Assembly (NCBI RefSeq): GCF_001306135.1
Contig: NZ_LGKP01000008.1
Span: forward strand, 62,001-126,000
From: Herpetosiphon geysericola
GTDB lineage: Bacteria > Chloroflexota > Chloroflexia > Chloroflexales > Herpetosiphonaceae
DNA: 64,000 nucleotides
Direction: 5' to 3'
Shown here one piece after another: positions 1 to 64,000 of the stretch. Both the position numbers and the translations under genes were made by a program. Within the stretch, counting starts at the first letter, position 1. Every line of letters begins with the position of its first letter. The notes below the pieces were generated by a model that saw nothing but the letters and a program-made list of their open reading frames with translations, had not been told where the DNA came from and made no database searches.

Positions 1-117
1 CACGGTTGCGGTTGGCAGTATGATTGCGGTTGGTGGCACGGTTGCAGTTGGTTGGGTTTGATGATTAGTGCATCCAACCAATAACGCGAACATGAATATC
101 AAGGCATTACGACGCAT
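1..117 (-). CDS. Lipoprotein, 5' part only (runs off the window)
   Basis: Read on the minus strand from the ATG at 117, the first 39 codons are open to the window edge. They encode a positively charged start (MRRN), a hydrophobic stretch and a lipobox LVGC (Cys16), followed by Pro/Thr-rich repeats (PTATVPPTA). This is the layout of a secreted lipoprotein whose lipidated Cys is followed by a flexible linker. A purine-rich ribosome site, GAAGGGAAAGG, lies just upstream of the ATG. The function cannot be judged because the body of the protein is outside the window. Similar Pro/Thr-rich lipoproteins occur at 8526-9185 and 17510-18073. Confidence 0.75.
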   Translation of the reverse strand, partial: MRRNALIFMFALLVGCTNHQTQPTATVPPTAIILPTATV

Positions 118-250
118 AAAGACCTTTCCCTTCTATGTATGCTTGAGTCGTTTTAAAGCCTATTGAAACTGCTGCATCGATTGAATGATCTGCATCTGAG
201 CCAATTCTGATAGACTACTGAAATCGTGTGTTTAGGGAATAGGAGTAGCA

Positions 251-1363
251 ATGGTCAAGCGATTGCAGCATCAAGTTTTGAGTCAACGCGCCTTAAATCG
301 GGCCTTGTTGGGGCGCCAACATTTGTTAGAGCGGGTGCGTGGTTCAGTGTTGGGCTTGATTGATCAGCTCGTTGGAATGCAAGCCCAAGCCCCAAATCCA
401 CCCTATGTTGGCTTGTGGTCACGCTTGCATGGCTTTGAGCAGCAGCAATTATCAACTCTGTTTGAACAGCGCCAAGTTGTGCGAATTGCTCTGATGCGTT
501 CGACAATTCATTTGGTGAGTGCCAGCGATTGCCTTAACCTGCGGCCATTATTGCAGCCAGTTTTGGAGCGCGGCTTTCAATCGAATTTTGGCAAGCAACT
601 GCCTGGCATCGACAAGGCAGCCCTGATTGAATTTGGAAGGCATTTGCTTGAAACTCAGCCGCAAACGTTTCAAGCGCTTGGTGGCTTGCTGCACGAGCGT
701 TGGCCCGATTATCCGGCGGCAGCTTTGGCTCAAGCATTACGCACTTGGTTGGCGTTGGTGCAAGTGCCACCGCGTGGTTTATGGGCTACCAGCGGGCCAG
801 CGGCGCATACTATCGCTGAGCAGTGGTTGGGCCAGCCTTTAGCAAGCGCACCAGATTTGGCCCAATTGGTGCGGCGCTACTTGGCGGCCTTTGGTCCAGC
901 CAGTATCAACGATATGCAAGCATGGTCGGGGTTGACGCGTTTGGGCGTGGTTTTCAAGCAACTGCAAGCAGAATTGATCTGTTTCTGCGATGAGCAAGGC
1001 CGCGAATTGTACGATTTAGCTGCTGCGCCACGTCCCGACCCAGCAACGCCAGCGCCGCCAAGGCTACTGGCTGAATTTGACAATATTTTGCTAGCGCACG
1101 CTGATCGAACTAGAATTTTGAGCGAAGCCTATCGTCAACGCCTTTTTACTAGCAATGGCCTTATTCCCGGGGCGATTTTGGTTGATGGCTTTGTGGTAGG
1201 CATGTGGAAAATCAAACAGCCAGAATCAAGCCTGCACTTGCAGCTGTTCGAGCCAATTGCCAAGGCTGAACGCCAAGCGTTGGAGCACGAAGCAGCCAGT
1301 TTGCTACACTTTGCAACCAACAGCAATGAGCCGATTATTCAGTTTGCAGAACATAGAGCATAG
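251..1363 (+). CDS. Winged-helix DNA-binding protein, AlkZ-like (HTH_42 family)
   Basis: A 370-residue protein with the hallmarks of the HTH_42 family (COG3214), which includes the AlkZ and YcaQ DNA glycosylases. Residues 37-58 (IDQLVGMQAQAPNPPYVGLW) correspond to the segment that carries the glycosylase motif. Here it reads Q-A-Q (residues 44-46), the QxQ form found in AlkZ-like proteins, rather than the QxD of YcaQ. Later parts (IALMRSTIHLVS; LLAEFDNILLAHADR) also fit the family. The known role of active members is excision of bulky or crosslinked alkylated bases; activity here is inference. The ATG at 251 has AGGAG at 241-245. The gene stands alone, diverging from the lipoprotein gene. Confidence 0.8.
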   Translation: MVKRLQHQVLSQRALNRALLGRQHLLERVRGSVLGLIDQLVGMQAQAPNPPYVGLWSRLHGFEQQQLSTLFEQRQVVRIALMRSTIHLVSASDCLNLRPLLQPVLERGFQSNFGKQLPGIDKAALIEFGRHLLETQPQTFQALGGLLHERWPDYPAAALAQALRTWLALVQVPPRGLWATSGPAAHTIAEQWLGQPLASAPDLAQLVRRYLAAFGPASINDMQAWSGLTRLGVVFKQLQAELICFCDEQGRELYDLAAAPRPDPATPAPPRLLAEFDNILLAHADRTRILSEAYRQRLFTSNGLIPGAILVDGFVVGMWKIKQPESSLHLQLFEPIAKAERQALEHEAASLLHFATNSNEPIIQFAEHRA

Positions 1364-1380
1364 CTGTTGGCGGATACCTT

Positions 1381-1402
1381 TGACGCAGAGCCGCAGAGTT
1401 AA
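1381..1402. repeat. Single module of the dispersed GCAGAG repeat
   Basis: The segment TGACGCAGAGCCGCAGAGTTAA matches, in either orientation, the CTGCG-CTGCGTTAAC modules seen in the repeat clusters at 12.4-13.8 kb and 47.3 kb. It stands alone here, 17 bases after a stop codon. Confidence 0.5.
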
Positions 1403-1547
1403 GTTTTTGGGATTGATTATTAGTTAATCATGGCCTAACCAAAGAATAGGAGTAGCAACGAGCATGATCGTTAGGATGCTCGTAAGTTGGCGGTTGGATA
1501 CTACCTTCAAATCCTTCCTCCTCACACACACTCTTTCTCTTCTACAG

Positions 1548-1565
1548 ACGGCTCAATTGAGCCGT
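1548..1565 (-). terminator. Hairpin after the STAS sensor gene
   Basis: ACGGCTCAATTGAGCCGT is a perfect 18-base palindrome starting 9 bases beyond the minus-strand stop codon at 1574-1576. The minus-strand tail is not T-rich, so it may act as an RNA end-stabilising hairpin or weak terminator. Confidence 0.4.
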
Positions 1566-1573
1566 TTGTGGTT

Positions 1574-3145
1574 TTAGGCCAGTCGATTGATCTGCAAGTA
1601 GTGCATGCCACGTTTGAAGGCTTGCTCCAAGGTTGCCGCACTTTCGATTGTGCGCAGATCGATCTGCAAATTGACCAAGGTTTCGGCTATATCTGGACGA
1701 ATGCCAGCCAAAATAACTTGTGCTCCCAATAAGCGCGCAGCTTGGGCCGCCTCAAGAATTGCGCGTGCCACAACATTATCGACGACGGGAACGCCAGTAA
1801 TATCGAGAATCACGACTTTGGCGCGTTCTTGCTCAATGGCAATCAGCAGAGTGCTGCTAATATCGCCAGCGCGGTCAGCACTAAATTCACCAACCAAGGG
1901 CATTACGACCATATGTTTGGTAATTGGGATGCTGGGCATGCTCAAGCGGCGCACGGTGTCGAGCAAGCGTTCCTGGGCTTGATTTTGGGCTTGGACTTCG
2001 GCCAAAGCTGTGTGCAACTCGCTGGTACGGCTGACAACTTGGGCTTCTAGCTCCTCGTTGAGGTTGGCCAAGCGGGTTTGCGAGGCGTTTAAGCCGCTGG
2101 CCATGGTATTGAAGGCTCCTGCGAGGCTGGCTAGTTCGTCACGGGTATCGAGAATCACTGGCTCAAACGTGGTGGGATTTTGGCTAAATTCGGTTACGCC
2201 AGCGTAGAGTTTCTGAATCGGGCCAGCGATTCGTTTGCCAACATACCAGCCAACTGCAATTACAATTGGCGCTGCAATGAAGATCACAAGTAATAAACTT
2301 ACTGCCAGCCTGCCGACATTGGCATAAATCACATCTAATGGCCGCTCAACCACCAAGATCCAATCAACTGGTTCGATTGCGCTGCGCACGCCAAGCACTT
2401 CTTCGCCAAAAACGCTTTGATAGGTTGCAACTGTGGTTGCTTGGCTTAAGAGTGGTAGGTCGCGCATGGTGGGGTGTTCAGCCAAAGCTTCAATTTTGGC
2501 AGCGCTGATCAAATTGCCTTGCTCGGTCAAAATTAAAATTCGCATTTCGGCAGCGGTCTCAATGCGGGTTGTGCTTGTCCAGATGCGTTGCATGCTAACT
2601 TCGGCAACCAAGAATAAAACTTGATTGCTTGAGCTAAGCAATTGGGTGGCAACCCGAAAACGCGGCACTTCTTGCGGTGCTAATTTACGGTCGATGCTCC
2701 CACTAAATGCTGCTGGATCGGTAAATGATACCCGTCGCGTGCTGAGATCGGTCAAGAGCTGTGAGCCATTCAACGAGTTTGGCAAGGTTGGTTCGCCAAA
2801 TCGCGAGCTAGCAATCCGCCGTTGCCCATCAGCGCTATAAATTGCGACTTCAACAAAACTTGAACGAAACAGGCCAATTGTGGCAAGCTGTTGGGCGCTA
2901 ATTGTTTGCGGATCAGATTCGCGGGCAATATTTTCGGCAATATCTTGGAGTTCAATTGTGGTGTTGAATAAAAAGCGCCGGAAATCTTCGGCAGCCAAAT
3001 CGGTTAAGGCAATTTGTTGGCGCTCAGCCGATTCTTGCTCGGCGCGATAGCTAATCACCAACACCAATACCCAAACACTAAGCAATGGCAGCAATGCAGA
3101 GAGCGTAATGATCCACGTAACTCGACGACGAACACGTGCTCGCAT
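1574..3145 (-). CDS. Membrane sensor: extracytoplasmic domain, HAMP, RsbR-like STAS
   Basis: A 523-residue protein. Residues 10-31 form a membrane helix and residues ~35-275 an extracytoplasmic sensor region of Cache-like layout. A second helix lies at ~278-302, then a HAMP segment (GKRIAGPIQKLYAGV), a coiled coil (~360-400) and a C-terminal STAS domain (~415-515). The STAS part contains ILDITGVPVVDN and GIRPDIAETLVN, which are diagnostic of the RsbR family. Thr489 in the IAET segment lies where RsbR proteins carry a phospho-acceptor Thr. RsbR proteins form stressosome-type complexes with RsbS and RsbT, but no RsbS, RsbT or RsbU is encoded in this window. A signalling output through protein contacts is inferred. 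A related STAS domain ends the protein at 6364-7317. Confidence 0.85.
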   Translation of the reverse strand: MRARVRRRVTWIITLSALLPLLSVWVLVLVISYRAEQESAERQQIALTDLAAEDFRRFLFNTTIELQDIAENIARESDPQTISAQQLATIGLFRSSFVEVAIYSADGQRRIASSRFGEPTLPNSLNGSQLLTDLSTRRVSFTDPAAFSGSIDRKLAPQEVPRFRVATQLLSSSNQVLFLVAEVSMQRIWTSTTRIETAAEMRILILTEQGNLISAAKIEALAEHPTMRDLPLLSQATTVATYQSVFGEEVLGVRSAIEPVDWILVVERPLDVIYANVGRLAVSLLLVIFIAAPIVIAVGWYVGKRIAGPIQKLYAGVTEFSQNPTTFEPVILDTRDELASLAGAFNTMASGLNASQTRLANLNEELEAQVVSRTSELHTALAEVQAQNQAQERLLDTVRRLSMPSIPITKHMVVMPLVGEFSADRAGDISSTLLIAIEQERAKVVILDITGVPVVDNVVARAILEAAQAARLLGAQVILAGIRPDIAETLVNLQIDLRTIESAATLEQAFKRGMHYLQINRLA

Positions 3146-3423
3146 AGTGTTTTCCTATCCATCAAGCCATAGCCAAATAGCCCATGGCCGATTCATCAAA
3201 CACCATCCGCTGCCGTTGCCATCTCGACCCAGCTTGAGGCTTGCAACCAGTGGTGTTTTTTGAAGAATTCTCAGCATCTAGCTGAGCCAAAAGGTTGGTC
3301 TAGTGTAGCAGTAAATAGCCTAGCTAGCAATATAGCTAGGCTGGTAATTTTGGGCTTGCTAGCAAACACTTTTAGGGTTTGCGGGGCTTGATAGTGGCTG
3401 ATTTTGGCTAATCGCAACAATTT
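3146..3423. other. Intergenic region with a hairpin and a possible promoter
   Basis: No gene is visible. A perfect 10-bp stem (3317-3326 with 3333-3342, loop of 6) sits in the middle. On the minus strand, TGCTACACT at 3310-3302 resembles an extended -10 element and could drive the STAS sensor gene that starts at 3145, giving a leader of about 150 bases. Confidence 0.35.
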
Positions 3424-3452
3424 CCCCGCGCCTGAATGTAGTAGGCGCGGGG
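3424..3452 (-). terminator. Terminator-like hairpin after the beta-glucosidase gene
   Basis: A perfect 10-bp GC-rich stem (CCCCGCGCCT with AGGCGCGGGG, loop of 9) lies 28 bases beyond the stop codon at 3480. The minus-strand tail is AAATTGTTG, so the T-tract is weak. Confidence 0.5.
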
Positions 3453-3479
3453 ATTGGGACTGAGGGAATTTGCTAAAGC

Positions 3480-4904
3480 TTATTCCTGCGGGCCAATTGG
3501 GCAATTGCGGTAGCGCTGGGCAAGTGCTTCTAATTCACTGGGCAAGCTTGGCAAACCATTATTGGCTACAATCTGTTGATACCAGCGGGCGCTGCGTTTG
3601 GGCGTGCGTTTTTGGGTTGCAAAATCGACTTCAATAATCCCAAAGCGCTCGTCGTAGCCCTCGGCCCATTCGTAGTTGTCGAGCATCGACCAAGCATAGT
3701 AGCCTTTGACGGGCACACCAGCATCGATTGCGTCGGCTACAGCTTCCAAGTGAGTATGCAGATAACTCAGTCGATCGCCATCATTCACTGAGCCATCTTT
3801 TGCGCGTTTGAGGTCGGCGAAGGCGCTGCCATTTTCGGTGATATAAATCGGCGTATCGCCATAATCGCGCTGCACTCGTTTGAGCAAATCGGCAAAGGCT
3901 GCGGGCACAACTTCCCAGCCGCGAAAACTGGTTTCGCCAATCGTTGGGCTATTGGTAAGCGCCAAAAATTTGCTTTCGTCTGCCGCCGAAATGCGATTCG
4001 GGAAGTAATAGTTAATCCCCAAGAAATCAATTGGCTGTTGGATGACGGCCAAATCGCCAGCCTGCACATAATCCATTTCAAGCCGATGATGTTGCGCGAA
4101 CCATTCAACAATATCGGCGGGGTAGCTGCCACGGAAAATGGGGTCAAGGAACCAGCGATTGCCATAGCCATCGTTGCGCCATGCAGCGGCATGATCTTCT
4201 GGGGTATCGTGGGTTGGATAGGCAGGGGTCAAATTAAGCGTGATGCCAATTTGGCCTGCTACTTTATGGTCGCGGAATAATTGGGTTGCCAAGCCATGCG
4301 AATAGAGCAGGTGATGCGAGGCTTTGACGGCGCTGGGCAAATCTTTGATTCCAGGCGCATGGCGGCCTTGTAAGTGACCAACAAAGGCCGCAACCCACGG
4401 CTCGTTGTGGGTAATCCAGAACGGCACGCTCGCACCTAATTGGCGATACATAGCTTCTGCATATTCAGCAAAGCGCAAGGCCGTATCGCGATTCATCCAG
4501 CCGCCAGCATCTTGCAAGGCTTGGGGCAAATCCCAGTGGTAGAGCGTGGCCATTGGCGTAAGCTGGCGTTGATGCAGGCCTTCGATAATCCGTTTGTAAA
4601 AATCCAGCCCTGCTTGGTTGATTTTGCCTTTGCCTTCTGGGAAAATTCGTGGCCATGCAATCGAGAAACGATAACTGGCTAGCCCAAGCTCGCGCATCAA
4701 ATCCAAATCTTCTGGGTAGCGATGATAGTGATCGCAGGCAATATCGCCAGTTTGGCCAAACTTGGTCTTGCCTGGCGTATGGCTAAATCTATCCCAAATT
4801 GATTCGCCACGGCCATCTTCGTGTACGGCCCCTTCAATTTGATATGCTGAGGTCGCAGTGCCCCAAAGAAAATCGCTAGGAAAATGCTTTTCAACAGTGG
4901 TCAT
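3480..4904 (-). CDS. Glycoside hydrolase family 1 beta-glucosidase
   Basis: A 474-residue GH1 enzyme covering the whole family length. GH1 enzymes are retaining beta-glycosidases that release the terminal non-reducing sugar from cellobiose and related beta-glycosides. The acid/base Glu is in THNEPW (Glu168 from the chosen start) and the nucleophile Glu in ITENG (Glu357). The glucose-site motifs DFLWGTATSAYQIEG and YAWSMLDNYEWAEGY are intact. There is no signal peptide, so it is cytoplasmic and would act on imported oligosaccharides. The start at 4904 is chosen because AAAGGAGA precedes it at good spacing; an upstream in-frame ATG at 4934 lacks such a site. The gene is monocistronic and diverges from ribD. 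Confidence 0.95.
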   Translation of the reverse strand: MTTVEKHFPSDFLWGTATSAYQIEGAVHEDGRGESIWDRFSHTPGKTKFGQTGDIACDHYHRYPEDLDLMRELGLASYRFSIAWPRIFPEGKGKINQAGLDFYKRIIEGLHQRQLTPMATLYHWDLPQALQDAGGWMNRDTALRFAEYAEAMYRQLGASVPFWITHNEPWVAAFVGHLQGRHAPGIKDLPSAVKASHHLLYSHGLATQLFRDHKVAGQIGITLNLTPAYPTHDTPEDHAAAWRNDGYGNRWFLDPIFRGSYPADIVEWFAQHHRLEMDYVQAGDLAVIQQPIDFLGINYYFPNRISAADESKFLALTNSPTIGETSFRGWEVVPAAFADLLKRVQRDYGDTPIYITENGSAFADLKRAKDGSVNDGDRLSYLHTHLEAVADAIDAGVPVKGYYAWSMLDNYEWAEGYDERFGIIEVDFATQKRTPKRSARWYQQIVANNGLPSLPSELEALAQRYRNCPIGPQE

Positions 4905-5013
4905 CTGGTCTCCTTTGCCCATGAATTCGTGCAATGTTTGAAATCGGTCTCATGCTGCTTGGTTGCTGCAATCACAAAACCGCCTGTATTATACGGCTGA
5001 ATCGTTGATTGAA

Positions 5014-6129
5014 ATGAGCATGCTGATGGATGAGAATTTTATGCAGGCAGCGCTCGCACAAGCCAATTTGGCGCTTGGCCGCACGAGTCCCAATCCGGCG
5101 GTGGGCGCAGTGGTTGTGCAGGCTGGGCAGCTTGTTGGGCGTGGCCATACTCAACCGCCGGGCCAGGCCCATGCAGAAGTCATGGCCTTGCGCGAGGCTG
5201 GCGATCTGGCTCGTGGCGCAACGCTGTATGTTACGCTTGAGCCATGCACAATTTGGGGTCGCACGCCGCCATGCACCGATGCGATTATCGCCGCAGGCAT
5301 TCGTGAGGTCGTGATTGCTGCGCGCGATCCCAACCCGCGTTTCGAGCACGATGCAGCGAGCGTGCTCCAAGCCGCAGGCATTCTGGTGCGCTTTGATCAG
5401 GCTGCTGAAGCTGCGGCCATCGCTCAAACCGAGGCCTTTCGGCATTGGATTGTGACTAAACAGCCGTTTGTAACGGTTAAATATGCCATGAGCCTTGATG
5501 GCAAAATTGCCACCCGCACAGGCGATGCGCGCTGGATTAGCGGCCCAGCCTCACGCCAAAAGGTGCATGAATTGCGTGACCAAACTGATGCGATTTTAGT
5601 TGGCATCAACACGGTACTTGCTGATGATCCGCTTCTGACGACGCGCTTGGCGCAGCATTGGCGACCAGTGCAACACCCGCTGCGGATTGTGCTCGATGCG
5701 CGAGGCCGTATGCCTGCGAGCGCGGCGATGTTGGCAGATCAAGTTCCTGGAACAACCATTATCGCTACAACCGCCGCTGCCAGTGCCGAATGGCGGGCCA
5801 GCATCAGCAACGCTGAAATTCTGGAGTTGCCAAGCAATTCTGAAGGGCGGGTTGCGCTTGATGCTTTGTTGCGTGAGCTAGGCCAGCGTGATATTAGTTC
5901 GTTGTTGGTTGAGGGCGGCGGCGAAACGATTGCCGCGTTTTTGGCGATGCAGGCAGTGCAGAAATTACAAGTTGTGATTGCGCCTAAAATTATTGGCGGC
6001 GTTGCGCCAAGCCCAGTTGGCGGCGTTGGTATTGCGCGCATGAATGAGGCCCAGTTGTGGCAATGGAGCGCAAGTGAACAAGTTGGGGCCGATATGTGGC
6101 TCACAGCCTATCCCAACCCGCAGGTATAG
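5014..6129 (+). CDS. ribD: Bifunctional riboflavin deaminase/reductase
   Basis: Two enzyme domains of riboflavin synthesis are fused in one protein of about 371 residues. The N-terminal cytidine-deaminase fold has the zinc motif HAEV and PCTIWGRTPPC, and deaminates the pyrimidinedione precursor. The C-terminal reductase (from KYAMSLDGKIATRTGDARWI, with VGINTVLADDP) reduces the ribosyl side chain with NADPH. A -10-like TATTAT at 4987-4992 argues against in-frame starts further upstream; ATGs at 5014, 5020 and 5026 are all possible and none has a strong ribosome site. No other rib gene and no FMN riboswitch is visible nearby, so ribD is separated from its pathway partners. Confidence 0.95.
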   Translation: MSMLMDENFMQAALAQANLALGRTSPNPAVGAVVVQAGQLVGRGHTQPPGQAHAEVMALREAGDLARGATLYVTLEPCTIWGRTPPCTDAIIAAGIREVVIAARDPNPRFEHDAASVLQAAGILVRFDQAAEAAAIAQTEAFRHWIVTKQPFVTVKYAMSLDGKIATRTGDARWISGPASRQKVHELRDQTDAILVGINTVLADDPLLTTRLAQHWRPVQHPLRIVLDARGRMPASAAMLADQVPGTTIIATTAAASAEWRASISNAEILELPSNSEGRVALDALLRELGQRDISSLLVEGGGETIAAFLAMQAVQKLQVVIAPKIIGGVAPSPVGGVGIARMNEAQLWQWSASEQVGADMWLTAYPNPQV

Positions 6130-6283
6130 CAATGTAAACCTTGGAGCTATGATTTTCCTGTTGATACTTGTCCCTGCTCAACCTAGTCAGCATGTAACGC
6201 AATGTAAACCTTGGAGCTATGATTTTGCTGTGGCTGCTTGTCCCTGCTTAATCTAGCTCTAATGTAAATCAATGTTCACCTTG
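6129..6283 (+). repeat. 70-bp tandem repeat (2.2 copies) with ATGTAA boxes
   Basis: A unit starting GCAATGTAAACCTTGGAGC repeats with a 70-base period (6129, 6199, then a partial and diverged copy from about 6269). At the unit junctions the box ATGTAA recurs 10 bases apart: 6192-6197 and 6202-6207, then 6262-6267 with the variant ATGTTC at 6272-6277. Spacing of one helical turn is typical of tandem binding sites for a dimeric regulator. The repeat lies directly upstream of the -10 element at 6325. Confidence 0.75.
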
Positions 6284-6321
6284 TGGGGGTCGAAAAATCA
6301 CCCTGAGAATATGCCTAATCC

Positions 6322-6330
6322 TGCTAAAAT
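6322..6330 (+). promoter_or_regulatory. Extended -10 promoter of the STAS membrane protein
   Basis: TGCTAAAAT is an extended -10 element placed 34 bases before the ATG at 6364. No clear -35 is visible; the ATGTAA boxes lie upstream, at about -140 and -70 relative to the expected start site, as for an activator. Confidence 0.5.
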
Positions 6331-6363
6331 AGACGAGGCCTAACATACAATAAAGGAACCATC

Positions 6364-7317
6364 ATGCGGCTTAGTCAACGTTTTGCACTCTTAACCCTGC
6401 TGCTCTTTGAAGCGCTTATGAGCACGTTAGGTTTTGCCTATTTACTCTTTAATGGTGGTGAGCCTGAAGTATTAATTGGCTTAGGGATCTTGCCAATCGT
6501 AACCTTGGGTTTGGCCTATGGGGCGTGGCGCAATTGGGCGTGGGTGCCGTTGGTCAGCCTCGTGGTGGCAACCGCAATAACGGTTTTATTGCTGATTGAT
6601 CCGGCCAAGGATATTTATTTCTCGCCAGTGTTGCTGGCCCCGATGGCAATTGCCTTTGTGATTACCGATTCGCGCACGACGATTCTCACGGCGCTGGCAG
6701 CGATGCTAGTCACATGGGTGCGGGCCGATAGTGATACGCCGTATCTTAAAGTTGATTATGCAATTTGTTATGCCTTTATTGCTGGCTGCTTGTGGCTGGG
6801 GCGCTTGATTTTGGAGCAAACCCAGCGCGCCAACAGCGAGGCCTTGGTCTTGGCCCAAACTGCGCATGGCTCGGCCCAGCGTTATGCCCAAGAAGCAGAA
6901 GATCGGGCTAATCATTTAGCAGCTCAATCGGCGGAGCAACAACGCTTGTTGGCAACCGTTGCCGCGCTCGAAACCCCGATTGTTGAAGTCGACGAGCATG
7001 TATTGCTTGCGCCAATCATTGGCTATGTTGATGCGCAACGGGCGGCCCAATTGACCGATCGGATTTTGGCGGCAGTCAATCAAGGCCACGCCAAAGCGAT
7101 TATTCTGGATATTACGAGCTTGAGCGAGGTCAATGAACAAACTGCCCAACAATTGCTGCGCTTGGCCAGCGCCATTCGCTTATTGGGCAGTTCGGTGATT
7201 CTGAGTGGCATTAGCGCTGATTTGGCGACAACCCTTGTGCGCCAACGGATCGATTTGGGACTGGTGCGAACTGCGCCAACGCCGTATGCCGCCTTGCAAA
7301 TTGCCGCCAAACTTTAA
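6364..7317 (+). CDS. Membrane protein with C-terminal RsbR-like STAS domain
   Basis: A 317-residue protein. The first ~155 residues contain about five hydrophobic helices with very short loops, as in an integral sensor domain. A coiled coil follows (~155-205), then a STAS domain (~210-317) with ILDITSLSEVNEQ and GISADLATTLV. The latter aligns with GIRPDIAETLV of the sensor at 1574-3145, including the Thr. Coiled coil plus STAS is the RsbR plan, but with a membrane-embedded input domain in place of globin- or Cache-like input. The ribosome site AAAGGA precedes the ATG. Its stop codon overlaps that of the convergent permease gene by four bases. The signal sensed is unknown. Confidence 0.8.
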   Translation: MRLSQRFALLTLLLFEALMSTLGFAYLLFNGGEPEVLIGLGILPIVTLGLAYGAWRNWAWVPLVSLVVATAITVLLLIDPAKDIYFSPVLLAPMAIAFVITDSRTTILTALAAMLVTWVRADSDTPYLKVDYAICYAFIAGCLWLGRLILEQTQRANSEALVLAQTAHGSAQRYAQEAEDRANHLAAQSAEQQRLLATVAALETPIVEVDEHVLLAPIIGYVDAQRAAQLTDRILAAVNQGHAKAIILDITSLSEVNEQTAQQLLRLASAIRLLGSSVILSGISADLATTLVRQRIDLGLVRTAPTPYAALQIAAKL

Positions 7318-8516
7318 AGCTTGCCCAGTTGAAACAGGTCGCGGATGCGCAGGCTTTGGCGATAGCGCAACAAGCCAATGCGCACGACGCGCCCAGCAAA
7401 ACGGGTGATTAACGCTGCCATCAGCCACAACCAAAGCACGGTTGCAATTTGCTGCCAAACTGGCACGCTGCCGCTCATCACCCGTTGTAGCAGGGTAATC
7501 GGCGCGGTATAGGGAAAGATATTAAAGCCTAGCGCCAAACCGCCATTTGGATTATTGCTCAGTACCGCGATAAACCACAATGGCATTGTACACAAGAGCG
7601 TCACGATGCCGGTTAGTTGCTGGCCTTGCTGCGCGCTGGTAACTGCGGCACCGATTGCGCTAAGGGTGGCGGCAATAATAAAGTAGCTTGGGAAAAACAG
7701 CATAAACGCCAGCACGATTACACCAATGCTAATGCCTTGCTCGCCAATCAGATCGAATTGGGCGGCTGCAAAGCCCAATAACACCAAGCCGCCGCTGGCC
7801 CAGATGCTTAATTGGGTCAGCGCCAAAGCTCCTAAGCCCAAAATCTTGCCAGTCATAATTTGGTAAGTCGAGAGCGAACTGGCCAGAATTTCCATAATTC
7901 GCTGCTCTTTTTCTTCGATCAAGGCCATCATCAGGTACGAGCCACTGCCGAAGGTCGAGCCAAGCAACAAAATTCCAAAGAAAATCGGCACGGCAATCGA
8001 TAAGCCAGAGCGGCGCGCCTCTTCTGGTGGTGCATCGAGCACAATGCTATCGAGTTTGCGAATTGGCTGAAACACCACATCTGGCTCGTCGCGCAATTGG
8101 GCTGCCAGCACGGCCTTTAAAAACCCACTAAACTGGCTTTCGGCCAGTTGCGGTAAAGCTTCGAGCGCATAGCCTTCAATTGTGCCTTTGGCCAAAAAAT
8201 CGCTGGGCACCACAAAGGCAGCATCGATCGATGCTGCTTGGAGCGCAGTTTTGGCTTCATCTAAGCTGGCATATTGGCGCAGTTGCACATCGCCCAAGTT
8301 GCTGCGCCAGGCAATCTCTGGCTGCAAGCCCGTAGTTAAACCACTTTGGTCGACATACCCAATTGCCTTAACTTGCGACGAGAGCAGCAACACAACCACA
8401 ACCACAACAAACAGGAGCACTAACATAATCGGCATGCCAAAGGTGGAGATCAAAAAACCGCGACGGCGCAGATGGGTCAAATATTCATGGCGGGCAATTG
8501 TCCAGATTTTGCTCAT
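7314..8516 (-). CDS. ABC-2 type export permease
   Basis: A 400-residue permease of the ABC-2/NatB type. It has a cytoplasmic start (MSKIWTIARHEYLTHLRRRG), one N-terminal membrane helix, a large external domain (~45-175) and a C-terminal block of about five helices with the family segment EEKEQRIMEILASSLS. Such proteins export ions, drugs or lipids when paired with an ATPase. No ATPase gene adjoins it. It is the last gene of a three-gene unit, 9 bases downstream of the lipoprotein gene, with AAGGGAT before its ATG. Substrate unknown. Confidence 0.85.
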   Translation of the reverse strand: MSKIWTIARHEYLTHLRRRGFLISTFGMPIMLVLLFVVVVVVLLLSSQVKAIGYVDQSGLTTGLQPEIAWRSNLGDVQLRQYASLDEAKTALQAASIDAAFVVPSDFLAKGTIEGYALEALPQLAESQFSGFLKAVLAAQLRDEPDVVFQPIRKLDSIVLDAPPEEARRSGLSIAVPIFFGILLLGSTFGSGSYLMMALIEEKEQRIMEILASSLSTYQIMTGKILGLGALALTQLSIWASGGLVLLGFAAAQFDLIGEQGISIGVIVLAFMLFFPSYFIIAATLSAIGAAVTSAQQGQQLTGIVTLLCTMPLWFIAVLSNNPNGGLALGFNIFPYTAPITLLQRVMSGSVPVWQQIATVLWLWLMAALITRFAGRVVRIGLLRYRQSLRIRDLFQLGKL

Positions 8517-8525
8517 CGCAATCCC

Positions 8526-9185
8526 TTATTCTTGTGCCAAGGCGGCGGCAGCTTCATCATCAATGCTCAAGCTTTGTTGCATTGGCTTATAAAACGTCGT
8601 TTCGACCTCGGGCCATAACTCTTGCGGCACAAGCCACGATTGCAACATAATGCTGCCGCCTGTGGTTTGGCTTAGCTCAAAACGTACATACATTGGCTGG
8701 GCATTCAAAGTTGCCGTGCCTTCTAAGCGATACGTTGCACCTTCGCTGGCACTATTCAATTGCACATCGCGAGTGAGATAGGTTGCGAAGGTCTGCGATT
8801 TCACCATTTCGACAATCTCGGCTGCTTTGGTTGAATCAAGCTGGGTTGCTTGCCAACTAAACGAGATCGTTACTACAACACTGGCATTGTAGGCAAAACT
8901 GCTAATTCCAATGCCATTTTTAAGCGCTTCAGTGCGCCAATTACTTGGCACATCAAGCGCAAAAACGCCACGTGGATCGCGATAGGTGCTGAATGTTAAT
9001 GAAACTGGTGCGGTCGCCGTGGGCGCGCTGGTTGGCGTTATGGTTGCTAGCGCAATAGTAGTACCTTGGTTGGTTAGCGCAGTAGGTGCGATAGTTGCAA
9101 AGCTCACCGTCGTTGGCGTATCTTTTTGTTCGGCACAGCCAACCAAACTTGCAACGATAGCAAGCACGATGATTAACCTTCCCAT
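8526..9185 (-). CDS. Lipoprotein with Pro/Thr linker and PsbP-like region
   Basis: A 219-residue protein with a short signal sequence and lipobox LVGC (Cys17), then a Thr/Pro/Ala-rich linker (~20-65). The soluble domain contains RGVFALDVPSNWRTEAL, a pattern seen in PsbP-like/DcrB-like domains of surface lipoproteins; that assignment is tentative. The start overlaps the upstream amidohydrolase by 13 bases and GAGGGG precedes the ATG, so the two are probably translationally coupled. It lies between an amidohydrolase and an ABC-2 permease, which suggests a role at the cell surface, possibly in the same transport process. Confidence 0.75.
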   Translation of the reverse strand: MGRLIIVLAIVASLVGCAEQKDTPTTVSFATIAPTALTNQGTTIALATITPTSAPTATAPVSLTFSTYRDPRGVFALDVPSNWRTEALKNGIGISSFAYNASVVVTISFSWQATQLDSTKAAEIVEMVKSQTFATYLTRDVQLNSASEGATYRLEGTATLNAQPMYVRFELSQTTGGSIMLQSWLVPQELWPEVETTFYKPMQQSLSIDDEAAAALAQE

Positions 9186-10804
9186 ACAGTTTGCCCCTCA
9201 ATAATCGTCTGCGCAACCTGAACCTTTGCCAATTGCTGCGGCGCAACTTGAGCTAAATCCTCTTCAAGAATCACCAAATCGGCAAGCTTGCCAACGCCTA
9301 AACTGCCCTTGATTGCTTGCTCGCCTGAGGTGATTGCAGGCCCAACTGTATAGGCCCACAAGGCTTCTTCAAGGCTCAAACGTTGTTCAGGATACCAACC
9401 ACCATCCGGTGATCCATCTGGGCGTTGGCGAGTCACAGCGGCATGGATTCCCGCCCATGGGTCCCATGATTCAACTGGGGCATCGGAGCCAAAGGCCAAA
9501 ATTGCGCCGCTGGCCTGCAAACTGCGCCAAGCATAAGCCGATTGCGCCCGCTGGCCCCAAAAACGATCAGCCACGCTAATATCGCTGGTCGCATGAATTG
9601 GCTGCATCGAGGCAATTACCCCCAACTGGCCAAAGCGCCGAATATCAGCAGGGTGTAATAATTGGGCATGTTCAATCCGATTGGGAACGCGAGCCGCGAG
9701 TGCACCCTTGCCAAGGCTTGGCTGCAAGCTTTCAGGATTGGCTTTGAGCGCCGCCTCAATTGCATCGAGCACCGTGCGATTGGCAGCATCGCCGATGGCA
9801 TGCATAATCACGCTAATATCATTGGCAAGCGCCCGATCGATCGTGGCAAAAAGATCTTCACGGTCGTGCATCGGAATGCCATAGGGATGCGGGGCGTTGG
9901 CTGGTAAATTATCAAATGGCTCAAGCATGTGCGCCGTGGCTGAGCCAAGCGAGCCATCGCTAAATATTTTCAAGTTGCCAAAACGTAACCAAGCATCGCC
10001 CAAGCCCGATTTAAGCCCCATTGCAACAGCATGCTCAAGCAAATCCATACGCAAGTGGTGCAAAATGCGCATTTCGAGCGCGCCGCGTCCATAGAGCGTT
10101 TGCACCGCAGCAAAACAATCTGGGCCTTCAGGCACATGGATACTGGTAATGCCGCGTTGGTGCATCCGTTTGATAAAGGCTTGAATGCTGGTCTCTTTTT
10201 GGGCAGCGCTTGGCTCGGGAATGCAGGCCTTGACCGCCAATTGACCATTTTCAAACAGCATGCCGTTTGGCTCGCCAGTAGCATCACGGCCAATGCTCCC
10301 GCCATCAGGATCGCTGCTAAATTTGCTGATGTTGGCACAGTTAAGGGCTGCGTTATTGACCCACGCCGAGTGCAAATCCTTGCGGGTAATAAAGGCCGGA
10401 CGCCCACCAGTTACCTGATCAAGCTCGCTGGCGGTTGGCCAATCGCGCTGCCACAGGCTATGATCCCAGCCAGAGCCAAGTACCCATGCATCGGCTGGCA
10501 AGCGTTCGGCGTGCTGACGAATAATCTCAAGCGCGTGATCAAACGACGCTACTTCTTGCAAGTCAATTTGATCGGCCAGCAGGGCGCTCCAAAGCAAGTG
10601 AATATGCGCATCGCAAATACCAGGAACGACGCTGCGCCCAGCCAAATCGATATACTCATAATCGGCGTGAAGTGCAGCCCGAACCTCGGCGTTAGTGCCA
10701 ACCGTCACGACCTTGCCATCACGCAAAGCAATGGCCTCGGCCACGCCCACTGTTGGGTCGAGTGTCCAAATTGCGCCCCCAGCTATCAAACGATCACGGG
10801 CCAT
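9173..10804 (-). CDS. Metal-dependent amidohydrolase, YtcJ-like (Amidohydro_3)
   Basis: A 543-residue member of the Amidohydro_3 family, which hydrolyses amide-type bonds of small molecules using a TIM barrel metal centre. The metal motif HIH (in CDAHIHLLWS), the His segments HAIGDAAN and RIEHAQ, and the catalytic Asp in FGSDAPVE are all present. There is no signal peptide, so it is cytoplasmic. The substrate cannot be deduced; the family includes enzymes acting on N-substituted amides and formamides. It is the first gene of a three-gene operon with a lipoprotein and a permease. TGGGAG precedes the ATG, and an extended -10 (TGTTACAAT) lies about 33 bases upstream. Confidence 0.88.
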   Translation of the reverse strand: MARDRLIAGGAIWTLDPTVGVAEAIALRDGKVVTVGTNAEVRAALHADYEYIDLAGRSVVPGICDAHIHLLWSALLADQIDLQEVASFDHALEIIRQHAERLPADAWVLGSGWDHSLWQRDWPTASELDQVTGGRPAFITRKDLHSAWVNNAALNCANISKFSSDPDGGSIGRDATGEPNGMLFENGQLAVKACIPEPSAAQKETSIQAFIKRMHQRGITSIHVPEGPDCFAAVQTLYGRGALEMRILHHLRMDLLEHAVAMGLKSGLGDAWLRFGNLKIFSDGSLGSATAHMLEPFDNLPANAPHPYGIPMHDREDLFATIDRALANDISVIMHAIGDAANRTVLDAIEAALKANPESLQPSLGKGALAARVPNRIEHAQLLHPADIRRFGQLGVIASMQPIHATSDISVADRFWGQRAQSAYAWRSLQASGAILAFGSDAPVESWDPWAGIHAAVTRQRPDGSPDGGWYPEQRLSLEEALWAYTVGPAITSGEQAIKGSLGVGKLADLVILEEDLAQVAPQQLAKVQVAQTIIEGQTVWEG

Positions 10805-10836
10805 GGTTGTTCTCCCAGTAACATAGACTGCTATCT

Positions 10837-10845
10837 ATTGTAACA
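10837..10845 (-). promoter_or_regulatory. Extended -10 promoter of the amidohydrolase operon
   Basis: TGTTACAAT on the minus strand, about 33 bases before the ATG at 10804. No convincing -35 is seen. Confidence 0.45.
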
Positions 10846-10909
10846 AAAACATGGCATATATCCTGCTTATAGGGTTGTAGGATTTTATTTGATTATAAGG
10901 AGGACTATC

Positions 10910-10993
10910 ATGGTTCGACATAAAAAGAGTGCTTTGGCGGCGTTGGCATTGGCAGGTTTGGCCTATTTCTTCAAACGCCGTTCTGCGCGCTAG
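10910..10993 (+). CDS. Small single-helix membrane protein, 27 residues
   Basis: A short reading frame with an almost ideal ribosome site, AAGGAGGA, 5 bases before the ATG. The product has a basic start (MVRHKK), one hydrophobic stretch of about 15 residues (SALAALALAGLAYFF) and a basic end (KRRSAR, then stop). The make-up is that of a tiny bitopic membrane protein with positive charges on both sides. It lies alone between the divergent amidohydrolase operon and the Nudix gene. I recognise no family. It could regulate a membrane protein or be a toxin-like peptide, but nothing in the neighbourhood decides. Strong translation signals make a chance frame less likely. Confidence 0.6.
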   Translation: MVRHKKSALAALALAGLAYFFKRRSAR

Positions 10994-11109
10994 GGATTGG
11001 GTATCCCAAGCAATTTGATGCTGCTTGCCGAGGATCGCGCTGTCTCGTGATATGATGAAGCAAGCATAATCGAATACTTGTTCAGCATTCCTATGAGTGT
11101 TGAATGAAT

Positions 11110-11139
11110 GATGCGGGCGGCCTTCGGGCGGCTCGCATC
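11110..11139 (+). other. UUCG-capped leader hairpin before the Nudix gene
   Basis: GATGCG (11110-11115) pairs with CGCATC (11134-11139), and an inner GCC-TTCG-GGC forms a stable tetraloop hairpin. It ends 12 bases before the GGAGG ribosome site of the Nudix gene and has no T-tract. Confidence 0.5.
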
Positions 11140-11161
11140 GTGATACCTGATGGAGGCATGA

Positions 11162-11605
11162 ATGAGCCAGAGTCGCAAAAGTCGTATTGCTTATTCAGCC
11201 GGTGGTGTTTGCTATCGCTGGATGGATGATGTGCCAGAGGTTGTACTGATTGCGACGCACAACAGCACGCGCTGGGGTTTGCCAAAAGGCCATCGTGAAG
11301 GCCGCGAGACCTTTGCCCAAGCAGCCCGTCGTGAAATTAACGAAGAAACTGGCTTACGGGGCGAAATTGTCTGCTCGCTTTCGGCAATTCAATATTGGTT
11401 TCGGGTTGAGAGCCATTTTGTGCATAAATGGGTTGAGTTTTTTCTGTTTCGTTGTACAGGCGGTTGCCTCAAACCGCAACTTTCAGAAATCGACGATGCT
11501 CAGTGGTTTTTATTGCCCGATGCCCTCGAGCAGATCAGTTTTCCGCGTGAGCGTAGTGTGCTTGAAGTCGTCAATACAATCTGGCGTTCGAATCGCTTAG
11601 TCTAG
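11162..11605 (+). CDS. Nudix hydrolase
   Basis: A 147-residue single-domain Nudix protein. The Nudix box runs from G43 to L65: GHREGRE, then REINEETGL, matching Gx5Ex7REUxEExGU in full. Such enzymes cleave nucleoside diphosphates linked to another group, using Mg2+ bound by the box glutamates. The WGLPKGH segment preceding the box resembles diadenosine polyphosphate hydrolases and related house-cleaning enzymes, but the substrate is not certain. GGAGG at 11152-11156 supports the ATG at 11162. Its 3' end overlaps the convergent zinc-ribbon gene by 9 bases. Confidence 0.9.
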   Translation: MSQSRKSRIAYSAGGVCYRWMDDVPEVVLIATHNSTRWGLPKGHREGRETFAQAARREINEETGLRGEIVCSLSAIQYWFRVESHFVHKWVEFFLFRCTGGCLKPQLSEIDDAQWFLLPDALEQISFPRERSVLEVVNTIWRSNRLV

Positions 11606-12217
11606 CTTCGGCAAGGGCTTGAGCCACATCACGCTGGGCAATACACGCCCCATTTTTTGGGCCAATGGCAAGCCAACCACACTCACGGTTGCTAGCCAGA
11701 TCAGCTGCATCCACAGCATGCTGAGATACCAGCCAACGCAAATGCCATACAGCAAACAGAGCCCACGTGGCAATTCCTTGCGCAGGCTGGTAACCAGCCC
11801 CTCGGTGTGGGGCATGCTCAAAAAGGTAATCGTTGGCAAATAGTTCAGCATGGGCTGGCTAATATTTAATCCAAACAACCCACAAAGCCAAGTTGCTGCC
11901 AACCACATTTGGCTACTCCAGAAGCCAATAAACACAAAATAAATCGCTTGCATCAAGAAATTTGGGTCTTTGATATTGGCGCGTAATTGCTCAATGAGTG
12001 GTAATTGGTAGTTGATTTGCGGGTGGCTGATTGGCTGGACTCGTGCCGCAGCCGCAAGCGCTGGCTGAGGCGCTGCTTGCATAAACAACGGCATTGGGGG
12101 CAGGCGATCCATCGGCATGGTTGGTGGAGCCGCATACATTGCCTCAAGGTCTACGCCACACTGTAAACAATAGCGCACATTGAGATTAACTGGTTGACCA
12201 CACTCAAAACATTCCAT
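11597..12217 (-). CDS. Zinc-ribbon membrane protein
   Basis: A 206-residue protein. The N-terminus is a short zinc ribbon (CFECG at 3-7, CLQCG at 17-21), followed by a Pro/Ala/Met-rich linker (~28-75) and a membrane part with about three or four helices (~88-195). The last part (WLATVSVVGLPLAQKMGRVL) resembles YccF-type inner membrane domains, but this is a weak likeness. Zinc ribbon plus membrane segments is common in bacterial proteins of unknown role. The ribosome site AAAGGA precedes the ATG. The gene is monocistronic and convergent with the Nudix gene. Confidence 0.7.
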   Translation of the reverse strand: MECFECGQPVNLNVRYCLQCGVDLEAMYAAPPTMPMDRLPPMPLFMQAAPQPALAAAARVQPISHPQINYQLPLIEQLRANIKDPNFLMQAIYFVFIGFWSSQMWLAATWLCGLFGLNISQPMLNYLPTITFLSMPHTEGLVTSLRKELPRGLCLLYGICVGWYLSMLWMQLIWLATVSVVGLPLAQKMGRVLPSVMWLKPLPKLD

Positions 12218-12360
12218 AGCCCGATCCTTTCGGCAATTCCAATTCCGAGTTTTGTTGCAATTGTGCTGAAGTTCATAGGTTGCTAATAGTGCTATGACGT
12301 ATGGTACGCGAGCGATTGTTGCATTGCAAGATCATAATTAACAGCGTTGTGTTAACTTTT
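12218..12360. other. Upstream region of the zinc-ribbon gene
   Basis: No gene or clear signal is seen apart from the ribosome site of the gene ending at 12217. The repeat cluster begins just beyond. Confidence 0.3.
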
Positions 12361-12930
12361 GTGGCTGCTCTAGGCAGTTTTTAACTCGAGGGATCAGGGA
12401 CGAGGGAGAGCGAAACCGCGAAGCATGCGAAGATCGCGAAGGTTAAGTTTTGAGCCACGAATTCCTCGAATGATATTGTGTTAGCCACAGATTTATTTCT
12501 CGCCAGCCAATAGCCATATTTCTCTGCGCCGCTGCGTTAACAAATTGCTCCACGAGGCTTGAAACCGCGAAGAACACGAAGATCGCGAAGGTGAATTTTT
12601 TAGCCACAGATTGGCACAGATGATTATGATTATGTTCTTCCTAACCCAATGCTCATAGCCAACAGCCCTCACTACTCTGCGCCGCTGCGTTAACAAATTG
12701 CTCCACGAGGCTTGAAACCGCGAAGAACACGAAGATCGCGAAGGTGAATTTTTTAGCCACAGATTGGCACAGATGATTATGATTATGTTCTTCCTAACCC
12801 AATGCTCATAGCCAACAGCCCTCACTACTCTGCGCCGCTGCGTTAACAAATTGCTCCACAAGGCTTGAAATCGCGCAGGACGGGCAGGCCACGAAGAATG
12901 TTTCTAGCCACAGATTGGCACAGATTTTCC
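12361..12930. repeat. Repeat cluster with a 153-bp tandem array
   Basis: Non-coding. A unit of 153 bases is repeated about 2.2 times (equivalent points at 12531, 12684 and 12837). Each unit contains four modules in order: CTGCGTTAACAAATTGCTCC, GCGAAGAACACGAAG, TTTTTAGCCACAGATTGGC and a spacer with CTAACCCAATGCTCATAGCC. Further single modules flank the array. The two full units are nearly identical, which points to recent duplication. Because 153 is a multiple of three, a spurious open frame runs through the array on the minus strand. Confidence 0.85.
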
Positions 12931-13049
12931 TGATTAGGCTTCCGATTGCTCAAATCCTCCAGCAAAAGCCCCTGACCCGTAGCCCTATGCTGCCTTTTGA
13001 TTTTTGCCTTTTGATTTGCCCTATGCTCTTACATTTTATCCCTCATCCT

Positions 13050-13583
13050 TCATCCTTTTTGGTTTGCTTCCCATTCCGAGCGCAACATGCCCATTTGCAG
13101 CACATCGACATACTGACCATTGTTGAACACATGCTCGCGCAAACGTCCTTCGTGCACAAAGCCACATTTTTCATACGCAGCGATTGCGCGGGGATTATTG
13201 CTATCGGTCATCAGCCAGATGCGGCGATAATTTTGAACGCGAAAAGCCCAGCGCAACAAAACCTGAATCGCATCGCTGCCATAGCCTTTGCCAACATAGT
13301 CGGGGTGATAGACCGCGACGCCAAATTCGCTGGTGCGGCTTAGTTGATCGGTGTGGTGTAAGCCAATTGAGCCAATCACCACGCCCTCAACCTCGATCAC
13401 AAACCACAATTTTTCGGTAATTTCAAGGTGTTTTTCAAAGCGTTTTTCGAAGCTCGCCAAAGGCATGGGCGACCACGTGCCGTTGCCATGGATCACCAGT
13501 TCAACATTCTTTTCTAGTTCGTACAAGGCTTTGCTATCTTCACGCTCGATTGGGCGTAGGGTTACGAGTTTGCCTTTTAGCAC
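13050..13583 (-). CDS. GNAT acetyltransferase, RimJ/RimL type (copy 1)
   Basis: A 177-residue GNAT enzyme that transfers acetyl from acetyl-CoA to an amine. The acetyl-CoA loop is in YVGKGYGSDA (R/Q-x-x-G-x-G/A type, here GKGYG), followed by WAFRVQNYRRIWL and the segment NPRAIAAYEKCGF typical of RimJ/RimL-like members. The start is a GTG at 13583 with AGAAAGGAG 7 bases before it; a further upstream GTG would read through this ribosome site. Identity with the neighbour at 13833-14378 is about 80 percent by eye, so they are a tandem duplicate. The substrate is unknown; ribosomal-protein or antibiotic acetylation are both possible in this family. Confidence 0.88.
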   Translation of the reverse strand: MLKGKLVTLRPIEREDSKALYELEKNVELVIHGNGTWSPMPLASFEKRFEKHLEITEKLWFVIEVEGVVIGSIGLHHTDQLSRTSEFGVAVYHPDYVGKGYGSDAIQVLLRWAFRVQNYRRIWLMTDSNNPRAIAAYEKCGFVHEGRLREHVFNNGQYVDVLQMGMLRSEWEANQKG

Positions 13584-13599
13584 AGCTAGGCTCCTTTCT

Positions 13600-13832
13600 G
13601 ATTGATCCACGAAGCGCACGAAGGGCTATGGGCTTTTGGCTTTTGGAATCAGTGCCATACCACCAAATGTTCTGCTAGCCCAAAGCCTCAATTCTCTGCG
13701 TCTCTGCGTTAACAAATCACTCCACGAGGCTTGAAACCGCGAAGAGCGCGAAGAACATGAAGGCTATGGGCTTTTGGCTATAGGCTATGAGCTTTTGCCT
13801 TCTGCCTTTTGATTTTTGCCTTTTGCTTTGTT
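13600..13832. repeat. Repeat modules between the two GNAT genes
   Basis: Holds a further copy of the CTGCGTTAACAAAT-TCCACGAGGCTTGAAACCGCG core (13693-13745), CACGAAG modules (13609-13625) and low-complexity CTTTTG/GCCTTTTG runs (13770-13850). The same modules make up the cluster at 12.4-12.9 kb. Confidence 0.7.
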
Positions 13833-14378
13833 CTATGCTCTTTGTTCTATGCCCTGCTTCGTTTCCCATTCCGAGCGCAACATACCCATTTGAATGAGAT
13901 CGACAAAGCGGCCATTTTCAAATACATGCTCGCGCAAACGGCCTTCGTGCACAAAGCCACATTTTTCATAAGCGGCGATAGCGCGGGCATTGTTGCTGCC
14001 AGTCGTCAGCCAGATGCGGCGATAATTTTGAATGCGGAAGGCCCAGCGCAACAAAACTTGAATTGCATCGCTGCCGTAGCCTTTGCCAACATAATCGGGG
14101 TGATAAATCCCAATCCCGAATTCGCTGCATTGCGCAACCCGATCACCATGATGGAGGCCAATCGAGCCAATCACGACCCCATCAACTTCAATAATAAATT
14201 GATTTTTTTCTGAGCCTTCGATGTATTTGTCGAAGCGTTTTTCGAAGCTGGCCAATGGGGTTGGCGACCATGTGCCATTTCCATAGATCACCAGTTCGAC
14301 ATTTTTCTCTAGTTCGTATAATGCTTTGCTATCTTCACGTTCGATCGCGCGGAGGGTGACTAATTTACCTTTTAGCAC
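13833..14378 (-). CDS. GNAT acetyltransferase, RimJ/RimL type (copy 2)
   Basis: A 181-residue paralogue of the 13050-13583 product with the same GTG start. Here AGAAGGAG lies 8 bases before the GTG at 14378. The acetyl-CoA loop YVGKGYGSDA is identical. Differences cluster in residues ~50-95, the likely acceptor-substrate side, while the cofactor half is almost unchanged; this hints that the two copies may differ in substrate. The last residues (TKQGIEQRA) extend beyond copy 1. A -10-like TATACT on the minus strand at 14417-14412 could be its promoter. Confidence 0.88.
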   Translation of the reverse strand: MLKGKLVTLRAIEREDSKALYELEKNVELVIYGNGTWSPTPLASFEKRFDKYIEGSEKNQFIIEVDGVVIGSIGLHHGDRVAQCSEFGIGIYHPDYVGKGYGSDAIQVLLRWAFRIQNYRRIWLTTGSNNARAIAAYEKCGFVHEGRLREHVFENGRFVDLIQMGMLRSEWETKQGIEQRA

Positions 14379-14535
14379 GCTGATTACTCCTTCTAGGCTA
14401 AAGCTTGGGCTAGTATAGGCCCGATTCCGCAGCTGCCTATCCATCAGAAGGTTGATTAAAGCCTCAGGCTTGCTACCGACAAGCCACATGAGCATATTTA
14501 ATAATGAGAATAATAAATATTTTTTAATAAATCTC

Positions 14536-14565
14536 TTGACTTTAGTTGCTGGCCTATGCTAGATT
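14536..14565 (+). promoter_or_regulatory. Promoter of the GH8 gene
   Basis: TTGACT at 14536-14541, 18 bases, then TAGATT at 14560-14565 preceded by TGC (extended -10). It lies about 50 bases before the ATG at 14614, which has GGAGG at 14603-14607. Confidence 0.6.
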
Positions 14566-14613
14566 GCTTACTAAGTTCATTGGAATAACTTTCCAGCAAC
14601 TTGGAGGTAGGTA

Positions 14614-16245
14614 ATGAATAACGATAAACGCTCTTTTTTCGGTTCTCGCTTAATGTTGCGGGTCATTTTGATTTTGGCCATCTGTGCAGTTGTTGTGCCG
14701 CTCTTTACCAGCAAGGCATCGTATGCAGCTGCAACGCCACGCCGGCCTTTTCCGCAGCATACCCAATATGCAAGCGGCACGATTAAGCCCAATCATCGCA
14801 CCCAAGCCCAACTTGATAGCGATGTTAAAGCCTTTTACGATGTCTGGAAAAGCCGCTATGTGGTGCGAGCTGGCACGAGTAGCGCTGGCAATCCCTACTA
14901 TCGGATCAGCTTTGGCAGCAGCGCGCCCAACGTGACAGTTTCTGAAGGTCAAGGCTATGGCATGGTCATTATGGCCTTGATGGCTGGCTATGATCCCGAA
15001 GCGCAAACTATTTTTGATGGCTTATGGGAATTTTCGCGTACTAATCCAAGCAACATCGATTCGCGCTTGATGGGCTGGCGGATTCCTAGCGATGGCTCTG
15101 GCAACGATAGTGCTTTCGATGGCGATGCTGATATTGGCTATGGCCTGATTTTGGCTGATGCCCAGTGGGGGAGCAGTGGTCGTATCAATTATGCCAGCGC
15201 AGCCAACACTGTTTTAGCAGGCGTTTTAGAATCGACAATTGGCCCAAGCAGCCGCTTGCCAATGTTGGGCGATTGGGTTTCGCCAAATGGCAGCCCTCAT
15301 AGCCAATACACGCCTCGGCCTTCTGATTTTATGCCCAGCCACTTTCGCGATTATCGGGCTTTCACTGGCAATGCCACATGGGATACAGTGCTGAGCAAAA
15401 CTCAAGGCGTTGTTGATAGTATTCAAGCCCAATATAGCCTCAATACTGGCTTGCTGCCCGATTTTGTGGTACAGGCCAACACTACGCCCAAGCCATCGCC
15501 TGCCAACTTCTTGGAAAGTGAAAATGATGGTAATTACTACTACAATTCAGGCCGCGTGCCTTGGCGCTTAGGCGCCGATGCAGTGCTTTTTGGCGATGCT
15601 GCTTCATTACGCCAAGCTCAAAAAATCTCACGCTGGATTGAGCAAGCGACTGGTGGAACAGCAACCAATATTCGGGCTGGTTATACGCTCAATGGCACGG
15701 CCTTGCCCGATAGTGGCTATTTCAGCACCTTCTTTGCAGCGCCATTTGGGGTGGCAGCGATGACCGTGCCGACCAGCCAGCAATGGCTTAATCGGGTGTA
15801 TGATGCAGTACGTAGCAATCACCAAGATTATTTTGAAGATACAGTGACCTTGCAATGTTTGCTGCTCATGTCGGGCAATTATTGGTCGCCAAGCCGTACT
15901 GGAGTTAGCCCAACCGCCACCCCGCGCCCTGCGACGGCAACGCCACGACCAGCAACCGCCACCCCGCGCCCTGCAACAGCAACCCCACGGCCAGCAACGG
16001 CAACTCCAGTATCAGCGACAGCAACGCCACGGCCTGCCACCGCCACGCCACGGCCAGCAACGGCAACGCCAGTGCCAGCGACAGCTACCCCAAGCGGCGT
16101 TCCAGCTTGGAATGGCAACATGCAGGCTTATGCAGTAGGCCAACGAGTGAGCTACAACGGGCGCATCTATCGCTGTTTGCAAGCCCATACTTCACTATCA
16201 ACATGGACACCTGAGGCGGTGCCAGCCTTGTGGCAAGCTGAATAA
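14614..16245 (+). CDS. Secreted glycoside hydrolase family 8 enzyme with CBM5-type domain
   Basis: A 543-residue exported enzyme. A signal peptide covers residues 1-40 (basic start, hydrophobic core, ASYAAA end). The GH8 catalytic domain (~50-425) has Glu111 in VSEGQGYGM, the expected general acid, and the Asp cluster AFDGDADIGYG. GH8 enzymes invert beta-1,4 linkages in cellulose, chitosan, xylan or lichenan; which one is not clear here. A linker of about eight TPRPATA-like heptads (~435-492) joins a C-terminal domain of about 48 residues (AWNGNMQAYAVGQRVSYNGR...YRCLQAHTS) typical of CBM5/12 chitin- or cellulose-binding modules. A chitosanase or endoglucanase acting outside the cell is the best guess. 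It has its own promoter and terminator. Confidence 0.9.
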   Translation: MNNDKRSFFGSRLMLRVILILAICAVVVPLFTSKASYAAATPRRPFPQHTQYASGTIKPNHRTQAQLDSDVKAFYDVWKSRYVVRAGTSSAGNPYYRISFGSSAPNVTVSEGQGYGMVIMALMAGYDPEAQTIFDGLWEFSRTNPSNIDSRLMGWRIPSDGSGNDSAFDGDADIGYGLILADAQWGSSGRINYASAANTVLAGVLESTIGPSSRLPMLGDWVSPNGSPHSQYTPRPSDFMPSHFRDYRAFTGNATWDTVLSKTQGVVDSIQAQYSLNTGLLPDFVVQANTTPKPSPANFLESENDGNYYYNSGRVPWRLGADAVLFGDAASLRQAQKISRWIEQATGGTATNIRAGYTLNGTALPDSGYFSTFFAAPFGVAAMTVPTSQQWLNRVYDAVRSNHQDYFEDTVTLQCLLLMSGNYWSPSRTGVSPTATPRPATATPRPATATPRPATATPRPATATPVSATATPRPATATPRPATATPVPATATPSGVPAWNGNMQAYAVGQRVSYNGRIYRCLQAHTSLSTWTPEAVPALWQAE

Positions 16246-16278
16246 GATCCACAATGCAACTTGAATCGGTCACAATTT

Positions 16279-16318
16279 GCCCCTCGTCTACTCAACGCAG
16301 GCGAGGGGCTTTTCGTTT
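16279..16318 (+). terminator. Intrinsic terminator of the GH8 gene
   Basis: GCCCCTCG (16279-16286) pairs with CGAGGGGC (16302-16309), followed by TTTTCGTTT. Confidence 0.85.
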
Positions 16319-16344
16319 AAAAAATCTAGTAGCTTAGAAGGCAG

Positions 16345-17343
16345 TTATTCGCCCAAAACAGTTTCAATTGCCGTTAATTCCTCTGTGCTGAAGTTCAACC
16401 CAGTTAAGGCTGCAAGTGCATCGTCGATTTGGGCGATTCTGCTAGCTCCAATTAGCACCGAGGTCATGGTTGGGTGGCATAGCACCCATGCCAAGGCCAT
16501 TTGGGCGAGCGTTTGGCCTCGGTTTTGAGCCAAATCATTCAATTTAGCCACTTTGGCCAAGGCACTATCGGTAATATGGGCTGGCTTGAGAAAACCGTGG
16601 GCTTTGGCTGCCCGCGAATCACCTGGAATGCCTTGCAAATAGCGATCAGTCAACAATCCTTGGGCCAATGGCGAAAAAGCAATACAGCCAATGCCTTGAT
16701 CGGCCAAGGTTGCCAACAACCCATCTTCAACCCAACGATTAAACATATTGTACGATGGCTGGTGAATCATGCAGGGTGTGCCTAATTGGCGCAAGATTGC
16801 ACTGGCGGCGGCGGTTTGCTCAGCTGAATAATTCGAAAGCCCCACATACAGCGCCTTGCCACTGCGCACAATCTGGTCGAGCGCTTGCATGGTTTCTTCG
16901 AGCGGGGTTTCTGGGTCTGGGCGATGATGATAGAAAATATCAACATACTCCAAGCCCATGCGCTTCAAGCTTTGGTCGAGGCTCGAAACTAGATATTTGC
17001 GCGAACCCCAATCGCCATACGGGCCAGCCCACATATAATAGCCAGCTTTGGTCGAAATCACGATTTCGTCGCGATAAGGCTTGAGATCGTGTTTGAGCAT
17101 ACGGCCAAAATTCTCTTCAGCCGAGCCTGGTGGCGGCCCGTAGTTATTGGCCAAATCAAAATGGGTAATGCCATGATCAAAGGCATGTAGCACCATCGAG
17201 CGGGCATTTTCATACACATCAACGCCGCCAAAATTGTGCCACAGCCCCAACGCCACCGCCGATAATTTTAGGCCGTTTTTGCCACTGCGATTGTAGCGCA
17301 TCGTCGTATAGCGGCTATCCTTGGCTTGATAATTCATCCACAT
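16345..17343 (-). CDS. yghZ: Aldo-keto reductase, YghZ type
   Basis: About 332 residues, strongly like E. coli YghZ (AKR14A), which reduces L-glyceraldehyde 3-phosphate and methylglyoxal with NADPH. Recognisable blocks include FDLANNYGPPPGSAEENFGR, STKAGYYMW, GSRKYLVSSLDQSLKRMGLE and FSPLAQGLLTDRYL. The AKR catalytic residues are Asp63, Tyr68, Lys99 and His140 counted from the chosen ATG. The start is not certain: ATGs at 17343 and 17337 are both close to the E. coli start. A TGCTATAAT extended -10 at 17399-17391 fits either. The gene is monocistronic. A role in detoxifying reactive aldehydes is inferred from the family. Confidence 0.92.
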   Translation of the reverse strand: MWMNYQAKDSRYTTMRYNRSGKNGLKLSAVALGLWHNFGGVDVYENARSMVLHAFDHGITHFDLANNYGPPPGSAEENFGRMLKHDLKPYRDEIVISTKAGYYMWAGPYGDWGSRKYLVSSLDQSLKRMGLEYVDIFYHHRPDPETPLEETMQALDQIVRSGKALYVGLSNYSAEQTAAASAILRQLGTPCMIHQPSYNMFNRWVEDGLLATLADQGIGCIAFSPLAQGLLTDRYLQGIPGDSRAAKAHGFLKPAHITDSALAKVAKLNDLAQNRGQTLAQMALAWVLCHPTMTSVLIGASRIAQIDDALAALTGLNFSTEELTAIETVLGE

Positions 17344-17390
17344 CAACCCCATTGGCCTGCTGGCGTGCAACAGACAAAGAATCCTTCCCG

Positions 17391-17399
17391 ATTATAGCA
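17391..17399 (-). promoter_or_regulatory. Extended -10 promoter of the aldo-keto reductase
   Basis: TGCTATAAT on the minus strand, a perfect extended -10, about 50 bases before the start codon. Confidence 0.65.
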
Positions 17400-17509
17400 C
17401 GCTGGTTTTAGTGGATTTTGATGCTAGCATCAGCTTCGCATCATTCATTCAGCCCCAAATCCTGCGACGATTACAGCATCAACAATCAACTGGAATTTGG
17501 AGAGAATGT

Positions 17510-18073
17510 ATGCGCTACCAGCGTTGGTTTATTGGTCTGTTCGCGCTTGGGCTTGTAGGCTGTAGCAACCCATTGCAAATTGGCATGACCCCAAGCGTGA
17601 TTCCGTTTCCGACTGCTACGCCCGAACCAAGCGTAATTCCGTTTCCAACCGCTACGCCAGAACCATCGGTTAAGCCCTTATCGCTGGCAACTGCTTCGCC
17701 ATTCGTGCCAACCGAGGTTGTTTTGGCAACCCAAACGGTTCCAACCGAAATAGCCTTGGCAACCCAAACGGTCTCAACGCCAGAATTGCCAACAACACCC
17801 GAACTTCCAACAATCGATCAACTGCCGCTGGCGGAATGTCAGCAAGCGCTTCAAGCCAAGGCCACTGACTATGTTTTGATCGAGTTTTCGCCCGAGCTTA
17901 TGCGCTTAACTCCGCTAAGTAAAAACGCATGGGAACTGGTTTCCACCGTTACGGCGCGTTTTAACAATCCTGGTGGCAACGCCACTTTTGAACTCCTTTG
18001 GTCGTGCACAGTAAGCCTTGATGCTGCCCAACAATGGTCAATTAACGATATCTATTACACCAGCGAATGGTAA
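17510..18073 (+). CDS. Pro/Thr-rich lipoprotein
   Basis: A 187-residue protein. The start at 17510 has GGAGAG just upstream and begins a signal sequence with lipobox LVGC (Cys18). A linker with two perfect 12-residue repeats (SVIPFPTATPEP) and two imperfect TEVVLATQTV-like repeats runs to about residue 105. The C-terminal domain (~105-187) has two Cys residues (ECQQAL; WSCTVS) that may form a disulfide. No known domain is recognised. It is probably anchored on the outer face of the membrane. It precedes, but has a separate promoter from, the TetR gene. Confidence 0.75.
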   Translation: MRYQRWFIGLFALGLVGCSNPLQIGMTPSVIPFPTATPEPSVIPFPTATPEPSVKPLSLATASPFVPTEVVLATQTVPTEIALATQTVSTPELPTTPELPTIDQLPLAECQQALQAKATDYVLIEFSPELMRLTPLSKNAWELVSTVTARFNNPGGNATFELLWSCTVSLDAAQQWSINDIYYTSEW

Positions 18074-18077
18074 TTGC

Positions 18078-18124
18078 TTGACAAATTCAACCCCTTTCTC
18101 TATACTTATCGGTATAGAGAAAGG
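18078..18124 (+). promoter_or_regulatory. Promoter with overlapping palindromic operator of the TetR gene
   Basis: TTGACA (18078-18083), 17 bases, TATACT (18101-18106): a near-consensus promoter. A palindrome with 13-base arms (CCTTTCTCTATAC at 18093-18105 and its complement at 18112-18124, gap of 6) covers the -10 and the start site. A second copy of its core lies before the amylase gene, so this is most likely the operator of the TetR protein itself. Confidence 0.85.
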
Positions 18125-18129
18125 CTCTT

Positions 18130-18696
18130 ATGGATAATCGAGCTAAGCTGCTTGAACAAGCGCTGCATTTATTTGCCCAACGTGGCTACGATGCAATCGG
18201 TGTGCAAGAAATTGTTGAGCAAGCAGGGGTTACCAAACCAACCCTCTATCATTATTTTGGCAGCAAACGGGGCCTGCTAGAGGCATTGATCAACGAGCGG
18301 CTCCAGCCATTAATTGATCGCTTAGCCCACGCTACGAGCCATGCCAACGATGTGCCCGCAAGTTTGGCAGCGATTTTTCAGCTTTATTTTGATTTTGCGC
18401 AAGCAGAACCATTGCTTTATCACATGCAATTGGCGATGTGGTTTAGTTTGCCTGATAACGAAGCCTTTCAGATTGTTGCGGTCAGTTCAGCGCAACAACA
18501 GGCCTTGCTCGAAAGTTTTTTTGTGCGCGCAAGCAGCTTTCATGGCAACATGCGCGGTCGGCAACGGGTCTATGCAGCAACCTTGCTGGGCACAATCAAT
18601 ACCTACATTGGTTTATGGTTGAGTGGCGCAATTCAGGCAACGCCGCAACTTATCCATCAAGCTGTGCAGCAATTTTCATATGGCATTTATTCCTAA
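18130..18696 (+). CDS. TetR-family transcriptional repressor
   Basis: A 188-residue TetR regulator. The N-terminal helix-turn-helix (residues ~8-50) reads LLEQALHLFAQRGYDAIGV...GVTKPTLYHYFGSKRGLL, the standard family pattern. The remainder is the helical ligand-binding and dimer domain. An operator overlapping its own promoter and the same operator in front of the next gene (an alpha-amylase) imply autoregulation and control of sugar breakdown. The inducer is probably a maltodextrin-type or related ligand, but this is inference. The ribosome site is GAAAGG, 5 bases before the ATG. Confidence 0.93.
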   Translation: MDNRAKLLEQALHLFAQRGYDAIGVQEIVEQAGVTKPTLYHYFGSKRGLLEALINERLQPLIDRLAHATSHANDVPASLAAIFQLYFDFAQAEPLLYHMQLAMWFSLPDNEAFQIVAVSSAQQQALLESFFVRASSFHGNMRGRQRVYAATLLGTINTYIGLWLSGAIQATPQLIHQAVQQFSYGIYS

Positions 18697-18712
18697 TTTT
18701 TTAGCTAATTTA

Positions 18713-18730
18713 CTATACCGAACGGTATAA
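18713..18730 (+). promoter_or_regulatory. Second TetR operator, before the amylase gene
   Basis: TATACCG-AA-CGGTATA (18714-18729) is a 16-base palindrome. Its CTATAC....CGGTATA core matches the operator at 18098-18119. It ends just before the ribosome site AAAGGAG, so a bound repressor would block transcription or elongation at the start of the gene. Confidence 0.75.
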
Positions 18731-18740
18731 AGGAGACTGT

Positions 18741-20096
18741 ATGCACCCATGGGCCAACGACGCACAAGCCTATCATATGTATCCCTTGGGGCTGTGTGGC
18801 GCACCAACCAACAACGATCAAACCAGCCAGCCAGTTGCGCGGCTAAATCAATTACATGGCTGGATTGAGCATCTGCAAAGCTTGGGCATCAATCTGCTGT
18901 ATCTTGGGCCAGTCTTCGAATCCAGCGCCCACGGCTACGATACGATCGATTATTTCAGTGTCGATCGGCGGCTGGGCACGAACGCCGATCTGCAACAGCT
19001 AATTGCTGCTTTGCACGCTGCTGGCATTCGCGTACTGCTTGATGGAGTTTTTAATCATGTTGGCCGCGATTTTTGGGCCTTTCGCGATCTGCAAGCCCAT
19101 GGCCACAATTCAGCCTATGCCGCTTGGTTTGCTGGCTTAGATTTCAACCAGCGCAGCCCTTATGGCGATGGCTTTAGCTATCAAGGCTGGCATGGTCACT
19201 ACGATTTAGTTAAGTTGAATTTACATAATTCTAATGTGCGGACATATCTTTTTCAAGCAGTCAATGTGTGGGTTGAACAATTTGCGATTGATGGTTTGCG
19301 GCTTGATGCTGCCGATCAGATCGAGCATGGCTTTTTGGCCGAACTCGCAGGCCATTGCAAAAGCCTGCGCAGTGATTTTCTGCTGATTGGCGAAGTTGTG
19401 CATGGCGATTATCGTCAGTGGACGAATGCAGGCATGCTCGATAGCGTGACCAACTATGAAGCCTACAAGGGCCTCTATTCTAGCCTGAATGATTGCAACT
19501 ATTTTGAAATTGCTTACAGCCTTAATCGCCAATTTGGCGCTGGCGGTATCTATCGGGCTACGCCGTTGTATAACTTTGTTGATAATCATGATGTCGATCG
19601 CATTGCTAGCACATTACATAATCATGCGCAGCTGTATCCATTGCATTTGTTGCTCTACACGATGCCTGGGCTTCCCTCGTTGTATTATGGCAGCGAATGG
19701 GCTTTGCTTGGCCAAAAAACTGCTAGCAGCGATCAGGCTTTGCGGCCTGCTTTGCCCCAACCAGCTTTGGTGCAGGCGAATCAACCTGATTTGGTAGCAG
19801 CAATTCGGCGCTTTAGCCAACTGCGCCACGACTATTCAGCGCTGCGCCATGGCGAATATGCCCAATTGTATGTGCAGGCTGAGCAACTGGTGTTTGTGCG
19901 CTGGACGAAGGAACAAACGCTTGTGGTGGCCTTGAATGCGGCTAGTACAGCCCAAAGTTGTCAATTTACGGTACCCTTTGGCGAAGGCAGTGTGCTTGAA
20001 GATCGCTTGAATGGAGGCGAAACGCGGGTGCTGCATGGGCAACTTCAGCTGGAGCTTGCCCCAACGTGGGGCCAAGTTTGGCAGTTAGTTAATTGA
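18741..20096 (+). CDS. Alpha-amylase family (GH13) enzyme, cytoplasmic
   Basis: A 451-residue GH13 enzyme. The four conserved regions are present: DGVFNH (101-106), GLRLDAADQI (185-194, nucleophile Asp189), GEVVHG (Glu218, acid/base) and FVDNHD (279-284, Asp284). GH13 enzymes hydrolyse or rearrange alpha-glucosidic bonds. No signal peptide is present, so it would act on imported maltodextrins or internal glycogen. A short C-terminal beta domain (~375-451) is visible. The exact activity (alpha-amylase, maltogenic or transferase) is not clear. It is controlled by the adjoining TetR operator and has AAAGGAG before the ATG. Confidence 0.92.
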   Translation: MHPWANDAQAYHMYPLGLCGAPTNNDQTSQPVARLNQLHGWIEHLQSLGINLLYLGPVFESSAHGYDTIDYFSVDRRLGTNADLQQLIAALHAAGIRVLLDGVFNHVGRDFWAFRDLQAHGHNSAYAAWFAGLDFNQRSPYGDGFSYQGWHGHYDLVKLNLHNSNVRTYLFQAVNVWVEQFAIDGLRLDAADQIEHGFLAELAGHCKSLRSDFLLIGEVVHGDYRQWTNAGMLDSVTNYEAYKGLYSSLNDCNYFEIAYSLNRQFGAGGIYRATPLYNFVDNHDVDRIASTLHNHAQLYPLHLLLYTMPGLPSLYYGSEWALLGQKTASSDQALRPALPQPALVQANQPDLVAAIRRFSQLRHDYSALRHGEYAQLYVQAEQLVFVRWTKEQTLVVALNAASTAQSCQFTVPFGEGSVLEDRLNGGETRVLHGQLQLELAPTWGQVWQLVN

Positions 20097-20149
20097 TTGA
20101 CTTATGCTCGTTTTCGTGGGCTTAAAAGCGTATAATCGCCTCACCCCAA

Positions 20150-20183
20150 CCCCTCGCCAGCAATATCAGCGAGGGGCTTTTTG
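20150..20183 (+). terminator. Intrinsic terminator of the amylase gene
   Basis: CCCCTCGC (20150-20157) pairs with GCGAGGGG (20169-20176), followed by CTTTTTG. Confidence 0.85.
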
Positions 20184-20272
20184 TCATGATTTTGGCCTAA
20201 TTCCTTAACGTTCGAATCGTATGCTGCTTGGCTCATGCTGCTGGTGCTGGGGCTGCTGCAAGCTTAATCATC

Positions 20273-20749
20273 TTACTCGTAACGATTTTTCATGGCGCGC
20301 TCGATTTGACGTTTTGCATCGCGATCGGCGATAGAATTTCGCTTATCGTAGAGTTTTTTACCTTGGGCAACTCCAAGCTCAACTTTTGCCAAACGACCAC
20401 GCATATAAATCTTGAGCGGCACTAAGGTCAAGCCTTTGGTTGCCAAAGTTTGGTGGAGCTTCAAAATTTGGCGGCGGTGTAAGAGTAGCTTGCGTGGGCG
20501 CATTGGCTCATGGTTAAACAACTCGCCAGTTTCTGCGTAGGGCGCAATATGGGCATCATAGAGCCAAATTTCGCCATTTTGCACCCGGGCATAGGAGCCA
20601 CGCAATTGAACTTGACCGCGCCGAATTGACTTAATTTCAGTCCCGCGTAAGACAATTCCTGCTTCATAAGTATCTTGAATAAAATAATCATGGCGCGCTT
20701 TGCGATTATCACCCATGACTTCAATCGAATCTTTACTCTCTTTAGCCAC
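20273..20749 (-). CDS. smpB: SsrA-binding protein
   Basis: A 158-residue SmpB, the partner of tmRNA in rescue of stalled ribosomes. Family blocks include NRKARHDYFIQDTYEAGIVL, GTEIKSIRRGQVQLRGSYA, PRKLLLHRRQI and the basic tail KKLYDKRNSIADRDAKRQIE. The GTG at 20749 is chosen because GGAGG lies 8 bases upstream; an upstream TTG would overlap that ribosome site. No ssrA gene is visible in this window. A hairpin with a T-run lies just upstream and may regulate read-through from the zinc-ribbon gene. Confidence 0.95.
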   Translation of the reverse strand: MAKESKDSIEVMGDNRKARHDYFIQDTYEAGIVLRGTEIKSIRRGQVQLRGSYARVQNGEIWLYDAHIAPYAETGELFNHEPMRPRKLLLHRRQILKLHQTLATKGLTLVPLKIYMRGRLAKVELGVAQGKKLYDKRNSIADRDAKRQIERAMKNRYE

Positions 20750-20762
20750 GCTTCGTTCCTCC

Positions 20763-20798
20763 AAAAAACCAAATTGGGTAGGACAGTCTGCCCTACCC
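20763..20798 (-). terminator. Terminator or attenuator between the zinc-ribbon gene and smpB
   Basis: On the minus strand GGGTAGG (20798-20792) pairs with CCTACCC (20782-20776), followed 7 bases later by six T (20768-20763). The T-run abuts the GGAGG of smpB. Confidence 0.6.
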
Positions 20799-20820
20799 TA
20801 GAGCGATCTGTGAAAGTGGG

Positions 20821-20979
20821 TTATTTCTTTTTTTCGCTGGGCAAAAAGCGCGTCAAGTTGGTGCCACACTCTGGGCATTTGCCTTTGGCTGCGCGGCGCC
20901 CGTTTTCCATCTGAATCACTTCAGCATTGTCCACGGTGCGTTTTTGCTTACATTTGACACAGTATGCTTCAACCGTCAT
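20821..20979 (-). CDS. Small zinc-ribbon protein (DUF5679-like), 52 residues
   Basis: A 52-residue frame with AGGAGGT before its ATG. Two CxxC pairs (CVKC at 7-10 and CPECG at 35-39) form a zinc ribbon; between them is KRTVDNAEVIQMENGRRAAK and after them a basic tail (SEKKK). The layout fits DUF5679, a family of tiny bacterial and archaeal zinc ribbons of unknown role, often found near ribosome or nucleic-acid genes. It precedes smpB in the same direction with a hairpin between. Nucleic-acid binding is plausible but inferred. Confidence 0.8.
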   Translation of the reverse strand: MTVEAYCVKCKQKRTVDNAEVIQMENGRRAAKGKCPECGTNLTRFLPSEKKK

Positions 20980-21065
20980 CGGTTGTACCTCCTAGCAACT
21001 AAGGAACGAATTGAGCGTTACTATATCACGAACGATGCCAGTACACTAGCCAAAAGGCATCCCTA

Positions 21066-21869
21066 CTACGGGTGATTTAAGGCTTGTTTAGGCGCTAAAA
21101 AGCGTTGGGCAACGTCGCGGGCAGCTTCAGCGAAGCTACTAGTACTGCTAGCATACAAAACTGAGCGCGAAAGGTTGATAATAGCCTGCTCGCCAGCCGC
21201 CGCCAGGACTGCCCCAATATCGCCACCTTGGCTACCAACGCCGGGCACCAATAACGGCAATTCGGGGTAGCGCTGATGAATTGTGGCAATCTCGCTGGGA
21301 TAGGTTGCGCCAACCACCAGCCCACAGTTTTGGTTGCCATTCCAGCGTTCAGCCACCAGCTCGGCAATTTTCAAAAATAACGGCTCGCCATTCGCCAAGG
21401 CCAAATTTTGCACATCATCGCCGCCAGGGTTCGAGGTGCGACATAAGATAAAACAGGTTTTATCGGCGCGCTCCAAAAATGGTTGTAATGAATCGTAGCC
21501 CATATACGGGCTAAGCGTAATTGCATCAACCCCAAGTTCGTCGAAGGCGGCGCTGGCATAGGCTTTGGCCGTCGAGCCAATATCGCCGCGTTTGGCATCG
21601 AGAATAATCGGCAGATGGCCTGGAATGCTGGCGATTGTTTGCTTTAGTGCTTGCCAGCCTGCGCTGCCCAAGGCCTCGTAGAAGGCAATATTTGGCTTAT
21701 AGGCACACACAAGATCGCTGGTTGCTTCGATAATTGCCTGGTTGAATTGGACAATTCCTGCTGCGTCACGGGTCAGATGTTCCGGCAAACGAGCTAAATC
21801 GGGGTCAAGCCCAATACACAGGGTTGAACGATTGCTAGCCGCCGCTGCCCGGAATTTTTGCATAACCAT
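21066..21869 (-). CDS. pyrF: Orotidine 5'-phosphate decarboxylase
   Basis: A 267-residue enzyme that decarboxylates OMP to UMP in the last step of pyrimidine synthesis. The catalytic motif DAKRGDIGSTAKAYA (Asp91, Lys93, Asp96) marks the longer 'type 2' subfamily found in many actinobacteria, mycobacteria and Chloroflexota. CIGLDPDLARLP and VPGVGSQGGD (phosphate loop) are intact. GGGAG precedes the ATG. No other pyr gene is nearby. Confidence 0.95.
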   Translation of the reverse strand: MVMQKFRAAAASNRSTLCIGLDPDLARLPEHLTRDAAGIVQFNQAIIEATSDLVCAYKPNIAFYEALGSAGWQALKQTIASIPGHLPIILDAKRGDIGSTAKAYASAAFDELGVDAITLSPYMGYDSLQPFLERADKTCFILCRTSNPGGDDVQNLALANGEPLFLKIAELVAERWNGNQNCGLVVGATYPSEIATIHQRYPELPLLVPGVGSQGGDIGAVLAAAGEQAIINLSRSVLYASSTSSFAEAARDVAQRFLAPKQALNHP

Positions 21870-21983
21870 GGGTTTGCTCCCACTAAATTGCTGCCCGTAC
21901 CTTATGATACTCGGATTTTGCCAAAACCCCGCAACTTGGGAATAAACCGATCCCCAACCCCCAACAACCGATCCCCAATTACC

Positions 21984-23717
21984 TTATTGAACCCGCGCTG
22001 CTGGCAATGAGCAATAGAAGGTCGTGCCATGGTGTAATTGCGATTCAACCCACATTTTGCCGCCATGTTGGGCCATAATTGCTGCGCTAATGTATAAGCC
22101 TAAGCCTGAGCCGCTGGCGACCGTCGAGCCTTGGCCGCGGTAAAAGCGCTCGAAAATATAGCCCAGTTCATGGCTTGGAATGCCCATGCCATGATCGCTG
22201 ACGCTGAGCACAACTGCTTGCTCTAGCTCACTTTCGCTGCTGATGCTGGCATTCGTGGGCATTGGCGCTTGATCTGCTGGCATAATTCGTAGCGTAATCG
22301 TGCCGCCATTCGGCGAATAACGAATCGCATTGATTAATAGATTGGTTAGCACTTGACGTAAGCGTTGTTGATCGGCGGCTAGCTCACAGTGATCAAGGTT
22401 GCTTTCAAATTTAATCGTATGTTGTTGCGATAAACCTTGGGCTGCTTCAACTTCATCTGCTGCCAATTGGACCAGATCGACGTTTTGCATAAACAGGCGA
22501 AAAGTGCCTTGCTCTAAGCGACTCACATCAACCATGTCTTCGATCAATTGCAATGCTTGCTGCGATTTGGTGGCAATCGTCGTGAAGGCCTTTTCGCTAT
22601 AAGTTTGGTCGCCACGGCGAAGCTTGCGCATAGCCAGCTGAGTTGTGCCAATCACTGTTGTCAAGGCATTTTTAAGATCATGGGCCACTGAAGCGATAAA
22701 GTTACTGCGCTCATCCTCGCTGATGCGGCGGCGTTCGGCCTGCACAACCTCTTCGAGCAGGTTCTCGTTTTTCAAGGCATAGCCGAGGCGCACTCCAATA
22801 AAGTTGAGAAAATTCAAGGCATCGTCGTCAAACTGTGTATCTTCAAGGCTGGCAAGCACAATCACGCCCAGTCGTTCGTGGGTGTCGTGAATTGGGACAA
22901 TCAGCACATGCTGCACACCAAGTTGCGCGAGTTCAGGCCAATTTTCAGCGGTTAATGCTAGACGTTGAACGTGGCCACTCTGATAGCACTCATGCAGCAA
23001 GGCATTACTGGCCAAGGGAATATGATCCAGCCCTTGCTCGCGAACTTGCAGCGCCAAGGGAGTTTCGCTCATGCCCAAGGTCACAAATTCTTCGGTTTCA
23101 GGGCTTGGAATATAAATTAAGGCCAAATCTGCATTGCCAATTTCGCACAATTGTTGGGCGATAGTATGGGCTAAATCACCTAGCGATGGTTGTTGGCTAA
23201 TGCCCGAAATCGTGCGCAACAAGGCAATAAATTGCGAGCGCCGTTGATGACGCAGCCAAAACTGACCCCGTTCTAAAGCGAGGGCGGCCAAATCGGCCAA
23301 GACGGTCATAAAGCGCAACGACTCGCGGAGTGGCTCGTTGGGTGTTGGCTCGGTAAAAGCCGCCAAAGCGCCAACCGTATGCCCATTTAGCCGAATTGGT
23401 GCGCTAATCCAGCCGCGAGCCTCTGGTTTGAAGGCAAATTCAAGCGTGCGCCACAGCGGCAAGGCCTGAATTGGCTCTAAAGCTACAGCCCGCCCCATGG
23501 CAACAACCCGGGCTTCAGCACTGGTTGGGGCTAAAACGCGAGTTGGCAAATTGTTACTATTGGCTTTGAGCCAAAGCTGCTCAGCCTCGTATAACACAAT
23601 ATAACTATGCTGCAAATCGAGCAATAATTGACTATTTGTGATGATTAACTGCAAAATATCGTCGAGTTCCCAGCCTGCTTCAATCGCCGCGACTACTGAA
23701 TCAAACTCATTCAACAC
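21984..23717 (-). CDS. Sensor histidine kinase with two GAF domains
   Basis: A 577-residue soluble kinase. GAF-like sensor domains lie at ~12-150 and ~165-318, a coiled linker follows, then the HisKA domain with His346 in SVAHDLKNALT. The ATPase domain has the N box (NLLINAIRYSPNG), G1 (DHGMGIP) and G2 (GSGLGLYI). No membrane segment is present, so it senses cytoplasmic signals. No response regulator gene adjoins it, so it is an orphan kinase. The start is a GTG at 23717 or the TTG at 23714; GGAG lies just upstream and fits the TTG spacing better. Confidence 0.93.
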   Translation of the reverse strand: MLNEFDSVVAAIEAGWELDDILQLIITNSQLLLDLQHSYIVLYEAEQLWLKANSNNLPTRVLAPTSAEARVVAMGRAVALEPIQALPLWRTLEFAFKPEARGWISAPIRLNGHTVGALAAFTEPTPNEPLRESLRFMTVLADLAALALERGQFWLRHQRRSQFIALLRTISGISQQPSLGDLAHTIAQQLCEIGNADLALIYIPSPETEEFVTLGMSETPLALQVREQGLDHIPLASNALLHECYQSGHVQRLALTAENWPELAQLGVQHVLIVPIHDTHERLGVIVLASLEDTQFDDDALNFLNFIGVRLGYALKNENLLEEVVQAERRRISEDERSNFIASVAHDLKNALTTVIGTTQLAMRKLRRGDQTYSEKAFTTIATKSQQALQLIEDMVDVSRLEQGTFRLFMQNVDLVQLAADEVEAAQGLSQQHTIKFESNLDHCELAADQQRLRQVLTNLLINAIRYSPNGGTITLRIMPADQAPMPTNASISSESELEQAVVLSVSDHGMGIPSHELGYIFERFYRGQGSTVASGSGLGLYISAAIMAQHGGKMWVESQLHHGTTFYCSLPAARVQ

Positions 23718-23816
23718 ACTACTCCTAGCCCACGTGCCAGCGGCAGGGGACAGCAGATTTCAAACATACAGATTATACGGACATAGGCCAAAAAATAGAT
23801 TAACAATCTACTTGAG

Positions 23817-24395
23817 TCAGTGGTGATTAAGTTCTCCCTCGCTGATGGTTGGGTCGAGATAGATCGTCACATCGCTTTCGCCATGCGAGGTGTGCATATG
23901 ATAGGGGAAGCCAGAGCGCCGAATCAGCCGCAGCATGGCCGTATTTTCAGCGAGTACCGAGGCTTTGAGATAGCGCAAGCCGCGGACTAACGCTACTTGA
24001 AATAAGAGATCGAGCATAAAACTGCCCACGCCATGGCCCTGCAAATCGTCGCGCACCAAGAGCGCAAATTCAGCTTGAATATGGTCTGCGCCTGCTAAGC
24101 GGGCCACGGCTACAATGTGCTCGTCGCCATCTTCGTTGAGCAAAGCAATTAGGGCATCTGCATGGTCGTGGTTGAGGGTTGCCAAGCGTGCCGATTCTTC
24201 AATTACCCGCTCGATTGGAATGTTGATCATAATTGTGGCAAAACGTAGTTCGAGGGTGCGCGGCGATAAACGCCCATACAATTCAACTAACAATTTGGCA
24301 TCGTCAGGTGTAATATGGCGAATCGCTAAGTCAACTCCCAACTTGCTTGTCCAACGAACAAGTCCAGTCTGGGGGAATGGCGTTAATGCGGGCAT
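23817..24395 (-). CDS. GNAT acetyltransferase
   Basis: A 192-residue GNAT protein with RDDLQGHGVGSFML, an acetyl-CoA loop of the Q-x-x-G-x-G type, and SVLAENTAMLRLIRRSGF further on. The N-terminal part (HITPDDAKLLVELYGRLSP...LRF) resembles the GNAT domain attached to acyl-CoA synthetases that acetylate proteins, such as Pat-like enzymes, but here it stands alone. The start at 24395 lies 10 bases after the stop codon of the MFS gene, so it is the last gene of a four-gene unit (ftsW/rodA-like, membrane protein, MFS, GNAT). Substrate unknown. Confidence 0.85.
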   Translation of the reverse strand: MPALTPFPQTGLVRWTSKLGVDLAIRHITPDDAKLLVELYGRLSPRTLELRFATIMINIPIERVIEESARLATLNHDHADALIALLNEDGDEHIVAVARLAGADHIQAEFALLVRDDLQGHGVGSFMLDLLFQVALVRGLRYLKASVLAENTAMLRLIRRSGFPYHMHTSHGESDVTIYLDPTISEGELNHH

Positions 24396-24405
24396 GGTGG
24401 GTTCT

Positions 24406-25680
24406 TCAATTGTGTTGTTCAATCGTAGCATAATCGGCATTGGTTGGTGGGGTATGGGCAGCAATCATGGCTGCCATACCGAGGCAAAGGGCCGAGAACA
24501 AAAAGGGTGTTGCTGGCCAACGGCTAAATAAGCTTGCGCCCAAGGGTGCCGCCACGGTTGCGGTTAAAGCGCCAGCAATCCCATAGATTGCTAGGGCCGT
24601 TCCGCGTTGTTGTGGTATCACACTTTCTGCAAGTAGGGCTTCCAAAGCAGGAACATAACAGCTCCATGCCAAGGCTTCACAAGCCCATAAGATGGCGGTT
24701 ATTGCCAGCTGTGGGCTGATGGGAAGTGCTAGGTAAATCAGCATACTTGCTCCAAGCCCAAGCCTCGCAGCCCGCCGATAGCCAATTCGATCAGCAACGC
24801 GCCCAAGGCGTGCAGGAAAAAGCGCATAAATAATGCCTGGCACAATATAGGCTACAGCCACCGCCGCTACACTTGCCCCGAAACGATAAGTCAATAACGG
24901 CACGGTCATTGGAATCGAGGCACTATATGCCGCGCTAATGCAGCTTTGGGCTAGCAAAAGGTTGCGGATGCTTGGCTGACCTAACACACTGCGCCATGGT
25001 GGTTCTATTGTACCGCGTTTTGGCACAAGCGCATGGGGCCATGAGCGTAGACTGAAGATTCCTGCCAAAACCACGCTGCTGCTAAAGACGCTATATAGGC
25101 CATGAAACAGGGCTGTGCGCGGAATTGGGGTGGGCAACTGGCTTACGATTGGATTGAGCCAGCTGAATTGGAGTAATTGCTGGCGCGTCTCCAAATCCCA
25201 ACCAATAAAGCCAATTCCCGCAATAATTGAGCCGATAATCGTGGCAATCGAACTGGCCATGGTTAGCCTGCCATAGCCCGACCCCCGTTGGCCGGGGCTG
25301 GTTAGTTGGGCAATCAGCAAGCTTAAACAGATGGTCGAGCCTGCCCGACCCATGGCTAAAAGCGCTTGGCCAGGCAATAACCATGCGCTGCTCGGGGCAA
25401 AACTCCAAAGTGCAAAGCCGCTAGCCAACGCCAGCAAACTGACCCGCAACAACAGCCGAATGATCCCACGATCGGCGAGCCAACCTAAGCTTAGCCTAGC
25501 TAAAACGCCAAATGCAGCGCCCAAGCCAACCAAATTGCCAATAACTTGCGGCGAGCCACCCAAGGCTTGCACATACAAGGGCAGCAAAAAATCGCCAACG
25601 CCAACATGCAACGAGATGAGCAGTTTGATGATTAATGGCCAGCGTAAGGCCTGAGCAGGCTGCTGATTATGCGTGCTCAT
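24406..25680 (-). CDS. Major facilitator superfamily transporter
   Basis: A 424-residue transporter with about 12 membrane helices. The inter-helix motif RLSLGWLADRG is the MFS motif A (loop 2-3), repeated in weaker form as ARLGRVADRIG (loop 8-9), as expected for the two-fold fold. Both halves are complete. Drug- or sugar-efflux families share these features, so the substrate cannot be named. The start overlaps the upstream membrane protein by 14 bases, which implies translational coupling. Confidence 0.88.
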   Translation of the reverse strand: MSTHNQQPAQALRWPLIIKLLISLHVGVGDFLLPLYVQALGGSPQVIGNLVGLGAAFGVLARLSLGWLADRGIIRLLLRVSLLALASGFALWSFAPSSAWLLPGQALLAMGRAGSTICLSLLIAQLTSPGQRGSGYGRLTMASSIATIIGSIIAGIGFIGWDLETRQQLLQFSWLNPIVSQLPTPIPRTALFHGLYSVFSSSVVLAGIFSLRSWPHALVPKRGTIEPPWRSVLGQPSIRNLLLAQSCISAAYSASIPMTVPLLTYRFGASVAAVAVAYIVPGIIYALFPARLGRVADRIGYRRAARLGLGASMLIYLALPISPQLAITAILWACEALAWSCYVPALEALLAESVIPQQRGTALAIYGIAGALTATVAAPLGASLFSRWPATPFLFSALCLGMAAMIAAHTPPTNADYATIEQHN

Positions 25681-25999
25681 CAGGCTCAGACGCGGCGACT
25701 GGCTCGTCGGGCTGGAAGGCCCACCAAATTTGCATTGCCAAATACGATGTCGTAATTAACACTAGCCCGCTGCCAAGCGTAACCCCAATTACCAAGCTCC
25801 CAAGTTCTTCGATTGGCCATGGTGAAAACCAGGCAACCAAAAGGGTTAAGCCCAGCATCAAGCTCGGAATTACCAGCATTAAGCAGATTTGCCAAACAGG
25901 CCGCAAACGTTGCCACCAGCGCCAGCCCCCAAAAAAACCAATTATGATGAGCAGACATGCTGCAATTGCTGCTCCAATGCTAATTACAAACCAATTCAC
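25667..25999 (-). CDS. Small membrane protein, unknown function
   Basis: A 110-residue protein starting with GTG (GAGG upstream) and containing three hydrophobic segments (~4-22, ~37-57, ~68-90) with a Trp/Arg-rich loop (GGWRWWQRLRP) between the first two and an acidic C-terminus. No family is recognised. It starts 11 bases after the ftsW/rodA-like stop codon and overlaps the start of the MFS gene. Confidence 0.7.
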   Translation of the reverse strand: MNWFVISIGAAIAACLLIIIGFFGGWRWWQRLRPVWQICLMLVIPSLMLGLTLLVAWFSPWPIEELGSLVIGVTLGSGLVLITTSYLAMQIWWAFQPDEPVAASEPDEHA

Positions 26000-26010
26000 G
26001 CTGGCCTCGC

Positions 26011-27402
26011 TTAGGTTTGCTTCTGAGTTGTGGTGGAAATGCGCAAAAGCAAGCCAACAATCACAAAGTTCATCACAACCGACGAACCACCATAGGAGAT
26101 AAACGGCAGGGTAATCCCGGTCAGGGGAATGACGCGCAAGTTACCACCAATAATAATTAATGCTTGCACTGCCAAAATCGTGGTCAGGCCAACCGCCAGC
26201 AATTGTTCAAAGCCGCGAAAACGGCCTGGAATAGATAAGGCGATGTGATAGCCACGATAAATCATCAGCACATACACAATCAAGATGCCAATTGTCCCCA
26301 TCAGGCCTAACTCTTCGGCGATGCCAGTATAGGCAAAGTCGGTATGCACCGCTGGCACATAATAGGGCGCGCCCAAGCCAAGCCCACTGCCAGTGACCCC
26401 GCCCGCCGAAAGAGCATATTGGGATTGCACAATCTGATAGCCCAAACGCGCAGCATCCGACCAAGGATCAAGCCAAATCGCCACCCGCTCTTGGACTTTG
26501 CCAATGTATTGGTACATAACATATGAGCCAATCGCGAATGCGCCAAAACTTGCCCCAACATACCAGCCATTGCCCGTTGCCACATACAACATTGCGATGA
26601 AGATGCCGAACAACAACAAGGCAGCGCCCAAGTCGCTTTGCTTGACAATCAAGGCCATACACAAGGCCCAAATGCCGCCCATCGGCACTAGATAAGGCAA
26701 TGGCGGCAGGGTTATGCGCCCAAGCCGATAGCCATGATTTACCACCTCGCGGTGTTCGATCAGATACGAGGCCAAAAACACCACTAAGATGATTTTTAGC
26801 AGCTCTGCTGGCTGAAACAAAAAGCCACCAGGCAAGCGAAACCACACTTTAACTCCGCTATTGTTGGGGTCAACGCCGATGATAAAGGTCAAGACCATCA
26901 AGCCAACGCCCAGCAGCATCCACGTCCAGCGGTGATTTTTGAGCCATTCCATCATGCCCGTTCGAAATAGCCGAATAAAGATCCAGCGATCCCAATCGAC
27001 AAAGACCATGAGCACGAGCAAAATTACCCCAATGGTCACAAACGCCGATTGTTTGGCTGCAACGTCGCCATAAATGTCTTTATCGAGGGTTGGCGCAACC
27101 CGTGCCGTAAACAGCAAACCCAAGCCCGAAAGCACCGCTACCAAGGGCAGCAAAATTTGGTCGGCATTGGGGTTGCGATACGAAAGCCCAGCGCTGACCA
27201 CCAAATACAGCAGCAGCGGCAACGACGATGGCCATAGCACGCTAAACAACGATTGCAACGAGCCAACATCGGCCTCTAAACGGCGTTGGCCTGTGGCAAA
27301 CACCATCATGTAGCCAGCGGCAAACAATAGCAGCACGGTTATGAGCAGCTGAACTTCAACTAAGCGCACGCGCCGCAAGTTGCGCAGCATATCACGCACC
27401 AT
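26011..27402 (-). CDS. FtsW/RodA/SpoVE-family peptidoglycan polymerase
   Basis: A 463-residue SEDS protein, the glycosyltransferase that polymerises lipid II into glycan strands together with a partner class B PBP. About ten or more membrane helices are present. The family signatures are KQSDLGAALLLFGIFIAMLY, VHTDFAYTGIAEELGLMG and PLTGITLPFISYGGSS. An N-terminal extension of several hydrophobic segments (~15-110) precedes the SEDS core and is longer than in E. coli FtsW. Whether it serves division (FtsW) or elongation (RodA) cannot be decided; no PBP gene adjoins. GGAGGG precedes the ATG. Confidence 0.9.
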   Translation of the reverse strand: MVRDMLRNLRRVRLVEVQLLITVLLLFAAGYMMVFATGQRRLEADVGSLQSLFSVLWPSSLPLLLYLVVSAGLSYRNPNADQILLPLVAVLSGLGLLFTARVAPTLDKDIYGDVAAKQSAFVTIGVILLVLMVFVDWDRWIFIRLFRTGMMEWLKNHRWTWMLLGVGLMVLTFIIGVDPNNSGVKVWFRLPGGFLFQPAELLKIILVVFLASYLIEHREVVNHGYRLGRITLPPLPYLVPMGGIWALCMALIVKQSDLGAALLLFGIFIAMLYVATGNGWYVGASFGAFAIGSYVMYQYIGKVQERVAIWLDPWSDAARLGYQIVQSQYALSAGGVTGSGLGLGAPYYVPAVHTDFAYTGIAEELGLMGTIGILIVYVLMIYRGYHIALSIPGRFRGFEQLLAVGLTTILAVQALIIIGGNLRVIPLTGITLPFISYGGSSVVMNFVIVGLLLRISTTTQKQT

Positions 27403-27434
27403 ATCAGGCCCTCCAAATGCACCAAACTTGAGCT

Positions 27435-27443
27435 ATTGTAGCA
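27435..27443 (-). promoter_or_regulatory. Extended -10 promoter of the ftsW/rodA-like operon
   Basis: TGCTACAAT on the minus strand, 33 bases before the ATG and immediately after the stop codon of the giant kinase gene, so the two units can be expressed apart. Confidence 0.55.
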
Positions 27444-27448
27444 CAGCC

Positions 27449-30400
27449 CTAGGCCATCATAACCCGATCGCGTCCGGTTTCTTTGGCAATGTAAAGCCCA
27501 CGATCTGCCCGATCAAGCAGGCTGGCCACTGAGGTATCATCTTTGCTCAACCCAGTCACACCAATGCTGACCGTCAAGCGAATGTTGGCTTGTTCATGCT
27601 GAATCTGATGGCGACCAATGGCCAAGCGTAAACGCTCAGCGATGGTTACTGCTGCTGATAGATCGGTATCTGGCAGTAAAATTGCAAATTCCTCACCGCC
27701 ATAGCGCCCAAGCAGATCGGTGGGTCGTAGGTTGGCACGGCAAATATCGGCCACCGTGCGCAAGACCAAATCACCAACCGAGTGTCCATAGCTGTCGTTG
27801 ACCCGTTTGAAATGATCAACGTCGAGCATCATCGCTGCCAGTGGATGATCGCTGCTGCTCGTCAATACCCATTGGCGTTCTGCCAACTCAAAGAAATGGC
27901 GGCGGTTACTCACTTGAGTCAGCGAATCGGTAATTGCCAGCCGTTGGACTTGGCCAAATAATTGGGCATTGGCAATTGCGACTGCTGCCTGCGAGGCAAA
28001 CGTCATCCCCAATTCTGCTTCGTGCTCGGAAATGGCGTTTGGCTCATCGCGATCGATTGCCATAAAGCCAATAATTTCGCCGCGTGCCAGCAATGGTAAG
28101 CCCAACCACGAGCGGGCTGGATGCTCGCCATAGCCTTTGAAGCGTGAATCTTTGGCTATATCATTGACAATCAAGGGCTGGCGAATCGTTGCTAGCTCAG
28201 TGAACAATGCATCAGCGCTGCTTAAAATTTTTGTGCCGCGTGCCCACAAGGTTGGGCTAGGGCTTTCAACTTGTTCAAATTTGAGATACTCGTCGTCGCA
28301 GAGGGCAATGCACGCGCCATAGTAGGGCAACAATGAATTGAGCTGATTCAAGACATATTTTAAAACATCGGCCAAATCGAGGGTTGCATTCAATACGGTT
28401 GAAAGTTGGCGTAAATGTTCAGCCAAGCGGCGTTGCTCGCGTTCAGCCCTAATATGCATTTCAAGCTGAGTTGTGCGCGATTTCTCCAAGCCAAGCGCAA
28501 TATGGGTGGTTACTGCGCGCAGAATAATTTCATCTTCTTGCGAGAAAAAGCCCCATGCCAAACGATTATCAAGGTAGACCACGCCCAAAAATTGGCCATC
28601 GAGCATCAACGGCGCTGCCAAAACGCTGCGTAAATTGTGGGCCGTAACACTCTCGCTGCTGATTATCAAGCCATCATCGGCTCCGCTAACAATGACCGGT
28701 TTTTGGGTAATGCGCACTTGTTCAAGCACGGTTCGGCTGTAGCCTTGTAAGCCCTCGCTCAGCTGATTGCTGGCTGCATCACGCGCTGCCCGCAACTGCA
28801 ACTCATCGTTTTCGAGCAAAAACAGAAAAGCCCGCTCAGCCCCTAAAATCCGAATCACCGAATCAAGCGCGGTTTGAGCTTGCTCAGCGAGATCGTAGCT
28901 TTGGGCCCAGGCCAAACTCACCGAAAGCAGCGCATCCAACAGGCGTTGCATGCGATTATCATCAGGTCGGAGGCCTTCTTCGCTGATGATGCTGGTCGTC
29001 GAATTCAGGCGCTCTGGATCGTCAAGTTGGAAGCTTTGGGCCACATGACGCATGCGCAAGACCCATTGATGATCAAAAGCAATTGTATAGGCGCGGCTGG
29101 CTTCGCGTTTGGCGGCTGCCATTTGTTGCTGCATGCTAAATAAATGGGCGCGAATTCGATGGGCCTCGTATAAAATCCATGGCGCATCGTGCAGATGGGC
29201 TAATTGTTCAGCTTGGCCTAAAAGGGTTAATGCTTGGGCAAAGCGTCCGTCGAAGCCATGGGCCGCTGCGACAATCACCAAGGCATGGCCGCGCAAAATT
29301 GGCGTTGTTGCAACGATTGAGGCTTGGCGGGCGGCAATTCGTAGGCGCCGTAAGGCAACCCGTTTGCGTTGCTGTAAAAATTGAGCAATCCGAATATAGC
29401 CTTGAATCATATAGACATAACGCGAATGAAATGGCATGAAGCGCGGGGTATTGCGCCGTTGGCGATTAAAATGGCGCAATAATTGGTCGTTTTGCTGGCC
29501 AGGATCGCCTTGCTCTAGGTTAACGATCATCTGCGAAGCATCAGCCAAATTTTGCCATGCCAACAACCATTGCTGGCGGCCTTTAATCTCGGGCACCGGG
29601 TAGCGTTGGGCTTCGGCGGTAAAGCCAAGGCTAATCAACAGCGGCGCAGCCCATAGTTTTAAAAACCAAGTTTGTTCATTTTGCTGATTATGTTGTTCGA
29701 AACGTTCAAAGGTTTCTTGCACCAATTGCCATGCTTCAAGCACATGGCCGCGCAAAAAGAGCAAGAGCACGCTATCCGCCACTGCATGGCCATAGGAGAG
29801 CGAATCGATTGTGGTGGAATGTTGCCGTAATGTTGAACGCAATAGACGTTCAGCCTGCACTTCAGCGCCAATAATATGGCTAATAAAGCCTTCGTACAAG
29901 CCAACCCGCGCTTGCAAAACTGGATCAGGGCTGGGCGTGTTGGCAATCGTTTTGGCCTTACTCAAGGCGCGTTTGGCGAGCCGATTTTGACCAGTCATCG
30001 CCCACATACTTGCATAATTGCTCAAGGCGCGCACTCGGGCTGGGCGGCTGCGCCCACGCCGTGCCCACAGCAACGAACGCAAAAACAAACTTACTAGCAC
30101 CAACATTTGGCTATTGAGGTAGGCATACATCCCAACTGTATCGTAAATTTCCAGCAAAATGATGATTCGTTGCTGTTGCGAAGCTGAGCTTGGGCGAATC
30201 CATGCGAAGCTACTGCCAAGCAAACGAGCAAGCGAACGCCCAATATCGCCAACCAAGCCAGTCAACGAGCGCTGCAAGGGTGGCTCACCCAAGGCTTGAA
30301 AAGCCTGATCAAAATAGCGCCAGATCTCACGTGGCTGTTGTTGCCAAGCATAAATATGGGCAATTGCGGTCAGCAAGCGCGCGCGCTGATCGGAATCGTT

Positions 30401-32773
30401 GGTTTCTTCAAGCGCTGCTTGCAGGTGAATCAAGGCAGTTTGGTTTTGGCCTAAGCGCAGGCAAAGCTGGGCAAATTGGGCATGTTGCTGTGGCTGAAAG
30501 GTCAGTGCTTGGCCTTGGGCAATCTGATAGGCCTGTTCAAAAAAATGATAGGCCTCATCGTAGGCATATTTTTCGAGCGCTACCTGGCCTGCGTTGCTCA
30601 AAATAGTAAAGCCACGGGCCAAAAATGCTGGATCGTGGCTTTTGGCGCGGGCATAATGATAGGCCAATTGATACATGGCCTCTGGCTCAAGCTGCTCGTG
30701 ATCAAGATTTTTGGCAATTTGGGCGTGCAACTGTTGTTGTTGCTCAGGTGCTATGCCTTCTAAAAACACCTGATAAATATTTTGATGGGCAAAATGATAA
30801 TGGCCCGAAGCGCTGCGTTCGATCAGATGGCTGCGGCCGCCAATCGTCAAGGCCTCGTCGACCTCGCTAGCTTCGCCGTGCCATAGTTCAAGCAGGCTAT
30901 TGCGTCGAAATTGAAAGCCCAGCACTGCCGCTAATTCGAGGATTGCCCGCACCTCAGGGCTAAGCTCGTCGATTCTGCCAAACACCAAGCGCACCACATG
31001 CGATGGCAGGGCCAGCTTGGTCAGGCTTTGATCATCAATCATCCAGCAACTATTGACCAAGCGCAACATGCCAGTATCCAACAAGGTTTGGATGTATTCG
31101 CGCAAGGCAAATGGACTGCCAACGCTGCGGGCCACAATTTCGTTGATAATCTGCTGATCGACGCTATAGCCGCCCAAATAGCTGGTAATAAATTGGGTTG
31201 CGGCCACATCGCTTAACGGCTGAAGCTGAATCAGTTGAATCGGAATTGGTTGATTGAGGGTCAGCCGTTCGTAGATTTGTTGGCCGTCGAGGCTGGCATT
31301 TAAGGAAATAATTAAACACAATGGAACTTGTTGAATTCGCCCAATAATCCTGCGCACTACATTAAAACTGGCATCGTCAATTGCTTGTAAATCGTCGATA
31401 AACCAAACCGCAGCTGGATGCACGCGCGTCATCCAGAGCAGCAAATTGGCCAGAATTGCATTAAAACGCTCATAATCAACGACGCCTTCTGGCTGTTTGG
31501 CTGAGGGCAAAATTGGCTGCAAATCGGGAAATGTGCGCACCATCAATGCTTGGTAGCCTTGCACCAATTGGCGGATTTGCTCCTCTGCATGGCGGCGCTG
31601 GCTTTCGGGCATTAATTCCAAATAGTGTAAATATTGCTCAAACGGGCTGCGCAACGCGCTATAGGGCAAGGCCGAATCTTTGACGCAGGTTGAGCCAAAG
31701 GTCAGGCCACCAAGCGAGCGTGCTCGATGCAGAATCTCGCGGCCTAATTGGCTTTTGCCCAAACCCATTGCGCCTTTGATAACAATCACGCTGCCATGGC
31801 CTTGGCGTGCGCTATTCCAGCCTTGGCGGAGCACTGCCAATTCTGCATCGCGGCCAATCAAATCGTTATCGTACAGCGCTCCAGTCCAGAGGTCGTCGGC
31901 GCCCAGCCGAATTGGCCGCCCAGCAGCGAGCATTAAATTTAAGCTATCAAGTTGATTAATATCCGAGAGCAAACCTTCGGCAGTTTGGTAGCGATCATCA
32001 GGATCTTTGGCCAATAAGCGGGCAATAATTTCGGCCAAAGCAGGCGAGACATGGCCCGCCAACGAACGCACATCAGGCGCTGGTACCAAGGCATGTTGGC
32101 GCATCAAATCGGCAATATTTGAGGAATTGAAGGGCGGCACGCCAACCAAGCATTCAAACAGCACAGAACCCAAGGCATATAAATCCGAGCGTGCATCGAC
32201 CGTGCGTTTGAGGTAGCCAGTTTGTTCAGGCGAGCTATAGCGCAGGGTGCCTAAAACGTGGGTTTGTTCTGGGTCGAGGCTATTGTGAATCGCAAAGCCA
32301 AAATCAATTAATTTAACTTCGCCTGAGGGCTGAATCAACATATTGCGCGGCTGAATATCGCGATGGGTGATGCCTTGGCGATGAACTGCGGCCAAGGCGC
32401 TCGCCAAATCTTTGGCCAAGCGAATGACCATGCTTTCAGGCAATGGCCCAAGCTCTACCAAATCAAGCAAGGTTTGGCCTTGGACCAACTCCATGATGAT
32501 ATACGGCATCTCATTATAGTGATCAACCTCGATCACTTCGGGCAAGCTAGGATGCCGCACAAGGGCCAAAGCGCTCGCCTCGCGACGAAATGCAGCAGCA
32601 GCCATGGTTGGCGATTGGGTTCCATTTAGGCGCGGGATTTTTAGGGCATAGGTCTGGCCATCGCGCACACAGCGATAGACGGTGCTATGTAAGCCCCGTC
32701 CAATCTCACCCAAGATGCGGACCTTGGGAATTGCAGGTAATTCTGATGTTGATGGCCATGTTGATTGTGTCAT
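27449..32773 (-). CDS. Ser/Thr kinase-AAA ATPase-GAF-GAF-GGDEF fusion
   Basis: A 1774-residue cytoplasmic protein. Residues ~18-275 are a Ser/Thr kinase domain (Gly loop GEIGRGLHSTVYR, Lys45 in YALK, HRD at 137-139, DFG at 157-159). The usual HRDxK Lys is Gln141 (HRDIQPRN). An AAA/STAND ATPase follows (~305-600; Walker A GAMGLGKS at 334-341, Walker B WFIDDLQ), then a long helical TPR-like region (~660-1150), two GAF domains (~1220-1380 and ~1420-1590) and a C-terminal GGDEF domain with an intact GGEEF site (from 1692) and an RxxD inhibitory site (1683-1686). Similar kinase-ATPase-GAF proteins of cyanobacteria end in a histidine kinase; here a diguanylate cyclase takes its place. The protein would link phosphorylation or ligand sensing to c-di-GMP synthesis. 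Confidence 0.92.
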   Translation of the reverse strand: MTQSTWPSTSELPAIPKVRILGEIGRGLHSTVYRCVRDGQTYALKIPRLNGTQSPTMAAAAFRREASALALVRHPSLPEVIEVDHYNEMPYIIMELVQGQTLLDLVELGPLPESMVIRLAKDLASALAAVHRQGITHRDIQPRNMLIQPSGEVKLIDFGFAIHNSLDPEQTHVLGTLRYSSPEQTGYLKRTVDARSDLYALGSVLFECLVGVPPFNSSNIADLMRQHALVPAPDVRSLAGHVSPALAEIIARLLAKDPDDRYQTAEGLLSDINQLDSLNLMLAAGRPIRLGADDLWTGALYDNDLIGRDAELAVLRQGWNSARQGHGSVIVIKGAMGLGKSQLGREILHRARSLGGLTFGSTCVKDSALPYSALRSPFEQYLHYLELMPESQRRHAEEQIRQLVQGYQALMVRTFPDLQPILPSAKQPEGVVDYERFNAILANLLLWMTRVHPAAVWFIDDLQAIDDASFNVVRRIIGRIQQVPLCLIISLNASLDGQQIYERLTLNQPIPIQLIQLQPLSDVAATQFITSYLGGYSVDQQIINEIVARSVGSPFALREYIQTLLDTGMLRLVNSCWMIDDQSLTKLALPSHVVRLVFGRIDELSPEVRAILELAAVLGFQFRRNSLLELWHGEASEVDEALTIGGRSHLIERSASGHYHFAHQNIYQVFLEGIAPEQQQQLHAQIAKNLDHEQLEPEAMYQLAYHYARAKSHDPAFLARGFTILSNAGQVALEKYAYDEAYHFFEQAYQIAQGQALTFQPQQHAQFAQLCLRLGQNQTALIHLQAALEETNDSDQRARLLTAIAHIYAWQQQPREIWRYFDQAFQALGEPPLQRSLTGLVGDIGRSLARLLGSSFAWIRPSSASQQQRIIILLEIYDTVGMYAYLNSQMLVLVSLFLRSLLWARRGRSRPARVRALSNYASMWAMTGQNRLAKRALSKAKTIANTPSPDPVLQARVGLYEGFISHIIGAEVQAERLLRSTLRQHSTTIDSLSYGHAVADSVLLLFLRGHVLEAWQLVQETFERFEQHNQQNEQTWFLKLWAAPLLISLGFTAEAQRYPVPEIKGRQQWLLAWQNLADASQMIVNLEQGDPGQQNDQLLRHFNRQRRNTPRFMPFHSRYVYMIQGYIRIAQFLQQRKRVALRRLRIAARQASIVATTPILRGHALVIVAAAHGFDGRFAQALTLLGQAEQLAHLHDAPWILYEAHRIRAHLFSMQQQMAAAKREASRAYTIAFDHQWVLRMRHVAQSFQLDDPERLNSTTSIISEEGLRPDDNRMQRLLDALLSVSLAWAQSYDLAEQAQTALDSVIRILGAERAFLFLLENDELQLRAARDAASNQLSEGLQGYSRTVLEQVRITQKPVIVSGADDGLIISSESVTAHNLRSVLAAPLMLDGQFLGVVYLDNRLAWGFFSQEDEIILRAVTTHIALGLEKSRTTQLEMHIRAEREQRRLAEHLRQLSTVLNATLDLADVLKYVLNQLNSLLPYYGACIALCDDEYLKFEQVESPSPTLWARGTKILSSADALFTELATIRQPLIVNDIAKDSRFKGYGEHPARSWLGLPLLARGEIIGFMAIDRDEPNAISEHEAELGMTFASQAAVAIANAQLFGQVQRLAITDSLTQVSNRRHFFELAERQWVLTSSSDHPLAAMMLDVDHFKRVNDSYGHSVGDLVLRTVADICRANLRPTDLLGRYGGEEFAILLPDTDLSAAVTIAERLRLAIGRHQIQHEQANIRLTVSIGVTGLSKDDTSVASLLDRADRGLYIAKETGRDRVMMA

Positions 32774-32852
32774 ATGGATTCGAGAATGCCAAACAGTGGA
32801 TCACACCATGCCACAGCTACCTACCATTGTTCATTCGCATTGGCTGAGATGC

Positions 32853-32861
32853 AGTGTACCA
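32853..32861 (-). promoter_or_regulatory. Possible extended -10 promoter of the giant kinase gene
   Basis: TGGTACACT on the minus strand, 79 bases before the ATG at 32773. No strong -35 is seen. Confidence 0.35.
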
Positions 32862-32906
32862 TGAAGCCCAATTAAATGAGGGTTCTTGATTGTTAAGCTG
32901 TGGCTA

Positions 32907-32937
32907 GCTGGCGATCATGCAACGCATAATCGCCAGC
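32907..32937 (-). terminator. Hairpin after the isocitrate dehydrogenase gene
   Basis: GCTGGCGAT (32907-32915) pairs with ATCGCCAGC (32929-32937), 11 bases beyond the stop codon at 32948. The minus-strand tail lacks a T-tract. Confidence 0.45.
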
Positions 32938-32947
32938 CAAAGCTCAC

Positions 32948-34033
32948 TTAGGCTTGCAATTTTGCGATAATTGCATCGGCCATTTCGGCAGTCCCAACGG
33001 CGGTTGGGTCATTGCGATCATCTTTCAAGTCGTAGGTAACATCCTTGCCTTCAGCAATGATCGATGCTACCGCAGCATTGAGCCGATCAGCAGCTTCAGT
33101 TTCGCCCAAGTGGCGCAACATCAACTCACCAGAGAGAATCAAGGCCGTTGGATTGACTTTGTTGAGGTTTTTGTATTTTGGTGCTGAGCCGTGGGTTGCT
33201 TCGAAGACTGCACCATGTTCGCCGATGTTGCCGCCAGGCGCAACGCCTAAGCCGCCAACCATGCCAGCGCACAAATCGCTCAAAATATCGCCATACAAGT
33301 TTGGCAACACCAGCACATCGTAGAGTTCTGGTTTTTGCACCAACTGCATACACATATTATCGACAATCCGATCATCGAACTCGATATCAGGATAGTCTTT
33401 GGCAACTTCGCGGGCCACTTCCAAGAACAGCCCATCGCTGAACTTCATAATATTGGCTTTGTGGACTGCGGTCACTTTTTTGCGATTGTTGCTACGTGCA
33501 TATTCAAAGGCAAAGCGCACAATCCGCTCTGAGCCTGGCACTGACATTGGCTTAATCGAGATCCCGCCTGGCTCTTTGATCAAGGCATTTGGGCGTTTTT
33601 GCAGCAGCCAGTTGCGCAATTCGGCAACTTCTTCCGTGCCGCGCTCAAACTCAATCCCTGCGTAGAGATCTTCGGTATTTTCGCGCACAACCACCAAATC
33701 GATATTCTCGAAGCGTGAGCGCACGCCAGGGTAGGAACGACATGGCCGCACACAGGCATAGAGGTCGAGTTCTTTGCGAATCGCCACATTGACTGAGCGG
33801 AACCCTGTGCCAACGGGGGTGGTAATCGGCGCTTTTAACGCCACTTTGGTTGAACGAATTGATTCGAGCACAGAATCGGGCAATGGAGTGCCTAGTTGCT
33901 CCATCACATCGACCCCTGCATCCTGAATATCCCAATCAAAAGCCACGCCTGTAGCTTCTAAGACCCGGCGTGTAGCTTCGGCAAGTTCTGGTCCTGTTCC
34001 GTCACCACGAATCAAGGTAACCCGATGAGCCAT
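32948..34033 (-). CDS. icd: Isocitrate/isopropylmalate dehydrogenase family, probably isocitrate dehydrogenase
   Basis: A 361-residue beta-decarboxylating dehydrogenase. The substrate segment [18 protein letters not shown], the catalytic Tyr in [11 protein letters not shown] and Lys in AVHKANIMK, and the metal Asp motif [10 protein letters not shown] fit isocitrate dehydrogenase of the TCA cycle. The cofactor loop [16 protein letters not shown] carries the Lys-Tyr pair that in E. coli isocitrate dehydrogenase contacts the NADP phosphate; NAD enzymes usually have Asp-Ile here. The length, however, is that of the shorter NAD-type enzymes. The ATG at 34033 is chosen for AAAGGATC upstream. Homoisocitrate or isopropylmalate activity is less likely from the SVNVAIR segment. 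Confidence 0.85.
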
Positions 34034-34069
34034 TGATTGATCCTTTCGATTCAAAAGCCCCTGCATTTT

Positions 34070-34098
34070 TACGGTCGAACCGTAGGAGCATTATAGCA
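34070..34098 (-). promoter_or_regulatory. Promoter and start-site palindrome of the isocitrate dehydrogenase gene
   Basis: TGCTATAAT on the minus strand (34098-34090) is an extended -10, with TTGTCG 18 bases upstream. Five bases after it lies the palindrome TACGGT-TCG-ACCGTA (34084-34070), which covers the expected start site and could be an operator or a 5' hairpin. Confidence 0.6.
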
Positions 34099-34117
34099 TC
34101 CTGCGGCCTGTAGCGAC

Positions 34118-34147
34118 AAAAAAAGAGATGAGCAGTTGCTCATCTCT
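34118..34147 (-). terminator. Intrinsic terminator of the secreted repeat protein gene
   Basis: On the minus strand AGAGATGAGC pairs with GCTCATCTCT (loop of 4), followed by a run of seven T. It lies 21 bases beyond the stop codon at 34169. Confidence 0.92.
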
Positions 34148-34168
34148 TGATAATCAGCCAAAAGTAGC

Positions 34169-35542
34169 TTATTTCTTCTTGAAGAAATCAAGTGGGTCTT
34201 GGCTAGCTGCGGCATCGTCGCGAGCGCTGCTGAACCAGGTTGCATCGAAGCTACTTGCGCTTCCTAACATGGTGACGTTTTTGCCTCGTTGGCGAAAGAA
34301 GGCATAGGCTATACGACCACTTTCACTCTCTGAATAGACCATGTACACCCCGGGAGTGGGGTTATCGCTGGCGGTAAAGTTGATGTTGGCATAATCAATC
34401 GATCCATTGCCATCAGCATATACCCCAACCGCATCCGAAATTTGCTCAAAATCAAGAGTAAAAATGGCAGCTGCCACAATTTCACCAGGCACAAAGCCAC
34501 CAGCATAGAAACGATATTTTGTGCCTGGGCCACCCTCGCGTGGGTCGACCCGTGCATTCACATCATCGGGTAATTGGCCTTGCGTAACTTCAAAATAGCC
34601 AATCGCTGCATGTCCGCTTGACTTACCTTGAGCAGTAATCGCCCATTTGCCAAGTTCCATCCCAATGCTACTATAAAATGTTACCCCTGCTGAGGTTAAT
34701 GAGCCATCAGCATCAGCATAGATGTTATTTGGTGCTGGAACGACTTGCCCACTTGGCGAGGTCGCCCAGTATGCTACTTCTTCGCCTGCTACAAAGCCAA
34801 AACCATTGTAGGCAAAATTAGTGCCTTCTGGTCCTGAGTTTGGATTAACCGTTGCATCTTTATTGCCAGGAGTGCCCGGATTGCTTGGTGGTGGCGAACC
34901 TGGCGGGCTGCCTGGTGGCAATGGAGCGGTCAGTTCACGTGGAGCCAAGCGGCGACCGAGATCGCTCACGACTACGCGTTGCCCAGCAGGATACTCTGGC
35001 CAGAACTCAAAGCGCGCCCGTTCAAAATATTGAACCGTATGCCATTTATTATCGGATGCAAGGATTTCATCCATCTCTTCGCTGATGGGGTAGCCAAATA
35101 CACCTAAACCACCTTTGGTTTCCCAAATGGTTTTAAAGCCCCACATAACCATGTGGCTGGTTTCAGGGAAGTAGCGATGGTTTGCATCGTTGGGCTGCGG
35201 TGGAATTTGGGGAAACACCCGATTAACGGTTGCTTCACGGCCCAAAAGCCCCAACTCAATCGAGCCATTGCTGGCTATTTCAAAGCGTGCCCGTTCGAAC
35301 CATTGAATGGTTTTGCCGCGGGCATCGCGATATTCTTCAGTAATGGGGTAACCAAAAATTTGCAAGCCACCGTTGGCTGCCCAGTAATCGCGGAAACCTC
35401 CACCAAGATAGTGACCGGTTTCAGGATAGTAGGTTGGCGGATCGGCAGCATTAGAGGCTTGGGGTCGGGCAACAATCAGAGTTAAAAGCATCATAACGAT
35501 GATTAAACCCATGCTGCGCCGCACGGTCGAACGTGGGAGCAT
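34169..35542 (-). CDS. Secreted protein with FPETGH/FGYP repeats and two beta-type repeats
   Basis: A 457-residue exported protein. A signal peptide covers ~1-33. Two copies (~40-115 and ~122-200) of a repeat found widely in Chloroflexota secreted proteins follow: YPETGHYLGGGF..YW..NGGLQIFGYPITEE...IQWFERARFE. This resembles LGFP-type cell-wall repeats. A Pro/Gly linker (~205-235) leads to two related domains (~240-330 and ~340-425) with GPEGTNFAYNGFGFVAGEEV and GPGTKYRFYAGGFVPGEIV. The last residues are DPLDFFKKK. The role is unknown; surface or matrix binding is plausible. GGAGGAGGT precedes the ATG and a strong terminator follows. Confidence 0.82.
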   Translation of the reverse strand: MLPRSTVRRSMGLIIVMMLLTLIVARPQASNAADPPTYYPETGHYLGGGFRDYWAANGGLQIFGYPITEEYRDARGKTIQWFERARFEIASNGSIELGLLGREATVNRVFPQIPPQPNDANHRYFPETSHMVMWGFKTIWETKGGLGVFGYPISEEMDEILASDNKWHTVQYFERARFEFWPEYPAGQRVVVSDLGRRLAPRELTAPLPPGSPPGSPPPSNPGTPGNKDATVNPNSGPEGTNFAYNGFGFVAGEEVAYWATSPSGQVVPAPNNIYADADGSLTSAGVTFYSSIGMELGKWAITAQGKSSGHAAIGYFEVTQGQLPDDVNARVDPREGGPGTKYRFYAGGFVPGEIVAAAIFTLDFEQISDAVGVYADGNGSIDYANINFTASDNPTPGVYMVYSESESGRIAYAFFRQRGKNVTMLGSASSFDATWFSSARDDAAASQDPLDFFKKK

Positions 35543-35771
35543 ACCTCCTCCTTATGGATTAATTTAAAATGAGAATCCCTCCTGAGTATACCGATAGTTA
35601 GGGCTTTTGGCAAGTCTCGATTAGGTCTTTTACGGCTTGAATTGAGGATGAAACGTCGTTAAACCCTGAAGGCTCTGCGCATAAATCAGCGCTACTCAAA
35701 TCTTGTATCATAGGCTTGTTGTACCAACTAGGAAGCGTCCAAACAGCCTAGTCTAGTTCCAAGGAGTTGCC

Positions 35772-37031
35772 ATGACGGTCGATCTCGCTCCATTTCGCAG
35801 TCACTTTCCTTCATTAAGCCAAACTCACGCGGGGAAACCCTTGGTTTTTTTTGATAATCCTGGTGGAACGCAAGTGCCGCAACAGGTGATTGGCCAGATG
35901 ACCGATTATTTGCGGCGCTCTGTCGCCAATACTCATGGTGCATTTTTGACCAGCCAGCGCACCGATGCAGTGATTGATGAATGTCACGCTGGGCTGGCGG
36001 CCTTGCTCGGTGGCGATCCCGATGAGATTGTGCTCGGGGCCAATATGACATCGCTGACCTTTGCATTGAGCCGTTCGTTGGCTCGCGAATGGCAGGCTGG
36101 CGATGAAATTATTCTGACTACGCTCGACCACGATGCGAATGTTACGCCATGGCTGCTTGCCGCCGAAGAGCGTGGCGTAACCGTGCATTTTGTTGATTTC
36201 AACCCTGATGATTGTACGTTGCTGATGAGCGATTTCGAGCGCTATCTCTCGCCGCGCACCAAGTTGGTAGCAGTTGGCTGGGCCTCGAATGCTTTTGGCA
36301 CCATCAACGATGTGCAAACCATTGTGCAGCAAGCCCATGCGGTCGGTGCGTTATGTTTTGTCGATGCAGTCCAAAGTGTGCCGCATCTTCCATGCGATGT
36401 TAAAGCCTTGGATGCTGATTTTGTGGCATGTTCGGCCTATAAATTTTTTGGCCCGCATGTTGGCGTCCTCTGGGCCAAACGTGAACATTTAGAGCGCTTG
36501 TTTGCCTATAAAGTGCGGCCTGCACCCGAAACACTTCCCAGCCGTTGGGAAACTGGCACCCAGAATTTCGAAGGCCAAGCAGGCATCAACGGCGCTTTGG
36601 AATACCTCGGTGGCTTGGGCGTGGGCTATATGGAGCGCTACGATGCCCAATTGGGTGAGAGTTTTGGTCAGCGGGCAGTTTTGTTGGCGGCAATGCATGC
36701 AATTGCTGAAGCTGAACAGAGTCTTGGCCAATATCTGATTCAAGGCCTGCAAACCCTCAAAGGCGTGCAATTGTATGGGATTGTGCAACCAGAACGTGGC
36801 CATTTGCGCGTGCCAACTGTAGCTTTTCGCTTGGCTGGGTTTACGCCGCAGGCGATTGCCCAAACGCTCGGCAACGAGGGCATTTGTGTTTGGGACGGTC
36901 ATTATTATGCCTTGCGCGCCGTTGAACGCTTGAAGTTGCTTGATCAAGGTGGCATGGTGCGGGTTGGCTTGGCCCACTACAACACTCGCGCTGAGATCGA
37001 TCGCATGCTGACTGTGCTTGAAGCAATGTAA
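35772..37031 (+). CDS. Class V aminotransferase-fold protein, VC1184-like cysteine-desulfurase homologue
   Basis: A 419-residue PLP enzyme of the NifS/SufS fold. The PLP Lys is in SAYKFFGPHVG, the cofactor Asp/Gln in FVDAVQSVPH, and the His in TTLDHDANVTPW. In SufS the catalytic Cys follows GHH near the C-terminus; here the segment is CVWDGHYYALRAVERL with Tyr in its place. This is a feature of the VC1184-like branch (TIGR01976), which is therefore not expected to act as a normal desulfurase. The reaction is unknown; cysteine lyase or transaminase chemistry is possible. The ATG has AAGGAG upstream. A terminator lies between it and the convergent glycosyltransferase gene. Confidence 0.85.
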   Translation: MTVDLAPFRSHFPSLSQTHAGKPLVFFDNPGGTQVPQQVIGQMTDYLRRSVANTHGAFLTSQRTDAVIDECHAGLAALLGGDPDEIVLGANMTSLTFALSRSLAREWQAGDEIILTTLDHDANVTPWLLAAEERGVTVHFVDFNPDDCTLLMSDFERYLSPRTKLVAVGWASNAFGTINDVQTIVQQAHAVGALCFVDAVQSVPHLPCDVKALDADFVACSAYKFFGPHVGVLWAKREHLERLFAYKVRPAPETLPSRWETGTQNFEGQAGINGALEYLGGLGVGYMERYDAQLGESFGQRAVLLAAMHAIAEAEQSLGQYLIQGLQTLKGVQLYGIVQPERGHLRVPTVAFRLAGFTPQAIAQTLGNEGICVWDGHYYALRAVERLKLLDQGGMVRVGLAHYNTRAEIDRMLTVLEAM

Positions 37032-37050
37032 GTTTGGGCGCAATACAAAA

Positions 37051-37080
37051 CCCCCGCTCAGCTTTTGCAATGAGCGGGGG
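37051..37080. terminator. Bidirectional terminator
   Basis: CCCCCGCTCA (37051-37060) pairs with TGAGCGGGGG (37071-37080). TTT follows on the plus strand and TTTT on the minus strand, between two convergent genes. Confidence 0.85.
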
Positions 37081-37099
37081 TTTGCTGTTCAGCACTTAA

Positions 37100-37825
37100 T
37101 TAAATGTGCTTGGTTTTGGTTTGTTCTTGTTGGGCTAATTGGCCGCGTACCGCAATCAATTCGCGGAAAGCGCGCAAAATAACCGAGAGTTTGGCGCCCG
37201 TTGGGTTGCCAGCCACCCGTGGGCGATGACCGTTAATTGCTACCTCTTCAAAACGAAAGCCTGCTCGTTTGGCGCGCACCAGAAACTCGGCGCTAAATGT
37301 TGCGCCGCGTGATTGCACTTGATCTTTGAGTGTATCGACCACATGGCGTTGCATCAATTTAAAGGCACAATCAATATCGCGCGCAGTATAGCCAAACAAC
37401 AACGTGACCAAACGGCTCCAACCCCAGCCATTTAAGCGCCGCATCAGTGGGTCGCGTCGGGGCGAGCGATAGCCAACCACCAAATCTGCTTGATCAATTT
37501 TGGCCAACAATTTAGGCAACTCGCCAAGGTCAAATTGACGATCAGCATCGGTAAAAAAGACCAAATCGGTTTTGGCGCTGGTGAGGCCCGTCCAAACTGC
37601 TGCCCCATAGCCTTGGTTAACCGTATGATCGACCAAGCGGACATGAGGATAGCGGGCTTCTAATTCACGCACAACTGCCGCAGTATTATCGCGGCTGCCA
37701 TCGTTAACCACAATCACTTCATATGTACGGCCAAGGCTTTCGAGGGTATTGACCACTTCCTCAACCATGGCTGGAATGTTTTCAGCTTCGTTATAGGCGG
37801 GTAAGGCCACCGTGATGCTTTTCAC
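37100..37825 (-). CDS. Family 2 glycosyltransferase, dolichol-phosphate-mannose-synthase-like
   Basis: A 241-residue GT2 enzyme with VALPAYNEAENIP, VVNDGSRDNT and the DxD-type motif FFTDADRQFDL that binds the metal and nucleotide sugar. The layout (GT-A domain, no membrane helix) resembles soluble DPM1/polyprenyl-phosphate glycosyltransferases, which move a sugar from a nucleotide donor to a lipid phosphate at the membrane. The start at GTG 37825 is preferred because GGGAG lies 8 bases before it; the ATG at 37840 has no ribosome site. The acceptor is not certain. Confidence 0.88.
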   Translation of the reverse strand: MKSITVALPAYNEAENIPAMVEEVVNTLESLGRTYEVIVVNDGSRDNTAAVVRELEARYPHVRLVDHTVNQGYGAAVWTGLTSAKTDLVFFTDADRQFDLGELPKLLAKIDQADLVVGYRSPRRDPLMRRLNGWGWSRLVTLLFGYTARDIDCAFKLMQRHVVDTLKDQVQSRGATFSAEFLVRAKRAGFRFEEVAINGHRPRVAGNPTGAKLSVILRAFRELIAVRGQLAQQEQTKTKHI

Positions 37826-37893
37826 GTTGAGAACTCCCATTGTTCGCAGATAGGGTTAAGTGCAGCCCTCCACGCATGGGCTTGCAAGCGACT

Positions 37894-37902
37894 ATTGTAG
37901 CA
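37894..37902 (-). promoter_or_regulatory. Extended -10 promoter of the glycosyltransferase gene
   Basis: TGCTACAAT on the minus strand, about 70 bases before the start codon. Confidence 0.5.
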
Positions 37903-38020
37903 TAAAGCCTTTTATTGCTTTAAAAGCGAACATGTGTGTTTACTTTTAGGATTTTTAACGGTATAGTTAAGTTTGGGTAACCGATAGTAGCTTTTGGGTG
38001 ATTACCAAGGAGTAAAACCA

Positions 38021-38674
38021 ATGTGTGGACGCTATTCGATCACTGCTGATGGTCAACAGGTTGCGATGCGTTTTGGGGTGCAAGTGGCGGGCGATTGGCA
38101 AGCGCACTACAATGCAGCGCCAAGCCAGAGTTTGCCAGTCATTCTCAATAGCGATCCCCAAAGCGTGCAATGGTTGCGTTGGGGGTTAGTGCCGCATTGG
38201 GCCAAAGATCCCAGCATTGGCAATAAAATGATTAATGCTCGTGCAGAAACCTTATTAGAAAAGCCTAGCTTTCGCGAGCCGTTGCGCAAACGGCGTTGTT
38301 TGGTGCTTGCCGATGGCTATTATGAATGGCAGGCAACCGCCAAGGGCAAACAACCAATGCGCTTTGTGCTCGACGACGGCCAACCATTTGCCATGGCCGG
38401 TTTGTGGGAAGAATGGCGCGGCGGCGAAACGCCTTTGGCAACGTTTAGCGTCATTACAACCTCGGCCAATGCGATGGCTGCCGCAGTTCACAATCGCATG
38501 CCAGTTATTCTGGCGCCCGAAACTGAGCGCGATTGGCTGAACCCCGAGATCGATGTTGCTGATTTGCTGCCACTGCTCACGCCATTCGCTGGCGAAAAAA
38601 TGAGCGTCTATCCCGTTTCAACTCGGCTCAACTCGCCTAGCAACGACGACCCTAGCCTGATTGCCCGGGTCTGA
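38021..38674 (+). CDS. SRAP-domain protein (YedK/HMCES family)
   Basis: A 217-residue SOS response-associated peptidase-like protein. Cys2 (MCGRYS) is the residue that, after removal of Met1, forms a thiazolidine crosslink to abasic sites in single-stranded DNA. The other conserved segments are WGLVPHWAKD, NARAETLLEKPSFREPL, LADGYYEW and VHNRMPVIL (His). AAGGAG precedes the ATG and the start next to Cys is required for function, so an upstream in-frame start is rejected. Its role is protection of abasic sites during replication. No lexA-type box was recognised upstream. Confidence 0.93.
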   Translation: MCGRYSITADGQQVAMRFGVQVAGDWQAHYNAAPSQSLPVILNSDPQSVQWLRWGLVPHWAKDPSIGNKMINARAETLLEKPSFREPLRKRRCLVLADGYYEWQATAKGKQPMRFVLDDGQPFAMAGLWEEWRGGETPLATFSVITTSANAMAAAVHNRMPVILAPETERDWLNPEIDVADLLPLLTPFAGEKMSVYPVSTRLNSPSNDDPSLIARV

Positions 38675-38690
38675 ATCATGGTCAGGGGAT

Positions 38691-38719
38691 TTGCATAGGA
38701 CTATAGTACGGGCTATACT
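38691..38719 (+). promoter_or_regulatory. Promoter of the cyclase-ATPase gene
   Basis: TTGCAT (38691-38696), 17 bases, TATACT (38714-38719). The ATG at 38771 is about 45 bases beyond the expected start site and has TAGGAG upstream. Confidence 0.65.
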
Positions 38720-38770
38720 AGCAGCGAGCGTAATAAGCGCGATGATTTAACTGGGCGTAGGAGTTGCTGT

Positions 38771-41700
38771 ATGCAAGCACGCTGGTTTGCTTATTTGCCG
38801 CCGTATATTGTCCCCCGATTGCTCGACCAACGTGCCTCCGCTGCCACCAAAACCACTAAACATGGGCAAGCAGTCGTGCTTTTTGCTGATATTGCAGGCT
38901 TTACGCCGCTGAGCGAAGCGCTTGGCCTCCATGATCAGCATGGTACTGAAACTCTGACCCGTTGGTTAAATCGTTGTTTTGCGCCACTCATCGATGTGAT
39001 TGAGCGCTTTGGTGGAATGATTAGCAATTTTGGCGGCGATGCAATTACCGCTTTGTTTCCGATCAATCAGCCACAACGTGCGCAGCGCGTAGCCGCCCGC
39101 GTCGTGCGTTGTGCGCTCGAAATGCAACGTTTGATGCAGCAGTTGGGCGCAATTGAGATTCAAGCAACTAGCTGGCGTTTAACCCTCAAAATTGGGATTG
39201 GCGCTGGCCATGTGCTCTATACCACGGTCGGCGATCCCAGCAAGCGCTGCGTTTCGGTGGTTGGTGGCTCGGCCCTATTGCGCTCCGCCGAGGCCGAAAA
39301 TCAGGCCCGCTCTGGCGATGTGGTGGTCGATTGCGACTCGTTAGATTGCAGTTTGTTCACAATCGAGCCAATCAATCAGCGCTTTAGTCGGGTGCTTGGG
39401 CTAGACCAGACGGTGCGCGCTCAGCCAATTCGTTGGCCTGAGTCGCTCACGCCGCATCCGCCTGCTCAATTTGATGCCTACCTCCACCCCTCAATTGCCC
39501 AACAAGTGCGTGAAGGTCGCACAACCTTTATCAACGAACGACGCTCGGTTAGCTTGTTGTTTGTTAATTTCGATGCGCCCGATTATGATCGCGATCCGTT
39601 TGCTGCCGAGCGCCTCAACCACTATTTTCGCGAGGTACTGCGGATTGTCGAGCGCTACGCTGGCTATTTGAATAAAGTTGAAGTTGGCGATAAAGGCAGC
39701 AGCTTTTTGGTTTTGTTTGGCGCGCCAGTTGCCCACGAAAACGATAGCGATCGGGCGGCTCATTGCGCGCTAGAGCTACGCGCATTGCCTGAATTTGAGG
39801 CTCGGATTGGGATTAACACGGGCTTTGTGTTTTGCGGCCTGATTGGCTCGGAGCGCCGTCGAGAATACACAGTCATTGGCGATACGGTGAATTTGGCGGC
39901 TCGTTTGATGCAGCAAGCTGGCCAAGGCCAAATTTTGCTTACTGAAGCCACTCAAGCCACGCTTAGCTCCACGTTTCTAACTGCGCCATTGCCAGCAGTG
40001 CGAGTTAAAGGCCGCAGCGAATTGGTCGAACTCCACGAATTAACCGATTTGCGCCAAACGGCAATTCGCGGCCAAGAGCCAATGTATGCCTTGCCTATGG
40101 TTGGGCGCAGCCAAGAATTGCAGTTTGTTGGCGAATTGCTGAGCAACATCAAACAAGGCCATGGTCAGGTTTTGGGCATCACTGGCGAAGCTGGCATGGG
40201 CAAATCGCGGCTCGTGGCCGAAATTCGGCGGATTGCTCGCGCCCAACGGGTGGCGGTCTATAGCGGCGAATGCCTCTCGTATGGCACGACAATTAGCTAT
40301 TTGCTTTGGCATAATTTGTGGCGCTCGTTTTTTAATGTCGATCCTGAGTGGCCGCTTGATTTGCAAATGTTGCAGTTGCGGGCGCAATTAGCATTAATTG
40401 ATCAAGATTTGTTAGATTGGATGCCACTGCTGGCTAGTGCCTTACGCCTGCCAATTCCCGATCAATCATTAACCAAATTGCTCGATATTAAGTCGCGCAA
40501 AATGTTACTTGAATCGTTGCTGGTGGATTGTTTGCGCTATCGAGCCAACGAAACGCCGCTTTTGCTTGTGCTCGAAGATTGCCATTGGATTGATTCGCTC
40601 TCGAATGATTTATTGACGCGGATTACCCAGGCGATTCGCGATGTGCCAGTGCTGATTGTGCTGGCCTATCGCCCATCAGCCGAGCACGATCAAACCATGT
40701 GGCACGAGCTACGCCAGCTTGAACATTGGACAGAAATTGAGCTGCAAGAATTTACGTTCGATGAAACTGCCGAATTGGTGCGGCTGAAAATCAAACAACT
40801 TTTGGGCAATCACCACGTGCCTTCCGAGCAATTGGTTGGCAAATTGACCGAGCGCGCCCAAGGCAATCCATTTTATATTGAAGAATTGATCAATTTGGTA
40901 GTTGAACGTCAGCCCAATGTGAGCGATCCCAAAGCTATGGCTCAGCTCGATTTGCCCGACAGCTTGCATCGCCTGATTATCAGCCGCATGGATCAGCTTG
41001 AGGAGACGACCAAGCATACCCTGAAAGTGGCGAGCGTGATTGGGCGTTTGTTCAAGGCCAATTGGCTGTGGGGCGCATACCCCCAACTTGGCAGCGCCGA
41101 GCAAGTTAAACAGCAACTCAACACGCTTAGCCGCATGGATCTTACGCCGCTTGATCGAGCAGAACCAGAGCTTGAATACCTCTTTAAACATGTGGTAACT
41201 CAAGAAGTTGCCTATCAAAGCCTGCCGTTAGCAACACGCGCTGAGCTGCACGAGCAGGTTGGCGATTATTTGGTTGAAACCTATGGAGTCGAAGGCGCAG
41301 CCGATCTGTTGGCGCACCACTATGGCATGAGCAACAACCTCGATAAACAGCGCAACTATTTTCGCAAGGCTGGCGATGCTGCGGCGGCCCGTTATGCTAC
41401 CGACGTTGCTTTGAGCTACTATGAGCGCTGCCTGCCCTTGCTCGAACCCCAAGAAAGCTTGGATATTTTCTTTGCAATGGGCGAAATTTACAAGCAAATT
41501 GGGCGTTGGAATGAGGCCGAAGCGATCTACCAGCGCTTGCTAAGCCACGCTCAGCCCCAAAATCAATTGGCAGACTTGGCCCGAGTTTGGTATGAAATTG
41601 CCGATGTCCAAAGCAGCCAAGGCCTGCATGTTGCTGCCATGCAAAGCATTCAAACGGCCTTGCAATATGCCAAACAAGCCAATAATCAGCGTGCCCATTG

Positions 41701-42586
41701 CAATATTTTGCAGCGCATGAGCTGGATTGCCAGCTTTCAAGGCCAACTTCATGCTGCTTGGCAAACCAGCAGATCGGCGGTCATGATTGCTCGTGATGCT
41801 GACGATCAACATAGTTTAGCCTTGGCGCTCAAAACTCATGGCTATATGAATGTGTTGCAGGGCCAATTTAGCAACGCCGAAGCGCTATTTGAGGAAGGCT
41901 TGGCCTTGCATCGCCAACTCGGCCAGCGCGAAGCCGAAGGCCGGATGTTGAATGTTATGGGCGAAGCCGCGCGCCATCGTGGCGATTTCCAACACGCAGT
42001 CGAGTTATATCAACAGGCCTTGGTGATTGGCCGCGAGTTGCGCAATCCTGAGCATTTGATTATGTATTTGAGCAATTTGGGCGGGGCATTGGTTGGGCTT
42101 GGCACCTATGAAACCGCGATTGCAACGCTAAACGAGGCCTTTGATTTAGCGCGGAGCACCACCTGGTATGGCATCGCTGAAACCTATCGTTTTCGGGCCG
42201 AGGCTGCGCTTGGTTTGGGCTATCCTGATGAGGCGATTCGACATATTCTTCAAGCCCATCATGCTGCCCGTGAGCGCCAACAAAGCCTCGAATTATGTGC
42301 CGCCTTGCGGGTTTTAGGCAGCGCATTAAGCCAATTGAATGAGCCAATCCTCTTGCCACCAAGCCTGCCAACCACCGCCCAAGCCTGCTTTGAACAAGCC
42401 TTGCATATGGCCGAAACCAGTGGTTCGCAAGCAGAAGTTGCCGCAATTCAAGTGGCTTTGGCCGAAGATTGGCAACGTCAAGAACAACCAACCAAAGCCC
42501 AAGCGGCTTGGCAGCAAGCCTACACCATCTATGGTCAATTGGGCATGGATGCGCTGCAACAACGGGTAGCCCAATGGTTGATCTAG
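38771..42586 (+). CDS. Soluble-adenylyl-cyclase-like protein: two cyclase domains, AAA ATPase, TPR
   Basis: A 1271-residue cytoplasmic protein. Class III cyclase domains lie at ~32-205 and ~255-425, followed by a STAND-type ATPase (~443-720; Walker A GEAGMGKS at 472-479, LVLEDCHWID later) and a TPR-rich helical half (~850-1270). The first cyclase domain has both metal Asps (Asp40 in FADIAGFT, Asp90 in NFGGDAIT) but lacks the Asn/Arg pair. The second has Asn266 at the first metal site but keeps the adenine-recognition Lys302 and Thr367 and the transition-state Asn374 and Arg378. The complementary halves match human ADCY10. Synthesis of cAMP from one shared site is inferred. Lys/Thr places it in class IIIb. 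Confidence 0.9.
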   Translation: MQARWFAYLPPYIVPRLLDQRASAATKTTKHGQAVVLFADIAGFTPLSEALGLHDQHGTETLTRWLNRCFAPLIDVIERFGGMISNFGGDAITALFPINQPQRAQRVAARVVRCALEMQRLMQQLGAIEIQATSWRLTLKIGIGAGHVLYTTVGDPSKRCVSVVGGSALLRSAEAENQARSGDVVVDCDSLDCSLFTIEPINQRFSRVLGLDQTVRAQPIRWPESLTPHPPAQFDAYLHPSIAQQVREGRTTFINERRSVSLLFVNFDAPDYDRDPFAAERLNHYFREVLRIVERYAGYLNKVEVGDKGSSFLVLFGAPVAHENDSDRAAHCALELRALPEFEARIGINTGFVFCGLIGSERRREYTVIGDTVNLAARLMQQAGQGQILLTEATQATLSSTFLTAPLPAVRVKGRSELVELHELTDLRQTAIRGQEPMYALPMVGRSQELQFVGELLSNIKQGHGQVLGITGEAGMGKSRLVAEIRRIARAQRVAVYSGECLSYGTTISYLLWHNLWRSFFNVDPEWPLDLQMLQLRAQLALIDQDLLDWMPLLASALRLPIPDQSLTKLLDIKSRKMLLESLLVDCLRYRANETPLLLVLEDCHWIDSLSNDLLTRITQAIRDVPVLIVLAYRPSAEHDQTMWHELRQLEHWTEIELQEFTFDETAELVRLKIKQLLGNHHVPSEQLVGKLTERAQGNPFYIEELINLVVERQPNVSDPKAMAQLDLPDSLHRLIISRMDQLEETTKHTLKVASVIGRLFKANWLWGAYPQLGSAEQVKQQLNTLSRMDLTPLDRAEPELEYLFKHVVTQEVAYQSLPLATRAELHEQVGDYLVETYGVEGAADLLAHHYGMSNNLDKQRNYFRKAGDAAAARYATDVALSYYERCLPLLEPQESLDIFFAMGEIYKQIGRWNEAEAIYQRLLSHAQPQNQLADLARVWYEIADVQSSQGLHVAAMQSIQTALQYAKQANNQRAHCNILQRMSWIASFQGQLHAAWQTSRSAVMIARDADDQHSLALALKTHGYMNVLQGQFSNAEALFEEGLALHRQLGQREAEGRMLNVMGEAARHRGDFQHAVELYQQALVIGRELRNPEHLIMYLSNLGGALVGLGTYETAIATLNEAFDLARSTTWYGIAETYRFRAEAALGLGYPDEAIRHILQAHHAARERQQSLELCAALRVLGSALSQLNEPILLPPSLPTTAQACFEQALHMAETSGSQAEVAAIQVALAEDWQRQEQPTKAQAAWQQAYTIYGQLGMDALQQRVAQWLI

Positions 42587-42606
42587 CGCAAGCAGATGTT
42601 AACCAC

Positions 42607-42633
42607 AACAGCCGAGATTTTGCCTCGGCTGTT
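42607..42633. terminator. Terminator between convergent genes
   Basis: AACAGCCGAG (42607-42616) pairs with CTCGGCTGTT (42624-42633), followed on the plus strand by GGCTTTTAG. Confidence 0.75.
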
Positions 42634-42653
42634 GGCTTTTAGCTTCAAGATGC

Positions 42654-43997
42654 TTATTCAGCTGAGCGAATTGCGATTGGCAAGAAGGCTCGCCATAGGC
42701 TTGGGGTTGGAGTATTGGTTGGGCTACTGGTCGCGGTCGGCGTGTTGGTAGGTGTGCTGGTTGCAGTGGCAGTATTGGTTGGCGTGTTTGTTGCGGTTGC
42801 TGTGTTGGTCGCTGTACTCGTTGGCGTGCTGGTTAGGGTATTGGTTGGGGTATTACTGGGCGTAATGCTGGGGGTTGGCGTATCGGCAACCAACGAAGTG
42901 ATCGCTAAAATCAATCCCCCAACAAAATAGACATCTCCATTAGAGCTTGCGGTAATGTTAGCAGTGGTTTGGCCTGGGCTAGTCAAGGCTGATACATCAA
43001 AGGTATCAAGGTCAAACCCGCCCATACTATTGGCTGCTCCAGTTAGTTGTGGCAAATCACCTACGTTTGAAACTCGATTACCTAAATATGAGCGAGTGCT
43101 ATTCATAATATTATCGGCAGGGTTTTGCGCATTGCTGACGCTATTACCATTAAACAGCAATTGGTCACCTGCGCTTGAGTTATCGCCCTCGTAGCCCACA
43201 ATCGTAAGGTTGGTTGTGCTGCTGCTGGGAATATTGAATCCACTCAATGTGTTGGTAATTGGCAGACCAATTGCAACCCGATCTAGGCCATCGTGGAGAA
43301 TGATTGTCCGATTGGGTTGGCTTGGATCAGCATAGACTACTACTAACCACCAAGCGGCAAAGTCGAGGGTATCATTGGCATTACCAAGCACGTTGCTTTG
43401 GACACCACTAATGCGATAGGCTCCAGCGCCATGATTTTGAACGTAGCTGGTGACATCGGCAACTGATTGATAAAACGAGTTTACGCTTACAACTGAGTTT
43501 ATGGCTGTAACTGTTTGACCATTGCCCCGATTAAATTCGAGTGTAGCATCAGGATCGCCTGTGGATGGGACGCTATCCCAATGGGCAGCCCAATAGAGGT
43601 AGGCATGGGTTACACTAGCCCCGACTGGAATATTGAGCATTGCACTACTCCGAGCCTGTGCATTCGTGATTGCGGTATTAGCTTCGGCTTGGCTTGTGGT
43701 AGGCGCATCGGCTCGCCAAAAAACGTCAATGCCAGAATCGCTCGTGTTTGTACCACATGCCCCAACCGCGCCCACTACTGTGGCGGGAACGCCCGCCGCA
43801 CAATCATGGCCTAGTGTATTGCCAATCGTGATAACCCCGCCTCGTTGGGTCAGATTAAACCGTGGCTCAACTGCTGGCACTCCTTCCATTGCCGCCGAAG
43901 ATTTGAGTAAACTGCTCGTTAGCCCAACCATACTAAGGAGTAACAAGCCGCCAATCAGCCGAATGAATCGATTTGATGAATATTGAGTTGCTTGCAT
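42654..43997 (-). CDS. Secreted surface protein with Thr/Pro-rich C-terminal stalk
   Basis: A 447-residue protein. The ATG at 43997 has AGGAG 8 bases upstream and begins a signal peptide (RFIRLIGGLLLLSMVGL). A beta-rich domain (~50-360) contains VTHAYLYWAAHW, DVTSYVQNHGAGAYRISGVQ and WWLVVVYADPSQPNRTIILHDG, a pattern seen in surface proteins with DUF3344/DUF11-like domains. A stalk of TPTNTPTATxTPT repeats (~375-430) follows and the protein ends in LWRAFLPIAIRSAE. A Pro/Thr stalk followed by a short LPIV/LPIAIR tail recurs in Chloroflexota exported proteins and may be a retention signal. Function unknown, probably adhesion or surface layer. Confidence 0.8.
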   Translation of the reverse strand: MQATQYSSNRFIRLIGGLLLLSMVGLTSSLLKSSAAMEGVPAVEPRFNLTQRGGVITIGNTLGHDCAAGVPATVVGAVGACGTNTSDSGIDVFWRADAPTTSQAEANTAITNAQARSSAMLNIPVGASVTHAYLYWAAHWDSVPSTGDPDATLEFNRGNGQTVTAINSVVSVNSFYQSVADVTSYVQNHGAGAYRISGVQSNVLGNANDTLDFAAWWLVVVYADPSQPNRTIILHDGLDRVAIGLPITNTLSGFNIPSSSTTNLTIVGYEGDNSSAGDQLLFNGNSVSNAQNPADNIMNSTRSYLGNRVSNVGDLPQLTGAANSMGGFDLDTFDVSALTSPGQTTANITASSNGDVYFVGGLILAITSLVADTPTPSITPSNTPTNTLTSTPTSTATNTATATNTPTNTATATSTPTNTPTATSSPTNTPTPSLWRAFLPIAIRSAE

Positions 43998-44108
43998 CAA
44001 CGAAACTCCTATCTGCCCAATATCTGACTGGATAGCTAATGCTAGATTATCAACGAATTGGTGATTAATTGCCATAGTCGAATCTTCGTGCTCCTGTCAT
44101 TTTCACTC

Positions 44109-44160
44109 TTGACAGCCTCTAAAAGCGCTTTATACTCAATAATATACCGACTGGTCAGTC
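44109..44160 (+). promoter_or_regulatory. Promoter and palindromic operator of the FAD monooxygenase gene
   Basis: TTGACA (44109-44114), 16 bases, TATACT (44131-44136), then the palindrome GACTG-GT-CAGTC (44149-44160) just after the expected start site. The sequence ACCGACTGGTCAGT resembles operators of TetR-family repressors, but no such gene adjoins. Confidence 0.65.
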
Positions 44161-44179
44161 AATTATTGATAAGGATAGA

Positions 44180-45355
44180 ATGATGCAGCACACACGCCGA
44201 ATTTTGATTGTTGGCGGGGGGATTGCGGGCTTGACACTGGGTTATTGGCTGAAGCATCATGGCGAACAACCCACGATTATCGAGCAAGCAGCCCAACGCC
44301 GCGACGAAGGCTATGGCATCGATTTTAGTGGTAGCGGCTGGGATGTGGCGCAACGAATGGGCATTTTGACCGAACTCGAAGGCCGCCAAATTCAGGTTGA
44401 ATCAATGGTGCTCAAAAATAGCCAAGGCCAAACGATTGTCAAACAACCCTTGGCTCCTTTGCGCGAAGCCTTGCCCCACCCAATGTTGCACCTGATGCGC
44501 CCTGAATTAGAGACGGTTTTGGCCGATGCCTTGCCGAGCGATCTGCCAGTGCATTATGCCACCACAATTGTGCGCTTAGAGCAGTATGTTGAGTATGTTG
44601 AAGTGCGCTTCAACGGTGGTCGGGTTGAGCAATTTGATTTGGTGATTGGTGCAGATGGGATTCATTCACAAACGCGCCAGCTGGTGTTTGGCCCCGAAAG
44701 CCAGTTTGCCCAGCCTTTGGGCTATACCTTTGCTACCTTCAAAATTCCAAAGTTGGCCGATTATGGCGCGAATGCCACAATGCTGATTGAGCCACAACGC
44801 CAAGCAACCATTTACCCCGATCGGCGTGGCGGTTTTTTGATGATGTTGGCCTATCGGAGCCAGCAAACCCAATTGCCAGCGCCCGATCAACGCAAAGCCA
44901 TGCTTCAAACTGAATATCGCAAAGCTGGCTGGCTCGTGCCCCAATTGATCGATTCGATTAACCATGAAAGTGCTTTTTATTGTGATGTGATCAGCCAAAT
45001 TCGTATGCCGCGCTGGTCGCACGGGCGGGTGGCGTTGGTTGCCGATGCTGCCCATTGTTTGACATTAATTTCGGGGCAAGGTGCAGCCACAGCTATGGGC
45101 GGAGCCTATGTGCTCGCTGAGGAATTGGCCAAAACCGCCGATCATCAAGCGGCTTTTCAGGCCTATGAGCAACGCATGCGCCCGTTTGTTGATCGCAAAC
45201 AGGCAGGCGCTCGCCGAGTTGGGTTAACCTTTGTGCCACGTACCCGCTTGGGTGTGCAACTCACGCGCTTGATGATGCGCGCCGCATTTAGCCCACGTTT
45301 GGCACGCTCAATTGGCAAACGAATTGGCTTTGATAGCGTTTTGGCAATGGTTTAA
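44180..45355 (+). CDS. FAD-dependent monooxygenase (PHBH fold)
   Basis: A 391-residue flavoprotein hydroxylase of the p-hydroxybenzoate-hydroxylase fold. The FAD-binding GxGxxG is in ILIVGGGIAGLTLGYWL, the second NAD(P)H/FAD motif is GADGIHSQTR, and the FAD ribityl motif is VADAAHCLTLISGQGAATAM. The usual GDAAH is changed to ADAAH. Members oxidise aromatic compounds, tetracyclines or polyketides; the substrate is not clear. The gene starts ATG ATG with AAGGATAG upstream and carries a strong promoter with an operator-like palindrome, so it is probably induced by a small molecule. Confidence 0.9.
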   Translation: MMQHTRRILIVGGGIAGLTLGYWLKHHGEQPTIIEQAAQRRDEGYGIDFSGSGWDVAQRMGILTELEGRQIQVESMVLKNSQGQTIVKQPLAPLREALPHPMLHLMRPELETVLADALPSDLPVHYATTIVRLEQYVEYVEVRFNGGRVEQFDLVIGADGIHSQTRQLVFGPESQFAQPLGYTFATFKIPKLADYGANATMLIEPQRQATIYPDRRGGFLMMLAYRSQQTQLPAPDQRKAMLQTEYRKAGWLVPQLIDSINHESAFYCDVISQIRMPRWSHGRVALVADAAHCLTLISGQGAATAMGGAYVLAEELAKTADHQAAFQAYEQRMRPFVDRKQAGARRVGLTFVPRTRLGVQLTRLMMRAAFSPRLARSIGKRIGFDSVLAMV

Positions 45356-45436
45356 TCATTCTTAAGGCTGAACCATTTTCAAAAACGTTTCAGTATGCTC
45401 AAATTTAAACAATGTCGCTATAAAGGATGAGCATCA

Positions 45437-46015
45437 ATGAGCAAAACTGAACGTGAGAAAATGTTGGCAGGCGAATTATATTCAGCCTTTGATCCCGAAC
45501 TACAAGCGCTTTCGTTGCGCAGTCGGCGCTTAAGTCGTCAGTTTCATGCCATCGAGCCGGGCCAGCCAGAGCAATCGCGAGCCTTGCTGAAGGAATGGTT
45601 TGGCGAAATTGGCGAGCATGTTTGGATCGAGCCGCCATTTTTTTGCGATTACGGGGCACATATTCGCTTGGGCAATAATGTTTATTTTAATGCCAACTGC
45701 GTGATTCTCGATTGCAACTACATCACGATTGGCGATAATACGATGTGTGGGCCGGCGGTGCAAATTTATGCAGCCAGCCACCCGTTGCTTGCCAGCGAAC
45801 GGATTAAAGGCCCAGAATTGGGCTTTCCGGTGACGATTGGCAAGAATGCTTGGATTGGCGGCGGCTCGATTATCTGCCCAGACGTGACAATTGGCGATAA
45901 CACCACAATTGGCGCTGGCAGCGTGGTAACCAAAGATATTCCGGCGAATGTCTTTGCGGCGGGCAATCCATGTCGGGTCATTCGCGAATTGACTGATCCT
46001 AGTCTTAGCGAATAG
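45437..46015 (+). CDS. maa: Maltose/galactoside O-acetyltransferase-like hexapeptide enzyme
   Basis: A 192-residue left-handed beta-helix acetyltransferase. The N-terminal cap (MSKTEREKMLAGELYSAFDPEL) is the Maa/LacA/NodL signature, and the hexapeptide repeats run from ~70 to ~180 (e.g. ITIGDNTMCGP, VTIGDNTTIGAGSVVTKDIP). The catalytic His lies in AASHPL. These enzymes transfer acetyl from acetyl-CoA to the 6-OH of sugars. AAGGATGA precedes the ATG. The substrate (maltose, galactoside or other) cannot be fixed. Confidence 0.92.
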   Translation: MSKTEREKMLAGELYSAFDPELQALSLRSRRLSRQFHAIEPGQPEQSRALLKEWFGEIGEHVWIEPPFFCDYGAHIRLGNNVYFNANCVILDCNYITIGDNTMCGPAVQIYAASHPLLASERIKGPELGFPVTIGKNAWIGGGSIICPDVTIGDNTTIGAGSVVTKDIPANVFAAGNPCRVIRELTDPSLSE

Positions 46016-46097
46016 GCGTATAATACAAAAAACGGCTTTTTCAATGCCAGCGTCAGGTTGATGCTGGCGTTGTTGTCATATTAACGAAATTACATGG

Positions 46098-47186
46098 ATG
46101 CAGCTTATGCCTGATACTCTGACCCAAGCATTGCCCGAATCATTTCAACTTGGCTCAATGCGCATTTTTCCAAACATGGTGCTGGCCCCGATGGCTGGCG
46201 TGACCGATTCGGTTTTTCGGCGGTTGGTCTTGTCATTGGGTGGCTGTGGCTTGGTTGTTTCCGAAATGACCAACGCTGCCAGCGTTTCGCCCAAGGCTAT
46301 GAAACGCCATCGCTTGCTCGATTATCTGCCAGAAGAACGCCCAATCTCGATTCAGCTTTCGGGCAATGACCCAGATTTGGTGGCCACTGCGGCGCGCTTT
46401 GTCGAAGAGCTTGGCCCTGATGTAATTGACATAAACTGCGGTTGCCCTTCGCCCAAAGTTACTGGCGGTGGTCATGGCTCGGCCTTGCTCAAAGATTTGC
46501 CCAAAATGCAACAAATGCTCAAAGCAGTCTATGCAGCAATCAAGATTCCCTTTACGCTCAAATTTCGCGCTGGTTGGGATGAGCAAACCTTGAATTATAT
46601 TGATACTGCCAAAATTGCCGAAGATGCTGGTTGTGCAGCAATTACCCTGCACCCGCGGACTAAAGTGCAAGGCTATAGCGGCGATGCTGATTGGTCACGG
46701 GTTGCTGAAGTTGTGCAGGCGGTTTCGATTCCCGTGATTGGTTCGGGCGATGTGCGCACGCCAGCAGAAGCCTTGGCTCGTTTGGAGCAAACCGGCGTTG
46801 CGGCGGTGATGATTGGGCGGGCTGCCATGGCTAATCCATGGATTTTTCGCCAAATTGCCCAATTGCGTACTGGCCAAGCGATGTTTGTGCCAACGCCGAG
46901 CGATAAGCGTGATTTGCTGGTGCGCTATGTTGATATGTGTGCAGAAACCATGGTCGAGCGCCAAGCGCTGGGCAAACTCAAGCAATTGATTGGTCAATTT
47001 AGCATTGGCCTGTACGCCAGCAACCAATTGCGCCGCGATGTGCAGCGCGCCAACGAAATTGAGGCTGCCAAAACGATTATTCATGGTTTCTTTGAGCCAT
47101 TTATCAGCGGCGCGGTCGAGGCTGTCGAAGTACCCGACGAAATCGCCGTGATCAAAGAAGGCTGCGAAAACGGCGCAAATAATTAG
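46098..47186 (+). CDS. dusB: tRNA-dihydrouridine synthase
   Basis: A 362-residue FMN enzyme that reduces uridines in tRNA. The family signature VLAPMAGVTDSVFRRL, the catalytic Cys in INCGCPSPKV, the FMN phosphate site VIGSGDV and MIGRAAMANPW are present. The layout fits the DusB branch, though the target uridine is not determined. The start is uncertain: the ATG at 46098 has no good ribosome site, while the ATG at 46107 has GGA 8 bases upstream. A -10-like TATAAT at 46019-46024 lies between it and the acetyltransferase gene. Confidence 0.92.
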   Translation: MQLMPDTLTQALPESFQLGSMRIFPNMVLAPMAGVTDSVFRRLVLSLGGCGLVVSEMTNAASVSPKAMKRHRLLDYLPEERPISIQLSGNDPDLVATAARFVEELGPDVIDINCGCPSPKVTGGGHGSALLKDLPKMQQMLKAVYAAIKIPFTLKFRAGWDEQTLNYIDTAKIAEDAGCAAITLHPRTKVQGYSGDADWSRVAEVVQAVSIPVIGSGDVRTPAEALARLEQTGVAAVMIGRAAMANPWIFRQIAQLRTGQAMFVPTPSDKRDLLVRYVDMCAETMVERQALGKLKQLIGQFSIGLYASNQLRRDVQRANEIEAAKTIIHGFFEPFISGAVEAVEVPDEIAVIKEGCENGANN

Positions 47187-47587
47187 GTCGAGGGGTCAGG
47201 GGCTAGTTGTTAGGGGTCAGGAGCGCAACATGAAGAACATAGACCATAGAACATAATCCTACGAATCTGTGCCAATCTGTGGCTAAAAAACGGAGCCTTC
47301 GTGCCCTTCGTGTTCTTCGTGGATCGAATATTTAACGCAGCGGCGCAGAGCACGAAAGGATGAGGGATGAAGGATGAAGAAGGATCAGGGCTCAGGGGCT
47401 TGGCTATTGACATTTGGGAACACAATCCTACAAATCTGTGGCTAAAAAACGGAGCCTTCGTGTCCTTCGTGTTCTTCGTGGATCGTTCTTCGCTGCTTTT
47501 GTAGTTTCTGACCCCTTATGGTCTATGATCTGATACCTGCGACAAGCATTGACACAGCCACATGCGATACTAGCAGCAGAAAGACCA
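47187..47587. repeat. Second dispersed-repeat cluster
   Basis: Non-coding. Two copies of a block ATCCTAC-AATCTGT...GTGGCTAAAAAACGGAGCC followed by TTCGTG-CCTTCGTGTTCTTC (47257-47326 and 47425-47485) flank a TTTAACGCAGCGGCGCAGAG module (47330-47349) and a GATGAGGGATGAAGGATG run (47358-47380). Most modules are the reverse complements of those at 12.4-13.8 kb, so the family is modular and occurs in both orientations. No gene is seen. Confidence 0.75.
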
Positions 47588-47616
47588 ATGACATGCACAA
47601 CCTGCTCAGGTATAAT
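47588..47616 (+). promoter_or_regulatory. Promoter of the YbjN-like gene
   Basis: ATGACA (47588-47593), 17 bases, TATAAT (47611-47616). The ATG at 47676 follows with GAGGTGG upstream. Confidence 0.7.
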
Positions 47617-47675
47617 AGCAACGAAACCGGTGTAGCACAGCGCTGCTGTGTGTTATGCTCAATGCGAGGTGGCTC

Positions 47676-48182
47676 ATGGAAGAACCAGAATACGCTCCTG
47701 AACTTGATCCTGAACATGAACAGGCCGCTGGCTGGCGAGGTTTCAGCACTTTAGGGCTTTTTCTTGAAGAAGATGGCTGGTATCCGCAGCGCGTCGATGA
47801 TCGGCCTGCCTATCGCATGCACTACCAAGGCGCAAATGTCGATATTCGCTGCTTGGCCCAAATTAAACTTGAACAAGAGCAATTATTGATTTATGCCTAT
47901 GCGCCGATGAAAGTGCCTGAAGATAAACGCCAATTGGTCGCCGAATATTTAACCCGTGCCAATTATGGCTTGCATATTGGCAACTTCGAGCTTGATTTTA
48001 ACGACGGCGAAGTGCGCTTCAAGAGCAGCCTTGATTTTGAAGATGAAACATTAACCTTTATTTGGATTCGCAACACGATTTATCCATCAGTCCATCTGAT
48101 GAATCGCTATTTCCCAGGCCTGATGATGGTGATGTATGGCGAGAAAACGCCTGCTGAAGCCATTACGGTCATCGAACAATAA
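47676..48182 (+). CDS. YbjN-domain protein
   Basis: A 168-residue soluble protein. The body (~25-165) matches the YbjN/type III chaperone-like fold: an N-terminal helix (FSTLGLFLEEDGWYPQ), a strand pair, IYAYAPMKVPEDKRQLVAEYLTRANYGL and a long C-terminal part with VRFKSSLDFEDETLT and YPSVHLMNRYFPGLMMVMYG. The fold is used for protein binding; YbjN of E. coli affects motility and stress, but the role here is unknown. The ATG at 47676 is preferred over an upstream in-frame start because of the GAGGTGG site. Confidence 0.75.
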   Translation: MEEPEYAPELDPEHEQAAGWRGFSTLGLFLEEDGWYPQRVDDRPAYRMHYQGANVDIRCLAQIKLEQEQLLIYAYAPMKVPEDKRQLVAEYLTRANYGLHIGNFELDFNDGEVRFKSSLDFEDETLTFIWIRNTIYPSVHLMNRYFPGLMMVMYGEKTPAEAITVIEQ

Positions 48183-48190
48183 TCAACCAA

Positions 48191-48221
48191 ACCCCTTGCC
48201 CAAGCGATTTGAGCAAGGGGT
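48191..48221. terminator. Bidirectional terminator-like hairpin
   Basis: ACCCCTTGC (48191-48199) pairs with GCAAGGGGT (48213-48221) between the convergent YbjN-like and antiporter genes. The minus-strand tail is TTGGTTG. Confidence 0.7.
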
Positions 48222-48228
48222 CGTTGGT

Positions 48229-49692
48229 TTAGCCTGCTTGTTTGGCAATATTCAAGCGTTGGTTAATCACTTCCAAAGCTTGTTGGTCGGCCAACATCAG
48301 AATTGTGTCGTTGGCTTGCACCCGCGTATTACCACTGGGCACAATCGTTTCACGCCCTCGCCGTATCAACACCACTAAAGCGCCGCGCGGCAATTGCAAT
48401 TCCATAATGTTGCGCCCAGCTAAGCGTGCATCATCAGGCACAACCACCTCGTATACCGTACTTTCAGGGCTGATCTCAGGAATAAAATCCAAGGGCTTGC
48501 TGTTAATTTGAATCTCATGAGAGTGCAGTTTCAGTTTATCAGCCACCCAACCAATGCTCATGCCTTGCACCGTAACCGAGGCCAGCACCACAAAGAAGAT
48601 AATGTGGAACAATTTGTTTGCTTCGGGAATTCCCGCAATCAGCGGAAAGGTTGCCAAAACAATCGGCACTGCGCCGCGTAAGCCAGCCCAGGCAATCATC
48701 AGGCGTTCGCGGATGTTGAAACGCGTAAAGCCTAAGGCAATAATCACGCTGAGCGGGCGGGCCACAAACATCAAGAACAGCACCAATAACATGCCGCTGC
48801 CAATTAACGGTGGCAGTTGCGATGGAAACACCAGCAGTCCCAAGGTCAAGAACATGGCAATTTGCATCAGCCATGCAATCCCTTCGTGGAAGCGAATTAA
48901 GCTACGGCGGTGGATAATTGGCCGATTGCCAACCACCAAGCCTGCTACATAGACGGCCAAAAAGCCGTTGCCATGCACCAAAACTGCCGCCCCATAAACC
49001 ATAATTGTCATGGTCAAGGTCAAGACTGGGTAGAGGCCATCTTGCAGGGGTAGCCGATTGATCAACCATGTGATCAGAAAGCCGCCTAGCCCGCCGATAA
49101 TCACACCCAAGACCATTTCCATTACAAATTCAACTGCCAATGCGCCAACCGAATGGTCGCTAGTGGTCAGAAAACTGGTCAAGCCGATTGTCAAAAACAC
49201 AGCAATTGGGTCATTGCTGCCCGATTCAAGCTCGATCAGCGATTCGACTGGCTCGGGCAGGCGCACACCGCGTGTTCGCAGCACATTGAACACGGCGGCT
49301 GCATCGGTCGATGAGATGATTGCCCCAAGCAGCAACCCAACCAATGGTGGCAAATCGAACAGCCAGACTGCAACCGCCGCCACCATACTAGCGCTAATCA
49401 TCACCCCAAGATTGGCCAGCAATAAGCCAGGCCCGATAATTGGCTTAATTCTGTTCCAGTGGGTTTCAAGCCCCCCTGAAAACAAAATATAAATCAGCGC
49501 CACAATCCCGACAACTTGGGCAATTTTTACATTATCGAAATAAATATCGCCAAGGCCATCAGAGCCAGCGAGCATTCCAATTCCCATAAACAGCACCAAC
49601 GCTGGAATTCCCCAGCGATCAGAAACGGTGCTGACTATGATGCTTATTAGCACTAAACTTCCTGCAATGACAAAAATGCTTTCTGTGCTCAT
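48229..49692 (-). CDS. CPA1 cation/proton antiporter with RCK-C domain
   Basis: A 487-residue membrane antiporter of the NhaP2/CvrA type. About 12 helices precede a cytoplasmic tail. The cation-binding motif is ESGSNDPIAVF, and FSGGLETHW and GLRGAVPIVLATFP fit the CPA1 core. The tail (~400-480) is an RCK-C (TrkA-C) domain (YEVVVPDDARLAGRNIMELQLPRGALVVLIRRG), the regulatory ligand-binding domain of K+/H+ antiporters. It exchanges K+ or Na+ for H+ and supports pH and osmotic balance. The ATG at 49692 has AAAGGAGG upstream. It lies 33 bases after the FtsX-like gene in the same direction. Confidence 0.92.
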   Translation of the reverse strand: MSTESIFVIAGSLVLISIIVSTVSDRWGIPALVLFMGIGMLAGSDGLGDIYFDNVKIAQVVGIVALIYILFSGGLETHWNRIKPIIGPGLLLANLGVMISASMVAAVAVWLFDLPPLVGLLLGAIISSTDAAAVFNVLRTRGVRLPEPVESLIELESGSNDPIAVFLTIGLTSFLTTSDHSVGALAVEFVMEMVLGVIIGGLGGFLITWLINRLPLQDGLYPVLTLTMTIMVYGAAVLVHGNGFLAVYVAGLVVGNRPIIHRRSLIRFHEGIAWLMQIAMFLTLGLLVFPSQLPPLIGSGMLLVLFLMFVARPLSVIIALGFTRFNIRERLMIAWAGLRGAVPIVLATFPLIAGIPEANKLFHIIFFVVLASVTVQGMSIGWVADKLKLHSHEIQINSKPLDFIPEISPESTVYEVVVPDDARLAGRNIMELQLPRGALVVLIRRGRETIVPSGNTRVQANDTILMLADQQALEVINQRLNIAKQAG

Positions 49693-49725
49693 TGGCCTCC
49701 TTTTGAGCATAAGGATGCTCGACGA

Positions 49726-52275
49726 CTATTCTTCCCGCAGGGCTAAGGCTGGCGAGGTGCGGCCCATCTTCCAGGCTGGATACAAACCAGCCAAGAGCGC
49801 TGCCACGACGGCAACAATCAAGGCTTGCAGTAGCAGCTGTGGATCAAGAATGAGTTGCATTGTCCAGCCAAATGATCGTTTGTTGATCACATACACCAAG
49901 ACGACTGCCAAAATTAACCCAACTGGTAACGCTAAGAGTCCAGCAGTCAGCCCCATCAAACCAGTTTGGCTGAGCACGCTCAACCACAATTGGCGCGGGG
50001 TCATCCCATTGGCGCGTAAAACTCCAAGTTCGCGGCTTCGTTCTAATTGTAAGGCCATTAAGGCACTTAAAATGCCGATGAAGGCAACAATTGTGGCTAA
50101 GAGCTGCAAAACTGCGGTAATTGCAAAGGTTCGGTCAAAAATTTCGAGGGTGCTTTGGCGCAAAACTTGGTTCGATTGCACTTTCAAATCTTGAATTGGC
50201 GCCGCCAAGGCCTGAATTTGGCTAATCGTGGTGGCACTGTCTGCATTCTCAGCTAGCCAAATCGTAATCGAATGCACGGTATCAACATCCCAGTATTTGG
50301 CAAAATCCCGCCGATTCATCGAGATATAGCCTTGATCCGAGGCGTAATCGTAATAAACGCCAGCGATGGTAAATTGCTGCGGGCCACGTTGGGTTTGCAA
50401 GGTAATGCTATCGCCAAGCCCACGCCCATAACGATAACTAAATGGCTCGGAAACCCAGACTTGGCCTTGTTCGGCGAAGCCTTGCCAGGCCCGCTCCGCA
50501 TCAGTGATAAAGCTCAAGGCCCGTTTGCTCAACTCAGGGTCTTGATAATTGGCAACAGTTAATTGCACTGGCCCAAGCTCGCTCTCGACCCGCAAATTAA
50601 GCAACGTCGTCAGCGAGGCAATGTTGGGCAATTGGCTGATTTGCGCAACCAAGCCCAAATCAATCGGCGTATCGGCGCGATTGGCACTCAGGCTGGGCGC
50701 AGAAACAAACACATCTGCTTGCAACGATTGATCAAGCCAGCGCACAACCGTCGTGCGAAATGAGCCGATCATCGTGCCAGCGCCGACGGTCACTGAAACT
50801 GCAACCATCAAGGCGGCAATCGCCACCCCAGTGCGGCTGAGTGCGGCCACCACATCGCGGGCGGCCATCTTGCCAAGCAGGCCAAACATGCGGTTGAGGG
50901 GAATTTGCAGCAATTTCATCATCTGCAAGGTCACAAACGGCGTGAATAAGGCACAGCCAATGATGATGCCAAACATGGCCGTAAAACTAAGGAATAAGCT
51001 GCGCGATGGCAATTGCAGCAAGCCAACTCCCAAGCCTGCCAATCCCAAGCCCGCCAAGGTCAAACGCGGCACGATTTGCTTAATGCGCTCCTCGATTGAT
51101 GAGCGGCGCAGCACGGTGCGCGGCGGCGAGAACATGGCTTCGAGCGCTGGAATACTGGCCGCAATTAACGTCGCGCCCAAGCCTAGCCCAAAACCTTTGA
51201 GCAATTGCATTGGATCGATGCTAATATTTTGCACATTGACGCTGAAATAGAGATCGTTGATCGTTTGGGTGACTAAGCGTACTAATCCTCGCCCAAGCAC
51301 AATCCCCAACAACACGCCGAGCACCGCACCGATGAGGCCAATAGCGGCGGCCTCAAGCAGAATTTGGCTGAATAACTCGCGCCGTGTTACGCCCAATGAG
51401 CGCAAAATGCCAAATAAGCCGCGCCGTTGCACCACCGAAAAGGTCATGGTGTTGTAAATCAGGAAAACGCCAACAATTAACGCCAATAAACTCAGCGCTT
51501 GTAAATTGAGTTCAAAAGCCCGCGTCATCTGTTGCAGAGTTTCGCTGCGCGCGGCTGGTGTGCTGAGGGTCGCATCAGCAGGCAATAAGGGCTTGATCTG
51601 TTCCAAAATTGCTGCGCGCTGTTCCTCAGGCAAAATCAAATCGATCCGCGTTATGCGATCGGGCTGGCCAACCAATTCTTGAGCGGTTGAAATATCAACC
51701 AGAATCAAGTCGGCCAATGCTTCTTGGCTCAATTGATCGTTGCCAGTAATCAAGCCAAGAATCTTAATGCTACGGCGTTGGCCATCGATTCGCGTTTCGA
51801 GGGTTTGGCCAACGGTCAAGGCCAAGGTTTGGGCAGTTTGGGTTGAAATTAGACCAGTATTTGGCTCGGTCAAGAGCGCTTGCAGATCAGTTTGGTTGTT
51901 GAATAAAGTTGCTAAATAGGGGCGAAACGGCATCTCAGCAAAGGGGTCTATCCCAAATAAGCGAAATGAACGCCCAGGCTGGTTGGGCAGGCTAATTGTG
52001 CGATCAACCACTGGTGCGACGGCTTTGAGCCGCAGGTCGGTGCGCAATTTAGCGTAGAGATCGCTGGGCAAGCCATTTTGCCCTGCCAGAATTTGATCGG
52101 TGGTTTTGCCAGTCACGCTCTCGGTCGAAAGCATAAAGGCGCGTTGGGCACTGCCATTGGCCAAATCGATCGCGATAACGACCGCAACGCCCAAGGCAAC
52201 GCCTAAAATTGCCAACAACACTTGGGCTGGGTGGCGCAGTAAATAGCGCAAGCTACTACGATAGAGCAATTTCAT
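49726..52275 (-). CDS. ABC exporter permease with two FtsX domains
   Basis: An 849-residue permease of the LolC/LolE/MacB superfamily. Four hydrophobic segments in the first half (~15-35, ~268-295, ~315-345, ~370-395) and a second set (~430-500 and ~720-840) surround two large external domains (~40-260 and ~510-715). FtsX-type segments are [20 protein letters not shown] and [21 protein letters not shown], the two repeats of the permease. Such proteins move lipoproteins, peptides or other envelope molecules. The start overlaps the ATPase gene by 4 bases. The cargo is unknown. Confidence 0.92.
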
Positions 52276-52973
52276 GGCGCAACCTCGGCCACCGAATGCT
52301 CAACCAACTGGCCATCGATCATGCTCAACACCCGATCGGCGCGGCGGGCAACTTCTAGCGAGTGAGTGACCATCAACAGGGTTTTGCCAGCTTGGCGGCT
52401 CATTTCATCAAGCAAATTTAGCACTTCTTCGCCCGTCGTGGCATCTAAGTTGCCGGTTGGCTCATCGGCGAGAATTAAGAGCGGATCGTGGGTCAAGGCG
52501 CGGGCAATCGCAATCCGTTGTTGTTCGCCGCCAGAAAGCTTATCGGGGTAGACATGGCGACGATCAAACAGATGCACGCGGCGCAGCAATTCATAGGCTC
52601 GTTCACGTTGAGCTTCGGTTAGTCGTCCGGCCAATTCAAGCGGCAACAGCACATTTTCCTCGACGCTGAGGGTTGGAATCAAATTGAAAAATTGAAACAC
52701 AAAGCCAATGTGTTGGCGCCGAAAGAGCGTGCGTTGATGCTCGTTAAGCTTGCCTAACTCGATCTCATTGATCGTAATGTTGCCAGAACTTGGGGCATCA
52801 ATGCCGCTTAAAATATTCAATAAGGTTGATTTGCCCGAACCAGAACGCCCCAGCAAGGCAATTACTTCGCCCTGCTGAATTTGGGCGTTGATATCGCGCA
52901 GCACCAGTCGCTCTTGGCCAGCCTCTTGAAACGATTTTGTAACATGGTCAAGATTAATTAATATTTTTGGCAT
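52272..52973 (-). CDS. ABC transporter ATPase, LolD/MacB type
   Basis: A 233-residue ATPase. The Walker A site is [11 protein letters not shown], the signature motif [15 protein letters not shown] and the Walker B site [13 protein letters not shown]. It drives the FtsX-type permease encoded by the next gene, with which it overlaps by 4 bases. The antiporter gene follows in the same unit. AGGAA precedes the ATG at 52973. Confidence 0.95.
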
Positions 52974-53097
52974 ATGTTCCTACTTAATCGGCACCTCATG
53001 TGCTATGCTAGTGCGCAGGGAGTTTGGGTTATTGCGCTTAAACTGTAACACTGATTTAGCTTCATTGCCCAAATTTTCACAATGATCTTGATCGGCG

Positions 53098-53106
53098 TGG
53101 TATAAT
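53098..53106 (+). promoter_or_regulatory. Extended -10 promoter of the J-domain gene
   Basis: TGGTATAAT, a perfect extended -10, 35 bases before the GTG at 53142. It lies in the divergent region with the ABC exporter genes. Confidence 0.6.
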
Positions 53107-53141
53107 CGCCGAGAACCACCAGCGAACAGAGGATAGTGCTC

Positions 53142-54473
53142 GTGTACGATTTTGAACAGCTTGACTCCTATGAACTGCTTGGAGTGGCGCGAACTGCCAC
53201 ACCAGAGGAAATCAAACGGGCGTATCGCCAAGAAATTGCCAAATATCACCCTGATCGTTGGAACAGTGCGAGTGCCAACGAACAAGAGTATGCCCGCAAA
53301 CGAGCTTCAGCGATTACCGAAGCCTATAGTTTGACCCAAAAAGACAAGCCTGTTCGGCGTGCAACCCCAAGTGCAGCAGCAACGCCTGAGCCAACCAGCA
53401 ATCCTGAGCGTTTGGCTCAGTTGTATGAGCATGGTCGCGGTTTGTTGGCCGCCAATGATTTTGCTGGTGCTGCAAATGTTTTTCGCCAAATTCAAAATGC
53501 TGATCCGTTTTATCGCGATAGCGCCGATTTGCTGTATCGGGCTGAATTTGCCTTGAAACGCAATCAGCCAAGCAAAGCCAAGCGCCCAATCAATAAAAAA
53601 GCTGTGGCGATTATTGGCGGCAGCGTTGGGGTGGTTGCCTTAGTTGGCGCTGTCTGGTTTCTTGGTGGTTCAAACAACGGGGCCAATAACCCTAATGCTA
53701 CGGCAACTGCGCTGATTGTGGCCGAAGTGCCGACTGCCACGCTTGAAGGCGAAGTGGCGATTAATCCTACTGCGACGAGTGCTGAAGGCGTGATCGTTAC
53801 GCCAAGCGTCGAGCCAACGCTTGAAGCGACCAGCGAACCCACTATCGAGCCAACAAGCGAACCAACGCTTGAACCAACCATTGAGCCAAGCGTCGAGCCA
53901 AGCCCAACCACTGAGCCAAGTGCTGTGCCAAGCAACACACCTGCGCCATTGCCCGACGATCTGAGTGGGCTAGTGCTGGTGAGCGATAATTTGGATGGTG
54001 GCACCTGGCCTGTTGGCAATGGTGGCAACTGGAATTTTGAGTTTATCAATGGCCGCTATCATATGACCATGGTGCCCGGGGTTGGCTCGGTTTGGTCGTT
54101 TGGCCCAGCTTTGCCCGCCCAAAATGTGGTCTTAGCTGCCGATGTTGAGGCTGTCAGCGGCAGCGGTGGCTTGATGATGGGTTTTGTTGATGGGAATAAT
54201 TACTATCGCTTTATCATTGCCGCCGATGGAACTTGGGCTTTTCAGCAGCGTTTTGCTGGCCAAACGGCGCTGTTAGCTTCAGGCGAGGGCTTGGCGCCTG
54301 GGCGCTTGGTCATTGCCCAACGCGGCGCTGTGACCCATCTCTATTGGAATGATACCTATCTTGGAGAAGTTATTTTGCCTGCGTTCCCTGGTGGAGCGTA
54401 TGGCTTTGTATTGGCTGGCAATAATGGTGCTGATGTCTATTTTGATAACCTACGACTTCGCGCTTTGCCATAG
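53142..54473 (+). CDS. Membrane-anchored J-domain protein with Pro/Thr linker
   Basis: A 443-residue fusion. Residues ~5-70 form a J domain ([23 protein letters not shown] at 36-38), which stimulates DnaK ATPase. A helical TPR-like part (~86-140) and a membrane helix (154-176) follow, then a linker rich in EPTxEP repeats (~200-275) and a C-terminal beta-rich domain (~280-443) with [17 protein letters not shown], which resembles lectin-like jelly rolls. The topology suggests the J domain inside the cell and the jelly-roll domain outside. The GTG at 53142 is chosen because AGAGGA lies 8 bases before it. The role is unknown; recruiting DnaK to the membrane is inferred. Confidence 0.82.
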
Positions 54474-54492
54474 CTGCTAGAAGGTTTGCACC

Positions 54493-55128
54493 ATGGTGCC
54501 ATTTGTCTATCATATTGTTAGGTTTATTTGTCGTGTGCTGTTAGGAATGCGAGCGCGCTTGGTCGTTGAAGGCCAGGAGCATTTGCCCGCAACTGGGGGC
54601 TATATTTTGGCCTCGAATCATGTGAGCAACTGGGACCCTGTGGCTTTATCATTGGGGTCGCCCGGCCATTTGATTGGCGCACTCGGCAAGCAAGAGTTGT
54701 TTGAATTGCCGATTCTTGGGCGCATTGCCAGCGCAGTTGGCGGCATTCCAGTGCGGCGTGGCGAAGCTGATCGCGAGGCCTTAGCGCGCTGCAAAGCGGT
54801 GTTGCAATCCGGCCAGCCATTAATCATTTTGCCCGAAGGCACCCGCTCGCGTTCTGGTGAGTTGCTTGAAGGCAAGCATGGCGTGATTGCGATGGCGCAG
54901 TTGGCAAATGTGCCAATTGTGCCTGCTGCGGTGATTGGCACAAAAACCATGGGCTGGCCATGGCGGCGCTCGACCGTGATTGTACGTTATGCTGCGCCAA
55001 TCATCGTTGATCGTAAAATCAAAGGCCATGAAGGCCGCCAAATCGCCTTGGACACAACTATGCATCAAATTGCCTCGCTGCTGCCGCCAACCATGCGTGG
55101 CTTCTACAAACATGCCTTAAACGCCTAA
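54493..55128 (+). CDS. plsC: 1-acyl-sn-glycerol-3-phosphate acyltransferase
   Basis: A 211-residue acyltransferase that turns lysophosphatidate into phosphatidate. The motif I (SNHVSNWDP, the HxxxxD catalytic pair) and motif III (LPEGTRSRSG) are intact, and GGIPVRRGEADREAL is motif II. An N-terminal hydrophobic stretch (~5-22) may bind the membrane. AGAAGG precedes the ATG. It is 19 bases downstream of the J-domain gene and has its own strong terminator, so the two probably form a unit. Confidence 0.92.
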   Translation: MVPFVYHIVRFICRVLLGMRARLVVEGQEHLPATGGYILASNHVSNWDPVALSLGSPGHLIGALGKQELFELPILGRIASAVGGIPVRRGEADREALARCKAVLQSGQPLIILPEGTRSRSGELLEGKHGVIAMAQLANVPIVPAAVIGTKTMGWPWRRSTVIVRYAAPIIVDRKIKGHEGRQIALDTTMHQIASLLPPTMRGFYKHALNA

Positions 55129-55134
55129 AGTGCC

Positions 55135-55165
55135 CCGCCCGCAAACCTTTGCGGGCGGTTTTTTT
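55135..55165 (+). terminator. Intrinsic terminator of plsC
   Basis: CCGCCCGCAAA pairs with TTTGCGGGCGG (loop of 2) and is followed by seven T (55159-55165). Confidence 0.95.
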
Positions 55166-55225
55166 AATCGCTGGCTCATCTAGCTGTGTTAATCTTCGCT
55201 GGATTAATGGAGTTAGGAGGGTTTT

Positions 55226-55681
55226 ATGCATTGGCGCTTGCTGTTGGCTTGGTTGGCTTTCTGTTTGGTAATGTTTGCGTTATACAGCTTATTTCTGTCA
55301 GCCATAACCGAACGTGGCGATTCAGCTACCCCTAACGCAGCCAAAGGCTCTATTGCTGTTTTTTCGGGCATGCCCGATCCTCAATGGTCACTTGATAGCA
55401 ATTATGTTGCCTATATTCAGTATGTGCTCGAAACCGCACCCAACGTGGCTGCTCCTACAGAAGTACCCAGCCGTGGCTACAGGGGCATGAACCTAGATTT
55501 GCTTACCACTGACATCCCAACCCAAGTAACAATCTTTAACGAAGTGATTACTCTGCGCCAAGCAGGCACAACCCGCTATTTGAGCGACCCTAACCGCGAG
55601 CTTGAGCGTTCGTTGCTTGAACATATCCGGGGTGATCTTGCGCCTGGAGCCTATGATTTCGTTAAATCTAAAATCCCATAA
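55226..55681 (+). CDS. Small membrane-anchored protein, unknown function
   Basis: A 151-residue protein with AGGAGGG before the ATG. Residues ~3-27 form one hydrophobic helix (LLLAWLAFCLVMFALYSLFL), either an anchor or an uncleaved signal. The remaining ~120 residues are soluble and probably outside the cell. No Cys or domain motif is visible in the soluble part. It stands alone between the terminator of plsC and the hybrid kinase gene. Confidence 0.65.
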   Translation: MHWRLLLAWLAFCLVMFALYSLFLSAITERGDSATPNAAKGSIAVFSGMPDPQWSLDSNYVAYIQYVLETAPNVAAPTEVPSRGYRGMNLDLLTTDIPTQVTIFNEVITLRQAGTTRYLSDPNRELERSLLEHIRGDLAPGAYDFVKSKIP

Positions 55682-55965
55682 AAGTTTAATCCTTAGCATT
55701 TGTGATGATCGCAACGCGCAGCACGCCAGTCGATGTTGTACCTGGCGTGTTTGATTCATACCCCGCACTTGGGCGCTAAACTCCCCCCTTTTGAGCGTGA
55801 TCCTACCCTATGAGCACTAGCCTAAATAGGACTGAAATCGTTTTCATAACGAGCAATTCGTAAGGTTCTCCGTTGGTTCTCAACCGTACGCTAGCGATAG
55901 AAATGCACGCTTGCCTTGCTTGGCGTATACAAAATGCTTCAAGAGCGTGTTGAGGAATTGCTGTT
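55682..55965. other. Leader region of the hybrid kinase gene
   Basis: No gene is seen. TATACAAAAT at 55925-55934 may contain the -10, and GAGGA lies just before the ATG at 55966. No repeat modules are present. Confidence 0.3.
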
Positions 55966-58900
55966 ATGACCTGTTATGCCAATGAATCGTTGCTGGAGCT
56001 GCAATTAACCCAGCAAGTGCGCCTGCTAGAGGCCGAATTACTGCAAGTACGCGGCCATACTGCCAAGCTCCAAGCCTTGATTGACCATACCGAGAGCCTC
56101 ATTTGGTCGATTGATACCAATTATCATTTGATTATGAGCAATCGCACGTTTCATGAGTATTTGCATCAATGGTACGACCAACACATTGAGTTAGGTCAGC
56201 CGATTAGCATGTTGCAACTACCCAAAGCGATTGCCAAACCGTGGAATGATGCCTATCGCCGCGCTTTGCAGGGCGAAGCCTTTGCCCAAGAATTTGTGCA
56301 TCAATATGCTGGCGCAACCCGCTATTATGAATTTCATTTTGCGCCAATCCTCGATGAGCAACGAGTTGTCCAGGGGGTTAATATTTCAGGCCGCGATAGT
56401 AGCAGCCGCCGCTTGGCCGAAGTGATGTTACGCAGCAACGAAGCCCGCTATCGCGCGATCAACGAAGCTGCGCCCTATGGCGTGTTCTTCTGCGATACCG
56501 AGGGCCAATGTGTGTATGCCAACACCGCGCTGTTGCAGATGCTCGAAGTGAAGCTCGAAGCGGTGCTCGGCGATGCTTGGATGGAGTTTCTGCACCCAAC
56601 CGATCTCTCGAATAGTACGAGTTTTTGGTCTGATTTAGCCTTGTCAGTCAAGCAACAGCCAATTCCCGCGGTGTTGTTTGACCAAACCGTCCGCATGAAC
56701 ACCAACATGAATCAATTAATCTGGCTGCGCTTGCGAATTTCGCCAGTGATTGAGGCTGGCGTGCTGTGTGGCTTTGTTGGCATTACCGACGATCTCAGTG
56801 CCTTGAAAAAAGCTGAAACTGCTGCCCAAGATAATCAACATTTTATCCAAAAAATTGCCGATACCCTGCCATCGCAATTATTTATCTACGACCGCGATTC
56901 TGCCTCGATCATCTATACCAATGAGGTTAGTCGCCAATGGTTTAAAAGCTTTAATATTGATCCTACTGATAGTAGTACTATTCGGTCTCTCTTCCATCCT
57001 GACGATCAGGCTAGCATCCAGCAAGCTCTACGAGGTAGTATAGTAGCTAACGATGGTCAACCATTAATTTTGGATTTTGAGTGTCGTTTACGCTCGCCTG
57101 AAGGCCCATATCGCTATTTTGCCCTGCGGATTACGCCTTTTACAACCGATGCTGATGGCCACGTAGCCCAATTGCTCGGCGTAGCCAGCGATATTACCGA
57201 ACGCAAATTGCAAGAGCAACAAATTCGCCAATTGAATGAGCAGCTTGAACAACGTGTTGTCGAACGAACCCAAGAGTTAGCTCAATCGTATCGATTTCAG
57301 CGCACTATGATTCAACATGCACCTTCCATTATTATTTCACTCGATCCAAGCGGCGTAGTACGTGGCTTCAATCAAGCTGCCGAATTTGAGTTTGGCTATC
57401 AAGAATCAGAGTTGTTGGGCCGCCCCTTTCCTACCAAATTATTCGATCGCTCCGATTTAACCTATCGCTGGGAGATGGAGCAACATCGCAATCAGGGCTT
57501 GTTTTACTCCGATTTGGATATTTTGCTGGCTGAGGCGCGCCGTGGCATTTCCGAGCCTCACGAATGGCAAGCGGTACACCGCTCTGGCTCGCGCTTTCCA
57601 GTTGAATTAACCATCACGCCACTATTGAATGCAGATGTTTTAGAGGGCTTTTTGCTCATTGGCAATAATATCGCTGCCCGCAAACGCTCCGAAGAAGAAT
57701 TTCATTTGCTCTATCGTACAACCCGCTCGGTGAGTGAGGCCGCTGATTTCAATAGCGCGCTCGAAGTGGTGTTGCGTAATATTTGCGCCGCGATTGGCTG
57801 GGATTTGAGCCTGGCTTGGGTTCCAAGCGCCAATCAAGACTATCTCGCCTTAGCGCCAATTCGTTGGAGCAGTAACGAGCGCTTTCAGCATTTTTATCAA
57901 TATATGCAAAACTTAGAATTGCCCCAAGGCGCAGGCATGGCTGGGCGCGTCTGGCAAACCAAACAATCAGCCCAGTATCTGCTTGAGCAGCAATATTGGG
58001 CCGAATGGAATCTCAGCCAGCGTGGCTATGAATTGGCTCAGCAGGTTGGCTTGCAATCGGCGGTGGTTGTGCCAATTTTGGCCAACGATCAAGTTGTGGC
58101 TATCCTTGAGTTCTTTCGTAGCAGCAAAGGTGCCGACAACGAACGCACCAGCAGTTTAATTTCGGTCATCGCAACCCAATTAGGCACGCTGTTTCAACGC
58201 AAACAGGCTGAAATGCAACTGCGCCAGAGCGAAGCCAAAAATCGCGCACTTTTGGCAGCCATGCCCGATTTGATGATTCGCTTTACTGCCAAGGGCGAAA
58301 TTTTGGATTATCACACCAACGATCCATCAGATCTTTTTTTGCCCCAAGATGCGATGATCGGCGCAAATGCCAACAACCAATTGCCGCAGCCTCAAATAGT
58401 TAATATTTTGAACGCTACCCAACAGGCAATTGAAACCAACAGTACCCAGAATGTTGAGTATGAACTGACCTTGCCCAAGGGTAACAATGTGTTTGAGGCA
58501 CGAATTGCGCCGAGTGGCGGTGATGAGGTTGTGATGGTGATTCGCAATATTACCGAGCGCAAGCGGATTGAGCAGCGGCTCCAGCAACAAACCGATGAAT
58601 TAAGCATCGCCAACGCTGAATTAGCCAAAGCAGCGCGACTCAAAGATGAATTTCTGGCGAGCATGAGCCACGAATTGCGCACCCCGTTGACAGGTATTTT
58701 GGCCTTTAGCGAGGCCTTGCGCTACGAGCAATATGGAGCGTTGAACCAAGCGCAAGCCCAAGCCCTCAGCCAGATTGATGAAAATAGCCGCCATTTGCTC
58801 GATCTGATCAACGATATTCTTGATCTTTCCAAAATCGAAGCAGGTAAGCTCACGATCAACTATCAAACGATGATTATTGATGAAATTTGCCAAGCAAGCA

Positions 58901-60099
58901 TTCGGATGGTGCAAAAATTAGCTCATAACAAACAACTTGAATTATTGTATGAGCCATGTGCCGATGATGCAATGATTTGCGCCGATTCACGCCGATTAAA
59001 GCAAATGTTGGTTAATTTATTGAGCAACGCGGTAAAATTTACACCCAATGGCGGTCGAATTGGGTTAAGTGTTAAGCTTGATAGCCAATTGCGCCAAGTT
59101 GCGCTCACTGTTTGGGATACGGGAATTGGGATCAATACTCACGATATTCCCAAGCTTTTTCGGCCATTTTCGCAGCTTGATAGCAAATTATCGCGCCAAT
59201 ATGCTGGAACTGGCTTAGGTTTGGCGTTGGTCTATCACATGGCCAATTTACATGGTGGTCGCGTTGAATTACAAAGCGAGGTTGGGGTTGGCAGTCAATT
59301 TCGCTTAATCTTGCCCTGGTATGGCATTGATCATGCTGCGCTTGAACCAAGTCAGCAGCCAATGTTGTTAGCAATTACTGAAGATCGCACGCTGAATATC
59401 CAATTGGTGGCTTACGCTGAGCAATTAGGTTGGGCTGTGCGTTTCTGCAAACCTTATTTCGATTTACAACCATATTTGGCTACTAACCAAACAATCCTCT
59501 ATGATTTGCGTCAAATTAGCTTATCGCAGCAAGTTTTTGAACAGTTACGCCAGCAAACCAACGATAATCCGGTAATTTTATTCTGCGATCAAGATTTTAA
59601 GCTTGATATGACAATTCCTGAGCATTGGCATTGTATGTATCAACCAATGAATCAACAGCGTTTGTTCAATACCTTGAAATATATTGATTCGGCGTATCAG
59701 ATGGATCAGAAATTGCCAGTTAATAGCCCAAAGCAAATTCTCTTTGCTGCTGATAATTTAGCTAATAGCTTATTGATTCGCGATTTTTTGAGTGAATTTG
59801 GTTGGGAAGTAACGCTTGTTTACAATCAGCACGACGTGTATGAGGCAATTGCCAATCGAGCAATTGATTTGTTGGTGCTGGATTTACAATTGGCTGGTGG
59901 TGACGCGATTCAGATGATTAGCACAATTCGCCGCCATAAAAATTACCGTGATCTTCCCATAATTGCCTTAAGTGCACTCGCCATAATTGAACATCAGCAT
60001 ATTGCCGAGCATGCTGATACAGTTTTATACAAACCATTAAATTTAGTCGAACTTGAACGATTAATCAATGGTTTGTGCAACCCATCAAAGGAGGCTTGA
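55966..60099 (+). CDS. Multi-PAS/GAF hybrid histidine kinase
   Basis: A 1377-residue cytoplasmic kinase. A coiled start is followed by PAS domains at ~45-150, ~160-285, ~295-420 and ~440-565, a GAF domain (~580-740), a further PAS (~750-860), the HisKA domain (His902 in SMSHELRTPLTG) and the ATPase domain (NLLSNAVKFTPNGG; DTGIGI; GTGLGLALVYHM). The C-terminus holds a degenerate receiver-like domain (~1130-1240) without a clear Asp pocket and a complete receiver (~1255-1370; Asp1306, Lys in YKPLN). The next gene, an HD-GYP response regulator, starts 2 bases after the stop codon, so a phosphorelay between them is very likely. Confidence 0.93.
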   Translation: MTCYANESLLELQLTQQVRLLEAELLQVRGHTAKLQALIDHTESLIWSIDTNYHLIMSNRTFHEYLHQWYDQHIELGQPISMLQLPKAIAKPWNDAYRRALQGEAFAQEFVHQYAGATRYYEFHFAPILDEQRVVQGVNISGRDSSSRRLAEVMLRSNEARYRAINEAAPYGVFFCDTEGQCVYANTALLQMLEVKLEAVLGDAWMEFLHPTDLSNSTSFWSDLALSVKQQPIPAVLFDQTVRMNTNMNQLIWLRLRISPVIEAGVLCGFVGITDDLSALKKAETAAQDNQHFIQKIADTLPSQLFIYDRDSASIIYTNEVSRQWFKSFNIDPTDSSTIRSLFHPDDQASIQQALRGSIVANDGQPLILDFECRLRSPEGPYRYFALRITPFTTDADGHVAQLLGVASDITERKLQEQQIRQLNEQLEQRVVERTQELAQSYRFQRTMIQHAPSIIISLDPSGVVRGFNQAAEFEFGYQESELLGRPFPTKLFDRSDLTYRWEMEQHRNQGLFYSDLDILLAEARRGISEPHEWQAVHRSGSRFPVELTITPLLNADVLEGFLLIGNNIAARKRSEEEFHLLYRTTRSVSEAADFNSALEVVLRNICAAIGWDLSLAWVPSANQDYLALAPIRWSSNERFQHFYQYMQNLELPQGAGMAGRVWQTKQSAQYLLEQQYWAEWNLSQRGYELAQQVGLQSAVVVPILANDQVVAILEFFRSSKGADNERTSSLISVIATQLGTLFQRKQAEMQLRQSEAKNRALLAAMPDLMIRFTAKGEILDYHTNDPSDLFLPQDAMIGANANNQLPQPQIVNILNATQQAIETNSTQNVEYELTLPKGNNVFEARIAPSGGDEVVMVIRNITERKRIEQRLQQQTDELSIANAELAKAARLKDEFLASMSHELRTPLTGILAFSEALRYEQYGALNQAQAQALSQIDENSRHLLDLINDILDLSKIEAGKLTINYQTMIIDEICQASIRMVQKLAHNKQLELLYEPCADDAMICADSRRLKQMLVNLLSNAVKFTPNGGRIGLSVKLDSQLRQVALTVWDTGIGINTHDIPKLFRPFSQLDSKLSRQYAGTGLGLALVYHMANLHGGRVELQSEVGVGSQFRLILPWYGIDHAALEPSQQPMLLAITEDRTLNIQLVAYAEQLGWAVRFCKPYFDLQPYLATNQTILYDLRQISLSQQVFEQLRQQTNDNPVILFCDQDFKLDMTIPEHWHCMYQPMNQQRLFNTLKYIDSAYQMDQKLPVNSPKQILFAADNLANSLLIRDFLSEFGWEVTLVYNQHDVYEAIANRAIDLLVLDLQLAGGDAIQMISTIRRHKNYRDLPIIALSALAIIEHQHIAEHADTVLYKPLNLVELERLINGLCNPSKEA

Positions 60100-60101
60100 T
60101 C

Positions 60102-61139
60102 GTGAATTCTGCTGCTACCATTTTGATCATTGACGATCTCGCCGTTGCGCGAGCAAGTATGAACGCAGTGTTGCAAGGCGAAGGCTATGAGCTGGTTTTT
60201 GCTGACAATGGCATAACTGGCATTGCCAAAGCGCTAGAACTTTTGCCAGATACAATCCTACTTGACGTAATGATGCCTGATATGGATGGTTTTGAAGTTT
60301 GTCGCCAAATTCGTGCCAACCCGTTGCTGGCCGAAATTCCGGTTGTAATGGTAACGGCCTTGGATGATCGCGAATCGCGCTTGCAGGGCTTGCGAGCTGG
60401 GGCCGACGATTTTCTAAGCAAGCCGATTGATAGCCTTGAAATAAAAACCCGTTTGCAAACGATTACGCGCCTAAATCGCTATCGCCGTTTGCAAGACGAA
60501 CGTCGCCAAGTTGAGCGCTTGAATCAAGAAATTATCGATGCCTATAACGCTGGAATCGAGGCTTGGTCGCGGGCTTTAGATTTGCGCGATAAAGAAACTG
60601 AGGGCCATAGCAAGCGTGTGACTGAAATGACTGTGCGGATTGCCGAGGCGTTGGGAATTGCTGGCGACGATTTGGTGCAAATTTGGCGTGGCTCGTTGCT
60701 GCACGACATTGGTAAAATGGGCATTCCAGATGCGATTTTACATAAACCAGGCCCATTAACCAACGAAGAATGGCTGGTGATGCAAAAACATCCAACCTAT
60801 GCCTACGACTTGCTGCGGCCAATTCATTATTTACAGCCAGCGCTGGATATTCCCTATTGTCATCACGAAAAATGGGATGGGAGTGGCTATCCTCGGGGAT
60901 TAAAAGGCCCTGAAATTCCCTTAGCGGCGCGAATTTTTGCTTTGGCTGATGTCTGGGATGCTTTGCGTTCCGACCGACCATACCGCTTGGGCTGGCCGGT
61001 CGAACGGATTCGCGAACACATTGCAAGTTTGGCGGGTAGCCATTTTGATCCTGCACTTGTGCCCCTCTTTTTGCAGCTCGTTGAGGAGACTCCTGAGTCG
61101 TTAGTGTTGCATCGGTATGCCCCGGCTACGCTTCGGTAG
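60102..61139 (+). CDS. Response regulator with HD-GYP c-di-GMP phosphodiesterase domain
   Basis: A 345-residue protein. The receiver domain (~4-120) has Asp10/Asp11, Asp55 (phosphorylation site) and Lys107. The HD-GYP domain (~150-340) has HDIGKMGIPD (His201, Asp202) and HHEKWDGSGYPRGLKG (254-269), which are the metal and GYP motifs of active c-di-GMP hydrolases. It starts with GTG at 60102, preceded by AAAGGAGG, 2 bases after the stop codon of the hybrid kinase gene. This is its probable partner kinase. Its 3' end overlaps the convergent small gene by 14 bases. Confidence 0.93.
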   Translation: MNSAATILIIDDLAVARASMNAVLQGEGYELVFADNGITGIAKALELLPDTILLDVMMPDMDGFEVCRQIRANPLLAEIPVVMVTALDDRESRLQGLRAGADDFLSKPIDSLEIKTRLQTITRLNRYRRLQDERRQVERLNQEIIDAYNAGIEAWSRALDLRDKETEGHSKRVTEMTVRIAEALGIAGDDLVQIWRGSLLHDIGKMGIPDAILHKPGPLTNEEWLVMQKHPTYAYDLLRPIHYLQPALDIPYCHHEKWDGSGYPRGLKGPEIPLAARIFALADVWDALRSDRPYRLGWPVERIREHIASLAGSHFDPALVPLFLQLVEETPESLVLHRYAPATLR

Positions 61140-61359
61140 TTTGGGGCTTTTGGGCTTCGTATTCACGATGCGCCAACTCAGAAATCAGCATATAACGCTG
61201 AATGATGCTGGCAATCGGGGCTAGCACAGCAATTCGGCGGCTGGCTTCTTGGCTGACCCGAATAAACTCATCGACATCGCTCGCTTGCTCAAAACGGCGC
61301 TGCAAGCGTTCTGCTTCAACCTTCAACTGTTCAATGTATAGTGGTTCTGTTCCAAGCAT
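61126..61359 (-). CDS. Small helical protein, unknown function
   Basis: A 77-residue protein starting at the ATG at 61359, which has AAAGGG upstream; a longer in-frame version from 61464 would overlap the preceding gene. It is almost wholly helical and charged (IEQLKVEAERLQRRFEQASDVDEFIRVSQEASRRI), with no membrane segment. The gene lies 25 bases after the serine hydrolase gene and overlaps the HD-GYP gene tail-to-tail by 14 bases. No family is recognised. Confidence 0.65.
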   Translation of the reverse strand: MLGTEPLYIEQLKVEAERLQRRFEQASDVDEFIRVSQEASRRIAVLAPIASIIQRYMLISELAHREYEAQKPQTTEA

Positions 61360-61384
61360 CCCTATGACCCTTTCCAAACAACGA

Positions 61385-62869
61385 CTAGCGAATTTGGGGA
61401 TGGCGTGCAGTATAGATGATCCGCGAAATATCAGCGAGTAAGGGGTCGGAAACCGGAGTTTCAATAAAATCAGTATCCTGCCAAATCCACATACTCACAA
61501 TATATTCATCGCCGTTGGGGTCGCGCACGTAGCCTGCATCAGCGCGGGCATCATCGACCCAGCCGCTCTTGTGGGCCACAAAACTACCTTCAGGCACGCC
61601 TGCCACAATTTTGTTGGTATCGCGATTGCGGCTGAGAATTGCGAGAATTTCGTTACAGCGTTCGACGCTGAGCAACGTATCTTGCATATCGAGCAACACG
61701 CCTTGACCTTGGCTACATTCGACAATTGCCCAAACCACTTGGGCCATTTCGCGCGGCGACGAACGCACATATGGGTCGGCATTGGTATAAGGCTGTGCGC
61801 CTTCTTGGCCGCGTTTCGGCACTTCTACGCCCTGCACCAGCGAAAGATAATCAATCGACTCGAATGGGGCTGCCAAGGTTGTATATTCTAAGCCAAGAAT
61901 ATCAGTTAAGGTTTGGTCGAGAATTTTTGCGCCTTCTAAGCCATCGCCATCGCCAATCATGGCCAGCAAATCGTTGGAGGCTTCGTTATCACTATCGCCA
62001 ATCATCAAATCGATCATTGCGTATTGATCATCGGTGAAGCGTTCGCGGCTGATAAACGATTGCAACAAGATCGGAATTTTCAGTACGCTCATTCCAGAGA
62101 AGACCGTATCGCCGCGATAATCGTACCATTGCTCGCTTTTAATATCGTAGACCGTAATCCCAAACACGCCATCCCATTCAGCTTCGCGTTCGGCCAACGC
62201 GGCGGTCAGCTGCTCGGGGCTTGCTTGCAGATTATTGGTCAGCACTTGGGTTGGAATCGACAGGGTTTGGCTGAGCTGCAAGGTTTGGCTAATTTCGGCT
62301 AACAGTGCTGTGCGATCAAGGGTTAAGCCTGGAGTGAGCACAAATGCTGAGCGTTCGCGATCGTAGCCAACCGTTGGCGAAAGAGCAACTGCTTGCTCAA
62401 TTTTAGCAAATGTTTGATCGAGCAATTGCTGATCGAAGGTGCTCTTGATTGCCAAGCGCACGGGAATTTGCTTGTCGGCCAAATCGCGGGCGTCAAGCAG
62501 CGCTTGCTGGAAATCATGCTGATAGCCAAGTTGATCCATGCTGAGCTTGATTGGTGCGAGCAAGCTTGGGTTGGTTAAGCTAAGCGTGGCATTGGGATAT
62601 GCAGCTTGGAGTGCGGCTAGGGCCTGATCTTCGCTGAGGCCACCAATTTCGACGCTGCCAACTTTGCTGCGATCAGGAAAAACCCATTCGCTTGAAGAGA
62701 GCATCGAAAGCGGCGGTGGCGCATCAAACTCGGCAGGAGTTGCAGCAGTGCGTTCAGAATGTGAATTGGAGGGAGTGACTGCTTCTGTGGCAGGCAGATA
62801 GTAAATTGCTATCCCACAGGCCAGAATTGAGAGCATCGTCACCCAAAAGAGCAAAAAAGCTTTTTTCAT
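61385..62869 (-). CDS. Exported serine hydrolase of the class A beta-lactamase fold
   Basis: A 494-residue protein with one N-terminal membrane helix or signal (KKAFLLFWVTMLSILACGIAIYYL). A helical and beta region (~65-215) resembles the VanW-associated/peptidoglycan-binding domain PF12229. The catalytic part (~225-490) has SxxK (Ser261, Lys264 in MSVLKIP), SDN (293-295) and KSG (434-436). The Glu-x-x-Leu-Asn omega-loop motif of true class A lactamases is not seen, so a peptidase or structural role in the cell wall is more likely than antibiotic hydrolysis. The small helical gene follows in the same unit. Confidence 0.82.
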   Translation of the reverse strand: MKKAFLLFWVTMLSILACGIAIYYLPATEAVTPSNSHSERTAATPAEFDAPPPLSMLSSSEWVFPDRSKVGSVEIGGLSEDQALAALQAAYPNATLSLTNPSLLAPIKLSMDQLGYQHDFQQALLDARDLADKQIPVRLAIKSTFDQQLLDQTFAKIEQAVALSPTVGYDRERSAFVLTPGLTLDRTALLAEISQTLQLSQTLSIPTQVLTNNLQASPEQLTAALAEREAEWDGVFGITVYDIKSEQWYDYRGDTVFSGMSVLKIPILLQSFISRERFTDDQYAMIDLMIGDSDNEASNDLLAMIGDGDGLEGAKILDQTLTDILGLEYTTLAAPFESIDYLSLVQGVEVPKRGQEGAQPYTNADPYVRSSPREMAQVVWAIVECSQGQGVLLDMQDTLLSVERCNEILAILSRNRDTNKIVAGVPEGSFVAHKSGWVDDARADAGYVRDPNGDEYIVSMWIWQDTDFIETPVSDPLLADISRIIYTARHPQIR

Positions 62870-63055
62870 TGATGCATGTAGCTTGATAAGTGAATAGAAT
62901 TGTGTACGATACGGCTAACCAGCACAGTGAGAACCCTCTAAGTATACCGCAGGTTGCTGCTTTGCGGGTACCTAGAGTTTGCTGTTTAAAATGAAGATTG
63001 TATGAGAATGTTTAAGCTCTTTAATCTTACCATGTGACGCAGCCCTTGCGAAGCC

Positions 63056-63064
63056 TGCTACAAT
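63056..63064 (+). promoter_or_regulatory. Extended -10 promoter of the NfeD-type protease gene
   Basis: TGCTACAAT, 71 bases before the ATG at 63136. No strong -35 is visible. Confidence 0.45.
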
Positions 63065-63135
63065 ACAGCCAGAACCGTTGCATCATTTTACAGGTTGCCT
63101 CGTATAGGCTGTATGGCATCGCCAAGGGAGGTACG

Positions 63136-64000
63136 ATGAGACAGCTTCGAATAATAGCGTTAATTGTTTGGCTAAGTTTGGTAATGCTGCCAAGCTTTAG
63201 TTATGCAGCAGCGGATAATGCGCTGTGTATGGCTTCGGTCAGTGGCATTATCAACCCAGCGGTCGCCGATTATCTGCAACGCAGCGTGATTCAAGCGGAG
63301 CGCCAAGCTTGCCAAGGCTTAGTCATCAAGCTCAATACTCCTGGTGGCCTCACATCTTCAACCTGGCAAATTGGCGAGACCTTGCTCAATGCCAAACTGC
63401 CAGTGATTGTCTATGTTACGCCGCAGGGAGCAAATGCAGGCTCGGCAGGGGTTTTCATTACCTACGCTGCGCACATTGCAGCAATGGCGCCCAACACCAA
63501 TATTGGGGCTGCCCATCCAGTCGATGGCAGTGGCTCGGATATAGATGGTGATCTACGCGATAAAATTACCAACGATGCCGTTGCGCGCATCACCACATGG
63601 GCCAAATCGAATGGCCGCGACCCTGAATGGGCTGAGCAAGCAGTGCGCCAAAGTGTTTCGATTGGCAGCAGCGAAGCGCTCGAACGTGGCGTGATCAATC
63701 TAATTGCCCAAGATGATGCTGATTTATTGCGTCAACTGAATGGTCGCCAAGTTAATTTGGCCAATGGCACGCAGGTTACATTGCAAACCCAAGCCAGTGC
63801 TTTTCAAGCAATCGAAATGACATGGCTCGAACGCCTATTACACTTCTTGGGCGACCCGACCATTGCCACGATGCTGATTAGCTTAGGCAGCCTAGGGATT
63901 TATTTCGAGGCAGCTAACCCAGGTTTAGGTGTAGGCGGCTTTTTGGGCGTCATTTCGATCTGTTTGGGCTTGTATGGCCTGAGTGTGTTGCCGCTGAATA
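63136..64000 (+). CDS. nfeD: NfeD-type membrane-bound ClpP-class serine protease, 5' part
   Basis: The frame is open from the ATG at 63136 (GGGAGGT upstream) to the window end, giving 288 residues. A signal peptide (~1-26; ends SYAAA) is followed by a ClpP-like protease domain (~30-220). The catalytic Ser103 lies in ANAGSAGVFI and the Lys143 in RDKITNDA, matching the Ser-Lys dyad of archaeal PH1510. Two hydrophobic segments (~237-255, ~262-280) begin the membrane part, and NPGLGVGGFLGVISICLGLY is the NfeD transition. The C-terminal NfeD soluble domain is outside the window. These proteases act on membrane proteins, often with a stomatin partner. Confidence 0.92.
   Translation, partial: MRQLRIIALIVWLSLVMLPSFSYAAADNALCMASVSGIINPAVADYLQRSVIQAERQACQGLVIKLNTPGGLTSSTWQIGETLLNAKLPVIVYVTPQGANAGSAGVFITYAAHIAAMAPNTNIGAAHPVDGSGSDIDGDLRDKITNDAVARITTWAKSNGRDPEWAEQAVRQSVSIGSSEALERGVINLIAQDDADLLRQLNGRQVNLANGTQVTLQTQASAFQAIEMTWLERLLHFLGDPTIATMLISLGSLGIYFEAANPGLGVGGFLGVISICLGLYGLSVLPLN

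Follow-up and report, generated by a model that had tools for sequence, protein, structure and literature searches.

Short intergenic repeats are common, and to our knowledge few mechanisms for their spread are known, the best-studied of which involve a transposase. MITEs are small, non-coding elements with inverted ends and many copies. The STRR of Nostoc are heptameric tandem repeats that occur at high copy in single-word arrays.

REP, REPIN and BIME sequences, which go with RAYT (TnpA-REP) transposases, are presented in parts of two accounts as short extragenic repeats found in several phyla in hundreds of copies, as inverted pairs with a variable spacer and as mosaics of units (PMC3116915, PMC3733652). 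Heptanucleotide long simple sequence repeats (LSSR) and TAACTGA direct repeats are described, in the portions of the source used here, from Beggiatoaceae, Cyanobacteria and Bacteroidetes (PMC4679880; Mrazek 2007 is cited there). The GGGAATC and GGGGAYT G-rich heptamer repeats of Xanthomonas and Nostoc are likewise tandem and high in copy number, in a report of which the relevant part studies intergenic regions (PMC4692102).

The window, a stretch of 64,000 nucleotides from a Herpetosiphon (Chloroflexota) genome available as a 6.14-Mb draft in 46 contigs (G000, hereafter the own genome), spans 62001–126000 of contig C45 and carries a tandem array of 153-bp units beside two GNAT acetyltransferase-like genes. 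This array is one composite of a genome-wide, non-coding, intergenic repeat family built of short words. It forms a small part of a wider word system, shared by many phyla, which the original prediction had missed.

The array and composites of the window

The 153-bp tandem array that had been predicted is recovered by TRF as 2.7 copies at 12522–12925 (plus strand), with a blastn self-match one unit away of 99% over 201 bp. It lies within composite 1 (12417–13055, plus strand), which a word scan reads as B+ F+ E- B+ A+ i- E- B+ A+ i- E- A+ g- f-, a plus sign denoting a word in the form written in the vocabulary list. The unit consists of an E- word (CTCTGCGCCGCTGCGTTAA, reverse complement TTAACGCAGCGGCGCAGAG; minus strand, 12522–12540, 12675–12693 and 12828–12846), B+ words, including a B-type word of three 7-mers with 2-base linkers (CGCGAAGAACACGAAGATCGCGAAG; plus strand, 12566–12590 and 12719–12743), an A+ word (CACAGATTGGCACAGAT; plus strand, 12605–12621, 12758–12774 and 12909–12925) and a tail with an i- word.

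The modules were also said to recur, and the word scan places them at 13.6–13.85 kb, reversed at 47.24–47.48 kb and singly at 1384–1398. Composite 2, between both GNAT genes, reads B+ i+ g- E- B+ i+ g- h- (13608–13851, plus strand); composite 3, in reverse orientation, reads h+ A- B- E+ f+ B- (47238–47480, minus strand); and a small composite at 1352–1398 (plus strand) holds h+ (1352–1364) and E+ (1384–1398). The window has 33 word matches, whereas shuffling it three times in 3-base blocks leaves 2, 2 and 5. The description of these repeats as modular, with no transposase inside and no classical terminal repeats, is supported. The modules listed are real, each being two to three copies of one 7-mer with 1–3 free bases between copies, but the list was too narrow, omitting words of period ~7 (GGATGAA, GTCAAAA, CATAGAA, GGCTATA, GGGGTCA and their complements). 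Matches of the array locus elsewhere in the own genome are at most 89% identical among those listed (40 of 533 candidates scored).

A search for RNA structure, as the original prediction proposed, gave a good fold for a stretch of composite 3 on the plus strand only (z -4.5 and 0.66). The 153-bp unit has no advantage over its shuffled versions (z 0.92 and 0.07), and 48 own composites, some of them counted twice, are as a group folded no better than 41 word-free gaps. Composite 2 has z values of -0.12 and -1.54, and the window has no Rfam match at gathering score.

Other small repeats occur in the same region. A 70-bp tandem repeat of 2.3 copies (82% match) lies at 6124–6283, where the alignments of G001, G003 and G005 break and G002 has related sequence. 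Inverted repeats resembling CCCTCACCCC...GGGGTGAGGG are present in relatives at window ~3410–3476 and past the gene ending near 16245; they form another intergenic hairpin family, in which content varies at the same site.

Vocabulary, unit number and word order

Within the own genome, module B (CCACGAAGNNCACGAAGG, the CACGAAG word) is found at 950 places with up to two mismatches, module C, which is word E (CTCTGCGNCNCTGCGTTAA, the CTCTGCG word), at 338 places with up to two mismatches and module A (AGCCACAGATTNNCACAGATT, the CACAGATT word) at 150 places with up to three. Control patterns read backward are found at 7 (B), 0 (E) and 0 (A) places. The predicted modules are thus abundant elsewhere in the genome. 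The sampled loci yield a vocabulary of period 8–10 words, namely CACGAAG and CGCGAAG (B), CGCAGAG (E), CACAGATT (A) and CACGAATT (F), and of period ~7 words, namely GGATGAA (f), GGCAAAA or GTCAAAA (g), CATAGAA (h), GGCTATA (i) and GGGGTCA (j). The main words are 7-mers of the form CRCRRAK, set in small groups, usually of three or fewer, with free linkers, and joined by the period ~7 words. Mechanically called ORFs of at least 100 aa contain 24 of 473 word matches in the own genome and 58 of 260 in other genomes.

The composites of the own genome come from 100 loci picked via E, B and A word matches, a non-random sample with 76 distinct composites; the 23 removed were checked to be the same loci seen twice. 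Counts by gene pair, of folds and in the first word-order analysis include some composites twice where loci overlap.

Arrays of one word are short. Exact arrays in the own genome have one unit in 145 cases, two in 64 and three in 72, and with one mismatch per unit allowed there are 71 of two units, 102 of three and one of four. At other loci, which were chosen for three units, 98 arrays have two units, 257 three, 8 four, and one each five and six. Three units are present in 275 of 284 distinct cross-genome arrays, found with a pattern that itself demanded three. In G207, a genome of the same order and another family, all four arrays of two loci (L458, L459) have four units, and a five-unit run occurs in G283, so that unit number varies between lineages. 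The four-unit CACGAAG arrays of G207 are accompanied by a different 7-mer (GGTGACA in L459), which indicates a shared style with a different vocabulary.

Simple tandem-repeat slippage, as proposed for the heptanucleotide repeats of other bacteria, would fit the perfect period-7 repeats of several words, the growth of one composite into a 153-bp tandem and the longer arrays of G207 and G283. It is nevertheless an improbable explanation of the family. More than three units are rare (0/281 exact arrays in the own genome, 1/174 with mismatches, 10/365 elsewhere), and the linkers within an arm usually differ, being identical in 15/124. Nor does slippage predict the polarity or the order of different words. 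Between paired arms, linkers agree in 18/62 outer and 16/62 inner positions (8.9 and 8.5 when shuffled), far below what a recent inverted duplication would lead one to expect. The spacers between paired arms, of 6–178 bp, look unrelated by eye (60 of 62 pairs).

The words follow a recurrent order of E-, B+, F+, A+, pyrimidine 7-mers and E-. Across the 76 distinct composites, counted on both strands, the commonest neighbours form a cycle of E- B+ (33), B+ F+ (23), F+ A+ (20), B+ A+ (22), A+ i- (23), i- E- (22) and f- E- (19), and the 153-bp unit is one turn of the cycle.

The edges of composites are also polar. Among 74 distinct multi-word composites of the own genome, the signs of the first and last words are +- in 65, ++ in 8, -- in one and -+ in none. 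The +- composites open with purine words and close with pyrimidine words, the reverse being found in 0/74, and, words aside, the left half is purine-richer than the right in 64/72 distinct composites versus 15/41 word-free gaps. Polarity is kept between tandem (53/57), convergent (15/18) and divergent genes (19/22), some composites being counted twice. It is unchanged by reverse complement, and therefore belongs to the site rather than to transcription. The two ends of a Herpetosiphon composite usually bear different words, same-word inverted pairs being rare.

Composites at orthologous sites

In relatives that are ~90% identical, most composites are present at orthologous sites, usually differently worded. 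The sites that could be located are few (8/11, 7/29 and 11/25) and a minority in some pairs. Going from G000 to G004, eight of eight located sites are occupied, none with the same word string, between flanks that are 90–96% identical; the composites are alignable over a mean of 55% at these eight sites, with sites 79898 and 110143 at 100% and 97%. In the opposite direction, five of seven are occupied. Occupancy is 3/3 from G000 to G002 and 4/4 in return, 7/7 from G003 to G005 (three with the same string), 9/11 from G005 to G003 (three with the same string) and 1/1 in either direction between G000 and G001. At greater distance sites can be empty, one of two being occupied from G000 to G005 and none of one from G000 to G003.

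Single sites illustrate the changes. At one, G003 has (GTCAAAA)n (g+..g-) and G005 (GGATGAA)n (f+..f-), each with a matching right arm and both with the same left junction. At another, the own genome and G004 carry different terminal words directly before an identical right flank. The composite 2 site is differently worded in G002 and G004, and that of composite 3 has other words in G004. The composite at 1.35 kb reads h+ E+ in G000 and G004 and h+ i+ in G002, with no word in the G001 stretch shown.

Long near-identical copies are absent from the own-genome sample: none of 1957 between-locus alignments of at least 60 bp among 72 distinct composites reaches 95% (best 94.5%), and those of at least 100 bp are at most 87.7% identical. 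Shorter near-identical stretches exist: in four alignments of 40 bp or longer, identity is 97% or higher. Composites that change faster than their flanks and have no near-identical long copies suggest exchange in short tracts. Judged from these alignments, the content of composites at long-lived places seems to be rewritten faster than the surrounding sequence changes.

G003 at ~222.2 kb and G005 at ~222.3–223.0 kb (joined stretches) contain small reading frames in tandem, in which, by eye, a stretch resembling FGLTYLEEEAAEIEDIVGC recurs; they may encode a family of small precursor peptides.

The GNAT locus

Two putative GNAT acetyltransferase-like genes, which keep the name given in the original prediction, are placed from ORFs and comparison, copy 1 at 13050–13583 and copy 2 at 13833–14381, both on the minus strand. 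They had been called almost identical, which is not borne out: over 175 aa of protein they are 81.7% identical, and over 526 bp of DNA 80.4%. As copy 2 is 81.8% identical in protein to the GNAT of G001 (H. aurantiacus), about the same distance, the pair is old.

Copy number at the site differs among relatives. G001, G003 and G005 have one GNAT each, the genome of the window two and G002 three, while the three GNATs of G004 are spread over two contigs; in G003 and G005 the gene is ~10 kb away in a rearranged order. GNAT copies are each separated by a composite, and G002 has a composite ahead of each of its three. The extra GNAT of G002 and G004, 64–66% identical to window copy 2, lies between two composites, in a position that the array alone takes up in the window. 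No remnant of it was detected in the window array by blastn, and the G002 composite to which this array aligns comes after the extra 66% GNAT. The alignments of all five relatives stop at window 12365/12366, up to which the shared sequence runs ...TTTTGTGGC.

In the simplest reading of these alignments, an exchange between two composites would have removed the extra GNAT in the lineage of the window, and the 153-bp unit would then have been duplicated locally. The earlier proposal that recombination between repeats duplicated the GNAT gene holds in part, in that copy number varies and composites lie between copies; against it, the pair is old and the clearest event is a probable loss. Recombination between repeats is nonetheless a likely cause of the change in copy number. 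Two contigs of G004, C43 (L367) and C122 (L366), end inside or beside composites of the GNAT locus, and the repeats thus seem to break that assembly.

Distribution and candidate machinery

Three exact CACGAAG units with free dinucleotides were searched for in species-representative genomes, giving at least 118 stretches. Judged from record names, many of them those of metagenome bins, the 80 that were listed fall in about 13 phyla: Pseudomonadota, Desulfobacterota, Schekmanbacteria, Planctomycetota, Acidobacteriota, Verrucomicrobiota with Kiritimatiellae, Nitrospinota, Sumerlaeota, Cyanobacteria, Auribacterota, Hydrogenedentota, Chloroflexota and Gemmatimonadota. One stretch, in Bradyrhizobium (L141), looks like coding sequence. 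IMG/VR contigs, in which virus and host sequence are unsorted, hold 119 stretches with the word. Over 284 distinct arrays from genomes and IMG/VR contigs, the border consensus is TTTMAC ahead of the first unit and A-rich sequence past the last. A 35-base query with one choice of linkers matched none of 50,697 phage records, none of 20,395 E. coli records and four of 72,556 plasmid records, in a blastn search whose word size of 11 can overlook arrays in which the linkers differ. Searches of the open-licence PubMed Central literature turned up no description of these words.

Edge polarity extends to these genomes. Distinct neighbouring CACGAAG arrays at most 150 bp apart are +- in 98 cases, ++ in 13, -- in 7 and -+ in 7. 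Other CRCRRAK words give 235 matches, compared with 13 for a letter-reversed control; their neighbours are +- in 16 cases, -- in 8, ++ in 4 and -+ in none, and the same word is on both arms in 14/16.

Among Chloroflexota, the triple word, with one mismatch allowed, is present in 22/301 genomes and 11/179 genera. The 22 are mostly Herpetosiphon (6) and members of family f13 (9), and matches range from 135 to 259 per genome in the six Herpetosiphon genomes with 0 in a sister-genus genome (G073).

The polarity of the arms and the independence of their linkers would both be explained by a telomerase- or reverse-transcriptase-like enzyme that extends the two 3' ends of a double-strand break with purine-rich words, joining of which then leaves a scar. 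One case would suit this model, a lone CACGAAG array of G005 (194469–194493, joined stretch) that is bracketed, by eye, by a 30-bp near-duplicate of its own flank. The model is very improbable all the same. Ku is found in 0/22 triple-word genomes versus 82/279 others, without correction for kinship, and Ku end joining was rejected. Reverse transcriptase was rejected as a necessary factor: RVT_1, present in 15/22 word-bearing and 99/279 other genomes (uncorrected for kinship), is missing in 7/22, among them G207 with 87 matches.

A second explanation regards the words as selected, putative sites at which a conserved factor binds DNA or RNA, with a nucleoid, terminator, insulator or uptake role, where the interior turns over and the composite persists as the function is needed. 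In its favour, the 7-mers are fixed while linkers vary, units are few and sites are retained with changed content. The word is also enriched between convergent genes in other genomes (27/84 vs 37/244, p = 0.001). When a terminator role was examined in the own genome, however, no such enrichment was seen, and its composites are not depleted between divergent genes (22/99 vs 3/22) and fold no better than word-free gaps. The marked differences in presence among relatives, from the hundreds of matches in Herpetosiphon to their absence from G073 and from most Chloroflexota, also argue against a conserved function. Selection of binding sites is on this evidence unlikely.

The composites might instead be non-autonomous REPIN- or MITE-like elements, with inverted ends of TTTMAC and CACGAAG units, moved by a transposase encoded elsewhere. 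Paired arms that face inward and carry the same word, the TTTMAC border and the hundreds of copies are all consistent with this. So is the recurrence in family f13 of a similar consensus with similar linker sets at unrelated loci, which looks like the ordinary dispersal of a copied element. Paired arms covary slightly outside the word, and flank pairs share at least 7 bases somewhat more often than in shuffled pairing (15/93 vs ~7), an excess that may stem from pairing flanks across genomes of different composition. By contrast, no target duplication was found at a fixed offset: across 3,388 combinations of length and offset, the best was a 4-mer in 5/111 elements. Composites of the own genome have no excess of flank repeats, and spacers look unrelated by eye. 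Furthermore, the closest pairs of genomes keep the presence of a site more than its content, the reverse of what transposition predicts.

As for a transposase, Y1_Tnp is present in 19/22 word-bearing versus 101/279 other Chloroflexota genomes (uncorrected for kinship), an excess that favours a mobile element. It is absent at E ≤ 0.001, however, from G002 and G004, with ~250 word copies each, and from G103, with three. The own genome and G001 have one match each, both with an in-frame TGA, G003 has two and G005 one. Weak two-unit matches lie at six of 50 Y1_Tnp loci (20 of these in word-bearing genomes), with no clear array; one of the six is within one mismatch and inside an ORF (L473). A RAYT/Y1 transposase was therefore rejected as the mover in Herpetosiphon. 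Y1, Ku and reverse transcriptase genes are each dispensable for word-rich genomes. A mobile element is a rather doubtful source of the composites, although it and selected binding sites are both serious rivals to rewriting of composites in place. Two Y1_Tnp loci of f13 (L462 and L463) have palindromes of their own nearby, such as GCACGGTGGTTAATCACCGTGC in L462, which are unlike the CACGAAG word.

Discussion

Any explanation has to account for the abundance of the words, their order, polarity and small unit number, their free linkers and the retention of sites with changed content in the pairs compared. We tentatively favour, at somewhat less than even confidence, a model in which composites persist for long at their intergenic sites while their words are replaced one by one where they stand, probably through template switching over short tracts. 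In this model, a 3' end entering a composite from either edge would pause during repair or replication. It could then anneal by a few bases to a word elsewhere, copy roughly 10–40 nt and switch again. Repeated switching would extend each edge inward with purine-rich words, while longer exchanges between words would duplicate or delete what lies between them, as with the 153-bp unit and the GNAT copies. The copying step, the length of the tract and the absence of a dedicated enzyme are what we infer from the sequence comparisons.

Several observations count against rewriting by template switching. None of the rewritten words could be traced to a donor. Much of the content is kept at some sites, among them G000 79898 and 110143 as compared with G004, the three of seven G003/G005 sites with the same word string, and the 1.35-kb composite, h+ E+ in both G000 and G004. 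The empty sites at greater distance, the small number of located sites, the linker recurrence in f13 and the short near-identical stretches also fit it poorly. In addition, that a word common to ~13 phyla keeps to a narrow unit number suggests a specific reader, something not expected from passive switching. A bolder proposal, which we consider decidedly unlikely, is that a hitherto unrecognised DNA-writing activity common to these phyla sets a few purine-rich CRCRRAK 7-mers with untemplated two-base linkers, inward at each edge of a site, and rewrites them repeatedly, a process that would be neither transposition, slippage nor gene conversion.

A word that occurs in ~13 phyla, in few units of a fixed 7-mer with free linkers between them and with strict edge polarity, at persistent sites whose letters change, is a poor fit to known mechanisms. 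It points to a local process of DNA rewriting, or to a reader of the word, that has not been recognised before. In practical terms, contigs of one assembly end at composites, which also lie where gene copy number changes, as at the GNAT locus.

Inward, same-word arms in other phyla recall the terminal inverted repeats of MITEs but have differing linkers, and the ends of Herpetosiphon composites usually differ in their words. Unlike MITEs, the composites show no fixed target duplication, and their interiors look unrelated by eye.

As far as the parts of the accounts drawn on here describe them, REP and REPIN sequences share with the word system an extragenic position, high copy number, a mosaic make-up of units, occurrence in several phyla and inverted pairs of fixed polarity around a variable spacer, the polarity being evident in other genomes from the 98 +- and 7 -+ neighbours (PMC3116915, PMC3733652). 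They differ in that the units here are direct 9-bp repeats and not palindromes, and in that the border has no GTAG or CGTC tag. Moreover, Y1_Tnp is lacking from two word-rich genomes, Y1_Tnp genes are not flanked by the repeat, linkers are free and content changes at retained sites.

The heptanucleotide repeats of Beggiatoaceae, in the sections of that source used here, are similar in being intergenic, genome-wide, built of 7-base words and present in distant phyla with no evident vector (PMC4679880). Here, however, several words occur in a recurrent order and polarity, and the main word has a period of 9, free linkers and few units. For the G-rich heptamers of Xanthomonas and Nostoc, the relevant part of the report describes single-word arrays with no composite order or edge polarity (PMC4692102). 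Identical tandem 7-mers in open-ended number, which characterise LSSR and STRR, do not describe the main word, whereas words f–j, of period ~7, do resemble such repeats. In copy number and paired polarity the word system is like REPINs, and in unit size like heptamer repeats, yet it departs from the defining features of both.
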